64,000 nt of DNA, taken from NCBI GenBank assembly GCA_036946405.1, contig JAQIJC010000001.1, forward strand, positions 1,991,001 to 2,055,000. Reading direction: 5' to 3'. Position numbers and translations under genes: made by a program. Below, in pieces: positions 1-64,000 of this stretch. Every line of letters begins with the position of its first letter. The stretch's first letter is position 1. The notes beneath the pieces were generated by a model that worked only from the letters and a program-made list of their open reading frames with translations, made no database searches and was not told where the DNA came from. The DNA comes from Sphingomonas phyllosphaerae. GTDB taxonomy: Bacteria; Pseudomonadota; Alphaproteobacteria; Sphingomonadales; Sphingomonadaceae.

Positions 1-908
1 CCGAGCAGATCCACGCGATCGGGCTGTCCGAAGTCGCCAAGATCCGCGCGCGGATGCTGGAGGTGATGCGCCAGGTGAAATGGAAGAAGGACCTCCCCGC
101 GTTCCTCGACTATCTGCGCACCGATCCGCAATTCTATGCCAAGACGCCACAGGACCTGCTCAACCGCGCGGCGTGGATCGCCAAGACCTTCGACGGCAAG
201 GCTGGGACCTATTTCGGGCGGCTGCCGCGGATGCGCTTCGCGATCAAGCCGGTCGCGCCCGATATCGCGCCCTTCTACACCAGCGGGCGCGGCGGGCCGG
301 GGATCTATCTGGTCAACACCTACGACCTGCCGTCGCGCGGGCTCTACTCGCTGCCGGCGCTGACGCTGCACGAGAGCGCGCCGGGGCATGCTTTCCAGAT
401 GCCGTTCGCGATGGAGCTGACCGACCTGCCCGCCTATCGCCGCGACGAATATATCTCGGCGTTCGGCGAGGGCTGGGCGCTGTACTGCGAGGCGCTGGGC
501 GAGGACATGGGGATGTATGAGACGCCCTATGAGACGTTCGGGATGCTGTCGTACCAGATGTGGCGCGCGGCGCGGCTGGTGGTCGATACCGGCATCCACG
601 CCAAGGGCTGGACGCGCGAGCAGGCGCAAAAGTACCTGCGCGACAACACCGCTTTGTCGAACCACGAGATCACCACTGAGGTCGACCGCTACATCGCGTG
701 GCCGGGGCAGGCGCTGAGCTATTATATGGGCGAGCTCGCGTTCCTCGACGCCAAGGCCAAGGCGCAGAAGGCGCTGGGCGAGAAGTTCGACATCCGCGCC
801 TTTCACGATGCGATGCTGAGCCTCGGCTCGGTGCCGTTGCCGATGATCGACCAGCGCGTCGACCGCTTCATCAAGGATGGCGGCAAGGGGCCGTACCCGT
901 TGCCTTAA
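1..908 (+). CDS. DUF885 family protein, C-terminal part (5' end outside window)
   Basis: The frame is open from the first bases and ends at TAA, so this is the C-terminal ~300 residues of a longer protein; family members are usually around 600 residues. The motif HESAPGH (HESxPGH) near position 373, followed about 35 residues later by an acidic FGEGWALY stretch, is the hallmark of DUF885, a family with a zinc-peptidase-like HExxxGH core and mostly unknown substrates. The N-terminus, including any signal peptide, cannot be seen. It is followed by a paired inverted repeat that probably ends its transcript. Family assignment is firm; a peptidase role is inference. Confidence 0.85.
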   Translation, partial: EQIHAIGLSEVAKIRARMLEVMRQVKWKKDLPAFLDYLRTDPQFYAKTPQDLLNRAAWIAKTFDGKAGTYFGRLPRMRFAIKPVAPDIAPFYTSGRGGPGIYLVNTYDLPSRGLYSLPALTLHESAPGHAFQMPFAMELTDLPAYRRDEYISAFGEGWALYCEALGEDMGMYETPYETFGMLSYQMWRAARLVVDTGIHAKGWTREQAQKYLRDNTALSNHEITTEVDRYIAWPGQALSYYMGELAFLDAKAKAQKALGEKFDIRAFHDAMLSLGSVPLPMIDQRVDRFIKDGGKGPYPLP

Positions 909-921
909 GGGCGATTGCTTA

Positions 922-1019
922 GCCCCTCCCCTTCAGGGGAGGGGCTGGGGTGGGGCAGATCCGCGCGCGCTATCGTTGCGAGACTCCCCCACCCCCGGCC
1001 CCTCCCCTGAAGGGGAGGG
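922..1019. repeat. Paired inverted repeat, family A copy 1
   Basis: Two palindromic units lie head to head. The first (922-947) has 11-base arms AGCCCCTCCCC and GGGGAGGGGCT around TTCA; the second (about 999-1019) has CCCCTCCCC and GGGGAGGG around TGAA. GGGGTGGGG-type tails face inward, so the whole block can also fold as one long hairpin. It fills the gap between the DUF885 gene and the oxidoreductase gene. Other copies are at 11681-11779 and 18458-18556, with a degenerate one at 3296-3335. Likely a REP-like element acting as a transcript end. Confidence 0.85.
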
Positions 1020-1091
1020 AGACTTGCGCAATGGGTTGTGCTTCCTGTCCTTTCCGATCATCGTGCCCGCAACATAGCGGGAGAGGCACGA

Positions 1092-2462
1092 ATGACGATC
1101 GACCGGCGAAGCTGGCTGGGCGGGGCGGCGGCTCTGGCGGCGGGGCTGGGCAGCACGCCCGTCTCGGCCGCGGCGCGCACGCGACGACGCGGCGCGAACG
1201 ATCGAGTCAATCTGGCAGTGATCGGCGCCGGCGGAATGGGTGCGGCCAACATGGCCAACCTGACCTCGCAGAATATCGTCGCGATGTGCGACGTCGATCT
1301 GGCGCATGTCGCCAAGTCGGTGTCCGATCCGAAGCGCGCCGCGCTCAAGGCCGCCTACGACAAGGCCGAAAAGTATAGCGATTACCGGCGGATGCTCGAC
1401 AGTCGCAAGGATCTCGACGCGGTGGTGATCGCCGCGCCCGACCATCATCATGCAGTGGCGGCGAAATGGGCGATGCAGCGCGGGTTGCACGTCTATGTCC
1501 AGAAGCCGCTGACCTACACGGTACGCGAAGGACGCGTGCTCGCCGGGCTGGCGCGCGACAATGCCAAGCTCGTCACGCAGATGGGCAATCAGGGCCATTC
1601 GGGTGACGATGGGCGGCGCGCGGTGGAGATCCTGCGCGGCGGCGCGATCGGGCGCGTGCGCGAGGTGCAGGTGTGGACCAACCGTCCGATCTGGCCGCAG
1701 GGTGTCGCGCGCCCCGACGCGGTGGCCGCGCCGGCCTCGCTCGATTGGGACGCATGGCGCGGCCCGGCGCCGGTCGACTGGGGCTATAACCCGATCTACG
1801 CGCATTTTAACTGGCGCGGCTGGGCGCCGTTCGGGACTGGTGCGCTGGGCGACATGGGCGCGCATCTGGTCGACTTCCCGGTCTGGGCGCTGGAACTCGG
1901 GTTGCCGACGCGCGTCGAGACGCGGCACAGCGTGTGGGGCAATCCCAAGAACCCCGGCGACGGCAGCTATCCGCTGGCGACCGTTACCTATTTCGACTTC
2001 GGTAACGCCAAGGGCGGGCCGATCCGCATGACCTGGTATGACGGCGGGCTGATGCCGCCGACGCCGCCGGGGATGCCGGCGGGCGCGCGGATGGATCCGG
2101 GCGGCGGCGTGCTCTACATCGGCGAGCAGGGCATGTTGATGCACGAAACCTATGGCGAGAAGCCGACGCTGATCGGTGACGGCGTCGCCGAGCGGGCGCA
2201 GGCGGTGGCGCAGACGCTGCCGCGCATCCAGGGCGGGATGGGCGGTCATGAAATGAACTGGATCCGCGCGATCCGCGGGCAGGAGGCGATCTCCAGCCCA
2301 TTCGCGACCGCGGTGCCGCTCACCGAGACGATGCTGCTGGGCGTCGTCGCGCTGAAGGCCGGGCAGCCAATCGACTATGACGGCAGCGCATCCCGCGTTA
2401 CCAATGTCGCGGATGCGAACCGCTATCTGGATCGGGAGTATCGAAAGGGATGGGAGCTATGA
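1092..2462 (+). CDS. Gfo/Idh/MocA family oxidoreductase with Tat signal
   Basis: A 456-residue NAD(P)-dependent oxidoreductase. The N-terminus carries a twin-arginine signal (MTIDRRSWLGGAAAL, then an Ala-rich stretch ending near residue 26), so export to the periplasm is expected. The Rossmann fold starts at about residue 38 with GAGGMG, and the family lysine is in the KPL motif of VQKPLTY. The ATG at 1092 is preceded by GGGAGAGG at a good distance; an upstream ATG at 1038 would bury the signal peptide. It overlaps the next gene by ATGA, so the two are translationally coupled. Exported members of this family oxidise or isomerise sugars, often through 3-keto intermediates; the exact substrate is unknown. 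Confidence 0.88.
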   Translation: MTIDRRSWLGGAAALAAGLGSTPVSAAARTRRRGANDRVNLAVIGAGGMGAANMANLTSQNIVAMCDVDLAHVAKSVSDPKRAALKAAYDKAEKYSDYRRMLDSRKDLDAVVIAAPDHHHAVAAKWAMQRGLHVYVQKPLTYTVREGRVLAGLARDNAKLVTQMGNQGHSGDDGRRAVEILRGGAIGRVREVQVWTNRPIWPQGVARPDAVAAPASLDWDAWRGPAPVDWGYNPIYAHFNWRGWAPFGTGALGDMGAHLVDFPVWALELGLPTRVETRHSVWGNPKNPGDGSYPLATVTYFDFGNAKGGPIRMTWYDGGLMPPTPPGMPAGARMDPGGGVLYIGEQGMLMHETYGEKPTLIGDGVAERAQAVAQTLPRIQGGMGGHEMNWIRAIRGQEAISSPFATAVPLTETMLLGVVALKAGQPIDYDGSASRVTNVADANRYLDREYRKGWEL

Positions 2463-3235
2463 AGGGTATCGTGCTGGGCGGCGGGCTGTTGCTCGTCGCG
2501 TCCGCCGGAGTCGCGCAGGCGCCGCAGGGCGATCCGAAGGCGACCGAGCAATGGTCGCCGGCGGTGCCGGTGGTCGCGCCGGGTGCGTTCGCCGGCTGGA
2601 ACGCGCCGGCCGACGCGGTGGTGCTGTTCGACGGCAAGAACCTCGACAAATGGTCGGCGGTCAACACCGGTGGCGCGGCGGGCTGGACGGTCGCGGACGG
2701 CGCGTTCACGGTGAAGAAGGGCACCGGTAACATCCAGACGAAGCAGAGCTTCGGCAGCTATCAGCTGCATCTCGAATATCGCATTCCGGCGAACATCACT
2801 GGCGAGGGACAGGCGCGCGGCAACAGCGGGCTGTTCCTGGCGTCGACCGGCAAGGGCGACGACGGGTACGAAATGCAGATCATGGACAGCTACAACAACC
2901 AGACCTACGTCAACGGGCAGCTGGGCGCGATCTACAAGCAGACCCCGCCGCTCGCCAATCCGGCGCGCAAACCCGGTGAATGGCAGACGGTCGACGTCAC
3001 CTGGTCCGCGCCGCAGTTCGGTGCCGATGGTGCAGTGACGCGGCCGGCCTATGTCACGGCCTATATCAACGGCGTGTTGACGCAGAACCATACCGAGGTG
3101 CGCGGCGGGACGGTCTATATCGGCAAGCCGAAATATGTCGCCCACGGACGCGCGCCCATCAAGCTGCAGGACCACGGTGATCCCAGCCAGCCGATCAGCT
3201 ATCGCAACATCTGGATTCGCGAGCTGAAGGATTGA
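2459..3235 (+). CDS. DUF1080 (3-keto-disaccharide hydrolase) domain protein, secreted
   Basis: A 258-residue protein with a signal peptide (MKGIVLGGGLLLVASAGVAQA) and one DUF1080 domain: VLFDGKNLDKWS near the start, NSGLFL and YEMQIMDS in the middle, IKLQDHG near the end. This concanavalin-like fold includes enzymes that act on 3-keto-glycosides. The start chosen is the ATG overlapping the upstream stop (ATGA), with AAGGGATGGGAG ahead of it; an ATG 9 bases earlier is possible. Pairing with an exported Gfo/Idh/MocA enzyme suggests oxidation at C3 followed by glycosidic cleavage in the periplasm. Domain call firm, pathway inferred. Confidence 0.88.
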   Translation: MKGIVLGGGLLLVASAGVAQAPQGDPKATEQWSPAVPVVAPGAFAGWNAPADAVVLFDGKNLDKWSAVNTGGAAGWTVADGAFTVKKGTGNIQTKQSFGSYQLHLEYRIPANITGEGQARGNSGLFLASTGKGDDGYEMQIMDSYNNQTYVNGQLGAIYKQTPPLANPARKPGEWQTVDVTWSAPQFGADGAVTRPAYVTAYINGVLTQNHTEVRGGTVYIGKPKYVAHGRAPIKLQDHGDPSQPISYRNIWIRELKD

Positions 3236-3252
3236 GGGGTCGGCGCTTCGGT

Positions 3253-3888
3253 TCAGGGGTAGGTCAGTCCCGGGCGCTTGGCACATTTGGACAGACCCCA
3301 CCCCAACCCCTCCGCTGAAGATGGAGGGGCTTTTTGCGTTCTTGAGGGCGGGCGGCTGAGGGACCGTGAGCCGGCGAGGACGAAGCGCCACGGCACCTCG
3401 GCGGCGCGGGTAATGCCGATCCTCGGGCCGGCGGCGATCGAAGGTTCGGCGGTGCGATCACGCCATGCGAACGGCGCGCGGTCCAAGGGTGCGTTGTTCA
3501 AGGACAGATCGACGCCGAGCGCCTTGCACAGCCGCCCGGGACCGGCACAGAGCAGCGCCTCGGCCTGCGTCGTCGCGCGGCGCATCCGCATCACCTCGAC
3601 GCCATCGGTCGGTGCGAGCGCACGGATCAGCACCGCGGCGCCACCGCCGCAGGTGACGTTGAGACAATGGTGCAGCCCATAGATCCGGTAGATGTAGGCA
3701 GATCCTGCCGGACCGAACATCGCGGCATTGCGCTGGCCGGGGCCGGAAAAGCTGTGCGAGGCGGGATCGGAGGCGTCATAGGCCTCCGTCTCGACGATCG
3801 TGCCGCCGACACCGTCGATCGTCATCGTCGTCCCGATCAGCGCGCGCGCCACCGTCACGACATCGCGCGCAAAGAAGCTGTGGTTCAT
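3253..3888 (-). CDS. DNA-3-methyladenine glycosylase (AAG/Mpg family) with repeat-derived tail
   Basis: A 211-residue base-excision repair glycosylase of the AAG type. Family marks are FFARDVVTVARALIG near the start, the catalytic-glutamate segment VETEAYDASDPASHS, the YGLHHCLNVT strand, and GPGRLCKALG. Family members usually stop shortly after the PWRFVLAGS strand (about residue 180). Here the frame runs on for about 30 residues through the intergenic element at 3296-3335, giving a Gly/Pro/Ser-rich tail. It faces the DUF1080 gene tail to tail with a gap of only 17 bases. Enzyme call is firm; the tail is probably functionless. Confidence 0.92.
   Translation of the reverse strand: MNHSFFARDVVTVARALIGTTMTIDGVGGTIVETEAYDASDPASHSFSGPGQRNAAMFGPAGSAYIYRIYGLHHCLNVTCGGGAAVLIRALAPTDGVEVMRMRRATTQAEALLCAGPGRLCKALGVDLSLNNAPLDRAPFAWRDRTAEPSIAAGPRIGITRAAEVPWRFVLAGSRSLSRPPSRTQKAPPSSAEGLGWGLSKCAKRPGLTYP
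3296..3335 (+). terminator. Degenerate family A element, terminator-like on + strand
   Basis: CCCCACCCCAA leads into a hairpin with arms CCCCTCC (3307-3313) and GGAGGGG (3323-3329), followed by C and TTTTT. On the + strand this is a plausible intrinsic terminator for the oxidoreductase-DUF1080 operon that ends at 3235. The same bases code for the C-terminal tail of the glycosylase on the other strand. Confidence 0.6.
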
Positions 3889-3972
3889 CTGACCGATATG
3901 GTGCCTCGCGATGGCGTATGAACCGCGGCGCGGCGTTGTCGTCGGTGCACCGAGCGGTTAGGCGTCGGCACC

Positions 3973-4794
3973 ATGTCAAACGTGTTGCGTATCGCGATGT
4001 CGGGCCTGGCGCTGTTCGCCGCCGTCCCGACGACCGCCGCTCCCCGCGCGCCGGTGTCCCAGATCGTCATGGATGCCGGGACCGGGCAGGTGCTGGAGGA
4101 AGAGAATGCCGATCGCGAGCGGCCGCCCGCATCGCTTGCCAAGATGATGACGCTGCTGCTCGCGTTCGAAGCGCTGGACGACGGGACGCTCAAGCCCGGC
4201 GGCATGCTGCGGATGACCGCGGCGGGCGAGCGGCAGCAGCCATCGCGGCTGGGGCTGCGGCGCGGGCGGACGATGCGCGTCGATGCGGCATTGCGCGCGA
4301 TCGCAGTAATTTCCGCCAACGATCTCGCGGTCGCCATGGGCGAGCGGCTGGCGGGGAGCGAGCGCGCCTTCGTAACGAAGATGAACGCGCGCGCGGCGGC
4401 GATCGGCATGGAGCATACGCGGTTCGGCAACGCCACCGGGCTCGCGCCGAGCGCCGGGCGCACTACCGCCCGCGACATCGCGGTGCTCGCGCGGCACCTG
4501 ATCCGTGCCGAGGCCAGACATTATGCGCTATTCAAGACCCGCACGATCACCTGGGAGCGGCAGGTGCGCCCCAACCACAACAAGCTGCTCGGCAAGGTCG
4601 AGGGGATGGACGGGCTGAAGACCGGCTATACCGTCGAGGCGGGTTTCAACCTCGCCGCGTCGGCGCGGCGCGGCAGCAAGCGGATGATCGTCGTGGTGAT
4701 GGGGGCGCCCACCAGCGCCGAGCGCGACCTGCTGGTCGCCAATCTGATGGAGGCTGGCTTTACCGAGCCGCGCTTGCGGCGTTCGCGCCGCTGA
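3973..4794 (+). CDS. D-alanyl-D-alanine carboxypeptidase, short (peptidase S11)
   Basis: A 273-residue penicillin-binding protein that trims the terminal D-Ala of peptidoglycan stem peptides. All three catalytic motifs are present in order: SLAK (54-57), SAN (114-116) and KTG (216-218). The N-terminus looks like a signal peptide (cleavage near residue 23, TTAAP). PBP5-type enzymes are about 400 residues with a C-terminal beta domain and amphipathic anchor; this one stops after the catalytic domain, so it is probably soluble in the periplasm. Its last 35 bases overlap the convergent response-regulator gene. Confidence 0.92.
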   Translation: MSNVLRIAMSGLALFAAVPTTAAPRAPVSQIVMDAGTGQVLEEENADRERPPASLAKMMTLLLAFEALDDGTLKPGGMLRMTAAGERQQPSRLGLRRGRTMRVDAALRAIAVISANDLAVAMGERLAGSERAFVTKMNARAAAIGMEHTRFGNATGLAPSAGRTTARDIAVLARHLIRAEARHYALFKTRTITWERQVRPNHNKLLGKVEGMDGLKTGYTVEAGFNLAASARRGSKRMIVVVMGAPTSAERDLLVANLMEAGFTEPRLRRSRR

Positions 4795-5167
4795 CGTCGG
4801 CGAGCAGGGCCGCGATCCGGTCGAGGAAGGTCGCGATCCTGTCGGGCTTCGTCACGAACACGTCGGCCCCGGCGGCGAGGCAGGCGCTGCGGTCGCTTGC
4901 GCTGTTGAGGACGGTCAGCGCCATGACCGGGATCGCGCGGGTGCGCTCGTCGCTTTTCAGTCCCTCGATCACGTCGAGCCCACTGATATTGGGAAGGCGG
5001 ATATCGACGATGATCGCCGCCGGGCGTACTTCCTGCGCCATCTCCCGCGCGGAACGTTCGTCGGCAAGAACGTGCGGATCATAGCCGCCGATCCGCAACC
5101 ACGAGGCGTAAAGCTTGCGATGACTGGCCGTATCCTCGACCAGCATGATGCGTTTTCGCTGCGGCAC
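4760..5167 (-). CDS. Single-domain response regulator (DivK-like receiver)
   Basis: A 135-residue protein made of one receiver domain with no output domain. The acidic pocket is E11-D12, the phospho-acceptor is D55 (VDIRLP), followed by T85 and K107 (VTKPD). Such stand-alone receivers relay phosphate or inhibit kinases by protein contact; in alphaproteobacteria DivK is the best known. The partner kinase is not in the window. A GAF-domain gene lies 120 bases upstream in the same direction and might be co-transcribed. The 3' end overlaps the carboxypeptidase gene by 35 bases in convergent orientation. Confidence 0.9.
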   Translation of the reverse strand: MPQRKRIMLVEDTASHRKLYASWLRIGGYDPHVLADERSAREMAQEVRPAAIIVDIRLPNISGLDVIEGLKSDERTRAIPVMALTVLNSASDRSACLAAGADVFVTKPDRIATFLDRIAALLADVSGANAASAAR

Positions 5168-5286
5168 CCGTCCTCCGAGATCGTTTGCGGAGCAGTCCGC
5201 TTTTTCATGCGCTTAGCTGCCCGCGCAACGCATGTACCGCAAGCGTGAAAGCGACGGGGAGGTTGCCGCGTCGCCAATTCGGGTGA

Positions 5287-5763
5287 TTAATTCGGCTGCG
5301 TTACGATCCGCTCGGCTTCGCGTGCTAGCGCACTGAGGTCGTAGAGGTCCGGCAGTTGCTGGCGTGGCGCGTGATCGACCACGCACAACGCCCCCAGCGG
5401 ATAGCCGGCACGGTCGACCAGCGGGATGCCGACATAGAAGCGGATCGGGGGCGAGCCGGTGACGAAAGGATTGCTCGCGAAGCGGGGGTCCAGCGCCGCG
5501 TCGGGTACGACCATCGTCTCGCCCGGCCGCTGGATCGCCGCCGCGCAGAACGATAGTGCGCGCGGCACCTCGTCGTCGACCGGACCGCGCTTGGCGATCA
5601 TCCACTGGCGCGATCGATCCACCACCGAGATCGCGCCGATCGGCGTTCTCGCGATATCCGCCGCGCGTTCGGCGATCCGCTGCAATCGCTCGTCCCAACG
5701 CTTCGACGGGAGATCGAGGCGATCTACCGCAGCCTGTCGTGCGGTCTCATCGACGGCGATCAT
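5287..5763 (-). CDS. GAF domain sensor protein
   Basis: A protein of about 158 residues almost filled by one GAF domain (PIGAISVVDRSRQWMIAKRG, ALSFCAAAIQ, FYVGIPLVDRAGYPLGALCVVD). GAF domains of this form bind small ligands or chromophores and are often stand-alone in sphingomonads. No kinase, cyclase or DNA-binding part is attached. The ATG at 5763 has GGGAGA five bases upstream; in-frame ATGs at 5775 and 5781 are alternatives. The neighbours (receiver downstream, cyclic-di-GMP enzyme divergent) suggest a signalling setting. Ligand unknown. Confidence 0.85.
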   Translation of the reverse strand: MIAVDETARQAAVDRLDLPSKRWDERLQRIAERAADIARTPIGAISVVDRSRQWMIAKRGPVDDEVPRALSFCAAAIQRPGETMVVPDAALDPRFASNPFVTGSPPIRFYVGIPLVDRAGYPLGALCVVDHAPRQQLPDLYDLSALAREAERIVTQPN

Positions 5764-5805
5764 CGATTCTCCCATGAGCATCCAGCTGCATCCATTTGTT
5801 AATGC

Positions 5806-5822
5806 GTCACTTTCTTAGTGAC
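5806..5822. promoter_or_regulatory. Inverted repeat in a divergent promoter region
   Basis: GTCACT, a 5-base spacer, then AGTGAC: a perfect 6+6 palindrome 43 bases upstream of the GAF gene start and 160 bases upstream of the GGDEF-EAL start. Its place in a 220-base divergent region suggests an operator, but no regulator is identified. Confidence 0.35.
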
Positions 5823-5983
5823 GTCCGGAGGAGTCAACCAACGGAGGCCCTGACCTTCGTTAATCCCCGGTACATTGGCGCTTCTGCGGGTCGTTTCCTT
5901 GATGCAGGTTGTTTGCCGGCGGCGGGTGTCGCTCATAAACGAGTAATAATTCGTCGTGTACGTCGAACGACCGCGGAGGTTGT

Positions 5984-8104
5984 GTGCTACCGACATCCAT
6001 ATCGACTCGAGTTGCTGCTGCCTTCGGCGCCGTTCTGGTGCTGGGGTTGGCATTGCTCGCAGGCGGCATGATGCTCGGCCGCGCGATCTACGCCGAGAAC
6101 GAGACGCTCGAACGACTCACCAGATTGCTGCAGATGGAGGAGCGGCAGGACCAGTTGCAGCGGCGATTGCGGCTGGGTGTCGGTGAGGTTACCCGGCTGG
6201 CCGAGCAAGGGCGACCGATATCGCAGACGCAATGGGCGTCGGTGGGTAGCGCACTTCGCGACTTCCATCACGGCAATGCGCATCTCTCGCCGCGCCTGGC
6301 GGCACCCGGCGATCTGGGATCGGCGGTACGCACCCGGCGAGCGGCGGAGGCCGAGTTCGCGACGCTGAGCTTGCACCTGCTCCAGGATGCGCGCGATTCG
6401 CCGGAGCGGATCTCGCAGCACATGCCGAAGTTCCTCGCTGCGCTGCGCAAGCTGGAGACTTCGCGTTCGGCGCTGCGTGGAACCTTGATCGAACGGATCG
6501 ATACCGAACTGCGGCGCAGCGCCGGGGGGCTGGCCACCAATCTCAAAGGAGGATTGATCGGCGCGATCGCGGCGCTGGGCGTGCTGCTGCTGTGCATGAC
6601 GTGGCTGCGCCGCCGCGTGATCCGGCCGCTGGTCGCGATCGCCGAACGCGTTCGGCAGCTCAGCCACGGCGAGGATGCGCCACTCGACGTGCCCGGAGCG
6701 AACCGCAGCGACGAGGTCGGCGATCTGGCGCGCGGGATCACCGACTATCGCAGCGCAGTGGAAGAGCGGCGTCGCGCCGAACGGCGGGTCGAGTTCCTTG
6801 CGCATCACGACATGCTGACCGGTCTGCCCAATCGCCTGCTGTTCGAGGAGCAACTGGCGCACGACCTGCTGCGCGCGCCGCGCACCGGCGAACGCGTGGC
6901 GGTGTTCGCGATCGATCTGGACGATTTCAAGTCGATCAACGATCGCTTCGGCCATGCCGGCGGCGACGCGGCGTTGCGGGCAGCGGCGCAATTGCTGAGT
7001 GCGTGCGTGCGCGCCAGCGACATGGTCGCGCGGCTGGGCGGGGATGAGTTCGCGATCGTCCAGATGGGCGGCGACCAGCCGGCCGCGGCCGAGTTGCTCG
7101 TGCAGCGCATCCTGCGCGCGTGCGAGGCGACCGCGGGTGACACCGTCCCGGTGCAAATGAGCATCGGGGTGGCATTGTCGGGTGTCGAGCAGGAAGGCGA
7201 GGAGCTTTACAATCTCGCCGATATGGCGATGTATCGCGCCAAGGCGGAGGGCCGGCAGACCGCACGCTTCTTCGACGATCAATTCAAGGAAGAGGTACGG
7301 CTGCGCTGGCGGTTGTCACGCGATCTGGACGGCGCCGCCGAGCGTGGCGAGCTGTACCTCGCATTTCAGCCGATCGTCGATGCCGATACGTTGCAGGTGA
7401 TCGGGCAGGAAGCGCTGCTGCGCTGGGCGCACCCCGAGCTGGGCGACGTGCGACCCGATCAGTTCATCCCGCTGGCGGAGACGAGCGGGCGTATCGATAC
7501 GATCGGGCTCTGGATGGCGGATCAGGCGATGGCGGCGGCGAGCCGCTGGCCCGATCACATCACGCTCGCGCTGAACCTGTCCGCGATCCAGTTCCGTCAA
7601 CCCGCGCTGGCGCACGAATTGCTGGCACTGGCGCGACGTCACCGGCTGGCGCCGACGCGACTCGAATTCGAGGTGACCGAGAGCGCGACGCTGCTCGACA
7701 AACGGCGCCAACCGGTCCTGACGGTGTTGCGGACCTTGCAGCATCACGGCGCGGCGATCGTGATGGACGATTTCGGCACGGGCTATTCCTCGCTCGGCAA
7801 CCTGCGCGATTTCCGGTTCGACAAACTGAAGGTCGATCGCAGCTTCGTCGCGACGATGCTCGACCATGCGCCGTCGGGATCGATCGTCCGCAGCATCGCG
7901 GCGCTGGGGGCGAGCCTCGGCATCGCGATCGTCGCCGAGGGGGTGGAAGAAGCGGCGCAGCTCGCGCGGTTGCGCGAATGGGGGATCCCGCAAGCGCAGG
8001 GATTCCTGATCGGCCACCCGTCGCGGGAGGCGATCCACTGCGCCGATCCCGCGGCGATGCTCAGCGCGCGTCCCGTTACGACACAATGGGTTGCGCGCTC
8101 CTGA
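5984..8104 (+). CDS. Membrane GGDEF-EAL cyclic-di-GMP enzyme
   Basis: A 706-residue inner-membrane protein for cyclic-di-GMP turnover. Order: membrane helix at about 8-33, a helical periplasmic region, second membrane helix at about 188-206, HAMP linker at about 208-262, GGDEF domain (intact GGDEF at 352-356) and EAL domain (EALLRW at 476-481, DDFGTGYSS later). Both catalytic signatures are intact, so synthesis and breakdown are both possible; many such hybrids use only one activity. The start is GTG with GCGGAGG just upstream. The helical sensor region implies an extracytoplasmic signal of unknown nature. Confidence 0.92.
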   Translation: MLPTSISTRVAAAFGAVLVLGLALLAGGMMLGRAIYAENETLERLTRLLQMEERQDQLQRRLRLGVGEVTRLAEQGRPISQTQWASVGSALRDFHHGNAHLSPRLAAPGDLGSAVRTRRAAEAEFATLSLHLLQDARDSPERISQHMPKFLAALRKLETSRSALRGTLIERIDTELRRSAGGLATNLKGGLIGAIAALGVLLLCMTWLRRRVIRPLVAIAERVRQLSHGEDAPLDVPGANRSDEVGDLARGITDYRSAVEERRRAERRVEFLAHHDMLTGLPNRLLFEEQLAHDLLRAPRTGERVAVFAIDLDDFKSINDRFGHAGGDAALRAAAQLLSACVRASDMVARLGGDEFAIVQMGGDQPAAAELLVQRILRACEATAGDTVPVQMSIGVALSGVEQEGEELYNLADMAMYRAKAEGRQTARFFDDQFKEEVRLRWRLSRDLDGAAERGELYLAFQPIVDADTLQVIGQEALLRWAHPELGDVRPDQFIPLAETSGRIDTIGLWMADQAMAAASRWPDHITLALNLSAIQFRQPALAHELLALARRHRLAPTRLEFEVTESATLLDKRRQPVLTVLRTLQHHGAAIVMDDFGTGYSSLGNLRDFRFDKLKVDRSFVATMLDHAPSGSIVRSIAALGASLGIAIVAEGVEEAAQLARLREWGIPQAQGFLIGHPSREAIHCADPAAMLSARPVTTQWVARS

Positions 8105-8213
8105 CACCCGCGCGCTTGTGCGCCGGTGACGCACCTGTGACGTATCTGCCGTTGACGTGCCTCGACGCGACGTTACCGATAGCCGGTGCGCGCCGCATTG
8201 TTGCGGCGGCCGC

Positions 8214-8251
8214 TTGACACACATGCGATTGCGGTGTTGTTAGCGCTATCA
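8214..8251 (+). promoter_or_regulatory. xylX promoter with LacI-type operator
   Basis: TTGACA at 8214-8219 and TTGTTA at 8237-8242 are 17 bases apart and form a sigma70-type promoter. Overlapping the -10 is TGTTAGCGCTATCA (8238-8251), a palindrome with one mismatch of the LacI-family form TGNTANCGNTANCA. Caulobacter represses its xylose genes with a LacI-type protein (XylR). An operator over the -10 fits repression relieved by xylose. The repressor gene is not in the window. Confidence 0.65.
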
Positions 8252-8270
8252 GACTGAGAAGGTGGAGGGG

Positions 8271-9407
8271 ATGATGGCGCAGCTCAACGACGCGATCGCG
8301 TCGGGCTTGCCGCAGGATTGGCGTTCGGGACGGTTCGTGGGGCGCGCGTCGACCCCGGCTGGTCCGATCCCGCTGCTGGTGATCGGCGGCGAAGCCTTTG
8401 ACATGTCGGGGGTAGCGCCGACGGTGTCGATGCTGGTCGAGGCCGGCGATCTCTCGGGCGCGGGCGGACGCTCGCTTGGCGCGCTCGATGAGGCGGGGCT
8501 CGAGCTGCTCAGCCCGGTCGACCTTCAGTGCGTCAAGGCGTGCGGTGTGACGTTTGCGGTTTCGGCGATCGAGCGCGTGATCGAGGAACGGGCGCGCGGC
8601 GACTGGTCGGCGGCGTCGGCCATCCGCGGGCGGCTCGAGGCGCGCATGGGCGGGTCGATCCGCTCGGTCGTGCCCGGCACGCCCGAGGCCGCCGAGCTGA
8701 AGCGCGCGCTGATCGAGGACGGACTTTGGTCGCAATATCTGGAGGTTGCGATCGGCCCCGACGCCGAGGTGTTCACCAAGGCACCCGTTTTGGCGACGGT
8801 CGGGGCGGGGGCGGAGATCGGGATCCGGTCCGATTCGCATTGGAACAATCCGGAGCCCGAGGTCGCGCTGCTGGTGAACAGTCGTGGGGAGGCGATCGGC
8901 GCGACGTTGGGTAACGACGTGAATTTGCGGGATTTCGAGGGGCGGTCGGCGCTGCTGCTCGGCAAGGCGAAGGACAATAACGCCTCCTGCTCGCTGGGGC
9001 CGCTGGTGCGGTTGTTCGACGATGGGTTCACGATCGACGATGTCCGGCACGCCGAGGTGCGGCTGAATATTCACGGCGAGGACGGTTATGACCTCGACGG
9101 GGTCAGCAACATGGCCGAAATTAGCCGCGATCCGCTCGACCTGGTGCGCCAGACTCTGTCGGAACACCAATATCCGGACGGCTTCGTGCTGTTCCTGGGC
9201 ACGTTGTTCGCGCCGGTGCAGGATCGCGACGAGCCGGGCCGTGGCTTCACGCACAAGGTCGGCGATGTCGTCACGATCGAAAGCGCGAAGCTGGGCCGGC
9301 TCATCAACCGCGTCGTGACCTCGAAGGACGCCGCGCCGTGGACCGACGGGATCGGCGCGCTGTTCCGAAACCTCGCGGGGCGCGGGTTGCTGGGGAATGC
9401 CAAGTGA
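8271..9407 (+). CDS. xylX: Fumarylacetoacetate-hydrolase-fold dehydratase, XylX-like (2-keto-3-deoxy-xylonate dehydratase)
   Basis: A protein of about 378 residues of the FAH superfamily. The C-terminal half has the metal-site pattern of the fold (NNPEPEVALLVNSRGEAIGATLGNDVNLRD, then GKAKDNNASCSLGP). In Caulobacter the enzyme of this length and fold that turns 2-keto-3-deoxy-xylonate into 2-oxoglutarate semialdehyde is XylX. The next gene is very like Caulobacter XylB, which supports the same role here. Start: ATG 8271 follows AAGGTGGAGGGG; GTG 8262 and ATG 8274 are alternatives. It overlaps xylB by GTGA. An equivalent step in L-arabinose breakdown cannot be excluded. Confidence 0.8.
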   Translation: MMAQLNDAIASGLPQDWRSGRFVGRASTPAGPIPLLVIGGEAFDMSGVAPTVSMLVEAGDLSGAGGRSLGALDEAGLELLSPVDLQCVKACGVTFAVSAIERVIEERARGDWSAASAIRGRLEARMGGSIRSVVPGTPEAAELKRALIEDGLWSQYLEVAIGPDAEVFTKAPVLATVGAGAEIGIRSDSHWNNPEPEVALLVNSRGEAIGATLGNDVNLRDFEGRSALLLGKAKDNNASCSLGPLVRLFDDGFTIDDVRHAEVRLNIHGEDGYDLDGVSNMAEISRDPLDLVRQTLSEHQYPDGFVLFLGTLFAPVQDRDEPGRGFTHKVGDVVTIESAKLGRLINRVVTSKDAAPWTDGIGALFRNLAGRGLLGNAK

Positions 9408-10156
9408 GCGGTCGCGCAAATTATCCGTCGCTGGCGGGCAAGCGCGTCCTCATCACCGGCGGCGCGACCGGGATCGGCGCGGGGCTGGTCGAGGCGTTCG
9501 CGGCGCAGGGCTCACATGTCGCGTTCGTCGATGTGGCGGAAGAGGCGGGGCGGGCGCTTGCCGAAAAGCTGGGCGAGCAGACCCATTTCCGGCGTTGCGA
9601 CCTGACCGATATCGCGGCGCTGCCGGGGACGATCGCGGCGCTGGTCGAGACGCTCGGCGGGCTTGACGTCCTCGTCAACAATGCTGCCAACGACGACCGC
9701 CATACGATCGAAGAGGTCACGCCGGCTTATTGGGACGACCGGATGGCGGTGAACCTGCGCCACCTGTTCTTCGCCGCACAGGCGGCGGTGCCGCACCTCA
9801 AGGCGGCGGGTGGCGGCGCGATCGTCAATTTCGGGTCGATTAGCTGGCACCTCGGACTGCCCGAGCTGGTGCTCTATCAAACCGCCAAGGCGGCGATCGA
9901 GGGGATGACGCGCAGCATGGCGCGCGATCTGGGGCGCGACAACATCCGCGTCACGACGATCGTGCCCGGCAACGTCCAGACCCCGCGCCAGGAGAAATGG
10001 TACACGCCCGAGGGCGAAGCGGAGATCGTCGCGGCGCAATGCCTCGACGGGCGCATCCAGCCCGCCGACGTCGCGGCGCTGGCCCTGTTCCTCGCCTCCG
10101 ACGATGCGCGGATGTGCACGGGGCACGAATATTTCGTCGATGCGGGCTGGCGCTGA
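9404..10156 (+). CDS. xylB: D-xylose 1-dehydrogenase (NAD), SDR family
   Basis: A 250-residue classical short-chain dehydrogenase. TGGATGIG binds the cofactor; NNAANDDRH, FGSISWHLGL and YQTAK carry the Asn-Ser-Tyr-Lys active site; the end is GHEYFVDAGWR. These segments and the PGNVQTPRQEKWYTPEGEA stretch closely match, from memory, Caulobacter XylB, which oxidises D-xylose to xylonolactone as the first Weimberg step. The start taken is the GTG overlapping the xylX stop; the longer frame from 9338 has no sensible N-terminus. The lactonase, xylonate dehydratase and semialdehyde dehydrogenase are not in the window. Confidence 0.85.
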   Translation: MSGRANYPSLAGKRVLITGGATGIGAGLVEAFAAQGSHVAFVDVAEEAGRALAEKLGEQTHFRRCDLTDIAALPGTIAALVETLGGLDVLVNNAANDDRHTIEEVTPAYWDDRMAVNLRHLFFAAQAAVPHLKAAGGGAIVNFGSISWHLGLPELVLYQTAKAAIEGMTRSMARDLGRDNIRVTTIVPGNVQTPRQEKWYTPEGEAEIVAAQCLDGRIQPADVAALALFLASDDARMCTGHEYFVDAGWR

Positions 10157-10207
10157 ACCGACCGGCGGCACGACAAGAATCAAAACACGGATGGGAGCGG
10201 GACTGGG

Positions 10208-11656
10208 ATGGCGATGGTGATGATGGAGCCGGGTGGACCGGCGGATCGCGATGCCGCATTGGGGCAGGTCAACATGGGCTTCATCGCCGCGATCGTCGCA
10301 GTGGCGACGATCGGCGGCTTCATGTTCGGCTATGACTCGGGCGTCATCAACGGGACGCAGAAGGGGCTGGAAAGCGCCTTCGACCTCGGCAAGCTGGGGA
10401 TCGGCGTCAATGTCGGGGCGATCCTGATCGGCTCGTCGATCGGTGCGTTCGGCGCCGGGCGGCTGGCCGACCGGATCGGACGGCGCGGCGTGATGATGGG
10501 ATCGGCGTTCCTGTTCCTCATCAGCGCGCTGGTCGCGGGGGCGGCCTCGTCGTCGTTCATCTTCATCCTCGCGCGCATCGTCGGCGGGCTGGGCGTCGGC
10601 GCGGCGAGCGTCATCTCGCCGGTCTATATTTCCGAAGTGACCCCGGCGGCGATCCGCGGGCGGCTCTCCAGCCTGCAACAGGTGATGATCATTACCGGGC
10701 TGACCGGGGCGTTCGTCGCGAACTTCGCGCTGGCGCGCTACGCTGGCGGATCGACCGCGAGCTTCTGGTTCGGCTTTACCGCGTGGCGGTGGATGTTCTG
10801 GCTGCAGGCGGTGCCGGCGCTGATCTATCTGCTCGCGCTGCTCGTGATCCCGGAGAGTCCACGCTATCTGGTCGCGCGTGGGCGCGAGGACGACGCGCAC
10901 AAGGTGCTGACGCGCTTGTTCGGCACCGCCGAGGCCGATCGCAAGGTCGGCGAGATCCGCGGCAGCCTCGCCGCCGATCATCACCGCCCCAAGCTGTCGG
11001 ACCTCAAGGACCGCGCCACCGGCCGCATCCGCCCGATCGTCTGGGCCGGGATCGGGCTGGCGGTGTTCCAGCAGCTCGTCGGGATCAACGTCGTCTTCTA
11101 TTATGGCGCGACCCTGTGGGAGGCGGTCGGCTTCTCCGAGGATTATGCGCTTCAGACCAATATTCTGTCGGGCGTGCTGTCGATCGCGGCGTGCGTGTTC
11201 ACGATCTTCACCGTCGACCGGATCGGGCGCAAGCCGCTGCTGCTGATCGGCTCGGCGGGCATGGCGGTGACGCTGGCGGTGGTCGCCTGGGCGTTCTCGA
11301 CCGCGGTCACCGACGCGGCGGGCGCGGTGAGCCTGCCGGGCAACAACGGCGTGATCGCGCTGGTCGCGGCGAACCTGTACGTGATCTTCTTCAACGCCAG
11401 CTGGGGCCCGGTGATGTGGGTGATGCTGGGCGAGATGTTCCCGAACCAGATCCGCGGATCGGGGCTGGCGGTCGCGGGGTTCGCGCAGTGGATCGCCAAT
11501 GCCGCGATCTCGGTGACCTTCCCGGCGCTGGCGGTGTCGCCGGGGCTGGCGGTGACCTATACCGGCTATGCGCTGTTCGCGGCGATCTCGTTCTTCTTCG
11601 TGCGCAAGATGGTACACGAAACGCGCGGGCGCGAGCTGGAGGATATGCAGGGGTAG
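10208..11656 (+). CDS. Sugar porter family MFS transporter (XylE/GLUT type)
   Basis: A 482-residue, 12-helix sugar:proton symporter. Sugar-porter signatures are GYDSGVINGTQKG in helix 1, RIGRRG after helix 2, PESPRYLVARGRE before the central loop, QQLVGINVVFYYGATLW in helix 7 and RIGRKPLLLIG. Helix 11 has WGPVMWVMLGEMFPNQIRG, typical of XylE, GalP and GLUT relatives. It sits 51 bases after xylB in the same direction, so D-xylose uptake is the natural guess; Caulobacter also keeps a xylE-like gene among its xylose genes. The gene ends at a family A repeat shared with the convergent aminopeptidase gene. Confidence 0.9.
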   Translation: MAMVMMEPGGPADRDAALGQVNMGFIAAIVAVATIGGFMFGYDSGVINGTQKGLESAFDLGKLGIGVNVGAILIGSSIGAFGAGRLADRIGRRGVMMGSAFLFLISALVAGAASSSFIFILARIVGGLGVGAASVISPVYISEVTPAAIRGRLSSLQQVMIITGLTGAFVANFALARYAGGSTASFWFGFTAWRWMFWLQAVPALIYLLALLVIPESPRYLVARGREDDAHKVLTRLFGTAEADRKVGEIRGSLAADHHRPKLSDLKDRATGRIRPIVWAGIGLAVFQQLVGINVVFYYGATLWEAVGFSEDYALQTNILSGVLSIAACVFTIFTVDRIGRKPLLLIGSAGMAVTLAVVAWAFSTAVTDAAGAVSLPGNNGVIALVAANLYVIFFNASWGPVMWVMLGEMFPNQIRGSGLAVAGFAQWIANAAISVTFPALAVSPGLAVTYTGYALFAAISFFFVRKMVHETRGRELEDMQG

Positions 11657-11680
11657 AGCAGTCCAAGTGAAATGAACTTG

Positions 11681-11779
11681 CCCCTCCCCTTCAGGGGAGG
11701 GGACGGGGGTGGGGAGGTGTCACACCGTGAGCAGTGCCTGCGACACCCCCACCCCAACCCCTCCCCTGAAGGGGAGGGG
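11681..11779. repeat. Paired inverted repeat, family A copy 2, between convergent genes
   Basis: Units at 11681-11702 and 11758-11779 each have perfect 9-base arms (CCCCTCCCC / GGGGAGGGG) around TTCA or TGAA, with GGGGGTGGGG and CCCCCACCCC facing inward, so the two can also pair with each other. It occupies the whole gap between the sugar porter and the M1 aminopeptidase gene, which converge here, and can serve both as a transcript end. Confidence 0.85.
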
Positions 11780-11785
11780 CTTTGA

Positions 11786-14413
11786 TCAACCCGCCTTGGT
11801 CAGCACCGCTTCGATCTCGGCGCCCTTGGCGACCTTGAGCGCGACGCACTGGTTGATCGCGTCGAGCGTCTGGCCGAGTTCGAGCGTGCCGCCGCCGAGC
11901 ACCGCCAGCTTGGGGCGGAACAGCGCCTCGATCGTGGCGGCCTTATCGGCGCTGCAATAGCCTGCGAACAACAGCGGCAGGCGCGGGCGGCTGAAGGCGG
12001 GGATGCTGCCGGCGACCGCGTCGAAATTCTGCTGCAGCCGCGCGAACACCGCGTCGCGCCCGGCCGGACGGGTGGGCAGGGTGCGCAGGATCGACACCCG
12101 CTCGCTCGATTGCAGCGCCTGATCTTCGGTGAGCGCCAGCGCTCGCGTCACTGCCGCCGGCGTGTTAGCCGCGCCGAGCGCGCGCACCGCCTGCTGGCGG
12201 AACAGCGGATCGGTGCTGGCGAGCAGCGCGGTACGGAGCGCGTCCATGAACGGCACGCCGAGATCCTGCACCGCCGCGACGAACGCGACCGCGCGGTAGC
12301 TCGGGTCGAGCGCCTGTGCGTCACCGCGCAGCGACGCCTGGGCGGCGGTGGTGAGCTGGCGGCGCACCTCGGCATCCTTGGCGACGAACGCGGCATAGGA
12401 AACGAGCGACTGGCGCAATTGGCTCTGCCCAGATTCTTCGCCCGCATACGCGCCGGTGGCAAGCTTGAGCGCGCCGAGGCTGCGCAGCCGTGGCAGCGAC
12501 AGCTCCCCCGCGAGGCGACGCAGCCCGGCGTCGGCTGCGGGGGTCAGCCCGAAGCGCTCGACGCCGTCGATCGCCGACGGCAGCAGCAAGGTCGCCGAGC
12601 GCTCGCGATGGTTGGCGAGGATGCGGGCGCTCGACACGACGCGCGCGAAGCCGGCGTTCCCCGCGGTGAAGTCCGACCACAGGCTGTCGGCCGCCACCAT
12701 CGCCTCGCGCGCCGGGAGCGCGGCGGCGCCGGCCATCAACGTCTGCCACCCGGCATCGTCGAGGCTGTAGCGCCAATAGCCCGCGCCATCGGCATTGGGG
12801 ACCGCCAGCCCGCTGCCCTTGAGCGCGAGCGTGCCGGTTGCGCCGGTCAGGAGCGTGCAGCTGCGCACCGCGCCCTGCCGCGCGCAGACCGGCACGTTCC
12901 ACGTCTGCGGCGCGACCGCGGCGACGCCGATCGGGCGGTAGCGCGCCTGCGCGACGCGCCAGCCGGCGCCGTCCTGCCGGATGCTGATGACCGGCACGCC
13001 GGTCTGTTCGACGAAGCTGCGGAACACGGGGACGATCCCGGGGTCGCCCGAGCCCTTCGCCATCGAGGCGAAGAAGTCGTTGGCGTCGGCATTGCCGTAG
13101 CGGAAGCGGTTGAGATGGTATTGAACGCCGCGGCGAAAGCGGTCAGGGCCGAGATAACGCTCGACCATCGTCAGCACCTGTCCGCCCTTCTGGTACGTGA
13201 TCGCGTCGAAGGCGCTGGCGATCTGATCGTTGCGGGTGATCTCCTGCCGGATCGGGCGGCCGACCGACTGACTGTCGGTATCCATCGCCGCCAGTGCTTC
13301 GGCGAGCTGCCCGACTTCGGTGCCGAGCCCCGGCTGCCAGATCTCGCCAACGCGATTGCCGGCCCATTCGGCGAAACTTTCGTTCAGCCACAGATCGGTC
13401 CACCATTTGGGCGTTACGAGATCGCCGAACCATTGGTGCGCCATCTCGTGCGCGACGACCATGCCGAAATCGCGCCGCTGCGAGGGCGGTGCATCGGGGG
13501 CGAGCAGCAGCAGCGTGTCGGCGTAGGTGATCAGTCCGGCATTCTCCATCGCGCCACTCATTTCGGGTGAGGCGATCTGGTCGAGCTTCTCGAAGGGATA
13601 GGGAATGCCGAAATAATCTTCGTGGAGCGCGAGGATCTTCGGTCCCTCGCTGGCGGCGAGGCGCAGGCGGGCTGCCTGCCCTCTGGTGGCGATCGCGCTA
13701 TAGGGCAAAGCGGTCTTGCGGACGGCATTGGCAGGCGCGTCGCCGGGGACGACGTCGAACGCGCCGACCGCGAGCGCGACCAGATAGGTCGGTAGCGGCT
13801 TCGACGCGGCGAATTTGTGGACGGTCAGCCCGCCGCCGGCGGTGCCGTGTGCGATCTCGGGAGTGTTGGCGAAGACCTTCTGCGCGGTAGGCGCGGTGAT
13901 CGTCAGCGTGAACGGCGTCTTGAAGCCCGGTTCGTCGAAGGACGGGAACATGCGGCGCGCGTCGATTGGCTCGAATTGCGTCCAGGCGTACCAGTCGGCG
14001 CCGACCTTGGCGCGGTACAGCCCCTCGCCGCCGGTCATAAAGGGCGCATCGTAATCGAACGTCAGGGTGACGCGGCCGGCCGGCAGCTCGCCATCGAAGT
14101 CGAGCCGCGCGACGCCCGAGGGGTCGACCTGCGCGTAGCGTGCGGTGAGCGTGCGCTTGCCGGCGGTGGCGGTGACGCGGGTGACCTTGAGGTCGTTGCC
14201 GTGAAGGTAGAGCGAGCGCGTGGCGCGCGCGACCTGCGTGTCGATCTCGGTATGGCCGGTGAAGCGTGCTTGCGTCGGGTCGATGGTCAGCGCGAGGCGA
14301 TAGGCGGTCGGGCGTGCGGCATCGGTCAGGCGGCCGAGCGGCACCTCCGGCGTCTGGGCGGCGGCGGGCACGGCGAACAGCAACGCCGCGGAGGCGAGCA
14401 GCAAGGTCTTCAT
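11786..14413 (-). CDS. M1 family metallo-aminopeptidase, exported
   Basis: An 875-residue zinc aminopeptidase removing N-terminal residues from peptides. A signal peptide (MKTLLLASAALLFAVPAAAQ) directs it out of the cytoplasm. GAMEN (287-291) holds the peptide amino end; HEMAH (322-326) and E345 in NESFAEW bind zinc. The C-terminal third is a helical ERAP1-like domain. Eukaryotic-style length and an exported form are common in sphingomonads. It is transcribed alone; the 230 bases upstream hold a repeat and its promoter. Substrate preference cannot be read from sequence. Confidence 0.95.
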   Translation of the reverse strand: MKTLLLASAALLFAVPAAAQTPEVPLGRLTDAARPTAYRLALTIDPTQARFTGHTEIDTQVARATRSLYLHGNDLKVTRVTATAGKRTLTARYAQVDPSGVARLDFDGELPAGRVTLTFDYDAPFMTGGEGLYRAKVGADWYAWTQFEPIDARRMFPSFDEPGFKTPFTLTITAPTAQKVFANTPEIAHGTAGGGLTVHKFAASKPLPTYLVALAVGAFDVVPGDAPANAVRKTALPYSAIATRGQAARLRLAASEGPKILALHEDYFGIPYPFEKLDQIASPEMSGAMENAGLITYADTLLLLAPDAPPSQRRDFGMVVAHEMAHQWFGDLVTPKWWTDLWLNESFAEWAGNRVGEIWQPGLGTEVGQLAEALAAMDTDSQSVGRPIRQEITRNDQIASAFDAITYQKGGQVLTMVERYLGPDRFRRGVQYHLNRFRYGNADANDFFASMAKGSGDPGIVPVFRSFVEQTGVPVISIRQDGAGWRVAQARYRPIGVAAVAPQTWNVPVCARQGAVRSCTLLTGATGTLALKGSGLAVPNADGAGYWRYSLDDAGWQTLMAGAAALPAREAMVAADSLWSDFTAGNAGFARVVSSARILANHRERSATLLLPSAIDGVERFGLTPAADAGLRRLAGELSLPRLRSLGALKLATGAYAGEESGQSQLRQSLVSYAAFVAKDAEVRRQLTTAAQASLRGDAQALDPSYRAVAFVAAVQDLGVPFMDALRTALLASTDPLFRQQAVRALGAANTPAAVTRALALTEDQALQSSERVSILRTLPTRPAGRDAVFARLQQNFDAVAGSIPAFSRPRLPLLFAGYCSADKAATIEALFRPKLAVLGGGTLELGQTLDAINQCVALKVAKGAEIEAVLTKAG

Positions 14414-14523
14414 CGGATCGATCCCCTTCTTTGCGGGGATCGTAACAGCTGCGACGACGTGAGGGTAGCGGGATGCGGGTGACGATTGATCGGCCTCATT
14501 TCGATCGACGGGCTTCCGTGTTT

Positions 14524-14608
14524 CGTCGCCCCGGACTTGATCCGGGGTCCCGCTTCTTATTGGCGACCGCGGTAAAAAGCGGGATCCCGGATCACGTCCG
14601 GGATGACG
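14524..14608. repeat. Paired inverted repeat, family D copy 1
   Basis: CCCCGGACTTGATCCGGGG with CCCGCTTCTT, then after a short loop AAAAAGCGGGATCCC and GGATCACGTCCGGGATGACG: two inward-facing copies of a 30-base unit. It lies between kynA (ending at 14646) and the aminopeptidase gene start (14413). Other copies: 16698-16778, 32809-32889, 63185-63266; fragments near 58391 and 58550. Confidence 0.8.
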
Positions 14609-14645
14609 AGAAACGGCGGGCGCTCGGTAGGTTTGTATACCCGGT

Positions 14646-15461
14646 CTACAGCTGCGTGCGCACCGCCCATAATTCGGGGAACAGCTCGACCTCCAGCATG
14701 CGGCGCAGGTAGGATACGCCGGCGGTGCCGCCGGTGCCGCGCTTGAGCCCGATCACACGCTCGACGGTGGTGACGTGGTTGAAGCGCCAGCGGCGGAAAT
14801 AATCCTCGAGATCGACCAGTTTCTCGGCGAGTTCGTAAAGCGGCCAGTGCGCTTGCGGGTCGCGGTAGACGGTCGCCCAGGCGGCGGTGACCGCCTCGGC
14901 CGGCACGTGCGGCGCGCGCCAGTCGCGCGCGGGTTCGGCGAGCAGCCCGGCGGCGTGGAGTCGGGTGAGCGCGGCGTCGTAGATGCTCGGCGCGGCGAGG
15001 ATCGCCTCCAGCCGCGCGAGCGTCGCCGGCCGGTGGCGGTGCGGGCCGAGCGTCGCGGCGGTGCGATTGCCGCACAGATATTCGATCGCGCGATACTGCC
15101 ACGACTGGAAGCCCGACGACCGGCCGAGCGCGTCGCGAAAGGTGGTGTAATCGCTCGGCGTCATCGTGCGCAGCACGTCCCACGCGCCGTTGAGCTGTTC
15201 GAGGATGCGCGACACGCGCGCCAGCAGCTTGAACGCCTGTGGCAGCGCGCCCGACAGGATCGCGTCGCGTGCGCTTTCGAGTTCGTGGACCGCGAGCTTC
15301 ATCCACAATTCGCTGGTCTGGTGCTGGATGATGAACAGCAGTTCGTCGTGCGCGTCGCTCAGCGGGTGCTGTGCGTCGAGGACGCGGTCGAGCGCGAGAT
15401 AGTCGCCATAGCCCATGCGGTCGGCGAAGTTCAGCTCGGCGTCGTGGTGGGTATCGGTCAT
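14646..15461 (-). CDS. kynA: Tryptophan 2,3-dioxygenase
   Basis: A 271-residue haem dioxygenase that opens the indole ring of L-tryptophan to N-formylkynurenine. The signature [17 protein letters not shown] is near residue 40, and [21 protein letters not shown] near the end carries the haem-ligand histidine and substrate loop. Length matches bacterial TDO. The start ATG overlaps the stop of kynU (ATGA), so the order is kynU then kynA in one operon. The intermediate step, kynurenine formamidase, is not encoded nearby and must come from elsewhere. Confidence 0.97.
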
Positions 15462-16651
15462 GTCACGTTAGCGCGCTGGTGGAAGTACGGCTGGTCCCAT
15501 TCGCCGGTCGCGAGGATGTGGGCAAGGATCGCCGCGGCCTGCGCGACGTCGGTTTCGGTCAGGTACAAGGGCGTGAAGCCGAAACGCAGCACCTCTGGGG
15601 CGCGGACGTCGCCGATCACGCCGCGCGCGATCAGCGCCTGCATCACCGCATAGGCGTGCGGATGCGTGAAGCTGACCTGGCTGCCGCGCGCGTGCGGGTC
15701 GCGTGGCGAGGCGAGCGTGACTTGTGGGCAGTGCGCCTCGACGTCGCGGACGAAGCGCTCCGACAGGCGGATCGACGCGGCGCGCAGGTCGGCCATGTCG
15801 ACCTGATCCCACGCGTCGAGCGCGGCGTCGAGGATCGACAGCGCGACGATCGGCGGCGTGCCGACGCGCATCCGCGCGACGCCGGGCGCGGGGCGGTAGC
15901 CGCGCTCGAACGCGAACGGTGCGTCATGCCCGAACCAGCCGGCGAGGATCGGCTGCGCGACATCGGCATGCTCTGGCGCGACATGGATGAAGGCCGGCGC
16001 GCCGGGGCCGCCGTTGAGATATTTGTAGGTGCAGCCGACCGCGAAATCGGCGCGCGCCGCGGTAAGGTCGATCGGCAGCGCGCCCGCCGAATGCGCGAGA
16101 TCCCAGACGGTCAGCGCGCCCGCCGCGTGCGCGCGGGCGGTGAGCGCGGGCATGTCGTGGAGCCGGCCGGTGCGATAATCGACCTGCGTGAGCATCACGA
16201 CGGCGACGCTGTCGTCGATCGCGGCGGCGACGTCTTCGGGGGCGACGACCTTGACCTCGAGCCCGCGGTTCAACGCCTGCGTCAGCGCGTCGGCGATATA
16301 CAGATCGGTCGGGAAATTGCCGGTGTCGGACAGCACGACGCGGCGGTCGGGGCGGAGCGCGAGCGCGGCGGCGAGCGCCTGGAAGACCTTGATCGACAGC
16401 GTGTCGCCGGTGGTGACGCTGCCCGCCGGCGCGCCGATCAGCCGCGCGATCCGGTCACCGACGCGCGCGGGGAGGGTGGTCCAGTCGGCGTCGTTCCACG
16501 CGCGGATCAGACGGTCGCCCCATTCGGCGCGGAGGACGTGCGCGGCGCGGTCCTCGGCAGCGATGGGCAACGGGCCGAGCGAGTTGCCGTCGAGGTAGAT
16601 CACGCCGTCGGGCAGGTGGAAGAGCGCGTGGGTGGCGGCGAAATCGGTCAT
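15458..16651 (-). CDS. kynU: Kynureninase
   Basis: A 397-residue PLP enzyme cleaving kynurenine to anthranilate and alanine. Family features are [11 protein letters not shown] near the start, the phosphate-binding [26 protein letters not shown] with the PLP aspartate, and the PLP lysine in [15 protein letters not shown]. It is the first gene of a two-gene operon with tryptophan 2,3-dioxygenase. The 140-base region upstream contains a family D repeat and the far end of the emrB gene, so its promoter must be short or lie within the repeat. Confidence 0.97.
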
Positions 16652-16697
16652 GCGCGCAGGGTAGGATTGTTGCCGGGGCGACGAAAGCCCTTCCTTC

Positions 16698-16778
16698 CGT
16701 CATCCCGAACTTGATCCGGGATCCCGCTTCTTCGCCGGCCAAGGAGAAGCGGGGCCCCGGCTCAAGGCCAGGGCGACG
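16698..16778. repeat. Paired inverted repeat, family D copy 2
   Basis: CGTCATCCCGAACTTGATCC, GGGATCCCGCTTCTT, then AGAAGCGGGGCCCCGG and a degenerate closing arm ending in GCGACG. It lies between the emrB stop (16791) and the kynU start (16651), on a same-direction pair of genes, so it probably ends the efflux transcript. Confidence 0.75.
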
Positions 16779-16790
16779 ATTGACGGGGGC

Positions 16791-18335
16791 TCAATCCGCC
16801 GCGACCGGCCCATGCTGCGGCTTCGGGCGGCGGCACAGCCAGATCGGCACGATCAGCACCGCGGCCAGCCATGCCGACAGCCGGAACAGGTCGGTCGAGG
16901 ACAAGAGATACGCCTGCCCGACCATCTGGCGCGTAACTGCCGCGGCGGCCTGTTGCGTGCTCATGCCCAGCTTCCCCAGCTTCTCCGCCGCCATCTGCCA
17001 GCCGATGCCGTTGCCGATCGCCTCGGCCAGCCGCGACTGGTGGAGTGCCTCGCGGCGGTCCCAGGCGGTCGAGATCAGCGAGGCGGCGAACCCGCCCGCG
17101 ACGATCCGGCCGAAGTTCGAGATGCCGGTCGCCGAGGGGATCTTCTCAGGGGGAATGCCGTCGAGCAGGATCGTCAGCATCGCGAGGAAGAAGGTCGCCA
17201 TCGACACGCCTTGCACCAGCAGTGGCAGCATCAGGTCGACGAAGGTCGCCTGCGTCGTGAAGCCCGAGCGCATCCAGTAACTGATCGCAAAGCCGGCGAA
17301 GGCGACGGTGGCGAGGATGCGCGCGTCGATCTTGCCCGACAGCCGCGCGATCAGCGGGGTCAGGATCACCGCCACCAGTCCGCTGGGCGCGGCGACCAGC
17401 CCGGCCCAGGTCGCGGTATAGCCCATCTGCGTCTGGAGCCACAGCGGCAGGATCAGGATGTTGGCAAAGAATACTGCATAGCCCAAGGAGAAGGCGAGGT
17501 TGCCGATCCAGAAGTTGCGGCGCGCGAACAGCGTCAGGTCGACGGTCGGATTGGCGTCGGTCAGCTCCCAGATCACCCAGGCGACGAAGCCGATGATGGC
17601 GACGATCGACAGCACTATGATCAAGGGATCGTTGAACCAGTCGGCGTTCTTGCCGAGGTCGAGCATCACCTGCAACGACCCGACCCACAGCACCAGCAGC
17701 CCGAGCCCGACGGTGTCGATCGGCAATTGCGCGGTCGGCGTCTCGCGGTCGCGCAGCCGCGTCCAGCAGATGAAAGCGGTGATGATCCCGAAGGGGACGT
17801 TGATCAGGAAGATCCACGACCAGTGATAATTGTCGGAGATGTAGCCGCCGAGGATCGGCCCCATGATCGGCGCGACCAGGGTCGTCATCGACCAGATGCC
17901 GAGCGCGGTCGAACGCTTGTCGGACGGAAAGATCGCGATCAGCAGCGCCTGGCTGCCGGGCATCATCGGCCCCGACACCGCGCCCTGCATGACGCGGAAC
18001 AGGATCAGCGACGGCAGGTCCCAGGCGATCCCGCACAGGAACGAGGCGAGCGTGAACAGCGCAACCGAGGTGCAGAAGACGCGCACCACGCCGAAGCGCC
18101 GCATCAGCCAGCCGGTCAGCGGCACCGCGACGCCGTTGGCGACCGCAAAGGCGGTGACCACCCAGGTCGAGTTGTCGCTGGAGACGCCGAGATTGCCGGC
18201 GATCGTCGGCAGCGAGACGTTGGCGATCGTCGAGTCGAGCACCATCATGAAGGTGCCGAGCGCGAGCGCGAGCGCGGTGACGCCGAGCCGTGCGCCGGTG
18301 AGCGGCGGGGGCGCGGCGGGAGGTGCGCTAGCCAT
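16791..18335 (-). CDS. emrB: DHA2 family drug efflux MFS permease (EmrB type)
   Basis: A 514-residue, 14-helix drug:proton antiporter. DSTIANVSLPTIAGNLGVS in helix 1 and GPILGGYISDNYHWSWIFLINVPFG after helix 5 are characteristic of EmrB/QacA relatives. It is the inner-membrane pump of a tripartite system whose adaptor and outer-membrane channel are upstream in the same direction. The 306 bases between adaptor and pump hold three repeat elements, an unusual gap for this operon type. Substrates are probably hydrophobic toxins or drugs; the MarR gene at the head suggests induction by such compounds. Confidence 0.92.
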   Translation of the reverse strand: MASAPPAAPPPLTGARLGVTALALALGTFMMVLDSTIANVSLPTIAGNLGVSSDNSTWVVTAFAVANGVAVPLTGWLMRRFGVVRVFCTSVALFTLASFLCGIAWDLPSLILFRVMQGAVSGPMMPGSQALLIAIFPSDKRSTALGIWSMTTLVAPIMGPILGGYISDNYHWSWIFLINVPFGIITAFICWTRLRDRETPTAQLPIDTVGLGLLVLWVGSLQVMLDLGKNADWFNDPLIIVLSIVAIIGFVAWVIWELTDANPTVDLTLFARRNFWIGNLAFSLGYAVFFANILILPLWLQTQMGYTATWAGLVAAPSGLVAVILTPLIARLSGKIDARILATVAFAGFAISYWMRSGFTTQATFVDLMLPLLVQGVSMATFFLAMLTILLDGIPPEKIPSATGISNFGRIVAGGFAASLISTAWDRREALHQSRLAEAIGNGIGWQMAAEKLGKLGMSTQQAAAAVTRQMVGQAYLLSSTDLFRLSAWLAAVLIVPIWLCRRPKPQHGPVAAD

Positions 18336-18369
18336 GGTCTACGCTCCGCTCGTCTTCCCTCACCATCAC

Positions 18370-18444
18370 CGTCATTCCCGCGAAGGCGGGAATCCAGACA
18401 TGTTGACGGTTTGGCTGGAGTCCCGAGGATCGAGCGGGATGACG
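18370..18444. repeat. Paired inverted repeat, family B copy 1 (one arm degenerate)
   Basis: GTCATTCCCGCGAAGGCGGG followed by AATCCAGAC is a standard family B arm; the partner arm (TGGAGTCCCGAGGATCGAGCGGGATGAC, in two parts) has decayed. It sits in the emrA-emrB gap next to a family A element. Confidence 0.7.
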
Positions 18445-18457
18445 AGAGATCAACTCA

Positions 18458-18556
18458 CCCCTCCCCTTCAGGGGAGGGGCCAGGGGGTGGGGGACTCTCG
18501 CGAGTCTGATGTTCGGGGATAGGCCCCACCCCAACCCCTCCCCTGAAGGGGAGGGG
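18458..18556. repeat. Paired inverted repeat, family A copy 3
   Basis: Units 18458-18479 and 18535-18556, each with CCCCTCCCC / GGGGAGGGG arms, and GGGGGTGGGGG / CCCCACCCC tails facing inward. Same layout as the 11681-11779 copy but with a different loop. It lies inside the emrA-emrB gap. Confidence 0.85.
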
Positions 18557-18596
18557 CTTAACTGGCGCGCAGCGACGCTCTGACGCTCTCGAAGTT

Positions 18597-18626
18597 CTGG
18601 ATTCCCGCTTTCGCGAGAATGGCCGA
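18597..18626. repeat. Family B single arm
   Basis: CTGGATTCCCGCTTTCGCGA followed by GAATGGC is one decayed family B arm without partner, just downstream of the emrA stop codon. Confidence 0.5.
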
Positions 18627-18641
18627 CGGGGGCGGGACTCA

Positions 18642-19811
18642 TTACCGGTTCGCCGCCACGATGCGGCGGATCGCCGTCTCGACCTGCGGATCGGTGCCGG
18701 TGGTCGTGTCGCCCTGATAGGGCGTGGTCGCCGCTTGCGCGAGTTGCGCGCCGCGCGTGTCGGCGGTGTCGATCGTCGCCTTCACCGACAGGCCGATGCG
18801 CAGCGGATGTGAGCGGAGTTCGCGCGGGTCGAGCGCGATGCGGACGGGGAGGCGCTGGACGATCTTGATCCAGTTGCCGCTGGCGTTCTGCGGCGGCAGC
18901 AGCGCGAAAGCGTTGCCGCTGCCCGCCGACAGGCCGACGACGCGGCCGTGGAACTTCACGTCGCCGCCGTACATGTCGGAGGTCAGCTCGACCGGTTGGC
19001 CGATGCGGACATCCTTCAGCTGCGTCTCGCGGAAATTGGCATCGACCCACACGCGGTCGAGCGGGACGATCGCCATCAGCGGCGTGCCGGCGTTGACCTG
19101 TTGCCCGACCTGCACCGTGCGCTGCGCCACCACGCCCGCGATCGGCGCGGTCATGTGCATGTGGCTGCGCGTGATCGCGGCGCGGCGATAGGCGGCGATC
19201 GCGCTCAGCACCGCGGGGTTGGTGTTCACGTCGGTGCCCTGCACGGTCGCCTGCGCCTGACGCCGCTGCTCGCGCGCGAGGCGCAGATTGGCCTGCGCGA
19301 CCTTCACCGCATCGGCGGCGTGCGACAGTTCCTCGCCCGACACCGCGCCCTGCGCGGCGGCCGAGCGGCGACGCGCATAATCGGCCTGCGTGCGCGACAA
19401 TTCGGCCTGCGCCTGGACGATCCCGGCGTCGCTCTGCCCGACGCGCGTGAAGTCGGCGCGGGTGCTGCGTACCGCGCGCGCCAACTCGGCGGCGGCGGCG
19501 GCGACGTTGACGTCGGCGGTGGTCGGATCGAGGTCGATCAGCGGCTGCCCGGCCTTGACCGCCTGCGTGTTGTCGGCGCGCAACGCGGTGACGGTGCCCG
19601 GATCGCGCGCGGTGACCGCGACCACGTCACCCGCGACATAGGCGTCGTCGGTTTCCTGCTCAGGCGGGCTGAAGAAGAAGTGCATCACCGCCCAGACGAT
19701 CGCGGCGATCGCGACCAGCACCGCGAGGATGGTCAGCGCACGGCGACGCGCGGCGGGCTTTCCGGCGGGAGCAGGCGCGGGTGTGGGAGCGGGAGTGGCG
19801 GTGTCGGTCAT
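18642..19811 (-). CDS. emrA: HlyD/EmrA family membrane fusion protein
   Basis: A 389-residue periplasmic adaptor. After a Pro/Ala-rich cytoplasmic start there is one membrane helix at about 28-48, then the TDDAYVAGDVVAVTARDPGTV strand typical of EmrA, a coiled-coil hairpin at about 90-185, and the lipoyl/barrel return with VWVDANFRETQLKDVRIGQPV. It links the emrB pump to the outer-membrane channel encoded just upstream; their reading frames overlap by ATGA. Expression should follow the MarR regulator at the head of the operon. Confidence 0.93.
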   Translation of the reverse strand: MTDTATPAPTPAPAPAGKPAARRRALTILAVLVAIAAIVWAVMHFFFSPPEQETDDAYVAGDVVAVTARDPGTVTALRADNTQAVKAGQPLIDLDPTTADVNVAAAAAELARAVRSTRADFTRVGQSDAGIVQAQAELSRTQADYARRRSAAAQGAVSGEELSHAADAVKVAQANLRLAREQRRQAQATVQGTDVNTNPAVLSAIAAYRRAAITRSHMHMTAPIAGVVAQRTVQVGQQVNAGTPLMAIVPLDRVWVDANFRETQLKDVRIGQPVELTSDMYGGDVKFHGRVVGLSAGSGNAFALLPPQNASGNWIKIVQRLPVRIALDPRELRSHPLRIGLSVKATIDTADTRGAQLAQAATTPYQGDTTTGTDPQVETAIRRIVAANR

Positions 19812-21274
19812 CGGGCAGCGTCCTGAACGGGGTCGAAGCCGCCGCCGAGCGCGGTGGCGAGTTGCGCGCGCGCGGCGAGCGCGTCGATGGAGAGGCTGGC
19901 GTCGGCCAGCTCGGCGTCGAGCAGGCGGACGTCGTTGTCGACCAGATCGAGCCGGCTGTTGAGCCCGCTGGCGACGCGGATCGTGTTGAGGCGGTTGGTC
20001 TCCGCAAAGCCGGCGGTCACCTGACGCTGGCTGACGCGCGCGGTATCTGTGGCGCGGACCTGCGCGATGGCGTCGGCGACCTGTCGCGCGGCGGTGACGA
20101 CCGCGTCATTGTATTGCGCGGTCGCGACGTCGAGCGCCGCGGTGGCGCCGGCCAGATCGGCGCGGCGCCGTCCGCTGTCGAACAGCGGCAGGTGGAAGGC
20201 TGCGCCGCCGCCCGCCGTGCCGGAGTCGAGATCGACGAAATTGCCGAACCCGATCGCCTGCAGCCCGACCAGCGCCGACAGGTTGATGTTGGGGTAGAAA
20301 GCGCGGCGCGCGACTTGGCGCTCGGCCCCGGCAGCGGCGATCCGCGCCTGCGCCGCGGCGATGTCGGCGCGGCGCGCGAGCAGGTCGGCGGGGATCGCGG
20401 TCGGCACCGGCAAGGCGGTGTCGGTCGCGAGCTGCGTCGCGCCGATCGTCGCGGCATAGTCGCTGCCGCGCCCGGCGAGCGCCGCGAGCGCGTTGGTGGC
20501 GAGCACGCGCGCCGCCTGCGCCTGCACCAAAGCGAGCCGCGCCTGCGCGAGCAATGTCCCGGCGGCGGTGACGTCGATACGGCTGGCAAGCTGGCTGCGT
20601 TCGCGCGCCTGCACCAGCGACAACGAGCCCTCGCGCGCCGTGATCGTGCGCGCGGCGATCGCGGCGCGGCGCTCGGCGCGCGCGACCTCGACGTAATTCT
20701 GCACCACCGCGCCGGCGAGCATCAGCCGTGCGGCGGCGACGTCATAGCCGGCGGCGCGGGTCTGTGCCGCGGCGGCCTCGATCGCGGCCTTCTGCCGGCC
20801 GAACAGGTCGAGGTTCCACGATAGCCCGGCCTGCGCCGTGCCGAGCGCGCGAACGGTGCCGGCATAGGGCGGCGGGATCGTGTAATTGCCCGATAGGCGC
20901 GTGCCCTGCACCTGTGCATCGGCGTCGATCGACGGACGGCGCTCGGCATCCTGTCGTTCGAGGGCCGCCTGCGCCTGACGGACGCGCGCCGCGGCGATGT
21001 CGAGCGACGGGTTGCCGGCGAGCGCGTCGGCGACCAGCCGGTCGAGCTGCGGATCGCCGATCGCATGCCACCAGTCGGGGGCGAGCTGCACCGACGGGCC
21101 GGCGAGCGCCAGCGCGGCCGGGGTCTTCGCCTCGACCGACGTGTGCGAGGCGGGGGCGGCGCAACCGGCGAAGAGCAACGCCACCGCCGCGGCCAACCCG
21201 GCGCGGGCGCGCGCGAGGCTGCACAGCGCGCGCGGCGTGGGGGGCGCGTGCCCGGCGGGAGGGGTCAGGGGCAT
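19808..21274 (-). CDS. Outer-membrane efflux lipoprotein (NodT/OprM family)
   Basis: A 488-residue TolC-like channel of the RND/EmrA outer-membrane factor type. The ATG at 21274 gives a signal with lipobox-like LLFAGC, consistent with a lipid-anchored channel; a longer frame to 21370 would have an Arg-rich, non-signal N-terminus and is rejected. Typical segments include WWHAIGDPQLDRLVADALAGNPSL, AGLSWNLDLFGR and ADIAAAQARIAAA. The start overlaps the end of the MarR gene by 10 bases and the stop overlaps the emrA start, so all are read as one unit. Confidence 0.92.
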   Translation of the reverse strand: MPLTPPAGHAPPTPRALCSLARARAGLAAAVALLFAGCAAPASHTSVEAKTPAALALAGPSVQLAPDWWHAIGDPQLDRLVADALAGNPSLDIAAARVRQAQAALERQDAERRPSIDADAQVQGTRLSGNYTIPPPYAGTVRALGTAQAGLSWNLDLFGRQKAAIEAAAAQTRAAGYDVAAARLMLAGAVVQNYVEVARAERRAAIAARTITAREGSLSLVQARERSQLASRIDVTAAGTLLAQARLALVQAQAARVLATNALAALAGRGSDYAATIGATQLATDTALPVPTAIPADLLARRADIAAAQARIAAAGAERQVARRAFYPNINLSALVGLQAIGFGNFVDLDSGTAGGGAAFHLPLFDSGRRRADLAGATAALDVATAQYNDAVVTAARQVADAIAQVRATDTARVSQRQVTAGFAETNRLNTIRVASGLNSRLDLVDNDVRLLDAELADASLSIDALAARAQLATALGGGFDPVQDAAR

Positions 21275-21726
21275 GTGGCGATGTCCTCCAGCGTGCGGCG
21301 CAGCTTCTGCATCTGCGCGATCAGCGTCTCGATCTCGGCGTCGGTCCAGCCGGTGAAGCAGCGATTCCAATGGTCGATCACCATGTCGCGGCAGCGGAAG
21401 GTGGCTGCGCGTCCGGCGGGGGTCAGTGAAAGATGCACCACGCGGCGATCGTCGGCGGAGCGGGTCCGCTCGACGAACCCTTTCTCCTCCAGCGTGTCGA
21501 TCAGCCGCGTCATCGCGCCCTTGTCGTGCGCCATCCCGCGCGCCAGCGCCGCGCAGGTCGGCGCCTCACCGTGATGGATCGTCATCATCGCCGACCATTG
21601 CGACGTGTTCAGCTCCTCGTCCGTCAAGATGCGGTCGAGCAGCGCGGTCATCGTCTGGTTACAGGTCTTGATGAGGTAACCGATCGATCGATCCGGTGTG
21701 TAGCTGTCGGGATCGTAGAAGCTCAT
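21265..21726 (-). CDS. MarR family transcriptional regulator of the efflux operon
   Basis: A winged-helix regulator of about 153 residues. The recognition region is CAALARGMAHDKGAMTRLIDTLEEKGFVERTRSADDRRVVHLSLTPAG, the MarR signature with the DxRxxxxxLT wing. It heads the efflux operon and probably represses it until a ligand binds. No clear ribosome site fits any start; ATG 21726 is chosen because it leaves the palindrome at 21731-21744 just outside the gene, with ATG 21738 and 21747 as alternatives. Confidence 0.9.
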   Translation of the reverse strand: MSFYDPDSYTPDRSIGYLIKTCNQTMTALLDRILTDEELNTSQWSAMMTIHHGEAPTCAALARGMAHDKGAMTRLIDTLEEKGFVERTRSADDRRVVHLSLTPAGRAATFRCRDMVIDHWNRCFTGWTDAEIETLIAQMQKLRRTLEDIATCP

Positions 21727-21730
21727 GAAT

Positions 21731-21744
21731 GTTGCCATGGCAAC
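21731..21744. promoter_or_regulatory. Perfect 14-bp palindrome, probable MarR operator
   Basis: GTTGCCATGGCAAC is its own reverse complement and has the TTGC-N4-GCAA core common to MarR-family sites. It lies at the start of the MarR gene in the divergent space towards the M16 peptidase gene. Autorepression of the efflux operon is the simplest reading. Confidence 0.65.
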
Positions 21745-21873
21745 CATTGCCGGGGCAGTCAATGACTTTGTTTCGTAACATTGCTGGTTCCGGGTCAGTC
21801 GTCGCGCTTGCGGCGGATGCGCCGGTCGCTATGGTTTCGGTCGACACTTCATTTCCCCGGGGGAGCATCAACG

Positions 21874-24714
21874 TTGGCTTATCGCGCATTTCTGGCCGCC
21901 GGTTCGGCGCTCGCGGCTTTGACGACCCCCGTGCTGGCGCAGAAGGCCCCGGCTGCCGCCCCGGCGCCGGTGTCGCAATTGGTGAAGGCGGTCGACATTC
22001 CGTATCAGCAGTTTACGCTGAAGAACGGGCTGCGCGTGATCGTCCATACCGATCGCAAGGCGCCGATCGTGGCGGTCAGCGTGTGGTATGACGTCGGGTC
22101 GAAGCACGAGCCGCAGGGCAAGACCGGCTTCGCGCATCTGTTCGAGCATCTGATGTTCAACGGCAGCGAGAACGCGCCGGGCGATTTCTTCGAGCCGCTG
22201 CAACAGGTCGGCGCGACCGACTTCAACGGCACGACTTATTTCGACCGCACCAACTATTTCGAGACGGTGCCGACCGCCGCGCTGGAGCGCGCGCTGTTCC
22301 TCGAATCGGACCGCATGGGCTATCTGACCGGCGCGATCACGCAGGGCGTGCTCGACGAGCAGCGCGGCGTGGTGCAGAACGAGAAGCGGCAGGGCGACAA
22401 CCAGCCGTACGGCCTGCTCCGCTACAAGGCGACCGAGGGACTGTTCCCGGCGACGCACCCCTATGGCCATACCACGATCGGTTCGATGGCCGATCTCGAT
22501 CAGGCGAGCCTTGCCGACGTCAAGAACTGGTTCAAGAGCCATTACGGGCCGAACAATGCGGTGCTGGTGCTGGCCGGCGACGTCGATGTCGCGACCGCCC
22601 GGCCGCTGGTCGAGAAGTATTTCGGCGCGATCGCCGCCGGGCCGAAGAGCGTCGCGCCGCCCGCGCCGATCCCGGCGTCGCTGCCCGGGCCGGCCAAGGA
22701 AGTCATGAAGGACCGTGTCGCCGCGACGCTCATCATGAAGGAATGGGCGGTGCCCGGCCTCAACGACAAGGATTCGGCGTCGCTGGAGGTCGCCGCGGGC
22801 GTGCTCGGCGGGCTGGCCAGCTCGCGGCTGAGCAACGTGCTGGTGAAGGGCGAGAAGCTCGCGGTGCAGACGCAGGCCGAATATGAGTCGTTCGCGCAGG
22901 TCGGGACGTTCGGGATCACGACGATCGTGCGCCCCGGCGTCGATCCCGCAACCGTTTCGGCGCGAATCGACCAGCTCGTCGCCGACTTCATCAAGAACGG
23001 TCCGACCGCCGACGAGGTCAATCGCTACGTCACCAGCACGGTGTCGGGCCGGATCGACGGACTGGAAGCAGTCGGCGGGTTCGGCGGCAAGGCGGTCGCG
23101 CTCGCGGAGGGCGCGCTCTATTCCAACGATCCCGGTTTCTACAAGAAGCAGCTCGCCGAACTGGCGGCGCAGACCCCCGCAAGCGTCAGGGCGGTCGCGG
23201 CCAAGTGGCTGACGCGGCCTTCCTACCAGATCGACATCGTCAACGGCGACCGTGACGCTTATGCCGAGTCGAAGGCGGTGCCCCCGGCCAAGGTGGTCGA
23301 GGCGCCCGAACAGCCCGCGAAGGGCACGCGCGGCCCAATCCCGGCCGTCGGCGAGGTCGCCGGCCTGTCGTTCCCGAAGGTCGAGCGCTCAAGGCTCTCG
23401 AACGGTATCGAGCTGGTCTACGCCAACCGCGCGGTCGTGCCGATCACGCAGGCGGTGCTCAGCTTCGACGCGGGCGTGGCGGCGGATGTCGCCGACAAGC
23501 TGGGCACGCAGCAGCTGACGCTGAGCATGATGGACGAGGGCACGAAGGCGCTGAACTCGATCCAGATCGCCGAGGCGCGCGAGCGGCTGGGCGCGTCGAT
23601 CTCGAGCGGGAGCAGCCCGGATCGCACGACCTTGTCGCTGCGCGTGCCGAGCGCGAACCTCGCGGCGGGTGCGGACCTGTGGGCGGGCATCGCGCGCACC
23701 CCGGCCTTTCCCGAAAGCGAGCTGGCTCGCGTCAAGACGCAGCAACTGACCGAGATCGCGCAGGAGCTGACCAGCCCGCAGGGGCTGGTGCAGCGCGTGC
23801 TGCCGAAGCTGGTGGCGCCGAATTCGCCTTATGCCAAGGCGCAGGGCTCGGGCGATGCGGCGGCGGTGCAGGGGCTGACCCGCGCCGAGTTGATCGCGTT
23901 CCAGCAGGCATGGTTGCGCCCGGACAAGGCGAAGATCTTCGTCGTCTCCGACCGGCCGCTCGCCGAGATCCGGCAGGTCATGGAGGCGCGGTTCGGCGAC
24001 TGGAAGCCGGTCGGCGCGGCCGGTGCCAAGGTGTTCCCGCCGGCGTCGACCGCAGTGTCGCCGCGGATCGTGCTGGTCGACCGTTCCGCCAGCCCGCAGT
24101 CGATGATCGCGGCGGCGGTGCAGACCGGGCTGAAGGGCACCGACGATCTGCTGCCGGTACAGGTCGGCAACGATGCGCTGGGTGGCAGCTTCCTCGGCCG
24201 GCTCAACATGGACCTGCGCGAGGACAAGCATTGGTCGTACGGCGTGCGCGGCAATTTCACCCGCAATGCGGAGGCTGCGCCCTATATCATGTACGCGCCG
24301 GTGCAGGCCGACCAGACCGGCCCGTCGGTGGCGGCATTGCGCGCCGACGTGACGCAGTTCCTGACGAGCAAGCCGATGACGCAGGAGGAGTTCGCGCGCG
24401 CCATCAACGCCGGCACGCGCTCGCTGTCGGGCAATTTCGAGACGTCGGGCGACGTGTTGACCGCGATGCAGGCCAACGACCTGTTCAAGCGTCCCGACGA
24501 TTATTACGCGACGATCACCCAGAAATATCGCGCGCTGACGCTGCCGCAGGTCAATGCGGCCACCAGGGCGGCGATCGATCCCGCGAAGTTCGTGTGGGTG
24601 GTGGTCGGCGAGGCGGCCAAGGTGAAGCCGCAGCTTGACTCGCTGGGGCTGCCGGTCGAGGTCATGCCGGCTGCTGCGGTGGCCGGAACGCGTCCGGCGC
24701 CCGCCGCCAAGTAA
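21874..24714 (+). CDS. M16 family zinc metallopeptidase (pitrilysin type), exported
   Basis: A 946-residue exported peptidase with two M16 halves. The zinc site HLFEH (HxxEH, about 88-92) is in the first half; NEKRQGDNQPYG follows near the usual third-ligand region. The second half (SFPKVERSRLSNGIELVYANR onward) lacks HxxEH, as usual for the inactive C-terminal domain. The start is TTG 21874: GGGGGAG lies eight bases upstream and the product then begins with a clean signal peptide ending VLAQ. An ATG at 21781 would prepend Arg-rich residues. A 99-residue secreted-type gene follows closely. Confidence 0.93.
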   Translation: MAYRAFLAAGSALAALTTPVLAQKAPAAAPAPVSQLVKAVDIPYQQFTLKNGLRVIVHTDRKAPIVAVSVWYDVGSKHEPQGKTGFAHLFEHLMFNGSENAPGDFFEPLQQVGATDFNGTTYFDRTNYFETVPTAALERALFLESDRMGYLTGAITQGVLDEQRGVVQNEKRQGDNQPYGLLRYKATEGLFPATHPYGHTTIGSMADLDQASLADVKNWFKSHYGPNNAVLVLAGDVDVATARPLVEKYFGAIAAGPKSVAPPAPIPASLPGPAKEVMKDRVAATLIMKEWAVPGLNDKDSASLEVAAGVLGGLASSRLSNVLVKGEKLAVQTQAEYESFAQVGTFGITTIVRPGVDPATVSARIDQLVADFIKNGPTADEVNRYVTSTVSGRIDGLEAVGGFGGKAVALAEGALYSNDPGFYKKQLAELAAQTPASVRAVAAKWLTRPSYQIDIVNGDRDAYAESKAVPPAKVVEAPEQPAKGTRGPIPAVGEVAGLSFPKVERSRLSNGIELVYANRAVVPITQAVLSFDAGVAADVADKLGTQQLTLSMMDEGTKALNSIQIAEARERLGASISSGSSPDRTTLSLRVPSANLAAGADLWAGIARTPAFPESELARVKTQQLTEIAQELTSPQGLVQRVLPKLVAPNSPYAKAQGSGDAAAVQGLTRAELIAFQQAWLRPDKAKIFVVSDRPLAEIRQVMEARFGDWKPVGAAGAKVFPPASTAVSPRIVLVDRSASPQSMIAAAVQTGLKGTDDLLPVQVGNDALGGSFLGRLNMDLREDKHWSYGVRGNFTRNAEAAPYIMYAPVQADQTGPSVAALRADVTQFLTSKPMTQEEFARAINAGTRSLSGNFETSGDVLTAMQANDLFKRPDDYYATITQKYRALTLPQVNAATRAAIDPAKFVWVVVGEAAKVKPQLDSLGLPVEVMPAAAVAGTRPAPAAK

Positions 24715-24725
24715 GGAGTAACACG

Positions 24726-25025
24726 ATGGCCGGAGTGGATGGGACCTACGATTGCACGGTGAAGTCGCCGCTGGGCGATCAGAAGATGACGCTGACCGTC
24801 ACGCAGTCGGGTGAGACGTTCACCGGCCAGGCGTCGGGCGCGATGGGCGCGTCGGACGTGAACGGCACCGTCGATGGCAACACGCTGGCATGGAAGCAGC
24901 AGATGACGGTGCCGATGCCGATGACGCTCGATATCACCGCGACCGTCGATGGCGACACGGTGACCGGCAGCGTCGGCGCCGGTGCATTCGGAAGCTTCCC
25001 GCTGTCGGGGACCCGCACCGCCTGA
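24726..25025 (+). CDS. Small conserved-looking beta-rich protein, function unknown
   Basis: A 99-residue protein with no signal peptide, made of alternating strands (TYDCTVKSPLGDQKMTLTVTQSGETFTGQAS, then GTVDGNTLAWKQQM and TVDGDTVTGSVGAG). The repeated DGxTxxG pattern suggests a small beta barrel. AAGGAG sits nine bases before the ATG and the gene begins 11 bases after the M16 peptidase stop, so they are co-transcribed. I do not recognise a named family and assign no function. Confidence 0.8.
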   Translation: MAGVDGTYDCTVKSPLGDQKMTLTVTQSGETFTGQASGAMGASDVNGTVDGNTLAWKQQMTVPMPMTLDITATVDGDTVTGSVGAGAFGSFPLSGTRTA

Positions 25026-25155
25026 GTATGGGCTTGCCGGTTTGGCGCTGACGGACGGCGCGGTGGGAGCGATCCTGCCGCGCCGTACGACTATTTGGGA
25101 CTGGCAAGTCCTTGCCGCGCAAGGCACATCCGGCCGCTAGTCAGGGAGACGGGTC

Positions 25156-25575
25156 GTGGATGCAGGACGCAGGGAGATGATGGCGATGATGGCGATCGGC
25201 GGGGCAGGGATCGTGGGAGCCGTTACCGGCGGCGAGGCGCAGGCGGCCGCCGCGGTGGTGCCCGCCAAGGTGGTGCATCATGTGTTCTTCTGGCTGAAGG
25301 ACCCGACCTCGACCGCCGACCGCGATCGCCTGATCGCGGGGCTGCGCACGCTGGCGGCGATCCCGGTGATCCGCGCGCTGCACATCGGCGTCCCCGCCGA
25401 TACCGAGGCACGCGATGTGGTCGATGGAAGCTATCAGGTGTCGGAGCTGATGTTCTTCGATACCGTCGCCGACCAGAAGGCGTACCAGGACCATCCGATC
25501 CACCGGAAGTTCGTCGCCGATTGCGAGCCGCTGTGGCGCAAGGTGACGGTGTACGACACGCTGCGCGTCGATTGA
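25156..25575 (+). CDS. Dabb (stress-responsive A/B barrel) domain protein, exported
   Basis: A 139-residue protein with an N-terminal hydrophobic signal ([25 protein letters not shown]) and one Dabb ferredoxin-like barrel: [13 protein letters not shown] at its start, [26 protein letters not shown] towards the end. Dabb domains often form dimers and some act on polyketides or in stress, but most are uncharacterised. The start is GTG with AGGGAGACGGG upstream. It stands alone between the 99-residue gene and the DUF3857 gene. Confidence 0.85.
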
Positions 25576-25649
25576 CGCGGGCGTCATCAACCGAGTTGCG
25601 CGCCCTGCGACAGCCTCTACACTGACGACAAAGGGGCGGGGGGTCGTCG

Positions 25650-27722
25650 GTGAATCGGTGGGTGGCATGGGGTGCGGCAGGCGCCTCGATGGTGGTGGCG
25701 TCGACGGTTGCGGGACAGGCCACGGATGCGGCGCGTGATGTCCGTTATGCGCCAGCGCCGGGCTGGGTGATCGCGCCGCCGTCGGCGAGCGATGCGCCGC
25801 TGCCACCGGGTGCGCCGATGCGGGTCGTGTATGTCGACCAGCAGGTGCGGCTGGTGCCGGGCGGCAGCGAGTCCTACGAGGCGTATCGCTTCAAGGTGCT
25901 GGCGCCCGAGGCGCTGGCGGTCGGGAACGTCTCGGTCGCGTGGTCGCCGGGAAGCGACGTGCTGACGGTCCACCGCTTGCAGATCATCCGCGACGGCAAG
26001 CCGATCGACGTGCTGGCGACGCAGAAGTTCGCGATCCTTCAGCGCGAAAGCAACCTCGAACAGTCGATGCTTGACGGGCAATTGACCGCGGCGCTCCAGG
26101 CCAGCGGATTGCAGGTCGGTGACGAGCTCGACTTCGCGTTTACGCGCGCGTCGCGCGACGCTGCATGGGGGGAGCGGCCGCAGGGCGGAATGCAGTTCCC
26201 GATCATGGGGATGCGCGGTGCGTGGCGGTGGCGGCTGCTCGAACCGGCCGGGCAGAACGTGGTCGTCAAGGCGATCGGCGATCTGCCCGCGCCCGTCATC
26301 GAGCGGGCCGGGCCGCTGACCGATCGGCGCTACACGCTGTCGGATCCGGCCAGCGCGGTGCTGCCCGAACAGGCCCCGCCGCGCTTCGGGGTGACGCGCG
26401 CCGTGCAGTTCAGCGGTTATGACGACTGGCGCACCGTATCCCAGACCTTTGCACCGCTATTCACCCGGGCCGCGATGCTCGGCGCGGCGTCGCCGGTGAG
26501 ACAGGAAGCGGCGCGGATCGCGGCGGAAACCAGCGATCCTGCGCGGCGGATCGAGGCGGCGCTGCGCGTCGTCGAGGATCGCATCCGTTACGTCTATGTC
26601 GGGCTGGACGGCGGCAATTACGTCCCGGCGACGGCGGACGAAACGTGGCAGCGACGGTTCGGCGACTGCAAGGCGAAGACCGCCTTGCTGATCGCGATCC
26701 TGCGCGAACTGGATATCGCGGCCGAGCCGGTGCTGGTGGCGAGCAACGGCGGTGACGGGATCGACGAACGGCTACCGACGCCCGGTGCCTTCGATCATGT
26801 CATCGTGCGGGCCACCGCGGGCGGCGCATCCTATTGGCTCGATGCGACGCGGCTGGGCGATCGGCATCTGGCCGACCTGCCGCCACCGGCGTCGCGCTGG
26901 GGTTTGGCGCTGCGTGGTGACGGCGCGCCGCTGGAAGCGCTGCCCGCGATGCCGCCCCGATTGCCCGACCGGATCGAGGCGATCGACATCGATGCCAGCG
27001 CGGGCTTCGACAAGCCCGGCATGTACCGGGCGCAGCACGTGCTGCGCGGCGACGAGATCTTCACGATCCGCGCGCAACTGGCCGGGCTGGCCGACGCGGA
27101 CGCGCAGCGTGCGGTCGCTGCTTACTGGCGACAGCAGCTTCCCGGTGTCGAGGCGACCACGACCGGCTGGAAATTCGATGACGAGCACCGCTTGCTGGTC
27201 CTGTCGATGACCGGCACCGGCAAGGTCGAGTGGGAGGGCGACGCGAAGGGCGGGCACACGCACTACGTCTATTACGCCGGCTATACGCCCCCCAACGAAC
27301 TGAATCGGCCGAAGGACCAGCCGCAGGATGCGCCGTGGGCGACCGACTATCCAAGCTTCACCTGCTATTCGGCGACAGTGAAGGTACCGGCGGCAGGCAA
27401 GGGATTCCGCTGGAGCTTTTCGTCGAAGCCGGTCGACCGGACCTTGGGCGGGGTGACCTATTGGCGGATCGCGACGTTCGAGAATGATGTCGTGCATGTC
27501 ACCCGGACGCGGCGGACCGACGTTCGCGAGATCAGCGCGACGCAGGCGCGGCTGTTGAACGATGCGATCGCCAAGTTCGACAACAACAAGGCCTATGTGT
27601 TCGAAACGCGCGGCACGCCGTCTGTCGACGTCGCCGCTCCCGGAAGCGACTTCGGCAACTTCGCGGCTTTCGCCGGGCCGAACCCGCCGTGCCAGCGGCC
27701 GGTAGTGCCTGTGAGTAAGTAG
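25650..27722 (+). CDS. DUF3857 / transglutaminase-like domain protein, exported
   Basis: A 690-residue periplasmic protein. A signal peptide ends near residue 22 (VVASTVAG). The N-terminal half is DUF3857 (VYVDQQVRLVPGGSESYEAYRFKVL). A transglutaminase-like core follows, with WQRRFGDCKAKTALLIAIL giving the catalytic cysteine near residue 338, then FDHVIVRA for the histidine and YWLDATR for the aspartate. The combination occurs widely in Bacteroidetes and sphingomonads with unproven roles in peptide or envelope processing. The start is GTG. A family C repeat follows the stop. Confidence 0.88.
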   Translation: MNRWVAWGAAGASMVVASTVAGQATDAARDVRYAPAPGWVIAPPSASDAPLPPGAPMRVVYVDQQVRLVPGGSESYEAYRFKVLAPEALAVGNVSVAWSPGSDVLTVHRLQIIRDGKPIDVLATQKFAILQRESNLEQSMLDGQLTAALQASGLQVGDELDFAFTRASRDAAWGERPQGGMQFPIMGMRGAWRWRLLEPAGQNVVVKAIGDLPAPVIERAGPLTDRRYTLSDPASAVLPEQAPPRFGVTRAVQFSGYDDWRTVSQTFAPLFTRAAMLGAASPVRQEAARIAAETSDPARRIEAALRVVEDRIRYVYVGLDGGNYVPATADETWQRRFGDCKAKTALLIAILRELDIAAEPVLVASNGGDGIDERLPTPGAFDHVIVRATAGGASYWLDATRLGDRHLADLPPPASRWGLALRGDGAPLEALPAMPPRLPDRIEAIDIDASAGFDKPGMYRAQHVLRGDEIFTIRAQLAGLADADAQRAVAAYWRQQLPGVEATTTGWKFDDEHRLLVLSMTGTGKVEWEGDAKGGHTHYVYYAGYTPPNELNRPKDQPQDAPWATDYPSFTCYSATVKVPAAGKGFRWSFSSKPVDRTLGGVTYWRIATFENDVVHVTRTRRTDVREISATQARLLNDAIAKFDNNKAYVFETRGTPSVDVAAPGSDFGNFAAFAGPNPPCQRPVVPVSK

Positions 27723-27749
27723 GCGCAGAACGCCGCAAAATTCCGCTCA

Positions 27750-27825
27750 TCATTGCGAGCGTAGCGAAGCAATCCAGTGTCGGACCAGGACGCCCTGGAT
27801 TGCTTCGCTCCGCTCGCAATGACGG
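27750..27825. repeat. Paired inverted repeat, family C copy 1
   Basis: CATTGCGAGCGTAGCGAAGC-AATCCAG and CTGGATT-GCTTCGCTCCGCTCGCAATG close a 16-base loop. It fills the gap between two convergent genes. Its reverse complement matches the copy at 58428-58503 across the full element including the loop, with about two differences. Confidence 0.9.
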
Positions 27826-27839
27826 ACGTGGATGCGGCA

Positions 27840-28597
27840 TCAGCTCTTCAGCCGCCAGCCGGTGCGGAAGATGGTCACGACCGCGGCGAGGCACAGCGCC
27901 GCGAACCCCAGCGTCACCGCGACGCACAATGCGAACGATACGTCGCTCTGTCCGAAGAACGTCCAGCGGAAGCCGTTGATGAGATAGGCGACCGGGTTGA
28001 ACAGCGTCACGGTCCGCCATGGTTCGGGCAAGACGTCGAGCGAATAGAAGGCGCCGCCAAGGAAGGTCAGCGGGGTGATGACCAACAGCGGGATGATCTG
28101 CAATTGCTCGAACCCGTTCGCCCAGATGCCGAGGCAAAAGCCGAATAGCGCGAAGCTGGCCGTGACCAGCAGCAGATAGAGCAACATCAGCAGTGGATGC
28201 GCGATGGGCAGATCGACGAACAGATGCGCGGTGGCGAGGATCACCATCGCGATCACCATCGACTTGGTCGCCGCCGCGCCGACATAGCCGAGCACCGTTT
28301 CGATCGGCGACAAGGGGGCCGATAACAGCTCGTAGATCGTGCCGGTGAACTTCGGCATGTAGATGCCGAGGCTGGCGTTGAAGATACTTTCCGAAAAGAT
28401 CGTCAGCAGCATCAATCCGGGCACGATGAACGCGCCGTAGCTGACGCCGTCGATCCCGCGCATCTGCGAGCCGATCGCCGCGCCGAAGACGATGAAATAG
28501 AGCGTGGTGGTGATGACCGGCGTCGCCAGGCTGGTCCAGATCGTCCGCCCGAACCGCGCCATCTCGAAGCGATAGATCGCCCAGATCCCATGCAGGT

Positions 28598-28601
<4 letters not shown>
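27840..28601 (-). CDS. ABC-2 type transporter permease
   Basis: A 253-residue inner-membrane permease with six predicted helices and the ABC-2 pattern ([29 protein letters not shown], later [20 protein letters not shown]). It pairs with the ATPase encoded just upstream; the frames overlap by ATGA. The closest type is the YadG/YadH-like exporter of unknown substrate. No periplasmic or outer-membrane partner is encoded beside it. Confidence 0.92.
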
Positions 28602-29527
<926 letters not shown>

Positions 29528-29664
29528 TGCGCCCCCTTGCTGCTGCCGATCGACGCTCGGCATGGTCGTCGTCGTTTCCGACCCGGATCGGTCGCGTGCA
29601 GATGGTGATGTTCGGCCGCGAAGTCTATGGGAAGATCATCGTATCTACCGTGGGGAGGTGACGG

Positions 29665-30681
29665 GTGGTCGGGGTGGCCGACAGCATCGGACGACGGGCG
29701 GCGACGATCGTGGTGCCAGCCGTCATCACGGCCGGCGCGGGGCTGGCGGTACGAACGCCGCTCGCCGCCGCGCATCCGCTGCCCGCGCTGCTCTTGTTCC
29801 TGTGGATCGTCGCCGACACGCTGACTCTGGCGCTGCTCGCCCGCACGCATCGCAGGCCGCCCGCGCCGGCCGTGCTGGGGACGCTCGCGGGGGCCTGTCT
29901 GATCGTCGTGGCAGGGGCGCCACCGGCGTTGCGCGTGACGTTGTGGGAGATGCCGTGGCTGGTGACGGTCATGGCGGCGGTGGTCGTCGGGCATGTCGTG
30001 GCGGCGGGACGATCGGCGCGGCAGGCGTGGCGCGCCCCGGACGCGGGAGCGCGTGAACGGTACGAGCGGATGGCGTCGGCGCTGTTGTCGCCGATGCTGG
30101 TGCGACTGGCCGCGGCGGAATGGACGGTGCTGCATCTCGCCCTGTTCCGCTGGGGCGGCGCGCCGGAGATCCCCGCCGACGGGCGCGGCTTCGCCTATCA
30201 CCGGCACCTTGCGCCGATGTGTGCGGCGTTGCTGGTCCTGTCGGCAATCGAGATGGCGGTCTATCACCTGCTGCTCGCGCATTGGAGCCGGGCGGGGGCA
30301 GTGGTGATGTTCGTGCTGAGCGATATGGGGTTCGTCTATCTGGTCGGGCTCATCAAGTCATTCCGGTTGCGCCCGATTTTGTTGATGCGCGACGGCGTGC
30401 GGGTGCGCGCCGGCTTGCTGATCGACCGCTTCGTGCCGCTGGAGGCCATCGCGGGCGTCGATGGCGATGTGCGCGGTGACGAGATGCGCGACGCCGCGAC
30501 GCTCAACGCTGCATTGCTGGCGTGGCCTAACGTGGTGTTACGGCTGCGCATTCCGCTCCCGGCTCGCTCATTATGGCGTCGCAAGCCGCCGGTGGTGCGG
30601 GTCGCGTTCCGGCTCGACGAACCGGAGGCGTTCGTGCGGCTGCTACGCTGGCGGCTGGGGCAGGGGGCGGATCGCGGCTAG
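29665..30681 (+). CDS. Membrane protein of unknown function
   Basis: A 338-residue protein with about seven hydrophobic segments in its first 235 residues and a soluble C-terminal part that begins RLRPILLMRDGVRVRAGLLIDRFVPLEAIAGVDG, resembling the PH-like strand pattern seen after membrane helices in some bacterial proteins. The start is GTG with GGGGAGG six bases upstream. It is divergent from the ABC exporter operon and overlaps the convergent DsbA-like gene by four bases. I do not recognise a family and give no function. Confidence 0.8.
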   Translation: MVGVADSIGRRAATIVVPAVITAGAGLAVRTPLAAAHPLPALLLFLWIVADTLTLALLARTHRRPPAPAVLGTLAGACLIVVAGAPPALRVTLWEMPWLVTVMAAVVVGHVVAAGRSARQAWRAPDAGARERYERMASALLSPMLVRLAAAEWTVLHLALFRWGGAPEIPADGRGFAYHRHLAPMCAALLVLSAIEMAVYHLLLAHWSRAGAVVMFVLSDMGFVYLVGLIKSFRLRPILLMRDGVRVRAGLLIDRFVPLEAIAGVDGDVRGDEMRDAATLNAALLAWPNVVLRLRIPLPARSLWRRKPPVVRVAFRLDEPEAFVRLLRWRLGQGADRG

Positions 30682-31388
30682 GACGCGTGCGCTTTCGCCA
30701 CCGCGTCCTGCAAGCGATCGAGCGGGAGGGCGCCGCTGAGCAATTGGTCGCCGACCACCCACGCCGGGGTGCCATTTATTCCAAGCTTTTGCGCGAGTTC
30801 GAGGTTGGCGCGCAGCGTTTCGTCGGCGTCGGAGGGCATTTTGGCGAGATCGACCCCGCTGGCGCGGGCGGCCTGCGCGATCGTCGCGTCGCTGACCGGG
30901 CCGGCGGCGTAGAGCGCATCGTGGAACGCCTTGAATTTGCCTTGCGATGCCGCGGCGAGCGAGGCGCGGGCGGCGGTGCGGCTGCTCTCGGCGAGCACCG
31001 GCAGTTCCTTGAAGACGACGCGCAGGTTCTTGTCGGCGGCGACCAGTTTCTCGATCGTGGGCAGGCTGGCGCGGCAAAAGCCGCAATTATAGTCGTAATA
31101 TTCGACGAGGGTGACATCGGCGTTCGGATTTCCGATCCACGCGTCGCCATAGGGTGCCTCGATCGCCCCGCGATTGGCAGCGATCGCGCGGGTCGCGTCG
31201 CGTTGTTGCAGCCGTTCGATCGCCTCCGGGATCAATTCGGGGTGTGCGAGGACATATTCGCGCACGACGCGACCGATCCGCGCCTCGTCCGCCGCGCCGA
31301 CCGGCGCCGCGCGATCCGCAAGCCACATGCCGCCCGCGCCGAACAACAGTCCGATCGCGACCAGCCCCAACACCATCAACCGGTTCAA
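30678..31388 (-). CDS. DsbA family thiol:disulfide oxidoreductase
   Basis: A 236-residue periplasmic thioredoxin-fold protein. An N-terminal anchor or signal (about 4-24) precedes an N-terminal helix region, then YYDYNCGFCR with the CxxC pair at C102 and C105, and the cis-proline loop NGTPAWVVG. The form matches DsbA/ScsC-like Com1 relatives of alphaproteobacteria. Its start overlaps the stop of the M48 protease gene (ATGA), so the two envelope-quality genes are coupled. Whether it oxidises or isomerises disulfides cannot be told. Confidence 0.93.
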   Translation of the reverse strand: MNRLMVLGLVAIGLLFGAGGMWLADRAAPVGAADEARIGRVVREYVLAHPELIPEAIERLQQRDATRAIAANRGAIEAPYGDAWIGNPNADVTLVEYYDYNCGFCRASLPTIEKLVAADKNLRVVFKELPVLAESSRTAARASLAAASQGKFKAFHDALYAAGPVSDATIAQAARASGVDLAKMPSDADETLRANLELAQKLGINGTPAWVVGDQLLSGALPLDRLQDAVAKAHAS

Positions 31389-32734
31389 CGCCGCTTCTTC
31401 TTTCCGTTCTTGTCGACGGCATTCTGCGCGGTCATCGCAATGTCCTGCGCGCGGATCCAGTCGGGGGTGTTCTTCGGGATGCCTGCCATCGCATAGCGGG
31501 CGCGGTCGGCGGCGGTGCGGTCGTCGCCCATCATGCTCGCACGCTCGGCACTCGCCAGCGCGGCGCGCGCCTCGTCGCCGGTCAGCTCGTAGACGGTGCC
31601 GAGCTGGAACCAGGCGAACGGATTCTCGTCGTCGCGCGCGACGGCGGTGCGCAGCACGCGCTTCGCCTCGTCGTAATGCGTCGGGTCTTCGGTCGCGATC
31701 AGCGCATGGCCATAGGTCGTCGCGATCAGCGGGTTGGCGCGCGAGCCCTCGGTCGCGCGCTTGAGCGGGGCGAGCGCGAGCTTCGGCTTGCCGGCCTCCA
31801 GCAGGATCTGCCCCATGATCTCCTGGAAATAGGGATCATCGGGCTCCTTCGCGACCAGTGCCTCGGCCTCGGCATCGGCCTTCTCGGGATAGCCGGCGCG
31901 GTGATAGGCATAGGCGCGCGCGTAATGCGCATAGACGGTCTGGTCGCTGTCGGGATATTTCTGGAGCGCCTGCGGCGGCGGCATCAGATAGCCGTCGAGC
32001 TTGGCGCGGACGCGCAGGAAACGCTCCTGAAGCGCGCTGTTGGCCGGCTTGCTCCACGCCTTCGACGCCTGCAGGTCGGCGGTCAGCGTCTGGACGCGCG
32101 TGCCCGACAGCGGGTGCGACTGCATGAACGGGTCGATATTCTTCGTGCCGTAGCGATATTCCTGCTGTTGCAGCTTCTTGAAGAACTCCAGCATCCCCTT
32201 GCCGGTGATCCCGGCGGTGTCGAGATAGCGGACCGCCGAGGCGTCGGCGGTCGCTTCCTGCACGCGGCTGAAGGCGAGGTATTTGCCCATCGCGACCTGC
32301 TGCCCGGCGGCGAGGATGCCCGCGCCGGCTTCGCCGCCGCCCGCCGCCATCGCCGCGAGCCCGAGCACCATCGAGAGCAGATAGACGCCCATCGCAGGCT
32401 TCTGCGCCTGCGCGCCGGTGATGACATGGCCGTCGGCGATATGGCCGAGTTCGTGGGCGATGACGCCCTGCACCTGATTGGCGCTGTCGGCCTGTTGGAG
32501 CAGCCCGGTGTGGATATAGACCGTCTGCCCGCCGGCGACGAAGGCGTTGATCGAATCGTCGTTGACCAGCGCGAACGACACGTCGGCGGGGCGCAGGCCC
32601 GCGGCGGTGACGAGCGGCGCGGACATGTCCTTGAGCAGCGCCTCGGTTTCGGCATCGCGCAGCAGCGACTGCGCCTGCGCGGGCTGCGCGAGGAGCAGGA
32701 CGGTGGTGGCGACGGCGGCGATCAGGCGGCGCAT
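31385..32734 (-). CDS. M48 family metalloprotease with TPR repeats (BepA-like)
   Basis: A 449-residue periplasmic protease. A signal peptide ends near residue 22 (AQPAQAQS); HELGH at 94-98 is the zinc site and QEATADASAVRYLD supplies the third ligand. The second half is made of TPR helices. E. coli BepA, of the same layout, degrades or matures outer-membrane proteins such as LptD. ATG 32734 is chosen because upstream extension runs into repeats and lacks a signal peptide. It is followed by a coupled DsbA-like gene, supporting an envelope quality-control role. Confidence 0.92.
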   Translation of the reverse strand: MRRLIAAVATTVLLLAQPAQAQSLLRDAETEALLKDMSAPLVTAAGLRPADVSFALVNDDSINAFVAGGQTVYIHTGLLQQADSANQVQGVIAHELGHIADGHVITGAQAQKPAMGVYLLSMVLGLAAMAAGGGEAGAGILAAGQQVAMGKYLAFSRVQEATADASAVRYLDTAGITGKGMLEFFKKLQQQEYRYGTKNIDPFMQSHPLSGTRVQTLTADLQASKAWSKPANSALQERFLRVRAKLDGYLMPPPQALQKYPDSDQTVYAHYARAYAYHRAGYPEKADAEAEALVAKEPDDPYFQEIMGQILLEAGKPKLALAPLKRATEGSRANPLIATTYGHALIATEDPTHYDEAKRVLRTAVARDDENPFAWFQLGTVYELTGDEARAALASAERASMMGDDRTAADRARYAMAGIPKNTPDWIRAQDIAMTAQNAVDKNGKKKRR

Positions 32735-32808
32735 GGGGTGGGTCTTAGGGCATGACGACAGGGGCCGGAAGGCGCGTCGGTGTTTTTCACCGGAACGTTC
32801 ACCTTGTT

Positions 32809-32889
32809 CGTCGCCTCGGGCTCTGTCCGGGGTCCCGCTCTTTGCGACCGTGGCAAGAAGCGGGATCCCGGAGCAAGTCCGGGATGAGG
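32809..32889. repeat. Paired inverted repeat, family D copy 3
   Basis: CGTCGCCTCGGGCTCTGTCC, GGGGTCCCGCTCTTTGCGAC, then AAGAAGCGGGATCCCGGAGC and AAGTCCGGGATGAGG. Part of a 545-base gene-free stretch (32735-33279) upstream of the M48 gene that otherwise holds only repeats from families C, D and E and a hairpin. Confidence 0.75.
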
Positions 32890-32988
32890 TAAGGAAACAG
32901 GTGAGGGGTGCCTGCCGATCGACCCGACGCTCGCAATGACGGCGGGAGGCGTGGCAGGACCGTCGACCCGGCGGGGTGCGTTCGGGGG

Positions 32989-33019
32989 CACGTGCTTCGA
33001 CAGGCTCAGCACGAACGGG
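32989..33019. repeat. Family E repeat, copy 1
   Basis: CACGTGCTTCGACAGGCTCA followed by GCACGAACGG. The same 30-base word occurs at 50463-50495. Its ends (CGTGCT / AGCACG) can pair around a short loop. It lies between a family D and a family C element. Confidence 0.7.
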
Positions 33020-33120
33020 GGTGAGCGGGGCGTTCCCAGAGCGATGGTGGTCGGGGGTGCGATCGGGCGACGCATGGAGCGGGCCGTGGAACGCGAAGAC
33101 ATCGGCCGGAAGCCTGCCTT

Positions 33121-33197
33121 CGTCATCGCGAGCGCAGCGACGCAATCCAGCGCCGGATCAGGAGGCCCCGGATTGCTTCGCGACGCTCGCAATGACG
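33121..33197. repeat. Paired inverted repeat, family C copy 2
   Basis: CGTCATCGCGAGCGCAGCGA with CGCAATCCAG, then CCCCGGATTGCTTCGCGACG and CTCGCAATGACG. The arms resemble the other family C copies but the loop differs and the arms have more changes, so this copy is older or from another subfamily. Confidence 0.75.
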
Positions 33198-33222
33198 ATG
33201 AAGATGCAGACGAATGAAGCTC

Positions 33223-33275
33223 ATCGGCCGGGCTTTGCGGCGGTTCGACTGAACCGCCGCTGAAGCCCGGCCGAT
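33223..33275 (-). terminator. Large hairpin at the 3' end of rne
   Basis: Arms ATCGGCCGGGCTT (33223-33235) and AAGCCCGGCCGAT (33263-33275) pair perfectly, and inside them GCGGCGGTTC (33237-33246) pairs with GAACCGCCGC (33251-33260). It begins five bases after the rne stop codon. There is no long T run, so it may stabilise the 3' end rather than terminate by itself. Confidence 0.7.
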
Positions 33276-33279
33276 CGTA

Positions 33280-35940
33280 TCACGCGCCGAAGGTGCGCTG
33301 CCACCAGCCGCGGCGCGGTTGCGCGGCGGCGTCGGCGGCCGGCTCGTCAGCGGCCGGTGCCTCGGCAACGGCGGGCTCGTCGGCGGCCGCCGGTTCGGGG
33401 GCCGCTTCCTCCACGACCTTCTTGCGACGGGTGCGCTTCGGCTTGGCCGGGGCTTCCTCGGCGACCGGTTCGGGCGCGGGCAGGCCGTCGTTGACCGGAC
33501 CGGCATCGCCTGCCTCGACCACCGGCTCGGCGACCTTCTTGCGGCGCGTGCGCTTGGGCTTGGCGGGCGCCTCCTCGGCGACCGGTTCCTCGGCGGCGAC
33601 CGGCTCGGGTGCCGGCTCGGCAGCCGGGGCGACCGCTGCCTTGCGACCACGCTTCGGCGCGGGTGCCGGCATCGGCTCGGCGGCGACGCGCGCGCGGGGA
33701 CGACGGCGCGTCTTGGGCGCGGCGGGCTCTTCGACCGCAGGCGCTTCCTCGGCGCCCGCGTCGGCCACGACCGGCTCGGGCTCGATCGCGGCGTCTTCGA
33801 CGACCTCGACCTGCGCCTCGGCCGGCTCGGCGGCCTGCTCGCCACCACGCTCACCGTCACGGCGGCGACCGCGACGCCCGCGCCGACGACGACGGCCGCC
33901 CTCGCGCTCGGCTTCCTCGCTGACGTCGACATCGGCATCGGCCGCGGCTTCCGGCTCGGCGTCCGTGGGTTCAGCCTCGTCGGCCTCTTCCTCGCCGGCC
34001 TCTTCGGTCCGCTCCTCACCCTCGACCCGGTCGCGACCGCGACGCCCGCGACGACGACGGCGGCGACGCCCGCTACGGCCGCCCTCGCCCTCGGGCGCGG
34101 CGACCTGCTCGACGGTGTCCTCGTCCTCGGCCTCTTCCTCCTCGTCGATCTCGTCCTCGACCAGATCGTCCTCGGGCTCCTCGACGATCGGGCGATCGAA
34201 CTTCGGCGGATGCGCGGGCGGCGGGCCGCTGGCCTCGACCGACATGCGTGCGCCCTCTTCTTCGCCATCGGGGATGATCTCGACGGTCACGCCGTAGCGA
34301 TCCTCGATCTCGGCGATGTCGGCGCGCTTGCGGTTGAGCACGTAGAAGGCCGCTTCCTGGCTGCAGCGCAGCGTCAGCACCGAGCCACGGCCACGCGCCG
34401 CTTCATCCTCGAGCAAGCGCAGCGCCGACAGCCCCGACGACGAGGCGGTGCGGACGAAGCCGGTGCCTTCGCAATGCGGGCAGGGGCGGGTCGAGGCTTC
34501 GAGCACGCCGGTGCGCAGCCGCTGGCGGCTCATCTCCATCAGCCCGAAGCCCGAGATGCGGCCGACCTGGATGCGCGCGCGATCGTTCTTGAGCGCCTCC
34601 TTCATCGCCTTCTCGACCTTACGGACGTTCGATCCGTTATCCATGTCGATGAAGTCGATGACGATCAGCCCTGCCATGTCGCGCAGGCGAAGCTGACGGG
34701 CGATTTCCTGCGCGGCCTCGAGGTTGGTCGCGGTGGCGGTCTGCTCGATATTGTGCTCGCGGGTCGAGCGGCCGGAGTTGATGTCGATCGACACCAACGC
34801 CTCGGTCGGGTTGATGACCAGATAGCCGCCCGACTTGAGCTGGACGACCGGGTGGTACATCGCGGCGAGCTGATCCTCGACGCCTGCGCGCTGGTAGAGC
34901 GGCACCGGGTCGCTGTAATGCTTCACCTTCTTGGCGTGCGTCGGCATCAGCAGCCGCATGAACTCGCGCGCCTGACGATAGCCGTCGTCGCCCTCGACGA
35001 TGACCTCGTCGATGTCCTTGTTGTAGATGTCGCGGATCGCGCGCTTCATCAGGTCGCTGTCGCCGTACACCAAAGCGGGCGCACTCGACGTCAGCGTCTT
35101 TTCGCGGATCTCGTCCCAGAGGCGGGCGAGATAGTCGAAGTCGCGCTTGATCTCGGTCTTGGTGCGCTGGAGCCCGGCGGTGCGGACGATGCAGCCCATC
35201 GACGACGGCAATTGCAGGTCCGCCATGATCGTCTTCAGGCGCTTACGATCGGCGGCGTTGCTGATCTTGCGGCTGATCCCGCCGCCATGCGACGTGTTGG
35301 GCATCAGCACGCAATAGCGGCCGGCGAGCGACAGATAGGTAGTCAGCGCCGCGCCCTTGTTGCCGCGCTCTTCCTTGACGACCTGCACCAGCAGCACCTG
35401 GCGGCGATGGATGACATCCTGGATCTTGTAGCGGCGGCGCAGGTTCATGCGGCGCTGGCGCAGCGCCTCGACCTGATCGTCGTTGCCGCCCGACCGGCCG
35501 CGACGGCGCGGCGCGGGAGCGTCGCCCTCTTCGGCATCGTCATGGTCGTGATCGTGGTCGGCGTCGTCGTGATCGTCGCCCTCGGCATCGCCCTCGAACT
35601 CACCGTCGTCGAGCGCGTCCTGCTCGGCGCGCAGCGCGGCTTCCTCGGCGGCGTGCTCGGCCTCCTCGCGGAGCAGCGCTTCGCGATCCTCCTTGGGGAT
35701 CTGGTAATAATCCGGGTGGATCTCGCTGAACGCCAGGAAGCCGTGGCGATTGCCGCCGTAATCGACGAACGCCGCCTGCAACGACGGCTCGACGCGCGTC
35801 ACCTTGGCGAGATAGATGTTACCCTTGAGCTGCTTGCGCTCGGCACTCTCGAAATCGAATTCCTCGATCCGGTTACCCTTGACGACCGCCACGCGGGTTT
35901 CTTCCCGGTGGCGTGCGTCGATCAGCATACGCGTGGTCAT
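33280..35940 (-). CDS. rne: Ribonuclease E
   Basis: An 886-residue endoribonuclease that starts mRNA decay and matures rRNA and tRNA. After MTTRMLIDARHREE comes the S1 domain, split by an acidic insertion at about 87-150 (Glu/Asp/His-rich), a known alphaproteobacterial trait. The catalytic half contains the zinc-link CPHCEGTG near residue 485. The C-terminal half is disordered with Arg blocks and acidic stretches and a 12-residue word, PAKPKRTRRKKV, present twice. The end PRRGWWQRTFGA matches the GWW peptide that binds PNPase in Caulobacter. ATG 35940 has GGAGAG upstream; the frame to 36114 has no sensible start. Confidence 0.97.
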   Translation of the reverse strand: MTTRMLIDARHREETRVAVVKGNRIEEFDFESAERKQLKGNIYLAKVTRVEPSLQAAFVDYGGNRHGFLAFSEIHPDYYQIPKEDREALLREEAEHAAEEAALRAEQDALDDGEFEGDAEGDDHDDADHDHDHDDAEEGDAPAPRRRGRSGGNDDQVEALRQRRMNLRRRYKIQDVIHRRQVLLVQVVKEERGNKGAALTTYLSLAGRYCVLMPNTSHGGGISRKISNAADRKRLKTIMADLQLPSSMGCIVRTAGLQRTKTEIKRDFDYLARLWDEIREKTLTSSAPALVYGDSDLMKRAIRDIYNKDIDEVIVEGDDGYRQAREFMRLLMPTHAKKVKHYSDPVPLYQRAGVEDQLAAMYHPVVQLKSGGYLVINPTEALVSIDINSGRSTREHNIEQTATATNLEAAQEIARQLRLRDMAGLIVIDFIDMDNGSNVRKVEKAMKEALKNDRARIQVGRISGFGLMEMSRQRLRTGVLEASTRPCPHCEGTGFVRTASSSGLSALRLLEDEAARGRGSVLTLRCSQEAAFYVLNRKRADIAEIEDRYGVTVEIIPDGEEEGARMSVEASGPPPAHPPKFDRPIVEEPEDDLVEDEIDEEEEAEDEDTVEQVAAPEGEGGRSGRRRRRRRGRRGRDRVEGEERTEEAGEEEADEAEPTDAEPEAAADADVDVSEEAEREGGRRRRRGRRGRRRDGERGGEQAAEPAEAQVEVVEDAAIEPEPVVADAGAEEAPAVEEPAAPKTRRRPRARVAAEPMPAPAPKRGRKAAVAPAAEPAPEPVAAEEPVAEEAPAKPKRTRRKKVAEPVVEAGDAGPVNDGLPAPEPVAEEAPAKPKRTRRKKVVEEAAPEPAAADEPAVAEAPAADEPAADAAAQPRRGWWQRTFGA

Positions 35941-36275
35941 TGAAAACTCTCCACGCGCCGCCCTCCGCCGAAGGGAAGGGGGCGCGACGATAAGGCGCGG
36001 CCGACCGCCCGATGGGGTCGGCGGCGCGGATGATGATGATGTCTGCTGCGGTTCGCGCTGCCGCCCGCTCCATCGAGCGGGGAAGGCCGTCCGCGATCGT
36101 GCCGCCGCCGGCACGGGCCGGGCGGAACAGCGATCGGGCGGAATGCGGCATTGCGAACGTCAACCTGATGACCCCGGGGCCGGCATGTCGCCGGGCGGGG
36201 GGTGGCACCGAAAGCTGCGTCGCGCGACCTTCGCGCAACATTTCCGGTCATCGCGACACGTAGCATCGCAATGCC
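35941..36275 (-). promoter_or_regulatory. Long leader region of rne with hairpins
   Basis: No gene is visible in this 335-base stretch. On the rne strand it can fold near the gene: CGCGCC/GGCGCG (35954-35959 with 35981-35986) abuts the ribosome site CTCTCC (35947-35952 on +), and CCGACC/GGTCGG (36001-36006 with 36016-36021) extends to 35995-36027. E. coli RNase E represses its own mRNA through a structured leader; a similar arrangement is inferred here, not shown. Confidence 0.45.
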
Positions 36276-36303
36276 TTGGCTTCAACCGGCTCGTTTTTAT
36301 GAT
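36276..36303 (+). promoter_or_regulatory. Sigma70-type promoter for the amidase gene
   Basis: TTGGCT (36276-36281) and TATGAT (36298-36303) are 16 bases apart, in the A+T-rich part of the rne-amidase divergent region. The predicted start near 36310 gives a leader of about 70 bases before ATG 36381. Confidence 0.55.
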
Positions 36304-36380
36304 CCGAACGCGTTAATCATGCGGGAAGATCGGCGGGCTAAGCTCCCGGGCACAGGCGTGCAGCGTAGCGGGAAGGGGCG

Positions 36381-37265
36381 ATGAAGGGCAGGACGGGAGC
36401 GATGGTCGCAGCGGCGCTGCTGGCGCTTGCCGCGCCGGTGGCGGGCGGCGATCCGTTGCCGCAGCTCGATTTCCTGCCGTGGAAGTCGCACCGCGACGCC
36501 ACGCCGCGCAAGGTGACGGTGCGCGTGCCGCCGCCCGCGCGCGGCGTGCGGCTGCCGCGCATCACCGGCGCGGCGGGGCGTCCGCTGGTGGTGATCGATG
36601 CGGGCCATGGCGGCAACGATCCCGGCGCTGTCAATCCGGCGGCCGGGCTGCGCGAGAAGGACGTGACGCTGAAGATCGCGCGCGCGATCCGCGATGCGCT
36701 GGTCGACAGCGGGCGGGTGCGCGTGGCACTGACCCGCGACGACGACCGCTTCATCATGCTGCGCGAGCGGTTCGGGATCGCGCGGCGGCTGAAGGCGGAC
36801 CTGTTCATCTCGGTGCATTGCGACAGCGTCGGGACGGGCACGCCGACCGGCGCGACCGCCTATACGCTGTCGGACGTCGCATCGGATCGCGAGGCGGCAC
36901 GGCTGGCGGCGCGCGAGAACCGCGCCGACGTGATCGCGGGGGTGACGCTCGATCGCGATCCCGACGTGTCGTCGATCCTGATCGACCTGACGCAGCGCGA
37001 GACGATGAACGCCTCGGCCGGGTTCGCGCGACTGCTGGGGCGCGAGGCGCGGCCGCTGATCCCGATCAAGAGCAATTTTCACCGCACTGCCTCGCTGATG
37101 GTGCTCAAGGCGCCGGACATGCCGTCGATCCTGTTCGAGACGGGGTATATCTCGACCGCCTCGGACGCGGCGTTCCTCGACAGCAAGGAGGGGCGCGAGA
37201 AGATCGCCGAAAGCGTGCGGCGCGCGGTGGATGTGTATTTCGCGCGGCGGATGGCGGAGCGGTAG
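36381..37265 (+). CDS. N-acetylmuramoyl-L-alanine amidase (Amidase_3)
   Basis: A 294-residue periplasmic zinc amidase that cuts the bond between muramic acid and the stem peptide, used in septum splitting. A signal peptide spans about 1-22. Zinc ligands are H76 (DAGHGGNDPG), E92 (REKDVTL) and H146 (SVHCDS); the catalytic glutamate is in LFETGYIS. No AMIN domain is present, so it is a short AmiC-type enzyme. It lies divergent to rne and upstream of sugE and mrcA; cell-wall synthesis and rne are common neighbours in sphingomonads. Confidence 0.94.
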   Translation: MKGRTGAMVAAALLALAAPVAGGDPLPQLDFLPWKSHRDATPRKVTVRVPPPARGVRLPRITGAAGRPLVVIDAGHGGNDPGAVNPAAGLREKDVTLKIARAIRDALVDSGRVRVALTRDDDRFIMLRERFGIARRLKADLFISVHCDSVGTGTPTGATAYTLSDVASDREAARLAARENRADVIAGVTLDRDPDVSSILIDLTQRETMNASAGFARLLGREARPLIPIKSNFHRTASLMVLKAPDMPSILFETGYISTASDAAFLDSKEGREKIAESVRRAVDVYFARRMAER

Positions 37266-37287
37266 GCGGCTTGCGGCGCCCGCTGTT

Positions 37288-37383
37288 CGTCATTCCCGCG
37301 GAGGCGGGAATCCAGACGCGCAGGTCTGTCGATAGAAGCGAGAGGTCCGAGGTTCTGGATCCCCGCCTTCGCGGGGATGACGG
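37288..37383. repeat. Paired inverted repeat, family B copy 2
   Basis: CGTCATTCCCGCGGAGGCGG... and ...CCCCGCCTTCGCGGGGATGACG bracket a ~45-base interior that is itself conserved between copies (GCGCAGGTCT near one side, GTCCGAGGTTCTGGA near the other). It follows the amidase stop codon and precedes sugE. The reverse complement of this copy aligns with 42380-42473. Confidence 0.9.
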
Positions 37384-37514
37384 TTGGTTGTGGCGAGGCG
37401 CGCGGGGTGGACTCGTGGACGATCAGCCCCTAATCGACCCGCCGCGCACGCCTCTTACGGGTTTCCGGCCGCTGCGCTTCCTCAATCGAGCCCGCAATCA
37501 AGGAGATCCCCGCC

Positions 37515-37835
37515 ATGGCGTGGCTCATCCTCGGCGTCGCCGTGGTCACCGAAATCGTCTGGGCGCTCAGCCTCAAATGGGCTGCCACGCAAGGATCGTG
37601 GCTGGCGTCCGCCGTTCCGATCACGCTCAGCTTCGTCAACATGGGGCTGCTGGCGATGGCGATGCGGGGATTGCCGGCGGGCACCGCCTATGCGGTGTGG
37701 ACCGGGCTCGGCGCGGTAGGCGTCACGATCTTCGGCGTGTTCCTGTTCGGCGAGAAGCTCGCGCCCGCGCAGATCGGCTTCATCGCGCTCATCATCGTCG
37801 GGGTCGTCGGCACGAAGCTGTTCGCGCCCGCCTGA
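37515..37835 (+). CDS. sugE: SMR family exporter, SugE/Gdx subtype
   Basis: A 106-residue, four-helix small multidrug resistance protein working as a dual-topology dimer. E14 in AVVTEIVWALSLKWA is the proton/substrate glutamate. The WALxLKxxxG and GTAYAVWTGLGAVG segments match the Gdx (SugE) branch, which exports guanidinium, rather than EmrE. AAGGAGA lies eight bases before the ATG. It sits alone between murein genes; no guanidine riboswitch is recognisable upstream. Confidence 0.92.
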   Translation: MAWLILGVAVVTEIVWALSLKWAATQGSWLASAVPITLSFVNMGLLAMAMRGLPAGTAYAVWTGLGAVGVTIFGVFLFGEKLAPAQIGFIALIIVGVVGTKLFAPA

Positions 37836-37880
37836 GCGAGTTGCCGTTTGGCCGGCGAGACCGTACACGCCGAAACCGAC

Positions 37881-40376
37881 ATGGCTTCCGATCCGACCGC
37901 TGCCGTGCCCGTTCGGCGTCTCTCCCCCCGCGCGCTGTGGCGCCGCTGGTGGGTGCGTTGGGGCACCTATCTGCTGGGGCTGCTGGTGGTGGCGCTCGGC
38001 GTCTTCTGGCTGGTGTTCGCGCGCGACCTGCCGTCGGTCGACAAGCTCAAGGCCTATGAGCCGCCGCTGCCGACCAACGTGCGCGGCGCGGACGGCGCGC
38101 CGATCTATTCCTACGCGCGCGAGCGCCGCGTCGAGCTGGCGTACAACGAATATCCGCCGCTGCTGGTGAAGGCGTTCCTCGCCGCGGAGGACAAGACCTT
38201 CTTCGAGCATCACGGCGTCGATTTCCCCGGGCTGGCGGGTGCGGTGTTCGACTATGCGCGCAAGTTCGGCACCGGGCAGCGTGCGCGCGGCGGCTCGACG
38301 ATCACGCAGCAGGTGGCGAAGAACCTGCTGATCGGCAACGAATATTCCCCGACTCGCAAGATTCGCGAGGCGTTGCTGGCGTATAAGATCGAGGAAACGC
38401 TCACCAAGCCGCAGATCATCGAGCTGTATCTCAATCAGATATTCCTCGGGCGTAACGCCTACGGCGTCGAGGCGGCGAGCCACGCCTATTTCGACAAGGA
38501 ACTGAACGAGCTGTCACTGGGGCAGCTCGCCTATCTGGCGATCCTGCCCAAGGGACCTTCGAACTACGACCCGTTCCGCGACACCGATCGCGCGCTGGAG
38601 CGGCGCAACTACGTGCTGCGCGAGATGGTCAAGAATGGCTTCGTCACCGCAGCACAGGCCGAGGCGGCCGCCGCCGAGCCGATCGGCGCGATCACGCATC
38701 GCACGCCCAAGTTCGAGCGCGTCGGCGGCTATTTCGTCGAGGAAGTGCGCCGCGAGCTGATCGCCAAATTCGGCGAACAGTCCGAGGACGGGCCGCACAG
38801 CGTCTATGCCGGCGGGCTGTGGGTGCGCACCTCGCTCGACAAGAATATCCAGCAATATGCCGCCGAGGCGCTGCGCAACGGCCTGCTGCGCTTCGACGCC
38901 GGGCGCGGCTGGTCGGGGCCATTGCGGCATGTCGAGATCGAGGGCGACGCGTGGCAGGGGCCGCTGATCGGCAGCAACATCATGCTCGACCACGACAACT
39001 GGCGCGCGGCGATCGCGATCGCGCGCGACGGTGACGCGTGGCGGCTGGGCTTCGCGGACGGATCGACGGGGACGATGGCGCGCGACGCGGCGCAGATGCC
39101 GGTGCGCAACCAGGGCGGTGCCGCCTTTGCCGCGATCAAGCCCGGCGACATCATCGCGGTCGCGCCGAGCGGGGCGGGGCGGTTCGCGCTCCGCTCGGTC
39201 CCGCGCATCTCGGGCGGGTTCGTCGTGCAGGAGCCCGCGACCGGGCGCATCCTGGCGATGCAGGGCGGGTTCGAGTCGAGCGTCCAGTCGTTCAACCGCG
39301 CGACGCAGGCGTTCCGCCAGCCGGGCTCGACGATCAAACCGATCGTCTATTCGGCGGCGCTGGAGAACGGCATGACCCCGGCATCGATCATTATCGACGG
39401 GCCGTTCTGCGTCGACCAGGGCGCGCGGTTGGGGCAGAAATGCTTCCGCAACTTCGGCAATTCGCGCGGCGCCGGGCCGCACACCATGCGCTGGGGCATC
39501 GAACAGTCGCGCAACCTGATGACGGTGCGCACCGCCGCGCAGACCGGCATGGGACGCGTCGTCAAGCTCATCAAGGCGATGGGGATCGGCGATTACTCAC
39601 CCTATCTCTCCTATGCGCTGGGGGCGGGCGAGACGACCGTGACGAAGATGGTCAACGCCTATGGCGTGCTCGCCAATTGGGGGCGCTGGCACGATCCGTC
39701 GTTGATCGACGTCGCGCAGGACCGGCACGGGCAGGTGATCTGGCCCGAGAACTGGCGGGCGTGCGACGGCTGCAACGCGCGTGACTGGAACGGGCGCGCG
39801 ATGCCGCGCCCCGCCACCGGCGGGCGGCAGGTGCTCGACGCGATGAGCGCGTATCAGATGGTGCATATCACCGAGGGCGTGATCCAGCGCGGGACCGCCA
39901 CGGGCCTGCGCGATCTCAACCGACCGATGTTCGGCAAGACCGGCACCAACAATGGCCCCACTGACGTGTGGTTCATCGGCGGCACGCCGCAGATGATCGC
40001 CGGGCTTTACATGGGCTTCGACAGTCCGCGCAGCCTTGGCGGCTATGCGCAGGGCGGGACGGTCGCGGTGCCGGTGTTCAAGGAATGGGCGCAAAAGGCT
40101 TATGCCGGGTTGCCGCCGATCCCGTTCCGTGCGCCGCCGGGCATCCGCATGGTGCGGATCGACCGTGCTAGCGGGCGGCCGGTGTTCGGCACCTTCCCGA
40201 CCGACAGCGATCCCAAGCCGGCGGTGATCTGGGAAGCGTTCAAGCCGCAGAGCGAGGCACGCCGCGCGCGCCGTACCGCGCCGACCGCTGCCCCGTCGAC
40301 GCGCCCGACCGCCAGCGCGACCAGTGCCGCCCCGGGAGACAGCGACTTCTTGCAGAGGCAGGGGGGCATCTACTAA
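37881..40376 (+). CDS. mrcA: Penicillin-binding protein 1A (bifunctional peptidoglycan synthase)
   Basis: A class A PBP of about 831 residues. A cytoplasmic start is followed by one membrane helix, then the GT51 glycosyltransferase (FLAAEDKTFFEHHGVD, GGSTITQQVAKN, RKIREALLAYKIE) and the transpeptidase with SxxK in PGSTIKP, SxN in QSRN and KTG in FGKTGTNNG. An OB-like insert lies between them. The tail is Ala/Thr/Arg-rich. ATG 37881 is taken; TTG 37848 would add 11 residues, and neither start has a good ribosome site. prfB follows 120 bases downstream. Confidence 0.95.
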   Translation: MASDPTAAVPVRRLSPRALWRRWWVRWGTYLLGLLVVALGVFWLVFARDLPSVDKLKAYEPPLPTNVRGADGAPIYSYARERRVELAYNEYPPLLVKAFLAAEDKTFFEHHGVDFPGLAGAVFDYARKFGTGQRARGGSTITQQVAKNLLIGNEYSPTRKIREALLAYKIEETLTKPQIIELYLNQIFLGRNAYGVEAASHAYFDKELNELSLGQLAYLAILPKGPSNYDPFRDTDRALERRNYVLREMVKNGFVTAAQAEAAAAEPIGAITHRTPKFERVGGYFVEEVRRELIAKFGEQSEDGPHSVYAGGLWVRTSLDKNIQQYAAEALRNGLLRFDAGRGWSGPLRHVEIEGDAWQGPLIGSNIMLDHDNWRAAIAIARDGDAWRLGFADGSTGTMARDAAQMPVRNQGGAAFAAIKPGDIIAVAPSGAGRFALRSVPRISGGFVVQEPATGRILAMQGGFESSVQSFNRATQAFRQPGSTIKPIVYSAALENGMTPASIIIDGPFCVDQGARLGQKCFRNFGNSRGAGPHTMRWGIEQSRNLMTVRTAAQTGMGRVVKLIKAMGIGDYSPYLSYALGAGETTVTKMVNAYGVLANWGRWHDPSLIDVAQDRHGQVIWPENWRACDGCNARDWNGRAMPRPATGGRQVLDAMSAYQMVHITEGVIQRGTATGLRDLNRPMFGKTGTNNGPTDVWFIGGTPQMIAGLYMGFDSPRSLGGYAQGGTVAVPVFKEWAQKAYAGLPPIPFRAPPGIRMVRIDRASGRPVFGTFPTDSDPKPAVIWEAFKPQSEARRARRTAPTAAPSTRPTASATSAAPGDSDFLQRQGGIY

Positions 40377-40497
40377 GTCGTCGCCAGAACGTTCTTTCGT
40401 CGTCCCAGCCAGTCGCCGGGATTCCCCGGTCACCAGCCCCGCTCGTGCCGGTCGGGATTCCCTTCTGGTCGGCGCGGCGTGACCTTGGAGTAAAGTT

Positions 40498-41625
40498 ATG
40501 CGCGCCGAAGCGCAGGCCCATGTCGACAGCATCAACGAGGCGCTGGCGCTGCTGCGCCGCTTCCTCGACTGGGACCGCGCGTTGCGTCGCCTCGACGAGC
40601 TGAACGCGCGCGTCGAGGATCAGGCGCTGTGGAACAACCCGAAGGAAGCGCAGGCGGTGATGCGCGAGCGTCGCCGGCTGGACGAGGCGATCACCGCGAC
40701 GCGCGATATCGAGCGCGAGTTGTCCGACACGGTCGAGTTGATCGAGATGGCCGAGGCGGAGGGCGATGCCGAAATGGCCGATGAGGGCGTCGCCGCGCTC
40801 AAGACGCTCGCCGATCGCGCGCAGGCCGACAAGGTCAAGGCGCTGCTGGCGGGCGAGGCGGATGCCAACGACAGCTATATCGAGATCAACGCCGGCGCGG
40901 GCGGCACCGAGAGCCAGGATTGGGCCGGGATGCTCCAGCGCATGTACACGCGCTGGGCCGAGCGGCGCGGGCTGAAGGTCGAGCTGATCGACTATCACGC
41001 CGGCGAGCAGGCGGGGATCAAGAGCGCGACGCTGCTGGTCAAGGGCGAGAACGCCTATGGCTATGCCAAGGTCGAATCCGGCGTCCACCGGCTGGTGCGG
41101 ATCAGCCCGTACGACAGCGCCGCGCGCCGCCACACGAGCTTTTCGAGCGTCTGGGTCTATCCGGTGATCGACGACAATATCGAGGTCGAGATCAACGAGA
41201 GCGACCTGCGCATCGACACCTATCGCGCGTCGGGCGCGGGCGGGCAGCACATCAACACCACCGATTCCGCGGTGCGCATCACGCACTTGCCGACCGGGAT
41301 CGTCGTGCAGTGCCAGAACCAGCGTTCGCAGCACAAGAACAAGGCCGAGGCTTACAACCAGCTGCGCGCGCGCCTGTATGAGCGCGAGCTGGCGGAGCGC
41401 GAGGCGGTCGCGAACGCCGAGAACGCCACCAAGACCGACATCGGCTGGGGTCACCAGATCCGCAGCTACGTGCTCCAGCCGTATCAGCTGGTGAAGGACC
41501 TGCGCACCGGCGCGACCAGTACCTCGCCTGGCGACGTGCTGGATGGTGACCTCGACGAGTTCATGGCCGCCGCGCTCTCGCAGCGCGTGACCGGCGAGGC
41601 AGTAGTCGTGGAGGACGTCGACTAA
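40498..41625 (+). CDS. prfB: Peptide chain release factor 2
   Basis: A 375-residue class I release factor that ends translation at UGA and UAA. GGQ at 248-250 triggers hydrolysis. The stop-codon recognition tripeptide is SPY (203-205) where E. coli has SPF. The frame is continuous: around codon 20 it reads LLRRFLDW, with no in-frame UGA and no CUU-UGA slip site, so the self-regulating +1 frameshift known from E. coli is absent. The downstream methyltransferase gene starts right after the stop and is co-transcribed. Confidence 0.97.
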
Positions 41626-42354
41626 GTGGCCTTGCGCGCGCCCGTGTTCGCCTTGACGGCGGTGGCGTTGTTGCTGCTGGCGGCGTGCGACGGGTCGCAG
41701 CCGCTCATCAAGCACAAGACCAAGGAGCCGGGGCCGTTCCCGGCCGCCGATCGCCCGATCGCGAACATCGTCTCGCCGCGCTGGTCGAACGAGGAAACGC
41801 GCGACCGGCTGGGTGAGGCCGGGCGGGTGATGGACCTCGCCGAGATCCGCAAGGGGATGACCGTCGCCGATCTCGGCGCGGGCGAGGGCTATTATACGAT
41901 CCGGCTGGCGGCGCGCGTCGGTGAGAACGGGCGCGTGCTGGCGGAGGACGTGGTGCCGGCAGTGCACGAGGCGCTGGCGGAACGCGTCGCGCGCGAGCGG
42001 CTGGACAATGTCAGCGTGCGGCTGGGGATGCCCGCCGATCCGCGGCTGCCCGACAACAGCTTCGACCGGATCTTCATGGTGCACATGTACCACGAGATCG
42101 AGCAGCCGTATGAATTCCTGTGGCGGATGCGGCCTTCGCTGCGCCGCGACGGGCTGGTGGTGGTGGTCGACGCCGACCGGCCGACCGAGCAGCACGGGAC
42201 GCCGCCACGGCTGCTGCGCTGCGAGTTCGCGGCGGTCGGCTATGCGCAGGTCGGGTTTCGGGAGCTGCGGTCGGCGGGCGGCTATCTCGCGACGTTCCGC
42301 GCGGCGGGGCGGCGGCCCGATCCGGCGGAGATCGTCGCGTGCCGGATGAAGTGA
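41626..42354 (+). CDS. SAM-dependent methyltransferase with lipoprotein signal
   Basis: A 242-residue class I methyltransferase domain: motif I VADLGAGEGYYTIRLAARVG, then VLAEDVVPA and a FDRIFMVHMYHEIEQPYEFL segment. Its N-terminus is unexpected: MALRAPVFALTAVALLLLAAC ends in a lipobox with C21 followed by Asp, which predicts a lipid-anchored envelope protein (Asp at +2). The start is GTG directly after the prfB stop. Relatives with signal sequences exist in sphingomonads, but SAM is not known in the periplasm, so the role is unclear. A family B repeat follows. Confidence 0.85.
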   Translation: MALRAPVFALTAVALLLLAACDGSQPLIKHKTKEPGPFPAADRPIANIVSPRWSNEETRDRLGEAGRVMDLAEIRKGMTVADLGAGEGYYTIRLAARVGENGRVLAEDVVPAVHEALAERVARERLDNVSVRLGMPADPRLPDNSFDRIFMVHMYHEIEQPYEFLWRMRPSLRRDGLVVVVDADRPTEQHGTPPRLLRCEFAAVGYAQVGFRELRSAGGYLATFRAAGRRPDPAEIVACRMK

Positions 42355-42379
42355 CGGTTGATTCGACGTCTGATGGCTT

Positions 42380-42473
42380 CGTCATTCCCGCGCAGGCGGG
42401 AATCCAGAACCTCGGACGTCGCGCTTCTATCGAAAGCCTGCGCGTCTGGATTCCCGCCTTCGCGGGAATGACG
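42380..42473. repeat. Paired inverted repeat, family B copy 3
   Basis: CGTCATTCCCGCGCAGGCGG... and ...TTCCCGCCTTCGCGGGAATG close a ~45-base interior reading AACCTCGGACGTCGCGCTTC and TATCGAAAGCCTGCGCGTCT. The interior is the reverse complement of copy 2 with scattered changes, showing that the whole ~95-base element is the unit. Confidence 0.9.
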
Positions 42474-42546
42474 GTTAAGACTGTGGTCGCTCTTAGCTAT
42501 CGTCCGACGGTGGCGCGAGCCGCCGGCCCGCGCTACCACCCCAGCC

Positions 42547-43341
42547 GTGCAGCAATATCTCGACCTCATGCGCCGCGTGCTCGATTCGGGCGTGCGGCAG
42601 GACGACCGGACCGGCACCGGCACGCTCAGCGTGTTCGGGCATCAAATGCGCTTCGATCTGGCGCAGGGCTTTCCGGTCCTCACCACCAAGAAGCTCCATC
42701 TGCGCTCGATCATCATCGAGCTGTTGTGGTTCCTGCGCGGCGACACCAACGTCCGCTGGTTGCAGGAGCGCAAGGTCAGCATCTGGGACGAATGGGCCGA
42801 CGAGAGCGGCGATCTCGGCCCGGTCTATGGCAAGCAATGGCGCGACTGGGCGGCGGCGGACGGGCGGCACATCGACCAGATCGCGGCGCTGATCGACGAG
42901 ATCCGCACGCGCCCGGCGTCGCGGCGGCAGATCGTCACCGCGTGGAACCCCGGCGAGCTGCACGCAATGGCGCTCAGCCCGTGCCATTGCCTGTTTCAGA
43001 CGCATGTCGCGAACGGCCGGCTGTCGTTGCAATTGTATCAGCGCTCGGCCGACATCTTCCTCGGCGTGCCGTTCAACATCGCCAGCTATGCGCTGCTGAC
43101 GCACATGCTCGCGCAGCAATGCGATCTCGAGGTCGGCGAGTTCATCTGGACCGGCGGCGATTGCCATCTGTACCTCAACCATCTCGAGCAGGCCGAAACG
43201 CAACTCGCACGCACCCCGACCGCGCTGCCGACGCTGACCTTCGCGCGGCGTCCGGCGTCGATCGACGCCTATGAGCCAGAAGATTTTGTGCTGACTGGTT
43301 ACGAGGCGCAACCGCATATCAAGGCGGCGGTGTCGGTCTGA
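42547..43341 (+). CDS. thyA: Thymidylate synthase
   Basis: A 264-residue enzyme making dTMP from dUMP with methylene-tetrahydrofolate. The nucleophile is C146 in LSPCHCLFQ, the same number and length as E. coli ThyA. The dUMP-binding segment is [17 protein letters not shown], and the end is AAVSV. The start is GTG (42547). Dihydrofolate reductase, a frequent partner, is not encoded next to it. Unlike many alphaproteobacteria, which use ThyX, this organism uses ThyA. Confidence 0.98.
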
Positions 43342-43416
43342 CCGTCGCGCGCACGCGGCAGTGTGTCGCGGGCGTTTTGCGTTGCAACAATCGGCCGCGT
43401 AGCTTGTTTCGCAGCC

Positions 43417-44907
43417 ATGACGATTTTCAGCCGACGCGATGCGATGCTGGCGACGGGCGCTGCGGCGCTCTGGCCGGCGCTGGTCCGGGCGCAAGCGCGC
43501 GCGGGTAGCTCGACGCCCTTCTCCTGGGAAGTTCTTCAGCAACGCGCGGCGGCGCTGGCGAAGCAACCCTATCGCGCGGTGCCGCCGGTCGCCGCCGCGG
43601 CCGCGCTCGACTATGATGCGGTCGGCGGCATCCGCTACCGCGCCGACAAGACGCTGGCCGGGGGTATCCGTCCGTTCCCGCTCGGCAAATATGCGCCGGT
43701 GCCGGTCACGCTCAACGTCGTTGCCGATGGCCGCGCGACGCGGGTCGATTACGCGCCGTCGCTGTTCGAGACCAAGCCGGGTGTCACCCCTGCGCCGGGC
43801 TTCGCGGGCTTCCGCGTCATGGAGCAAGGCAAGGACAGCGACTGGCTCGCCTATATGGGCGCCTCCTATTTCCGCTCGGCGGGCGCGCTCGACCAATATG
43901 GCTTGTCGGCGCGCGGCATCGCGATCGACACCGGGCTGGAGAAGGAAGAGTTTCCGGTCTTCACCGAGTTCTGGATCGAGCGGCTCGGCGACGGGGGCTA
44001 TACGATCTATGCGCTGCTCGACGGCGAGAGCCTGACTGGCGCATATCGCTTCGTCTCGCGCCACCCGAAGGCGGTGGTGCAGGACGTGTCGTCGGTGCTG
44101 TTCCTCCGCAAGCCGGTCGCGCGGCTCGGCATCGCACCGGCGACCAGCATGTTCTGGTACGACGACCGCAGCCACAAGACCGCGGCCGACTGGCGGCCCG
44201 AGATCCACGATTCGGACGGGCTCGCGATGCGCACTGCCGGCGGCGAGCGGGTGTGGCGGCCGCTGCGCAACCCGGCGCAGCCGACCACCGACAGCTTCGC
44301 CGCCGACGACGTGCGCGGGTTCGGCTTGCTCCAGCGCGACCGTAATTTCGACCATTATCAGGACGATGGCGCGTTCTACGATCGCCGCCCCAATTTGTGG
44401 ATCGAGCCGCAGGGGAAGTGGGGGAGCGGGCGCGTGATCCTCTACGCCTTTCCGACCGCGGGCGAGACGACCGACAATGTCGTGTGTTTCTGGACACCGG
44501 GCGCGCCGGTGCGCGCGGGGCAGCGGCTCGCCTACGATTATCGGCTGACGTGGGGCGGGGACGACCCGACGCTCGACCGCGTCGCGCATGTCGTCGACAG
44601 CTGGACCGGCAGCGCGGGGCGGCCCGGCGCAGAGCCGATCGCGGGTGCGGTGAAGCTGGTGGCGGACTTCGTCGGCGACGGGCTGGCCGGGCTGACGCGG
44701 CAGAGCGGGGTAAGTGCCGAGATCGGCGTTGCGCGCGGAAAGCTGCTGGAAAGCGCGGCCTATCCCGTCGTCGGGCAGCGCAACCGCTGGCGCGTCACCG
44801 CCGATATCGCACCGGACGGTAGCGGGCCGGCTGACGTGCGACTGTTCCTGAAGCGCGGCACTGCGACGCTCAGCGAGACGCTGCTGATGCCGCTCTACCG
44901 TCCATGA
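43417..44907 (+). CDS. opgD: Periplasmic glucan biosynthesis protein OpgD/OpgG, Tat-exported
   Basis: A 496-residue protein needed for osmoregulated periplasmic glucan assembly. The N-terminus MTIFSRRDAMLATGAAAL is a twin-arginine signal, which in E. coli marks OpgD rather than OpgG. The body has the beta-sandwich sequences of the family: FSWEVLQQRAAALAKQPYR, FWTPGAPVRAGQRLAYDYRLTWG. The upstream in-frame start at 43363 would hide the signal. It overlaps opgH by ATGA. OpgD and OpgG are close relatives; naming rests on the Tat signal. Confidence 0.9.
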   Translation: MTIFSRRDAMLATGAAALWPALVRAQARAGSSTPFSWEVLQQRAAALAKQPYRAVPPVAAAAALDYDAVGGIRYRADKTLAGGIRPFPLGKYAPVPVTLNVVADGRATRVDYAPSLFETKPGVTPAPGFAGFRVMEQGKDSDWLAYMGASYFRSAGALDQYGLSARGIAIDTGLEKEEFPVFTEFWIERLGDGGYTIYALLDGESLTGAYRFVSRHPKAVVQDVSSVLFLRKPVARLGIAPATSMFWYDDRSHKTAADWRPEIHDSDGLAMRTAGGERVWRPLRNPAQPTTDSFAADDVRGFGLLQRDRNFDHYQDDGAFYDRRPNLWIEPQGKWGSGRVILYAFPTAGETTDNVVCFWTPGAPVRAGQRLAYDYRLTWGGDDPTLDRVAHVVDSWTGSAGRPGAEPIAGAVKLVADFVGDGLAGLTRQSGVSAEIGVARGKLLESAAYPVVGQRNRWRVTADIAPDGSGPADVRLFLKRGTATLSETLLMPLYRP

Positions 44908-46706
44908 GCGAACCTCGCCCGCGACTGCCCGCCCCCGCGCCGCTCGACATGCCCGAGCAGCGCTTCGACGGACCGCCGCCGCCGGAGCGCGCGCCGGACC
45001 CGTTCGATGGCGCGATCGGGTCGGGGGCGGACACGTTCGCGCGGCGCGCTTTGCTGGTGCTATTGACGCTGGTGCTGGCGCTCGCCGCGTCGACGACGCT
45101 CAAGGAATCGGTGCTGACCGACGGGCTGACAATCAGCGACATGCTGTTGCTGACGGTGTTCTTTCCGCTGTTCGCGCTGCTCGCGTTCGGCTTCATCAAC
45201 ACCGTCGTCGGCTATATCGTGCTGGCGACCGGGCTCCACCCCGGTTTCACCCCGATGCCGCGCTGGTCGGAGCCGCTGAAGGGCCGCACCGCGATCCTGA
45301 TGCCGGTCCATAACGAGGATATCGGCGAAGTGTGCGGGCGGCTGGCGCAGATGGCAGACGCGCTGGCACGGACAGGGTCGTGCGGCGCGTTCGACTTCTT
45401 CATCCTGAGCGATTCCGCCGCCGAGAACGAAGCCGCCGAAGTCGCGGCGTGGCGGGCGCTGGCCGAGCGATCGGAATGCGCGATCTATTATCGCCGCCGC
45501 GTCGAGAATGTCGGGCGCAAGCCGGGCAATATCGCCGACTGGCTGCGCGCGCACGGTGCCGCCTACGACTATATGCTGATGCTCGACGCCGATAGCCTGA
45601 TGGGGGGCGAGACGATCGTTGGCATGACCCAGATCATGGATCGCCGCCCCGGCGTCGCCCTGCTCCAGACCGTGCCGCAGGTGATCGGCGCCTCGACCCT
45701 GTTCCAGCGCTGGATGCAATTCTCCAGCCGGATCTACGGCCCCGCCGCGACCGCGGGGCTGGTGTGGTGGTCGGGGGCGGAGGCGACGTTCTGGGGGCAT
45801 AATGCGCTGATCCGCGTCCGCGCCTTCGCGGACAGTTGCGGGTTGCCAGTACTGCCGGGCGCGCCGCCGTTCGGGGGAACGATCATGAGCCACGACGTCG
45901 TGGAGGCGGCGCTGCTACGGCGGCGCGGCTGGCGCGTGCACATGGTGATGACCGAGGAGACGTTCGAGGAATATCCCCCGACGCTGATCGACGCCGGGGT
46001 GCGCGATCGCCGCTGGGCGCAGGGCAATCTCCAGCATCTTCAACTGCTGGGCGCATCGGGATTTCACTGGATCAACCGGCTGCAATTGCTGCTCGGCGCG
46101 GCGGGGTATCTCGCCTCGCCGCTGTGGCTGCTGCTGATCGCGGTCAGCGTCGTGCAGGCGGTGCGCGGCGAGCCGGGGCTGATGTCGGGTGATCCCTCGG
46201 GGATGGTGCTCGAGCTGACGCTGGCGCTGCTGTTCGGGCCGAAGCTGCTCGGCATCATCCACGCGCTGGGCGATGCGCAGCGCCGCCGCGCGTTGGGCGG
46301 GGCAGGGGGGATCCTGCGATCGGTGCTGGTCGACGTGCCGCTGTCGACGCTCGCCGCGCCGGGGATTGCGCTGACGCAGACGATCGACCTGCTCGGTATC
46401 GCGACGCAGCGCAAGGCGGAGTGGCATGCGCAGAACCGTCGCGTCGACGGGCTGCCGATGGCGGCGATCCTGCCGCGCTATCGCTGGCATGTGCTGCTGG
46501 GCATGTTGCTGCTGGCGCTGTCGCCGTTGATGCCCCATGCGGCGCTGTGGCTGGCGCCGGTCACCGCCGGGCTGCTGCTGTCGCCGTTGATCGTGCAATG
46601 GACCGCCAGCGAGCGCTGGGGTGTGCGCGCGGCGCGCGTCGGGGTGTTCGTGACCGATGCCGGGCGCGAAACGCCGCCGCCGGTGCCGGCGGTCGCGACC
46701 GGGTAA
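44904..46706 (+). CDS. opgH: Glucan biosynthesis glucosyltransferase H
   Basis: A 600-residue inner-membrane GT2 glucosyltransferase that makes the beta-glucan backbone from UDP-glucose. A Pro-rich cytoplasmic start is followed by two helices (about 50-110), the catalytic domain with AILMPVHNED, MLMLDADSLM, LLQTVPQVI and the RRWAQGN acceptor motif, then four to five helices. E. coli OpgH also slows FtsZ through its N-terminus; this one has a short different N-terminus. It forms an operon with opgD and ends at a hairpin. Confidence 0.94.
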   Translation: MSEPRPRLPAPAPLDMPEQRFDGPPPPERAPDPFDGAIGSGADTFARRALLVLLTLVLALAASTTLKESVLTDGLTISDMLLLTVFFPLFALLAFGFINTVVGYIVLATGLHPGFTPMPRWSEPLKGRTAILMPVHNEDIGEVCGRLAQMADALARTGSCGAFDFFILSDSAAENEAAEVAAWRALAERSECAIYYRRRVENVGRKPGNIADWLRAHGAAYDYMLMLDADSLMGGETIVGMTQIMDRRPGVALLQTVPQVIGASTLFQRWMQFSSRIYGPAATAGLVWWSGAEATFWGHNALIRVRAFADSCGLPVLPGAPPFGGTIMSHDVVEAALLRRRGWRVHMVMTEETFEEYPPTLIDAGVRDRRWAQGNLQHLQLLGASGFHWINRLQLLLGAAGYLASPLWLLLIAVSVVQAVRGEPGLMSGDPSGMVLELTLALLFGPKLLGIIHALGDAQRRRALGGAGGILRSVLVDVPLSTLAAPGIALTQTIDLLGIATQRKAEWHAQNRRVDGLPMAAILPRYRWHVLLGMLLLALSPLMPHAALWLAPVTAGLLLSPLIVQWTASERWGVRAARVGVFVTDAGRETPPPVPAVATG

Positions 46707-46723
46707 GCGCGGACATAAGAAAA

Positions 46724-46751
46724 GAGGGAGCGACGCCGGCGCCGCTCCCTC
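46724..46751. terminator. Bidirectional terminator between opgH and a small secreted-protein gene
   Basis: GAGGGAGCG (46724-46732) and CGCTCCCTC (46743-46751) pair perfectly around a GC-rich 10-base loop. On the minus strand the stem is followed by TTTTCTTA, a good intrinsic terminator for the gene ending at 46772; on the plus strand it is followed by CTTCCTT. Confidence 0.75.
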
Positions 46752-46771
46752 CTTCCTTGGCTCAAGACAGC

Positions 46772-47011
46772 TTAGTTGCTGTCCGAATCGTCGCCGTCAT
46801 CAGCGATGATGACGATGCCGGCGATCACCGCCGCCGCCGCGACGGCCGCAACGATCAGACCACCACCGGCCAGCTCGTTCTTCTTTGCAGCCGGCGCCGA
46901 GGCGCGGACCGACTTGGCGACCGACAGGCTGGCAGCCGAGTTGACCGGAGCCGCAACCGCCGGAACGGTGGCGAGCGACGCGACCGCAGCCGCCATCAGA
47001 AACTTCTTCAT
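46772..47011 (-). CDS. Small secreted or membrane-anchored protein, unknown function
   Basis: A 79-residue protein. A signal peptide (MKKFLMAAAVASLATVPAVAA) is followed by a short polar stretch, then a hydrophobic glycine-alanine helix GGGLIVAAVAAAAVIAGIVII and an acidic end (ADDGDDSDSN). GGGAG lies well placed before the ATG. The layout suggests a single-span protein with an acidic tail; similar short proteins are frequent in sphingomonads. I do not know its role. It has its own terminator and stands alone between opgH and aceA. Confidence 0.82.
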   Translation of the reverse strand: MKKFLMAAAVASLATVPAVAAPVNSAASLSVAKSVRASAPAAKKNELAGGGLIVAAVAAAAVIAGIVIIADDGDDSDSN

Positions 47012-47119
47012 ACAAACATCTCCCTCAGGGCCTTCGGCTATTCCCACGCCGCAGTGCATCATGCAACGGCAGTAATATTACAATGCGACGAAAAGTCACC
47101 GCAGCGGGTTAGAAGTGAG

Positions 47120-48709
47120 TCACGCAGCGAATTGGTTCATCGTATTGTGCGCTCCCCCGGCCTTGAGCGCGGCGTCCCCGGCGAAATAGTCCTTGTGGTC
47201 GTCGCCGATATCGCTGCCGGACATGTTCTGGTGGCGGACGCAGGCGATCCCCTCTCGAATTTCACGACGTTGCACATGCCTGACGTAACCGAGCATTCCC
47301 GCTGCGCCGAAATAGTCGCGCGCCAACAGATCGGTGCCGAGCGCCGCGGTGTGATAGGTCGGCAAGGTGATGAGATGGTGAAAGATGCCGGCGCGCTGCG
47401 ACGCGTCGCGCTGGAAGGTGCGGATGCGCTCGTCCGCCTCGACCGCCAGCGGGCTTTCGTCGTAGCCGGCGTCCATCAATCGCGCCCGATCGTAGCCGGC
47501 GACGTCGCGGCCTTCCGTGCGCCAGCGGTCGAACACTTGCTGGCGAAAGTTGAGCGTCCAGTTGAAGCTGGGCGAATTGTTGTAGACCAGCTTGGCGTCG
47601 GGCACTTCGGCGCGGATGCGATCGACCATCCCGGCGATCTGCGCGATGTCGGGGCGCTCGGTTTCGATCCACAACAGGTCGGCCCCGTGGCGGAGCGCGG
47701 TCACGCAGTCGAGCACGCAACGATCCTCGCCCGTGCCGGCGCGGAACTGGAACAGGTTCGAGGCAAGCCGCTTCGGTCGCAGCAACTGCCCGTCGCGCTC
47801 GATCAGCACGTCGCCACGCTCCGGCACCGTGACCGGATCGGCGTCGAGATACCTATTATACTGGTCGCCGAGATCGCCGGGCGCGCGCGAATAGGCGATT
47901 TGCTTGGTCAGGCCGGCCCCAAGCGAGTCGGTGCGCGCGACGATGATGCCGTCCTCGACGCCCAGTTCCATGAAGGCGTAGCGGCAGGCGCGAACCTTCG
48001 CGAGAAAGTCCTCGTGCGGCACCGTCACCTTGCCGTCCTGATGCCCGCATTGTTTCTCGTCGGAGACCTGGTTCTCGATCTGGAGAGCGCAGGCGCCGGC
48101 CTCGATCATCTTGCGCGCGAGCAGATAGGTCGCCTCGGCATTGCCGAAGCCGGCGTCGATGTCGGCGATGATCGGAACGACATGGCTCTCGTAATGGTCG
48201 ACCGCGTGGATCAGCCGCTGCGCCTCCACTGCATTGCCGCTGGCGCGCGCTGCGTCGATGTCGCGGAACAGCAGGTTCAACTCGCGCGCGTCGGCCTGTT
48301 TGAGGAAGGTGTAAATTTCCTCGATCAGCGCCGGCACCGCGGTCTTCTCGTGCATCGACTGGTCAGGAAGCGGGCCGAAGTCGCTGCGCAGCGCGGCGAC
48401 CATCCAGCCCGACAGATAGAGATAGCGCCCCTTGGTGGTGCCGAAATGCTTGCGGATGCTGATGATCTTCTGCTGCGCGATGAAGCCGTGCCAGCAGCCG
48501 AGCGACTGAGTGTAAGCACTCGGGTCGGCATTATAAGCCGCCATATCGCGCCGCATCACCGCCGCGGTGTGGCGCGCAATGTCGAGCCCGGAGCGGAAGC
48601 GGTTCTGCAAGCGCATCCGTGCCACCGCCTCGGGCTGGATGTCGTGCCAGCCGGGGCCGGCCTGCGTGATGGTGCGCTGCGCGGCGGCGACGCTGTCCTG
48701 ATAGGTCAT
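47120..48709 (-). CDS. aceA: Isocitrate lyase (long, Pseudomonas-type)
   Basis: A 529-residue enzyme splitting isocitrate into glyoxylate and succinate, the first glyoxylate-shunt step. The active site is KQCGH with the nucleophile C221, the variant seen in the ~530-residue branch, not the KKCGH of the ~430-residue E. coli type. The substrate loop is YNNSPSFNW. It follows a 52-residue gene by 10 bases and is opposite a ScfR/RamB-like regulator, which fits control by acetate or short fatty acids. Malate synthase is not in the window. Confidence 0.97.
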   Translation of the reverse strand: MTYQDSVAAAQRTITQAGPGWHDIQPEAVARMRLQNRFRSGLDIARHTAAVMRRDMAAYNADPSAYTQSLGCWHGFIAQQKIISIRKHFGTTKGRYLYLSGWMVAALRSDFGPLPDQSMHEKTAVPALIEEIYTFLKQADARELNLLFRDIDAARASGNAVEAQRLIHAVDHYESHVVPIIADIDAGFGNAEATYLLARKMIEAGACALQIENQVSDEKQCGHQDGKVTVPHEDFLAKVRACRYAFMELGVEDGIIVARTDSLGAGLTKQIAYSRAPGDLGDQYNRYLDADPVTVPERGDVLIERDGQLLRPKRLASNLFQFRAGTGEDRCVLDCVTALRHGADLLWIETERPDIAQIAGMVDRIRAEVPDAKLVYNNSPSFNWTLNFRQQVFDRWRTEGRDVAGYDRARLMDAGYDESPLAVEADERIRTFQRDASQRAGIFHHLITLPTYHTAALGTDLLARDYFGAAGMLGYVRHVQRREIREGIACVRHQNMSGSDIGDDHKDYFAGDAALKAGGAHNTMNQFAA

Positions 48710-48719
48710 GGCGATCCTC

Positions 48720-48878
48720 TCAGCCGAGCCGTCCGAGGCGATGATACAGATTGGAGAATTTCGACGAGCGCGGGTCGTCGGCGATCTGGCGGACGTAGTT
48801 CGCGACCGCTTCCTTCATCAGCCCGAAGTCCTCGGTCGAGAAGACCGCGCGGCTGCGCTGCGGTTCAGTGTGCGGCAT
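48720..48878 (-). CDS. Small protein preceding isocitrate lyase
   Basis: A 52-residue soluble protein (MPHTEPQRSRAVFSTEDF, then a helix with EAVANYVRQIADD, ending NLYHRLGRLG). AAGGAG lies eight bases before the ATG, a strong site, and the gene ends 10 bases before aceA, so it is read from the same transcript. The charged helical composition suggests a protein partner. I know no function; a role as an aceA-linked regulator or assembly partner is only inference. Confidence 0.75.
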   Translation of the reverse strand: MPHTEPQRSRAVFSTEDFGLMKEAVANYVRQIADDPRSSKFSNLYHRLGRLG

Positions 48879-48981
48879 GGTGACTGCTCCTTGCTTGGGA
48901 TGGAAGCATCGTAGCGGCTCGCACCCGCAAGCTGTCAGCAATTCACAGGCAATTCATGTCGCTTCGTCCGTCGCGGGCCGC

Positions 48982-49012
48982 TATAGTTCGTCAAGTTGTA
49001 AAGGGATTTACA
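48982..49012 (+). promoter_or_regulatory. Promoter and operator of the aceA-side regulator
   Basis: TATAGT (48982-48987) is a likely -10. Just after the predicted start lies TGTAAA-GGGA-TTTACA (48997-49012), a perfect 6+6 palindrome, followed by the ribosome site GGAGGGG. Placement over the start of transcription fits autorepression by the regulator. RamB and ScfR-type proteins act on AT-rich palindromes, so the same site may affect the divergent aceA transcript. Confidence 0.55.
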
Positions 49013-49022
49013 GGAGGGGCGG

Positions 49023-50408
49023 GTGAGCCGGGACAAGCTGCTGGCGGGACATGCAGTGCGGCGGTTGCGGCGACGCCACGGGCTGACACAGGCAGCGATG
49101 GCCGAGATGCTCGCCATTTCGCCCAGCTATCTCAACCTGATCGAGCGCAACCAGCGTGCGGTGCCGGCCGGGTTGCTGGTCACGCTGGCCGACCGGTTCG
49201 ACTTCGATCCGCGCGTGCTGCTCGCGGGCGAGCCGGGCGGCGGCGCGTCGGCGATCCGGCGGCGGCTGGCCGACCCGCTGTTCGCCGATCTGGAGGTCGA
49301 CCGCAGCGAGGTCGAGGAATGGCTCGCCGCCGCGCCGGGCGGGGCGGAGGCGTTCGCGCGCGCCTTCGACCGCGGGCAGGGCGGTGCGGCCGCGCCGACG
49401 CTCGACGATCCGGCGGTCACGGTGCGGCGCGAGATCGAGCGCTGGCGCAACCACTTCCCCGATCTCGACGCCGCGGCCGAGACGCTCGCAGACGAACTGC
49501 GGCTGGTCGGCGCGGACCTTTACGGTGCGCTGGTCGAGCGGCTGCGGGTCCGGCATGGGCTGGCGATCCGCATTCTGCCGGTCGAGGCGCTGCCCGATCA
49601 TCTCGTCCGCATCGACCTGCACGCGCGGCAGGTGCAACTCGCCGAGCGGCTCGCGCCCTGGTCGCGGAGCTTCGCGCTGGCGGTGCAATGCGGGTTGATC
49701 GAGGCACGCGCGGAGATCGACGCGCTGGTGCGCGGCGCGGCGCTTGACCGTGTGGCGGAGCGGTTGTTCCGGCGGCACCTGTCCGGCTATTTCGCGGCGG
49801 CGGTGATGATGCCGTACGCGCGGTTCCTGCGCGCGTGCGAGGCGAGCGGCTATGATCTGGAGCTGTTGCAGCGGCGCTTCGGCGCAGGGCTGGAGCAGGT
49901 TGCGCACCGGCTGACGACCTTGCAGCGGGTGGGTGCGCGCGGGCTGCCGTTCTTCCTGCTGCGCGTCGATCGGGCCGGGCAGGCGTCGAAGCGCTTCGCC
50001 GGGGCAAGCGACACGCCGTTGCTCGCAAGCGAGACACGCTGCCCGCTATGGCGCATCCACCATGCCTTCGACCGGCCGGGGAGCGTCGTGCCGCAAGTGC
50101 TGGAACTGGAGGATGGCGCGCGCTGGTTCACGCTGGCGGTGGCGGTGACCGGCGCTTCCGTGGGCGCGGGCGCGAACCGGGTCGAGAGCGGGTTCGCGGT
50201 CGCACTCGGGGTGCCCGCCGAAGTGGCCGGGACGCTCGCAGCGGCGCGCGGGCTGGACTTGACCGGCGCGGCGACGTCGGTCGGGCTGGGATGTCGGGCG
50301 TGTCACCGGATGGCGTGCCCGCAGCGCTCGGCGCCGCCGGTTGGGCGGGCACTGCTGGTCAACGAACGCGAGCGGGCGATCTCGGGATGGACGTTTGCCG
50401 GGGATTGA
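49023..50408 (+). CDS. XRE-family short-chain acyl regulator (ScfR/RamB-like)
   Basis: A 461-residue regulator. An HTH_3 domain occupies about 8-62 (LTQAAMAEMLAISPSYLNLIERNQRAVPA). The middle is an ImmA/IrrE-like domain without an obvious HExxH. The C-terminal DUF2083 domain ends with the conserved cysteine cluster GCRACHRMACPQR. RamB (Corynebacterium) controls isocitrate lyase and ScfR/PrpR relatives control methylcitrate and glyoxylate genes; its divergent position to aceA points the same way. The start is GTG with GGAGGGG upstream. Confidence 0.88.
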   Translation: MSRDKLLAGHAVRRLRRRHGLTQAAMAEMLAISPSYLNLIERNQRAVPAGLLVTLADRFDFDPRVLLAGEPGGGASAIRRRLADPLFADLEVDRSEVEEWLAAAPGGAEAFARAFDRGQGGAAAPTLDDPAVTVRREIERWRNHFPDLDAAAETLADELRLVGADLYGALVERLRVRHGLAIRILPVEALPDHLVRIDLHARQVQLAERLAPWSRSFALAVQCGLIEARAEIDALVRGAALDRVAERLFRRHLSGYFAAAVMMPYARFLRACEASGYDLELLQRRFGAGLEQVAHRLTTLQRVGARGLPFFLLRVDRAGQASKRFAGASDTPLLASETRCPLWRIHHAFDRPGSVVPQVLELEDGARWFTLAVAVTGASVGAGANRVESGFAVALGVPAEVAGTLAAARGLDLTGAATSVGLGCRACHRMACPQRSAPPVGRALLVNERERAISGWTFAGD

Positions 50409-50462
50409 GCGGGGCGCAGGTTGCGCCTCTCTCTCACCGTTCATCGTAGGGCGCGTGGCAGG

Positions 50463-50495
50463 GCACGTGCTTCGACAGGCTCAGCACGAACGGTA
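50463..50495. repeat. Family E repeat, copy 2
   Basis: GCACGTGCTTCGACAGGCTC followed by AGCACGAACGG, identical to the copy near 33000 over about 28 bases. It lies between the convergent regulator and SDR genes, so it may be part of their shared terminator region. Confidence 0.7.
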
Positions 50496-50532
50496 CGTGA
50501 CGCGATCCGGTCACGCCCGTCCGGGACGACGT

Positions 50533-51318
50533 CTACTCCTTCGCGGTGCCCGGCTCGGCCATGTTGCGGTGCTGGTGTGCGGTGACTTCGGGCGGCAGGA
50601 TGTGCGCGGCGGCGACCTGCAGCTTGTTCTTCCAGCCCGAGACGATCGAATGCTTGCCCGCCATCAGCGCGTCCCAGCCGTCCTGCGCAACCTTGGCCGG
50701 ATCGGACTTGCTGTCCGAGGTGCCGACGTCGGTGTCCATCATGTCGGCGCGATCGAAGAATTCGGTGTCGACCGGGCCGGGCATCAGCGTCGTCAGCGTG
50801 ATCCCCTCGTGATCCTTCAGCTCGTCGCGCAGCGCATCGGTGAACGAATCCACGAACGCCTTGGTGCCGTTATAGACCGCCTGGAAGCTGCCCGGAATGA
50901 ACCCTGCGATCGAGCCGGTGACCAGCACCTTGCCCTGATGCCGTTCGGTCATCTGGCGCAGCACCTTCTGGAGCAGATAGAGCGTGCCGGTGATGTTGGT
51001 GTCGACCACGCGCCGCCAGTCGGCGACGTCCTGATCAAGGAACCCGCGGCCCAGCCCTTTGCCGGCATTGGCGCAGAGCAGGTCGATCGGGCGACCTTCG
51101 GCGGCGGCGAGCAGCCTGTCGACGCCGTCGATCGTCGACAGGTCTGCCTCGACCGAGGAGACCTCGGTGCCGAATTGCTTGAAATCGGCGGCGGCGGCGT
51201 CGATCAGCGGCTCGTCGGCGACCACGAGGATGTCGTAACCGTCCTTCGCCGCGAGCGTGGCGAGTTCGAAACCGATGCCGGTCGAGGCGCCGGTGATGAT
51301 CGCGAATTTGTTGGGCAT
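50533..51318 (-). CDS. Short-chain dehydrogenase/reductase
   Basis: A 261-residue classical SDR. TGASTGIG binds the nucleotide, NAGKGLG is the stabilising motif and GSIAGFIPGSFQAVYNGTK carries the Ser-Tyr-Lys triad. The C-terminus (KSDPAKVAQDGWDALMAGKHSIVSGWKNKLQ) is characteristic of a branch found in stress-linked clusters. ATG 51318 is chosen because GGAG lies seven bases upstream; ATG 51321 is possible. A family B repeat separates it from the ADH gene upstream. Substrate unknown. Confidence 0.9.
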   Translation of the reverse strand: MPNKFAIITGASTGIGFELATLAAKDGYDILVVADEPLIDAAAADFKQFGTEVSSVEADLSTIDGVDRLLAAAEGRPIDLLCANAGKGLGRGFLDQDVADWRRVVDTNITGTLYLLQKVLRQMTERHQGKVLVTGSIAGFIPGSFQAVYNGTKAFVDSFTDALRDELKDHEGITLTTLMPGPVDTEFFDRADMMDTDVGTSDSKSDPAKVAQDGWDALMAGKHSIVSGWKNKLQVAAAHILPPEVTAHQHRNMAEPGTAKE

Positions 51319-51339
51319 CATGTCTCTCCAATTGTGTTC

Positions 51340-51433
51340 CGTCATCCCCGCGCAGGCGGGGATCCAGACGCGCAGGTGGCTGCTTGAGCCGAGACGTCGG
51401 AGGTTCTGGATCTCCGCCTGCGCGGGGATGACG
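51340..51433. repeat. Paired inverted repeat, family B copy 4
   Basis: GTCATCCCCGCGCAGGCGGG... and ...CTCCGCCTGCGCGGGGATGAC around an interior beginning GACGCGCAGGTGGC and ending GACGTCGGAGGTTCTGGA. It sits between the ADH stop codon and the SDR start. Confidence 0.9.
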
Positions 51434-51439
51434 ATGTGT

Positions 51440-52615
51440 TTACATCCCCGGCTTCAGCACGATCTTCGTCACGTCATTCTGCTGGTCGTGGAACATCTTG
51501 TACCCCTCCGGCCCCTGCTCCAGCGGCATGCGGTGCGAGATCAGGAAGGTGGTGTCGATCTTCTCCTCGAGGATCGCGGTCAGCAATGCGGGGAGGTAAC
51601 GCTGGACGTGGGTCTGCCCGGTCTTGAGCTGCAACCCCTTTTCCATGAACGCGCCGAGCGGCCATTTGTCGACGAACCCGCCATAGACCGCCGGCATCGA
51701 CACACGCCCGCCCTTGCGGCACGCGATGATCGCCTGGCGGTTGGCGTGAGCCCGGTCGGTGCCGGTAAAGGTCGACACCTTGATCTGGTCGAGCACGTTG
51801 TCGACGAAGAAACCGTGCGCCTCCAGCCCGACGCTGTCGATCACCGCATCGGGGCCGATCCCGCCGGTCATCACCATCAGCGCCTCATAGACCGCGCTTT
51901 CCTCGAAGTTGATCGTCTCGGCACCGAACTGCGCGGCCAGCTTGAGCCGGTTGGGGAAGTGATCGATCGCGATCACGCGCTCCGCGCCCATCAGGAACGC
52001 CGACTGAATCGCGAACAGCCCGACCGGGCCGCAGCCCCATACCGCGACGGTATCGCCGGGCTCGATGTCGGCATTCTCCGCGGCCATCCAGCCGGTCGGG
52101 AGAATGTCGGAGAGGAACAGCACCTTGTCGTCCTCAACCCCGTCGGGAATGACGATCGGACCGACGTCGCTGAACGGCACGCGGACATACTCGGCCTGCC
52201 CGCCGGCATAGCCGCCGGTCATGTGGCTGTAGCCGAACAGCCCGGCCATCGGCTGGCCGTACAGTTCCTGCGCGATGTCCTGATTGTCGGCGGGCAGGCC
52301 GTTGTCGCAGGCGGAGAATTGCTGCTTGGTGCAATGATAGCAGCTGCCGCACGAGATCGTGAACGGCACGACGACGCGCTGGCCCTTCTTGAGCGTCGAC
52401 TTCGCGCCGACCTCGACCACCTCGCCCATGAATTCGTGGCCGAGGATGTCGCCCGACTGCATCGTCGGGATGTAGCCGTCGTAGAGGTGAAGGTCCGACC
52501 CGCAGATCGCGGTCGAGGTGACCTTGATGATACAGTCGCGCGGATTAACGATCCCGGGATCGTCGACAGTGTCGACGCGGACATCGTGCTTGCCGTGCCA
52601 GGCGATCGCTTTCAC
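51440..52615 (-). CDS. Zinc-dependent alcohol dehydrogenase (formaldehyde-dehydrogenase-like)
   Basis: A 391-residue medium-chain dehydrogenase. The catalytic zinc site is [14 protein letters not shown] and [12 protein letters not shown]; the structural zinc loop is [17 protein letters not shown]; the cofactor loop [12 protein letters not shown] follows. The length and the [29 protein letters not shown] segment resemble the glutathione-independent formaldehyde dehydrogenase/threonine-dehydrogenase-like branch. The start overlaps the upstream SRPBCC gene (ATGA). Together they form a two- or three-gene operon with a stress-type promoter. Substrate not determinable. Confidence 0.92.
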
Positions 52616-53139
52616 AGCCCCATCTCCTCGAATTGCTTGGCGTTCATCGCGGGGGTGGCGATCTCGCCGGTTTCCAGCAGCTGCTTGAAGCGGCGCAGGT
52701 CGCGGCGCGCCTGGATTGCGGGTTCGCGCTGGAACATCTTGGCGATCACCTTGCCGATCACTCCGGCGGGCGGGTCATAGTCGATCGTCGCGACGATCAC
52801 CGTGCCGCGCGCCCCGGCGTCGCGGAACTCGACCCGGCCGCGGTTGGGGATTTCGGCTCCCGGCTCGCTTTCCCACGCGAGCAGCTTGCCGGGGACTTCC
52901 TCGGTGATCCGCGCGTCCCATTCGACATGGCTGCCACCGGGCGCCTTGACGACCCAGTGCGAGCGGCGTTCGTCGTGCACGTCGATGCGCACGACGTTCT
53001 CCATGAACGCGGGCCAGGCGGCGAAGTCGCGGAAACGCGAATAGACCTCGGCGACGGGCTGGTTGATCGTGACGGCGCGGGCGGCAAGCGCGGTCGGCTT
53101 GTCGTGTTTGGCGGCGGCGAGCGGGGCGTCATCGGCCAT
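52612..53139 (-). CDS. SRPBCC family protein (START-like fold)
   Basis: A 175-residue protein with one START-like domain: [32 protein letters not shown], then [21 protein letters not shown] and [18 protein letters not shown]. This cyclase/dehydrase-like form binds hydrophobic molecules and is common in general-stress clusters. It is the first gene of an operon with the zinc ADH and is preceded by an EcfG-like promoter. No catalytic residues are evident. Confidence 0.9.
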
Positions 53140-53165
53140 GGCGGCTCCTTTCCTGTCGCGCCGTC

Positions 53166-53191
53166 AATGGCCGGTCGGGGAGGGGCGTTCC
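53166..53191 (-). promoter_or_regulatory. Candidate EcfG (general stress) promoter for the SRPBCC-ADH operon
   Basis: On the minus strand GGAAC (53191-53187) is followed after 17 bases by CATT (53169-53166). The EcfG consensus is GGAAC-N16/17-CGTT, so one base of the -10 differs. The start would lie about 20 bases upstream of ATG 53139. Confidence 0.4.
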
Positions 53192-53252
53192 GTGGAAAAG
53201 CCGTGCGTTGATCTGGGTCAGTGAGGTTGCCGCTTCACCGTCATCCCTCACT

Positions 53253-53347
53253 CGTCATCCCCGCGAAGGCGGGGATCCAGAACCTCTGACGGCTGAACTC
53301 CTGCGAAGACCTGCGCGTCTGGATCCCCGCCTTCGCGGGGATGACGG
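53253..53347. repeat. Paired inverted repeat, family B copy 5
   Basis: CGTCATCCCCGCGAAGGCGG... and ...TCCCCGCCTTCGCGGGGATG ACGG, with a conserved interior beginning AACCTCTGACGGCTG and ending AGACCTGCGCGTCTGG. It lies between the Tat-SDR stop and the SRPBCC promoter. Confidence 0.9.
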
Positions 53348-53383
53348 TGGTGGTCGGGGGCGGCTCGCGTCCAAGCGGGGTGG

Positions 53384-54379
53384 TCAGGGATTTCCCTTGC
53401 CGCCATGCGCCCCGACCGCAGTGCCGGTCGAGAAGCTCGTCCCGTCCTCCGCCAGCGCGACGTACAGCGGGGCCAGTTCGGCGGGCTGCCCGGCGCGGCC
53501 CATTGGCGTGTCCTGCCCGAACTCGCCCATCTTGCCCGGCAACTGCCCGCCCGCCACCTGCAACGGCGTCCAGATCGGGCCGGGCGCGACCATGTTGACG
53601 CGGATGCCCTTCTTGGCGAGCTGCTTGGCCAGCCCCTTGGTGAAGATCAGGATCGCACCCTTCGTAGTTGCGTAATCGAGCAACTCCTCGCCGGGGTCGT
53701 AGCTGTTGACCGAGCCGGTGTTGATGATGACCGACCCCGGCGGCATCGACGGGATCGCCGCCTTGGCGATGCGGAACATCGCGAAGATGTTGGTCTCGAA
53801 GGTCCGCACCATCTGCTCGTCGCTGATCTCCGAGATATCGGCCTTGCTCTGTTGATAGGCGGCGTTGTTGACGAGCAGGTCGAGCCCGCCGAGCTGGCGC
53901 ACCGCATCGGTGACCAGCTTGGTGCACGCCTTCTCGGTCCGGATGTCGGCGGGCAGCAGCACCGCCTTGCGTCCGGCCTGTTCGATCAGCGCCTTGACCT
54001 CACGCGCGTCGGGCTCCTCGGTCGGATAGTAATTGATCGCAACATCGGCCCCCTCGCGCGCGAACGCGATCGCGGCGGCGCGGCCGATCCCGCTGTCGCC
54101 GCCGGTGACCAGCGCCTTGCGCCCGGTCAGCCTGCCCGAGCCGCGGTAGCTGGTCTCGCCACTGTCGGGACGCGGGGTCATCTTGCCCTGCAATGCGGGC
54201 CACGGCTGGCGCTGCTCGGGGAAAGGCTGACTGGTGTATTTGCTGCGTGGATCGCGCAGCGGCACCGCCGCTCTCGACCCGGCAGACTGCGCCGCGGCGC
54301 TGCCCGCGCCGCCGAGCGCCAGCCCTGCCGCTGCGGCGCCGCCCAGAATGGAACGGCGCGTGGTGCCCTGATCGTCCAT
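53384..54379 (-). CDS. SDR oxidoreductase with Tat signal (YghA/general stress protein 39 type)
   Basis: A 331-residue protein whose last ~260 residues match the YghA/YdaD branch: ALVTGGDSGIGRAAAIAFAREGADVAINY, GGLDLLVNNAA, INTGSVNSYDPGEELLDYATTKGA and RVNMVAPGPIWTPLQ. Ahead of this are a Pro-rich linker and a twin-arginine signal (DDQGTTRRSILGGAAAAGLALGGAG), implying export or membrane attachment, whereas E. coli YghA lacks such a signal. Members are typical general-stress genes, and a candidate EcfG promoter lies upstream. Substrate unknown. Confidence 0.9.
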   Translation of the reverse strand: MDDQGTTRRSILGGAAAAGLALGGAGSAAAQSAGSRAAVPLRDPRSKYTSQPFPEQRQPWPALQGKMTPRPDSGETSYRGSGRLTGRKALVTGGDSGIGRAAAIAFAREGADVAINYYPTEEPDAREVKALIEQAGRKAVLLPADIRTEKACTKLVTDAVRQLGGLDLLVNNAAYQQSKADISEISDEQMVRTFETNIFAMFRIAKAAIPSMPPGSVIINTGSVNSYDPGEELLDYATTKGAILIFTKGLAKQLAKKGIRVNMVAPGPIWTPLQVAGGQLPGKMGEFGQDTPMGRAGQPAELAPLYVALAEDGTSFSTGTAVGAHGGKGNP

Positions 54380-54407
54380 GTCGCAACTCTCCCGATATCC
54401 GGGCGCG

Positions 54408-54432
54408 AACGGGCGGGACGATCAGAGGTTCA
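54408..54432 (-). promoter_or_regulatory. Candidate EcfG promoter for the Tat-SDR gene
   Basis: On the minus strand TGAAC (54432-54428) and CGTT (54411-54408) are 16 bases apart. The first base differs from GGAAC. Predicted start is about 20 bases before ATG 54379. Confidence 0.35.
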
Positions 54433-54453
54433 TCGTTAAGGCGTTGATCGCGA

Positions 54454-56619
54454 TCAGAAGCGGTAGGCGATCGTTCCCTGCACGACGCGGCGGTTGCCGT
54501 ACCAGCACCACGCGTAATTGGCGAAGCACGACGTGATGTAGGTCTTGTCGAACAGGTTGGAGGCGTTGACCGAGGCGGTCAGCCCCTTGAGCGACGGGCT
54601 GAGCCGCTCGAGATCGAACCGCGCCCAGGCGTCATAGACGGTGTAGGACGGGCTGTTGAGCGGTGCCGCCGCCGAAGGGTTTTCGGGCGGGGTGTAGACG
54701 CCAGCATAGACTTCGTCGACGTGCCGCACCGCACCGCCCAGCGCGAACCCCTGGAAGGTGCCGCGCTCGGGCGCCCAGTCGAGGATCAGCGACGCGCCGC
54801 CGCGCCCGACCGTTTCCAGCCCGCGCCCGACCCGCGACGGATCCTGCGGGTCGCTGGTCACGCGCACGCGCTGGCGGCTGTATGCGGCGCGCGCGGTGAA
54901 GCCGAGCCCGAGCGGCGCGCTGCCTTCGAACTCGACACCGGTCGAGCGGACCTCGCCGGTCTGGCGCGAAATCGAGAAATCGGGGGTCGAGGTGACGACG
55001 TTGGTCTGGTCGATGCGGAACCACGCGCCCGACAGCAGGATCGGCGTGCCGGGCACGCTGAACTTCGCGCCCGCCTCGATCTGCTTGCCGAACGACGGGT
55101 CGGCGATCCCGAGCGAGCCATCGCCGCGGCGCACCGTCGCCGATTGAGGCTCGAACGAGGTCGAGTAGCTGACATAGGGCGCAAGGCCGAAGGGCAGGGT
55201 GTAGAGCGCCGCGGCACGCCACGTGAACTTGTCATCCTTCTTCGGGGTGCCGCCGTCCTGCTGTCCCCACGCCCAATCCTGCCGGCCGCCGAGCGTGACG
55301 CGCAACGCGCCCAGTTCCATCTGGTCCTGCGCATAGACGCCCTGCTGCCGCAGTCGCGCATCCAGCGTGAACAGGCCGAAGCCGTCCGGAACCTGCGCGG
55401 GGGTGCGCGGCACCGTCATCGTGCCGTAGACCGGATTGTAGACGTCGAGCGGGGTCGCGCCGCCGAACTGGCCGACCTCGGTCGAATGCGCCACCTGCCG
55501 GTCGACGCCGAACAGCAACCGGTGCGTGACCGGCCCGGTGCGCACGGTGCCGGCGAGCTGGTTGTCATAGGTCCAGTTGTTCAGCTCCTCGTCGGTCGCA
55601 TAGCTGGCGCGGTTGTAGACGCGCGTGCTGCCCGCCACCGGCGCGCCGCTGACATAGACCAGCCCGAGTTGCGACGTGACGTTCTGGTAACGGCCCGACG
55701 AGCGGAAGCGCCAGCCGCCGCCGAAATCGTGCGTGAAGATGTACGTCCCCGCCGCCTGTTCGCGCTGGTAGCGGTTGCCCGCCTCGCCGCCGTCGAAGCC
55801 CGTCGACAATTTGCCGTTGGGATTGTCGACCAGCGTGCCGAGCGCCGGGAAGACGCCATAGGCGCCGTTATGCGGATCGTGCGAATAGGTGCCGAGCAGG
55901 GTGAAGGTCGTGCGCGAGCCGTTGCCGATCGTCACCGCGCCTGAGACGGTCTGCCGCTCGCGCTTGGCGAAGCGCTGCTGCGTGTCGCTGCCGTTCGCGC
56001 TGCCATAGACGCGCCACAGCACGTCGCTGCCCGCCGCGCCGCCGACATCGGCATCGACGCGGTAGAGGTTGTATTCGCCATAGGTGCCCGCGATCGCGCC
56101 GTAGAGCGGCACGTCGACCGGCAGCTTGCTCGACTGTGCGACCAGCCCGCCGGGGCTCGACTGGCCGTAGAGCGTCGAGGCCGGTCCCTTGAGCACCTCG
56201 AAGCGCGCCAGCCGCGAGACGTCGACCTGCGGGATCGCATAGCCGGTGGTGCTGCCGAACTGCTTCAGCCCGTCGAGGAACACCGGCGCGTCGAAGCCGC
56301 GCAGCTTGAACTGGTCGTAGACCTCGGCGCTCGATCCGCGCGTCTCGGGCGTGACGCCCGCGACGAAGCGCAGCGCCTGGTTGAGGTTCTGCAGCCCGAG
56401 CGCCTCGATCTGGTCGCCGGTGACAACGGTGATCGACTGCGCGGTCTCGGCAAGCGGCAGCGCCGACTTGGTCCCGGCGCTGGCGAGATCGGGCGCCTGA
56501 CGGCCGGTGACGATCACGTCGTCGGGCGTCGTGGTGTCGCTGCGCTGCTGCGCTACCGCCGGGGCGGCGGCGAGCAGAATGGCGACGGTGAGGATGCTGC
56601 TGGAATGACGGACGAACAT
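54454..56619 (-). CDS. TonB-dependent siderophore receptor
   Basis: A 721-residue outer-membrane receptor. Signal peptide (cleavage near AVAQQ), TonB-box-like DDVIVTG, plug domain (LPLAETAQSITVVTGDQIEALGLQNLNQALRFVAGV, VLKGPASTLYG-QSSPGG), and a 22-strand barrel ending in VVQGTIAYRF with terminal Phe. The plug wording is that of ferrichrome/FhuA-type receptors, so a hydroxamate siderophore is a fair guess. A Fur-box-like 19-mer is upstream, and tonB is encoded 2 kb away. Confidence 0.94.
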   Translation of the reverse strand: MFVRHSSSILTVAILLAAAPAVAQQRSDTTTPDDVIVTGRQAPDLASAGTKSALPLAETAQSITVVTGDQIEALGLQNLNQALRFVAGVTPETRGSSAEVYDQFKLRGFDAPVFLDGLKQFGSTTGYAIPQVDVSRLARFEVLKGPASTLYGQSSPGGLVAQSSKLPVDVPLYGAIAGTYGEYNLYRVDADVGGAAGSDVLWRVYGSANGSDTQQRFAKRERQTVSGAVTIGNGSRTTFTLLGTYSHDPHNGAYGVFPALGTLVDNPNGKLSTGFDGGEAGNRYQREQAAGTYIFTHDFGGGWRFRSSGRYQNVTSQLGLVYVSGAPVAGSTRVYNRASYATDEELNNWTYDNQLAGTVRTGPVTHRLLFGVDRQVAHSTEVGQFGGATPLDVYNPVYGTMTVPRTPAQVPDGFGLFTLDARLRQQGVYAQDQMELGALRVTLGGRQDWAWGQQDGGTPKKDDKFTWRAAALYTLPFGLAPYVSYSTSFEPQSATVRRGDGSLGIADPSFGKQIEAGAKFSVPGTPILLSGAWFRIDQTNVVTSTPDFSISRQTGEVRSTGVEFEGSAPLGLGFTARAAYSRQRVRVTSDPQDPSRVGRGLETVGRGGASLILDWAPERGTFQGFALGGAVRHVDEVYAGVYTPPENPSAAAPLNSPSYTVYDAWARFDLERLSPSLKGLTASVNASNLFDKTYITSCFANYAWCWYGNRRVVQGTIAYRF

Positions 56620-56655
56620 GGAAACCCCTTTGATCGAGCGGGGCTTTATCGTCAG

Positions 56656-56674
56656 TGCGAGTGAGTATCAATAA
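56656..56674 (-). promoter_or_regulatory. Fur-box-like sequence upstream of the receptor gene
   Basis: TGCGAGTGAGTATCAATAA on the plus strand (TTATTGATACTCACTCGCA on the gene strand) resembles Fur sites of the TTATTGAGAATNATTCGCA form. It lies 37 bases upstream of the start. Several positions differ and symmetry is weak. Confidence 0.4.
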
Positions 56675-56682
56675 CTTTCAGG

Positions 56683-56819
56683 CTGCCGTCTCTCCTGCGA
56701 AAGCAGGAGCCCGTGTCTGTCTCGTTCTGCACCGACCGTGCATTTGCGACCGACCTGTCTTTGTCAGCTGTTTCGCCACACCACACAGACATAGGCCCCT
56801 GCCTGCGCAGGGCGACGGC
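56683..56819. repeat. Paired inverted repeat, family G (degenerate)
   Basis: CTGCCGTCTCTCCTGCGAAA-GCAGGAGCCCGTGTCTGTCT and, 60 bases on, AGACATAGGCCCCTGCCTGC-GCAGGGCGACGGC. Each arm contains its own small palindrome. It fills most of the region upstream of the receptor gene; the remaining bases to 56969 show no gene. Confidence 0.6.
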
Positions 56820-56969
56820 GTGTGAGGAAAGCGCGTTTGATCCGGCCTACGCCAGATATGAGAAGAGGTTGCCGAACGCCCGCAAACGGACACCCGACAA
56901 CCCCTTGACATGGTCAGCGGCCGGAGAGCTCCAGCCCGGGAGACCATGTTGCCTCCAAAAACCGCCGGT

Positions 56970-57009
56970 CCCGCTACGTTGAAGGGAGGAAGCGTCCTCC
57001 CGCAGCGGG
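56970..57009 (-). terminator. Nested hairpin downstream of an 18-codon ORF
   Basis: Inner arms GGGAGGA (56984-56990) and TCCTCCC (56995-57001) around AGCG; outer arms CCCGCT (56970-56975) and AGCGGG (57004-57009). On the minus strand the structure starts 10 bases after the TAA of the short ORF and is followed by GGCGGTTTTTGG. It probably ends a short transcript; its CCTCCC could also pair with GGAGG ribosome sites. Confidence 0.6.
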
Positions 57010-57019
57010 GCAGCGATCC

Positions 57020-57076
57020 TTAGAAGCGCATCTCCCGAACGAACTGAACCGACCCCATTGCTGAACCATGAGACAT
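57020..57076 (-). CDS. 18-residue peptide ORF with a near-ideal Shine-Dalgarno
   Basis: ATG to TAA encodes MSHGSAMGSVQFVREMRF. The bases just before the ATG are AAAGGAGGTGATCC (57091-57078 on the minus strand), which match 14 bases of the complement of the 16S rRNA 3' end, with a 7-base gap from GGAGG to ATG. A hairpin follows 10 bases after the stop. This is either a tiny protein, a leader peptide or part of a small RNA. No longer frame explains it. I know no family for the peptide. Confidence 0.5.
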   Translation of the reverse strand: MSHGSAMGSVQFVREMRF

Positions 57077-57226
57077 CGGATCACCTCCTTTCGCTGGTTG
57101 ATAACAGTTGCGACCGCGTAAGCCGCACCTGCAATGTGAGACGAATGCGGATGCGATACAAGGCTTGTAATGCGTCCCGTTCTGGACGAACATTTCAGAC
57201 TTCGCGCCCCCGTCCGCAACGTCGGA

Positions 57227-57763
57227 TCAGCCGCGGCAATCCTCGATCACCCGCCCCACTTCCGCCCAGGGCGGCAGCACCAGCGGTGGGGTGCCGGATT
57301 GTTCGACGGTGAAGCGCCCGCGCGTGAACGCCATCGCATCCAGCAGCCGGTCGTCGCTGGCGAAGCGCGCCAACACCTGCGGCACGGCGGCGGCGACGAC
57401 CTGCGTCGGGACGCTGCGCGTCGCCGCGCTGGTGCGGATCGTGAAAGGTCCGGGATTGCTGCCCGGGCGCGACAGCAACACCGCTCGCGCCGCGCGGTCG
57501 CAGCGTAGTTCGGCCGCGGGAGTCTGGCCGGCCCCGCCGTAACTGGCGCGCGTGCCCGCGGCATCGCGGACATAGCGCCACGCGCCCGGCGTCCACGGCC
57601 AATCCTGCCAATTGGCGACCGGGGTGGGCGCGGGGAGTGGTTCGGGCGCGGGACTCGGGGCGGGTACTGGTACGATGGGCGCGGGCGGCACGGCGCGCGG
57701 AACGCAGCCGGCGCTCGCCAGTACGACCATCGCGAGCGGCAGCGAAGAGAGATGACGGGTCAC
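57227..57763 (-). CDS. Putative lipoprotein, unknown function
   Basis: A 178-residue protein. From GTG 57763 it begins MTRHLSSLPLAMVVLASAGC, a lipoprotein signal with C20, then a Pro/Ala/Val-rich linker (APIVPVPAPSPAPEPLPAPTP) as in envelope-spanning lipoproteins, and a ~120-residue domain with NWQDWPWTPGAWRYVRD, ARAVLLSRPGSN and LARFASDDRLLDAMAF. A longer frame to 57829 would hide the signal. I do not recognise the domain. It is divergent from the PRC-barrel gene and 150 bases upstream of the 18-codon ORF. Confidence 0.78.
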   Translation of the reverse strand: MTRHLSSLPLAMVVLASAGCVPRAVPPAPIVPVPAPSPAPEPLPAPTPVANWQDWPWTPGAWRYVRDAAGTRASYGGAGQTPAAELRCDRAARAVLLSRPGSNPGPFTIRTSAATRSVPTQVVAAAVPQVLARFASDDRLLDAMAFTRGRFTVEQSGTPPLVLPPWAEVGRVIEDCRG

Positions 57764-57810
57764 CCGCGACGCTATGACCGATCGCTGCCGCGTGCTCAAC
57801 CGCCATGCCC

Positions 57811-57836
57811 GGAACCGCCGCACCGGCACGACGGTT
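57811..57836 (+). promoter_or_regulatory. Candidate EcfG promoter for the PRC-barrel gene
   Basis: GGAAC (57811-57815), 17 bases, then GGTT (57833-57836), one base from the GGAAC-N16/17-CGTT consensus. Start would be near 57843, 30 bases before ATG 57874, and AGGAGA lies in the leader. PRC-barrel proteins are regular members of alphaproteobacterial stress regulons. Confidence 0.5.
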
Positions 57837-57873
57837 CACCGCGCAAGATCGCTTAACATAGGAGAATCCCGTC

Positions 57874-58242
57874 ATGGCCGACGACGCACCGACCCAGATC
57901 CTGGTGCAGTCCACCCTCAGCGACACGATGAAGGTCGACACGCGCGACGGCGATCATCTCGGCACCGTGCAGGCGTTCATGGTCCACAAGTCGACCGGGC
58001 GCGCGACGCATGCGGTGCTCAGCCTCGGCGGTTTTCTGGGGATGGGGAAAAGCTATTATCCGTTGCCCTTCTCGCTGCTGCAATTCGATCCGGTGCGCGA
58101 TCGCTATGTCGTTACGATCGACCGGCGCTTGCTGGAGGGCGGCCCGAGCTGGGCGAACAACGCGCCGGTGTTCGATCAGGCGTATGCCGATCGCGTCGCC
58201 AGTTACTATCAGGTGCAGGGCGAGAACCTGAACATCGCGTGA
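57874..58242 (+). CDS. PRC-barrel domain protein
   Basis: A 122-residue soluble protein with one PRC-barrel-like domain (MKVDTRDGDHLGTVQAFMVHKSTGRATHAVLSLGGFLGMGKSYYPLPFSLLQFD). A C-terminal segment WANNAPVFDQAYADRVASYYQ follows, typical of small sphingomonad stress proteins. PRC barrels bind RNA or metabolites in other settings; this type is uncharacterised. AGGAGA precedes the ATG. A 43-codon gene follows 11 bases downstream, and a stress-type promoter lies upstream. Confidence 0.9.
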   Translation: MADDAPTQILVQSTLSDTMKVDTRDGDHLGTVQAFMVHKSTGRATHAVLSLGGFLGMGKSYYPLPFSLLQFDPVRDRYVVTIDRRLLEGGPSWANNAPVFDQAYADRVASYYQVQGENLNIA

Positions 58243-58253
58243 GGAGCGGAGTG

Positions 58254-58385
58254 ATGAGCGAGCGTAAGGAAAACGACGTTCAGGAAGCGGTAGAGGAACT
58301 GCTTACCGACCCGGACGCGCCGGACAAGGGCAACAGCACGCCCCCGCCGCAAACGACCGATGCGGAACCGGCGAAGGATCGCTGA
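58254..58385 (+). CDS. Small acidic protein after the PRC-barrel gene
   Basis: A 43-residue hydrophilic protein (MSERKENDVQEAVEELLTDP, then a Pro/Thr/Asp-rich tail ending EPAKDR). GAGGAGCGGAG lies directly upstream, and the gene begins 11 bases after the PRC-barrel stop. It has an amphipathic Glu-rich helix and a disordered tail and no membrane segment. Probably co-transcribed as a stress gene. Function unknown. Confidence 0.75.
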   Translation: MSERKENDVQEAVEELLTDPDAPDKGNSTPPPQTTDAEPAKDR

Positions 58386-58427
58386 CCCGTCGCTCCGGAC
58401 TTGACCCGGGGAGGGAAATAGATCGTT

Positions 58428-58503
58428 CGTCATTGCGAGCGTAGCGAAGCAATCCAGGGCGTCCTGGTCCGACCCTGGATTGCTTCGCTACGCTCGCAAT
58501 GAC
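58428..58503. repeat. Paired inverted repeat, family C copy 3
   Basis: CGTCATTGCGAGCGTAGCGA-AGCAATCCAG and CTGGATTGCTTCGCTACGCT-CGCAATGAC around GCGTCCTGGTCCGACC. It is the reverse complement of the 27750-27825 copy over about 75 bases with about two differences. It lies between the 43-codon gene and the convergent tonB gene; a family D fragment flanks it on each side. Confidence 0.92.
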
Positions 58504-58575
58504 AACAGCATCGTGTGATCGATCGGCGGGAGCCAGCGAGAAGCGGTATCGCGGATCACGTCCGGGATAACGTCC

Positions 58576-59322
58576 TCACCGACCGGCGGCAGGCTCCGGC
58601 ACGATGATCCATTCGTGGTTCTCGACGATCCACGCCGGCACCGGGCGACCTTCCGCGTCGCGCGACGGGTCGTAGCGGAAGCGGCGCTGGATCAGCCGGC
58701 AGGTGGTCGCGTCGAGCGTCGCATTGCCGCTGCTGCTCGTGACGTGACAGTCGCGCACCCGGCCGTCGCTCCACACGAGGAACTTGACCGCCACCGTGCC
58801 CTGAAAGCCCGCGTCGCCGATATCGCGCGGATAATCGGCATCGGTCAGCCGGCCGCGCTTCCAGACCGGCGGCGTTTCGTCGCCTGGCCCGCCATCACCA
58901 TCGCCCCAGCCGCCGCTACCGGTTCCGTTGCCGACCCCGCCCGCACCGGTGCCCGGGCCGACCTTGCTCGTCGCGCCCTGCGTCGCCGCGTCGCCCGCGA
59001 ATGGCTTGAGCGCGACCGGGATCGGTGGTGGCGGCAGCGGCACGACGACGATCGGCACCGGCGCGGCGACCTGCGTCGCCTGCGAGCGGATGTTGGGCGG
59101 CGCGGCACGGCCCGAGGGGCGTGACGTGTGCGTGCGTTTTGGTATCACCTTGGCGGGTGGTGACGGCGGGGGCGCGACGCGGAATACCGCCAGCCCCTCC
59201 TCGACGCGTTGCGCGAGCGGCGCGCCGGCCAGCCCCACGAACAGCGCCCAGCCGAGCGCCGCGCTCACCGCCGCCGCGGCGATGGCCGGTCCGATCCGCT
59301 CACTGGGAGGCTGCGCGTACAT
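58576..59322 (-). CDS. TonB-like energy transducer
   Basis: A 248-residue protein. One membrane helix at about 12-32, a Pro/Gly-rich periplasmic spacer (residues 48-150, with PLPPPPIPVALKPF and a GTGAGGVGNGTGSGGWGDGD stretch), and a TonB C-terminal domain (DYPRDIGDAGFQGTVAVKFLVWSDGRVRDCHVTSSSG, LIQRRFRYDPSRD). It carries energy from ExbBD to outer-membrane receptors such as the one 2 kb away. exbB and exbD are not adjacent. The spacer is Gly-rich rather than the Lys-Pro repeat of E. coli. Confidence 0.9.
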   Translation of the reverse strand: MYAQPPSERIGPAIAAAAVSAALGWALFVGLAGAPLAQRVEEGLAVFRVAPPPSPPAKVIPKRTHTSRPSGRAAPPNIRSQATQVAAPVPIVVVPLPPPPIPVALKPFAGDAATQGATSKVGPGTGAGGVGNGTGSGGWGDGDGGPGDETPPVWKRGRLTDADYPRDIGDAGFQGTVAVKFLVWSDGRVRDCHVTSSSGNATLDATTCRLIQRRFRYDPSRDAEGRPVPAWIVENHEWIIVPEPAAGR

Positions 59323-59383
59323 GGTGGGGAATATAGGGCTGGGTGGCTGAACCGGGAGTGATCGCCGCTCATCCTAACCGCTG

Positions 59384-59502
59384 GCGTACCCCGGCGAAGG
59401 CCGGGGCCCAGTTGGGGGACGTCTGCAGAAGAAGCGGGACGGCTGTCGCGCTCGAATGCGGCGACGTCTCCCAACTGGGCCCCGGCCTTCGCCGGGGCAC
59501 GC
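59384..59502. repeat. Paired inverted repeat, family F
   Basis: Arms of about 40 bases: 59384-59423 (GCGTACCCCGGCGAAGGCCG..., ...CAGTTGGGGGACGTC) and 59463-59502 (GACGTCTCCCAACTGGGCCC..., ...CTTCGCCGGGGCACGC), nearly perfect complements around a 39-base loop. It lies between uvrB (stop 59516) and the tonB start (59322), which point the same way. Confidence 0.85.
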
Positions 59503-59515
59503 AGGCCGGAAGCCC

Positions 59516-61699
59516 CTACCGTTTCCCGAACTTCCGCTGCGTCTTGCCGAAGCGCGTCTTGCGGGTGCCCGGTTTGCCCTCGTTGCTGCGCCCCATGATC
59601 GGCAGCTTCTGCTGCTCGACCGGCAGCCCCAGCTCTTCCTGCTCCAGCGCGCGGATCTCGTCGCGCAGTCGCCCGGCTTCCTCGAACTCGAGATCGGATG
59701 CGGCCTTGCGCATCTTCTTCTCCAGTTCCTCGATATAGGCGCGCAGATTGTGCCCGACCATGTGCGGCCGGTCCTCGTCGATCTCGACGGTCACCTGATC
59801 CTTCGACGCGACATGCGCGATAATGTCGCCGATGTTCTTGCGCACCGTGGTCGGGGTGATGCCGTGCTCGGCGTTATACGCCTCCTGCTTCTCGCGGCGG
59901 CGCGCGGTTTCGTTCATCGCGCGCTCCATGCTGCCGGTGATCCGGTCGGCATAGAGGATCACGCGCCCGTCGACGTTGCGCGCCGCGCGCCCGATCGTCT
60001 GGATCAGCGAGGTTTCGGAGCGCAGGAAGCCTTCCTTGTCGGCGTCGAGGATCGCGACCAGCCCGCATTCGGGGATGTCGAGCCCCTCGCGCAACAGGTT
60101 GATCCCGATCAGCACGTCGTACACGCCCAGCCGCAGGTCGCGGATCAGCTCGATGCGCTCCAGCGTCTCGACGTCGGAGTGCATGTAGCGGACCTTGATC
60201 CCCGCCTCGTGCATATACTCGGTCAGATCCTCGGCCATGCGCTTGGTCAGCGTGGTGACGAGCGTGCGGTAGCCGAGCGCGGTGGTCTTGCCGCATTCGA
60301 CGATCAGGTCCTGCACCTGTTCCTCGACCGGCCTGATCTCGACCGGGGGGTCGATCAGCCCGGTTGGGCGGATCACCTGTTCGGCGAACACGCCGCCGGC
60401 CTGCTCCATCTCCCACGTGCCCGGCGTCGCCGAGACGCAGACGGTCTGCGGGCGCATTGCGTCCCATTCGTTGAAGCGCAGCGGTCGGTTGTCGATCGCC
60501 GACGGCAGGCGAAAGCCATATTCGGCGAGCGTGATTTTGCGGCGATGATCGCCGCGCGACATGCCGTTGATCTGGCCGATCGTCTGGTGGCTTTCGTCGA
60601 CGAACAGCAGCGCGTTCTCGGGCAGATATTCGAACAGCGTCGGCGGCGGCTCGCCGGGCAGGCGGCCGGTCAGGAAGCGGCTGTAATTCTCGATGCCGTT
60701 GCAGCTGCCAGTCGCGGCGATCATCTCGAGGTCGAAATTGGTGCGCTGCTCCAGCCGCTGCCGCTCCAGCAGCTTGCCCTCGATCTCCAGTTCCTTGAGC
60801 CGTTCCGACAGCTCGTGCTTGATCGCCTCGGTCGCCTGCTTCATCGTCGGGCCGGGCGTGACATAGTGCGAATTGGCGTAGATGCGGATCGAGTTCAGGC
60901 TCGCCGACTTCTTGCCGGTCAGCGGATCGAACTCGACGATCTCCTCGATCTCGTCGCCGAAGAACGACACGCGCCACGCACTGTCTTCATAGTGCGACGG
61001 GAAGATTTCGAGATTGTCGCCCTTGACGCGGAAGTTGCCGCGCTGGAATGCCGCGTCGTTGCGCTTGTACTGCAGCGCGACCAGCTTGCGGACGATCTCA
61101 CGCTGGTCGACGCTCTGTCCCTTTTTCAGGTCGAAGATCATCGCCGAATAGGTTTCGACCGAGCCGATGCCGTACAGGCACGACACCGAGGCGACGATCA
61201 GCACGTCGTCGCGTTCGAGCAGCGAGCGCGTCGCCGAGTGGCGCATCCGGTCGATCGCCTCGTTGATGCTCGACTCCTTCTCGATATAGGTGTCGGAGCG
61301 CGGGACATAGGCTTCGGGCTGATAATAGTCGTAGTAACTGACGAAATATTCGACGGCGTTGTCGGGGAAGAACGACTTGAACTCGCCGTACAATTGCGCG
61401 GCGAGGATCTTGTTCGGCGCGAGGATCAGCGCCGGGCGCTGCATTTCCTCGATCACCTTGGCCATCGTGAACGTCTTGCCCGAGCCGGTGACGCCGAGCA
61501 GCACCTGATCCTTCTCGCCCGCCCGCGCGGTGTCGACCAGCTCGCGGATCGCGGTCGGCTGGTCGCCTGACGGCTGATATTCGCTGACCAGCTTGAACGG
61601 CTTGCCGCCTTCGACCTTTTCGGGGCGGGCAGGGCGGTGCGGGACGAACGCCGCATCAGTTTCGGGCTCGGCAAGGTTGGTGCGGATCTGGATCGCCAT
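59516..61699 (-). CDS. uvrB: Excinuclease ABC subunit B
   Basis: A 727-residue damage-recognition helicase of nucleotide excision repair. Walker [10 protein letters not shown] near residue 60, the beta-hairpin [12 protein letters not shown] that threads between strands, DEXX-type LLFVDESHQ, helicase motif [11 protein letters not shown], and a UVR domain near the end ([29 protein letters not shown]) that contacts UvrC. The ATG at 61699 is the first Met; a TTG three codons earlier is possible. No convincing LexA site lies upstream. The C-terminus has a short Arg/Lys tail. Confidence 0.98.
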
Positions 61700-61797
61700 G
61701 CGCGGCAATATGGGCGCAGCCGCGGCGCGGCGAAAGGGCGCGTTGACGATGTGTTCTGCGTCAGCTACTGCGAGGCAATCGCAAATCGAGGTGATCC

Positions 61798-62229
61798 ATG
61801 TACCGCTTCCTCGACCGACTGCCGCCCAACCTCGACGAGCATTTCCACTTTCTTTTGGGTGCGATGCGGCAATGGACCGCCGCAGCGCGCGCCGGGCGCT
61901 GCCCGTGCGCGGCGCTGGCGCCGGGGTTCGGCTGGCGCGGGGTGATGGCGGCGCTGCCCGACTTCACGAAGCTGATGGCGCTGCTGGACACCCACGCGCT
62001 GCGCTGGATGCGGTTCGGGATGCCGGGCGCGGAGCATGTGACGGAAGCGGAGGCGACGCTGCTGGCGATGTTTGCCGCGGCGCTGGACGGCGATGGCGTG
62101 GCGGTGCGCCGGATCGCCGCGACATTGGTCGCCGACAGCGGCGCGCCACGCGTTGCCGAGGAACTCGCGACCGCCGCCGAGTGGGTGGCATTGCGCTTCG
62201 TCCAGGCGCCGCTCGCGCAGCGCGATTGA
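61798..62229 (+). CDS. Hypothetical protein, mostly helical
   Basis: A 143-residue protein starting [30 protein letters not shown]. It contains two cysteines ([11 protein letters not shown]) and a helical Ala-rich second half ([31 protein letters not shown]). GAGGTGAT lies just before the ATG, a strong site. No signal or membrane segment is clear. It is divergent from uvrB and 116 bases upstream of fpr in the same direction. I do not recognise the family. Confidence 0.8.
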
Positions 62230-62345
62230 CGCGCCCCGTGCGCGCCACCTTGCCCGCGCCCAAGCCCAGCTATGGTTGACCCTTCCCGCGCCGCACCATA
62301 ATGCGCGCCATTCGCAAGAAATCCTCATATCAGACCGGATCGCCG

Positions 62346-63176
62346 ATGACCGACCTGCGTGCGCCAGTGCTTATCCCTGAATCGACCGCCTTCAACAGCG
62401 TGGCGGTGAAATGGGTGCGACACTGGAACGAGCATCTGTTCAGCTTCGCGGTCGAGCGGCCCGCGTCATTCCGTTTCCGCTCCGGCGAGTTCGTGATGAT
62501 CGGCCTGCCCGGCGAGGGCGGGACCGAGGACAAGCCTGCCAAGCCGGTGATGCGCGCCTATTCGATCGCCAGCCCGGCATGGGCCGAGGAACTGGAATTC
62601 CTGTCGATCAAGGTGCCGGGCGGCCCGCTGACCGAGCGGTTGCAGGCGGTGGAGCCGGGCGATCAGGTCTATCTGGGCAAGAAGCCGACCGGCACGCTGG
62701 TGCTCGACGCATTGCTCGGCGGCAAGCGGCTGTTCCTGCTATCGACCGGCACCGGCCTTGCGCCGTTCCTCAGCGTCGCGCGCGATCCGGACGTGTACGA
62801 GCGCTTCGATCAGGTCGTGGTCGTCCACGGCGTGCGCCGCGTCAACGATCTGGCCTTCCACGACGAGCTCGCCGCGCGGCTGGCCGACGATCCTTTGGTC
62901 GCCGATGAGGCGGCGACGCGCTTCCATTACGTCCCCGCGGTCACGCGCGAGGACTTCCACACCACCGGCCGCATCCCCGCGCTGATCGAGAGCGGGCGCT
63001 TGTTCGAGGGGCTGAACGGCGACGCGCGCTTCGATCCGGAGAGCGACCGTGTGATGCTGTGCGGCTCGACCGCGATGATCCGCGAGATCGCGTCGGTGCT
63101 GGAGCACAAGGGATTCGTCGAGGGCTCGAACGCCAATCCGGGGCAGTTCGTCATCGAGCGGGCGTTCGTGGATTGA
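62346..63176 (+). CDS. fpr: Ferredoxin/flavodoxin-NADP reductase
   Basis: A 276-residue FAD enzyme exchanging electrons between NADPH and ferredoxin or flavodoxin. RAYSIASP binds FAD, STGTGLAPFLSVARD binds NADPH, and the C-terminus NPGQFVIERAFVD ends past an aromatic residue as in the bacterial subclass. Start uncertain: ATG 62346 gives the usual N-terminus (MTDLRAPVLIPESTAFNSVAV); ATG 62301 would add 15 residues. Roles include oxidative-stress defence and Fe-S supply. Confidence 0.94.
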   Translation: MTDLRAPVLIPESTAFNSVAVKWVRHWNEHLFSFAVERPASFRFRSGEFVMIGLPGEGGTEDKPAKPVMRAYSIASPAWAEELEFLSIKVPGGPLTERLQAVEPGDQVYLGKKPTGTLVLDALLGGKRLFLLSTGTGLAPFLSVARDPDVYERFDQVVVVHGVRRVNDLAFHDELAARLADDPLVADEAATRFHYVPAVTREDFHTTGRIPALIESGRLFEGLNGDARFDPESDRVMLCGSTAMIREIASVLEHKGFVEGSNANPGQFVIERAFVD

Positions 63177-63184
63177 TCCTTCTC

Positions 63185-63266
63185 CGTCATTCCGGACTTG
63201 ATCCGGGATCCCGCTTCTTTCTTCTCTGGTCAAGAAGCGGGGCCCCGGATCAAGTCCGGGGCGACG
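63185..63266. repeat. Paired inverted repeat, family D copy 4
   Basis: CGTCATTCCGGACTTGATCC, GGGATCCCGCTTCTT, then CAAGAAGCGGGGCCCCGG and ATCAAGTCCGGGGCGACG. The best-kept family D copy; outer arms of about 30 bases pair well. It follows the fpr stop codon. Confidence 0.85.
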
Positions 63267-63325
63267 ACAGGTCGGGATTGTGCGGCCGGGGTGACGGCCG
63301 CTAGCAGGCACGCTAAACGCCCGCC

Positions 63326-63550
63326 ATGCTCGAGATGCGACCCGATTGCGAACGCTGCGGCGTTGACCTGCCCGCCGACGAAGGCGGCGCGTTCATTTGC
63401 TCGATGGAATGCACCTTCTGCGCCGAATGCGCCGATGCGCTGGATGAGACCTGCCCGAATTGCGGCGGCGAATTGCTCGACCGCCCGGCGCGGGTCGGCA
63501 AGACGCTGAAGAAATATCCCGCCGCGGTCCAGCGGCATCACCGCGCATGA
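63326..63550 (+). CDS. DUF1272 zinc-ribbon-like protein
   Basis: A 74-residue protein with eight cysteines in CxxC-type pairs (8/11, 25/29, 32/35, 43/46), the DUF1272 pattern ([45 protein letters not shown]). It probably binds two zinc ions; the family has no known role. Its stop overlaps the start of thiD (ATGA), so the two are translationally coupled. Confidence 0.92.
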
Positions 63551-64000
63551 CGATCGCGCGCGTCCTGATCGTCGCGGGCTCCGATTCCGGCGGCGGCGCG
63601 GGGATCCAGGCCGATCTCAAGACCGTGACGATGCTTGGCGGCCATGCGATGACCGCGATCACCGCGATCACCGCGCAGAACACGCTGGGCGTCGAGGCGG
63701 TGGCGGCGCTGTCGCCGGAAATGGTGCGCCGACAGATGACCTGCGTGGTCGAGGACATCGGCGTCGATGCGGTCAAGATCGGGATGCTCGGTCGCGCCGA
63801 GATCGCCGCCGCCGTGGCCGACGAACTCGCGAGCGGCCTGTACGCCGCGCCGATCGTGCTCGATCCCGTAATGGTCGCGACCAGCGGCGCGCAACTCGCC
63901 GACCCGGCGACCATCGCCGGCTTCGCACGGCTCGCGCGGATGAGCACGCTCGTCACGCCGAACCTGCCCGAACTCGCGGCGCTGGTCGCCCGCGATCACC
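63547..64000 (+). CDS. thiD: Hydroxymethylpyrimidine/phosphomethylpyrimidine kinase, N-terminal part (3' end outside window)
   Basis: The first 151 codons are present and the frame runs off the window. [23 protein letters not shown] is the ThiD start, with TAITAQNT and VKIGMLG following; [14 protein letters not shown] and [10 protein letters not shown] are substrate and nucleotide segments. ThiD phosphorylates HMP twice for thiamine synthesis and salvage. The ATG overlaps the DUF1272 stop codon. About 110 more residues are expected beyond the edge. Confidence 0.95.

Follow-up and report, generated by a model that had tools for sequence, protein, structure and literature searches.

What is a complement of the entire 16S rRNA tail doing in front of a reading frame of only 18 codons? 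The question arises in a 64,000-nucleotide stretch of Sphingomonas phyllosphaerae DNA (the window), in which a preliminary description had placed a 14-nt match to the complement of the tail one base before the ATG of an 18-codon, TAA-ended ORF. This arrangement was confirmed on the minus strand (Table 1), with the TAA ending at 57020. The reading that we favour, tentatively and with a probability of roughly 0.4, is that of a stand-alone structured small mRNA that would capture 30S subunits via the entire 16S tail and be gated by alternative folds. The site, the ORF, their conservation, the spread of relatives in the class and the changing downstream neighbours are read directly from the DNA sequences, and the structure is read in part from covariation.

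The 16S-tail complement and its reading frame

An oligonucleotide table (PMC6943124) prints the alphaproteobacterial 16S 3′ tail in its S. meliloti form, and the 14-mer AAAGGAGGTGATCC is the reverse complement of this sequence. The duplex of this Shine–Dalgarno sequence (SD) with the tail was predicted at −29.9 kcal/mol, compared with −9.8 kcal/mol for an ordinary GGAGG site invented as a yardstick, in line with the earlier claim that the SD is extreme. An exact-match search returned a single copy of the 14-mer in the window and a single copy in the 3.8-Mb assembly. A 16S family search detected no 16S gene in the assembly, so the rRNA copies are masked, missing or undetected. In 19 of 24 chosen genomes the 14-mer occurred exactly once, and all 19 sites were this element or a match to the model of the Rfam family CC2171 (see below); it was absent from the other five, three of which are of the same order. 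A relative of the 14-mer with three mismatches, GAAGGCGGGGATCC, lies at three places in the window (37357, 53265 and 53321) and looks repeat-like.

DNA similarity was searched with positions 56950–57240 as the query in 61 genomes, comprising 37 from the genus (the window's own genome included) and 24 from elsewhere in the order. Similarity was found in 34 genomes, all from the window's genus (34 of its 37, own genome included), and in none of the 24 genomes outside the genus. Matches limited to the core (approximately 57026–57101) showed 89–98% identity; longer matches were lower in identity because the flanks diverge. All bases from three before the SD through codon 6 are identical in the 34 genus copies, SD and start included. 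The preliminary description had looked to relatives for conservation of the SD–ATG spacing or of the peptide; the spacing and the reading frame are both kept in these 34 genomes, and each copy retains a start and a stop. Conservation of site and ORF across the genus copies far exceeds what chance would give.

The stop codon is exchanged among the genus copies (TAA in 20, TGA in nine and TAG in five), and the alignment columns past it are unconserved. A stop that is kept despite codon exchange, with conservation ending there, looks like comparative evidence for translation of the ORF. The fourfold sites of codons 2, 4, 5, 6, 9, 10 and 13 are invariant in the 34 copies, while the amino acid varies at codons 7, 8, 11, 15, 17 and 18 and more rarely at codons 14 and 16. 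Synonymous changes are not in excess of amino-acid changes in the ORF (counts of alignment columns over the 34 copies, not dN/dS), so that the synonymous-site excess envisaged earlier gave way to frozen fourfold sites. Because these sites are frozen while amino acids change, the ORF looks translated and yet constrained as RNA, with selection apparently holding its bases more than its peptide; for the same reason a role of the peptide alone, the tiny functional protein of the preliminary description, is unlikely.

Table 1. Features of the element, in minus-strand order (window positions).
Feature	Positions	Strand	Evidence
Palindrome ACAAGCCTTGT, overlapping the −35-like TTGTAT (57161–57156)	57158–57168	−	Genus conservation
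−10-like CACATT, 17 nt past TTGTAT (spacing counted on the sequence)	57133–57138	−	CAcATt conserved in the upstream alignment
SD AAAGGAGGTGATCC, complement of the full single-stranded 16S tail; followed by G (57077) and ATG (57076–57074)	57078–57091	−	Genus alignment, printed tail, duplex energy
18-codon ORF MSHGSAMGSVQFVREMRF plus stop	57020–57076	−	Start and stop codons retained throughout the genus alignment (34 of 34)
Internal hairpin	56970–57011	−	Covarying helices 5 and 6
Invariant-rich 3′ block CATGGTC...GACCATG; can pair with ORF codons or with itself	56909–56948	−	Alignment, folds
Terminator-like hairpin with tail CCTCTTCTCAT	56863–56905	−	Helix 7: ten of 16 pairs with two-sided changes

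Layout and alternative folds

The full element is longer than SD and ORF, spanning approximately 57126–56858 on the minus strand (about 265 nt, with both ends estimated). Its order is a palindromic promoter region, SD and ORF, an internal hairpin, a 3′ block of about 40 nt that is partly single-stranded, and a terminator-like hairpin. The preliminary description had pictured a terminator just past the ORF stop and a transcript of almost nothing but site and peptide. A terminator immediately after the ORF was rejected, since alignment and covariation identify the hairpin there as a conserved internal one; the terminator-like hairpin lies more than 100 nt further on (approximately 56905–56863), and the three parts that follow the ORF belong to the element as well.

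The palindrome, as ACAAGNCTTG, was found in 33 of the 34 genus copies, starting 74–78 nt upstream of the SD. The plus strand of the window has one copy of the form ACAAGNCTTGT, whose palindromic symmetry puts it at the same place on the minus strand; this palindrome in the promoter region is probably a regulator's operator. A palindrome that retains at least the core CAAGNCTTG was present in 17 of the 19 named loci from Sphingomonadales, among which a species may be represented more than once, and in none of the 61 from other clades. TTGTAT and CACATT would form the promoter of an RNA that starts near 57126, and the 3′ end would fall near 56858, after the tail CCTCTTCTCAT. A generic consensus scan listed no promoter or terminator at the element, which was counted against 30S capture; we therefore infer both, like the transcript from about 57126 to 56858, from conservation. 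Many Rhodobacterales copies carry another recurrent promoter-like stretch upstream, TTGACA..CACAAAATCTGTG, noted by eye.

Two competing folds use the same bases. In the first, a rod, the ORF pairs with the 3′ block in a long helix, and neither the SD nor the start codon is part of it. When the rod is taken together with two other hairpins, pairing holds in 93.2% of cells (87.0% in shuffles), two-sided changes occur in 144 cells (61.1 in shuffles, with 0 of 500 shuffles reaching 144) and slid versions of the structure are 39–52% paired; these controls are not probabilities, as the aligned sequences are related and the structure was derived from one of them. Covariation was seen in the last-codon helix, the internal hairpin and the terminator-like hairpin. 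The 16 rod pairs nearest the start codon show no two-sided change anywhere (15 never vary and one is broken in nine sequences), and these start-proximal helices are beyond the reach of covariation because they hardly vary in the genus. The pairing CATGGT-CAGC/GCTG-ACCATG is possible in all 34 genus copies and is invariant there. In the second fold, the SD lies in a hairpin with codons 8–14 and the 3′ block closes on itself. The window RNA alone prefers the SD hairpin (fold z of −6.8). Folding of the alignment consensus favours the SD hairpin too and a separate RNAalifold run the rod; of nine sequences folded singly, four were read as rod and five as SD hairpin. This disagreement between folds, like the near-invariance of the start-proximal helices, weighs against 30S capture. 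Participation of the same bases in two competing pairings would explain why they cannot change.

Relatives in the Alphaproteobacteria

CC2171 was reportedly first described as an sRNA from Caulobacter. It is named in a table row of a Mesorhizobium paper (PMC5596092) and appears in a structure-update row of the Rfam 15 paper (PMC11701678). As the sole fitting Rfam family, CC2171 (RF01867) matched the element with 27.3 bits (E of 0.00037), below the gathering cut-off of 75; the element is a distant relative of this family. The two have in common a 5′ motif through the start region (CAAC..CGAAAGGAGGUGAUCC..UGUCUCAU, from the model alignment), a 3′ end that could pair with the start region and a terminator-like hairpin. 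The window element differs in its peptide, in an additional internal hairpin and in its pairing letters (CAUUGUC/GACAAUG in CC2171 against CATGGT-CAGC/GCTG-ACCATG, a change between families). No description of the element's sequences or peptides was found in the open literature searched, a search that lay apart from the original Caulobacter report. A separate CC2171-type copy is present in the same genome (L044, C1:1425807–1425959, minus strand, 70 bits); its SD is weakened to GAAGGAGGTGGTCG in front of the frame MSHCHTPASAKGERMIASEGRVLA, which was counted against 30S capture. Close downstream of another CC2171-type element lies a small SRP RNA (L079:1306–1402).

The CC2171 model matched 61 of 289 genomes of the class, nine of them above the cut-off. 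A strict SD-N-RTG motif was found once each in 59 of 385 class genomes, with zero hits for the reversed control; its lack in the other 326 was also weighed against capture. In a phylum-wide draw, a motif one base shorter was found in 59 of 111 genomes inside the class and in one of 238 outside it (a split counted by hand). Among plasmids, BLAST returned a single match, 29 nt long, to an Azospirillum record.

Clades were compared on 80 named loci from at least 117 stretches, alphaproteobacterial by title except for three titled only 'Proteobacteria bacterium'. Frames beginning MSHG.. were found in Sphingomonadales, MSR..LERGVGT.. in Rhodobacterales, MSSDF.. in Mesorhizobium and allies, and MSHCH.. 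or MSD..TWT.. in Bosea, Methylobacterium, Ancylobacter and others, while the Bradyrhizobium frame has 14 residues ending CHLAGIAR. Nearly all frames are 14–26 residues long (exceptions, 31 and 59). Pairing of the start region with the 3′ region was compared between cognate and non-cognate partners, giving −18.6 versus −15.3 for sphingomonad loci, −18.5 versus −15.2 for CC2171-type loci and −21.2 versus −17.6 for 'other' loci. In Rhodobacterales, MSS-type and Bradyrhizobium loci the cognate pairing was only slightly better than the non-cognate, a further point against capture; with three groups hardly separated, the test was dropped as a general proof of start/3′ pairing.

In some clades the ORF contains a stretch that resembles the 16S tail, an example being the Bradyrhizobium sequence TGTCACCTC. 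How well the SD pairs with its own ORF was scored against dinucleotide shuffles, with mean z values of −2.4 for Bradyrhizobium, −1.7 for the CC2171 type, −1.6 for both the MSS type and 'other' and −1.5 for the long sphingomonad type. The signal is weak in Rhodobacterales (−0.8), where the 3′ region gives −1.7, and absent from the short sphingomonad type (0.0), both of which count against capture. Shuffling the SD instead of the ORF gave z of −0.9 to −2.6. These predicted pairings are suggestive, rather than proof, of an ORF that acts as an internal mimic of the 16S tail.

Neighbouring genes and possible functions of the RNA

Among the alternatives to 30S capture, a trans-acting, base-pairing sRNA, as CC2171 is filed in Rfam, was considered rather unlikely; the ORF with its perfect SD would then protect or time the RNA through translation, giving it a dual function. 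Kinship to CC2171 and an invariant 3′ block with single-stranded parts argue for it, but it leaves unexplained why the whole 16S-tail complement is kept where a short SD would suffice. A precedent is the dual-function attenuator sRNA rnTrpL/peTrpL of S. meliloti, which has a leader peptide (PMC10117765). Like the element, rnTrpL is a small alphaproteobacterial RNA, and its translated ORF is close in size to the presumably translated one here; it begins with AUG, without an SD, and belongs to trpE (PMC10117765), whereas the window element has an extreme SD and, within the genus, lacks a constant downstream gene.

An ordinary small mRNA with the 18-residue peptide as its functional product seems improbable. 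Start and stop are conserved through the exchange of stop codons, and peptide types recur within clades, but the invariant fourfold sites stand beside six codons that change amino acid, and from clade to clade the peptides have hardly more than MS in common.

We give similarly little credence to a ribosome-sensing, cis-acting leader or attenuator of the downstream gene as the explanation of the element. In the genus the downstream gene differs from one species to the next and in many cases lies on the other strand (rough ORF calls), which makes the leader peptide of the preliminary description unlikely here as a leader for one downstream gene. In the window this gene encodes a TonB receptor, and a cis leader of that gene was rejected because the neighbour is not conserved in the genus. 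The upstream gene (57227–57829) gave no family match in the window and is homologous in 18 of 30 loci (rough ORF calls); uvrB lies beyond it. In Rhodobacterales a cis leader is plausible: arfB (ribosome rescue) is the next same-strand gene in 11 of 16 loci (L120, L123, L125, L127, L129, L142, L151, L154, L179, L188 and L193, with arfB cut off after its first codons in L188), starting 178–315 nt past the SD with a terminator-like hairpin between. Against this, other sequence intervenes before a more distant arfB in three further Rhodobacterales loci, and arfB was not found nearby in two of the 16. Two Rhodobacterales arfB representatives scored above the NCBIfam ArfB cut-off, and the window genome has a candidate arfB (a short RF-1-domain match) elsewhere (C1:1775126–1775497). 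Other neighbours were noted in passing: a YaiI/YqxD (DUF188) gene downstream of five CC2171-type loci (L153 cluster; one representative named), and a TlyA-type rRNA methyltransferase gene upstream, on the opposite strand, of nine short-type sphingomonad loci (L149 cluster; one representative named).

Chance or a 16S fragment, with the plus strand merely bearing the tail sequence GGATCACCTCCTTT, was rejected as having next to no probability, since Rfam gives at the site no rRNA match that would extend the 16S similarity beyond the tail, 34 of 37 genus genomes keep the element and the minus strand carries a start, a stop and a terminator-like hairpin.

For the capture of 30S subunits by a small mRNA, we infer transcription, translation, capture itself, switching and a sensor or buffer role along the following lines. 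The 5′ part would present the complete 16S-tail complement, at the proper spacing, to free 30S subunits, with a grip expected to be far tighter than that of a normal SD. The short ORF would be translated and its bases would double as RNA structure, pairing imperfectly with the SD in a closed state and with the 3′ block in the rod state, where SD and start codon lie outside the helix. The 16S tail would compete with this internal pairing, so that the RNA would be a switch gated by free 30S subunits. A captured subunit would stay parked, or leave only gradually by way of the mini-ORF, and in this manner the RNA would sense or buffer free small subunits. In favour of this reading we weigh the genus conservation with its frozen fourfold sites, the single occurrence of the 14-mer in 19 of 24 genomes, the duplex energy, the shuffle comparison for the rod and hairpins, the fold z of the window RNA, the SD–ORF pairing in several clades, the changing downstream gene in the genus, the once-per-genome SD-N-RTG motif and the position of arfB in Rhodobacterales. 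Ribosome titration, raised in the preliminary description, is still a live reading.

Two known kinds of RNA invite comparison. The 6S RNA holds a central machine, RNA polymerase, by imitating its binding site; the proposed partner here is the 30S subunit in place of the polymerase, a likeness in the proposed mode with no claim of homology. The anti-SD (CCUCC-motif) sRNAs of Alphaproteobacteria carry an anti-SD and bind mRNAs. Both they and the element involve SD/anti-SD pairing, but the element carries the SD and is expected to bind 16S rRNA.

The relatives in many Alphaproteobacteria suggest a way to hold or sense free ribosomes. A wider proposal, which at present we regard as doubtful, is that of an alphaproteobacterial RNA system for sensing and buffering free 30S subunits, in which a single locus presents the complete complement of the 16S tail, the ORF mimics the tail and so closes the site, ribosome binding flips the RNA and, in Rhodobacterales, the element is wired in cis to arfB. 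If true, this would be a counterpart for the ribosome of what 6S RNA is for RNA polymerase. Should the reading hold, there would be a widespread RNA with one shared trait, a match to the complement of the single-stranded 16S tail over its full length. Such an RNA would offer a natural test of what very long SD helices do and a possible means of controlling free small subunits in a loop, with a link to ribosome rescue through arfB, and would supply a candidate mechanism for an Rfam entry filed merely as an sRNA.
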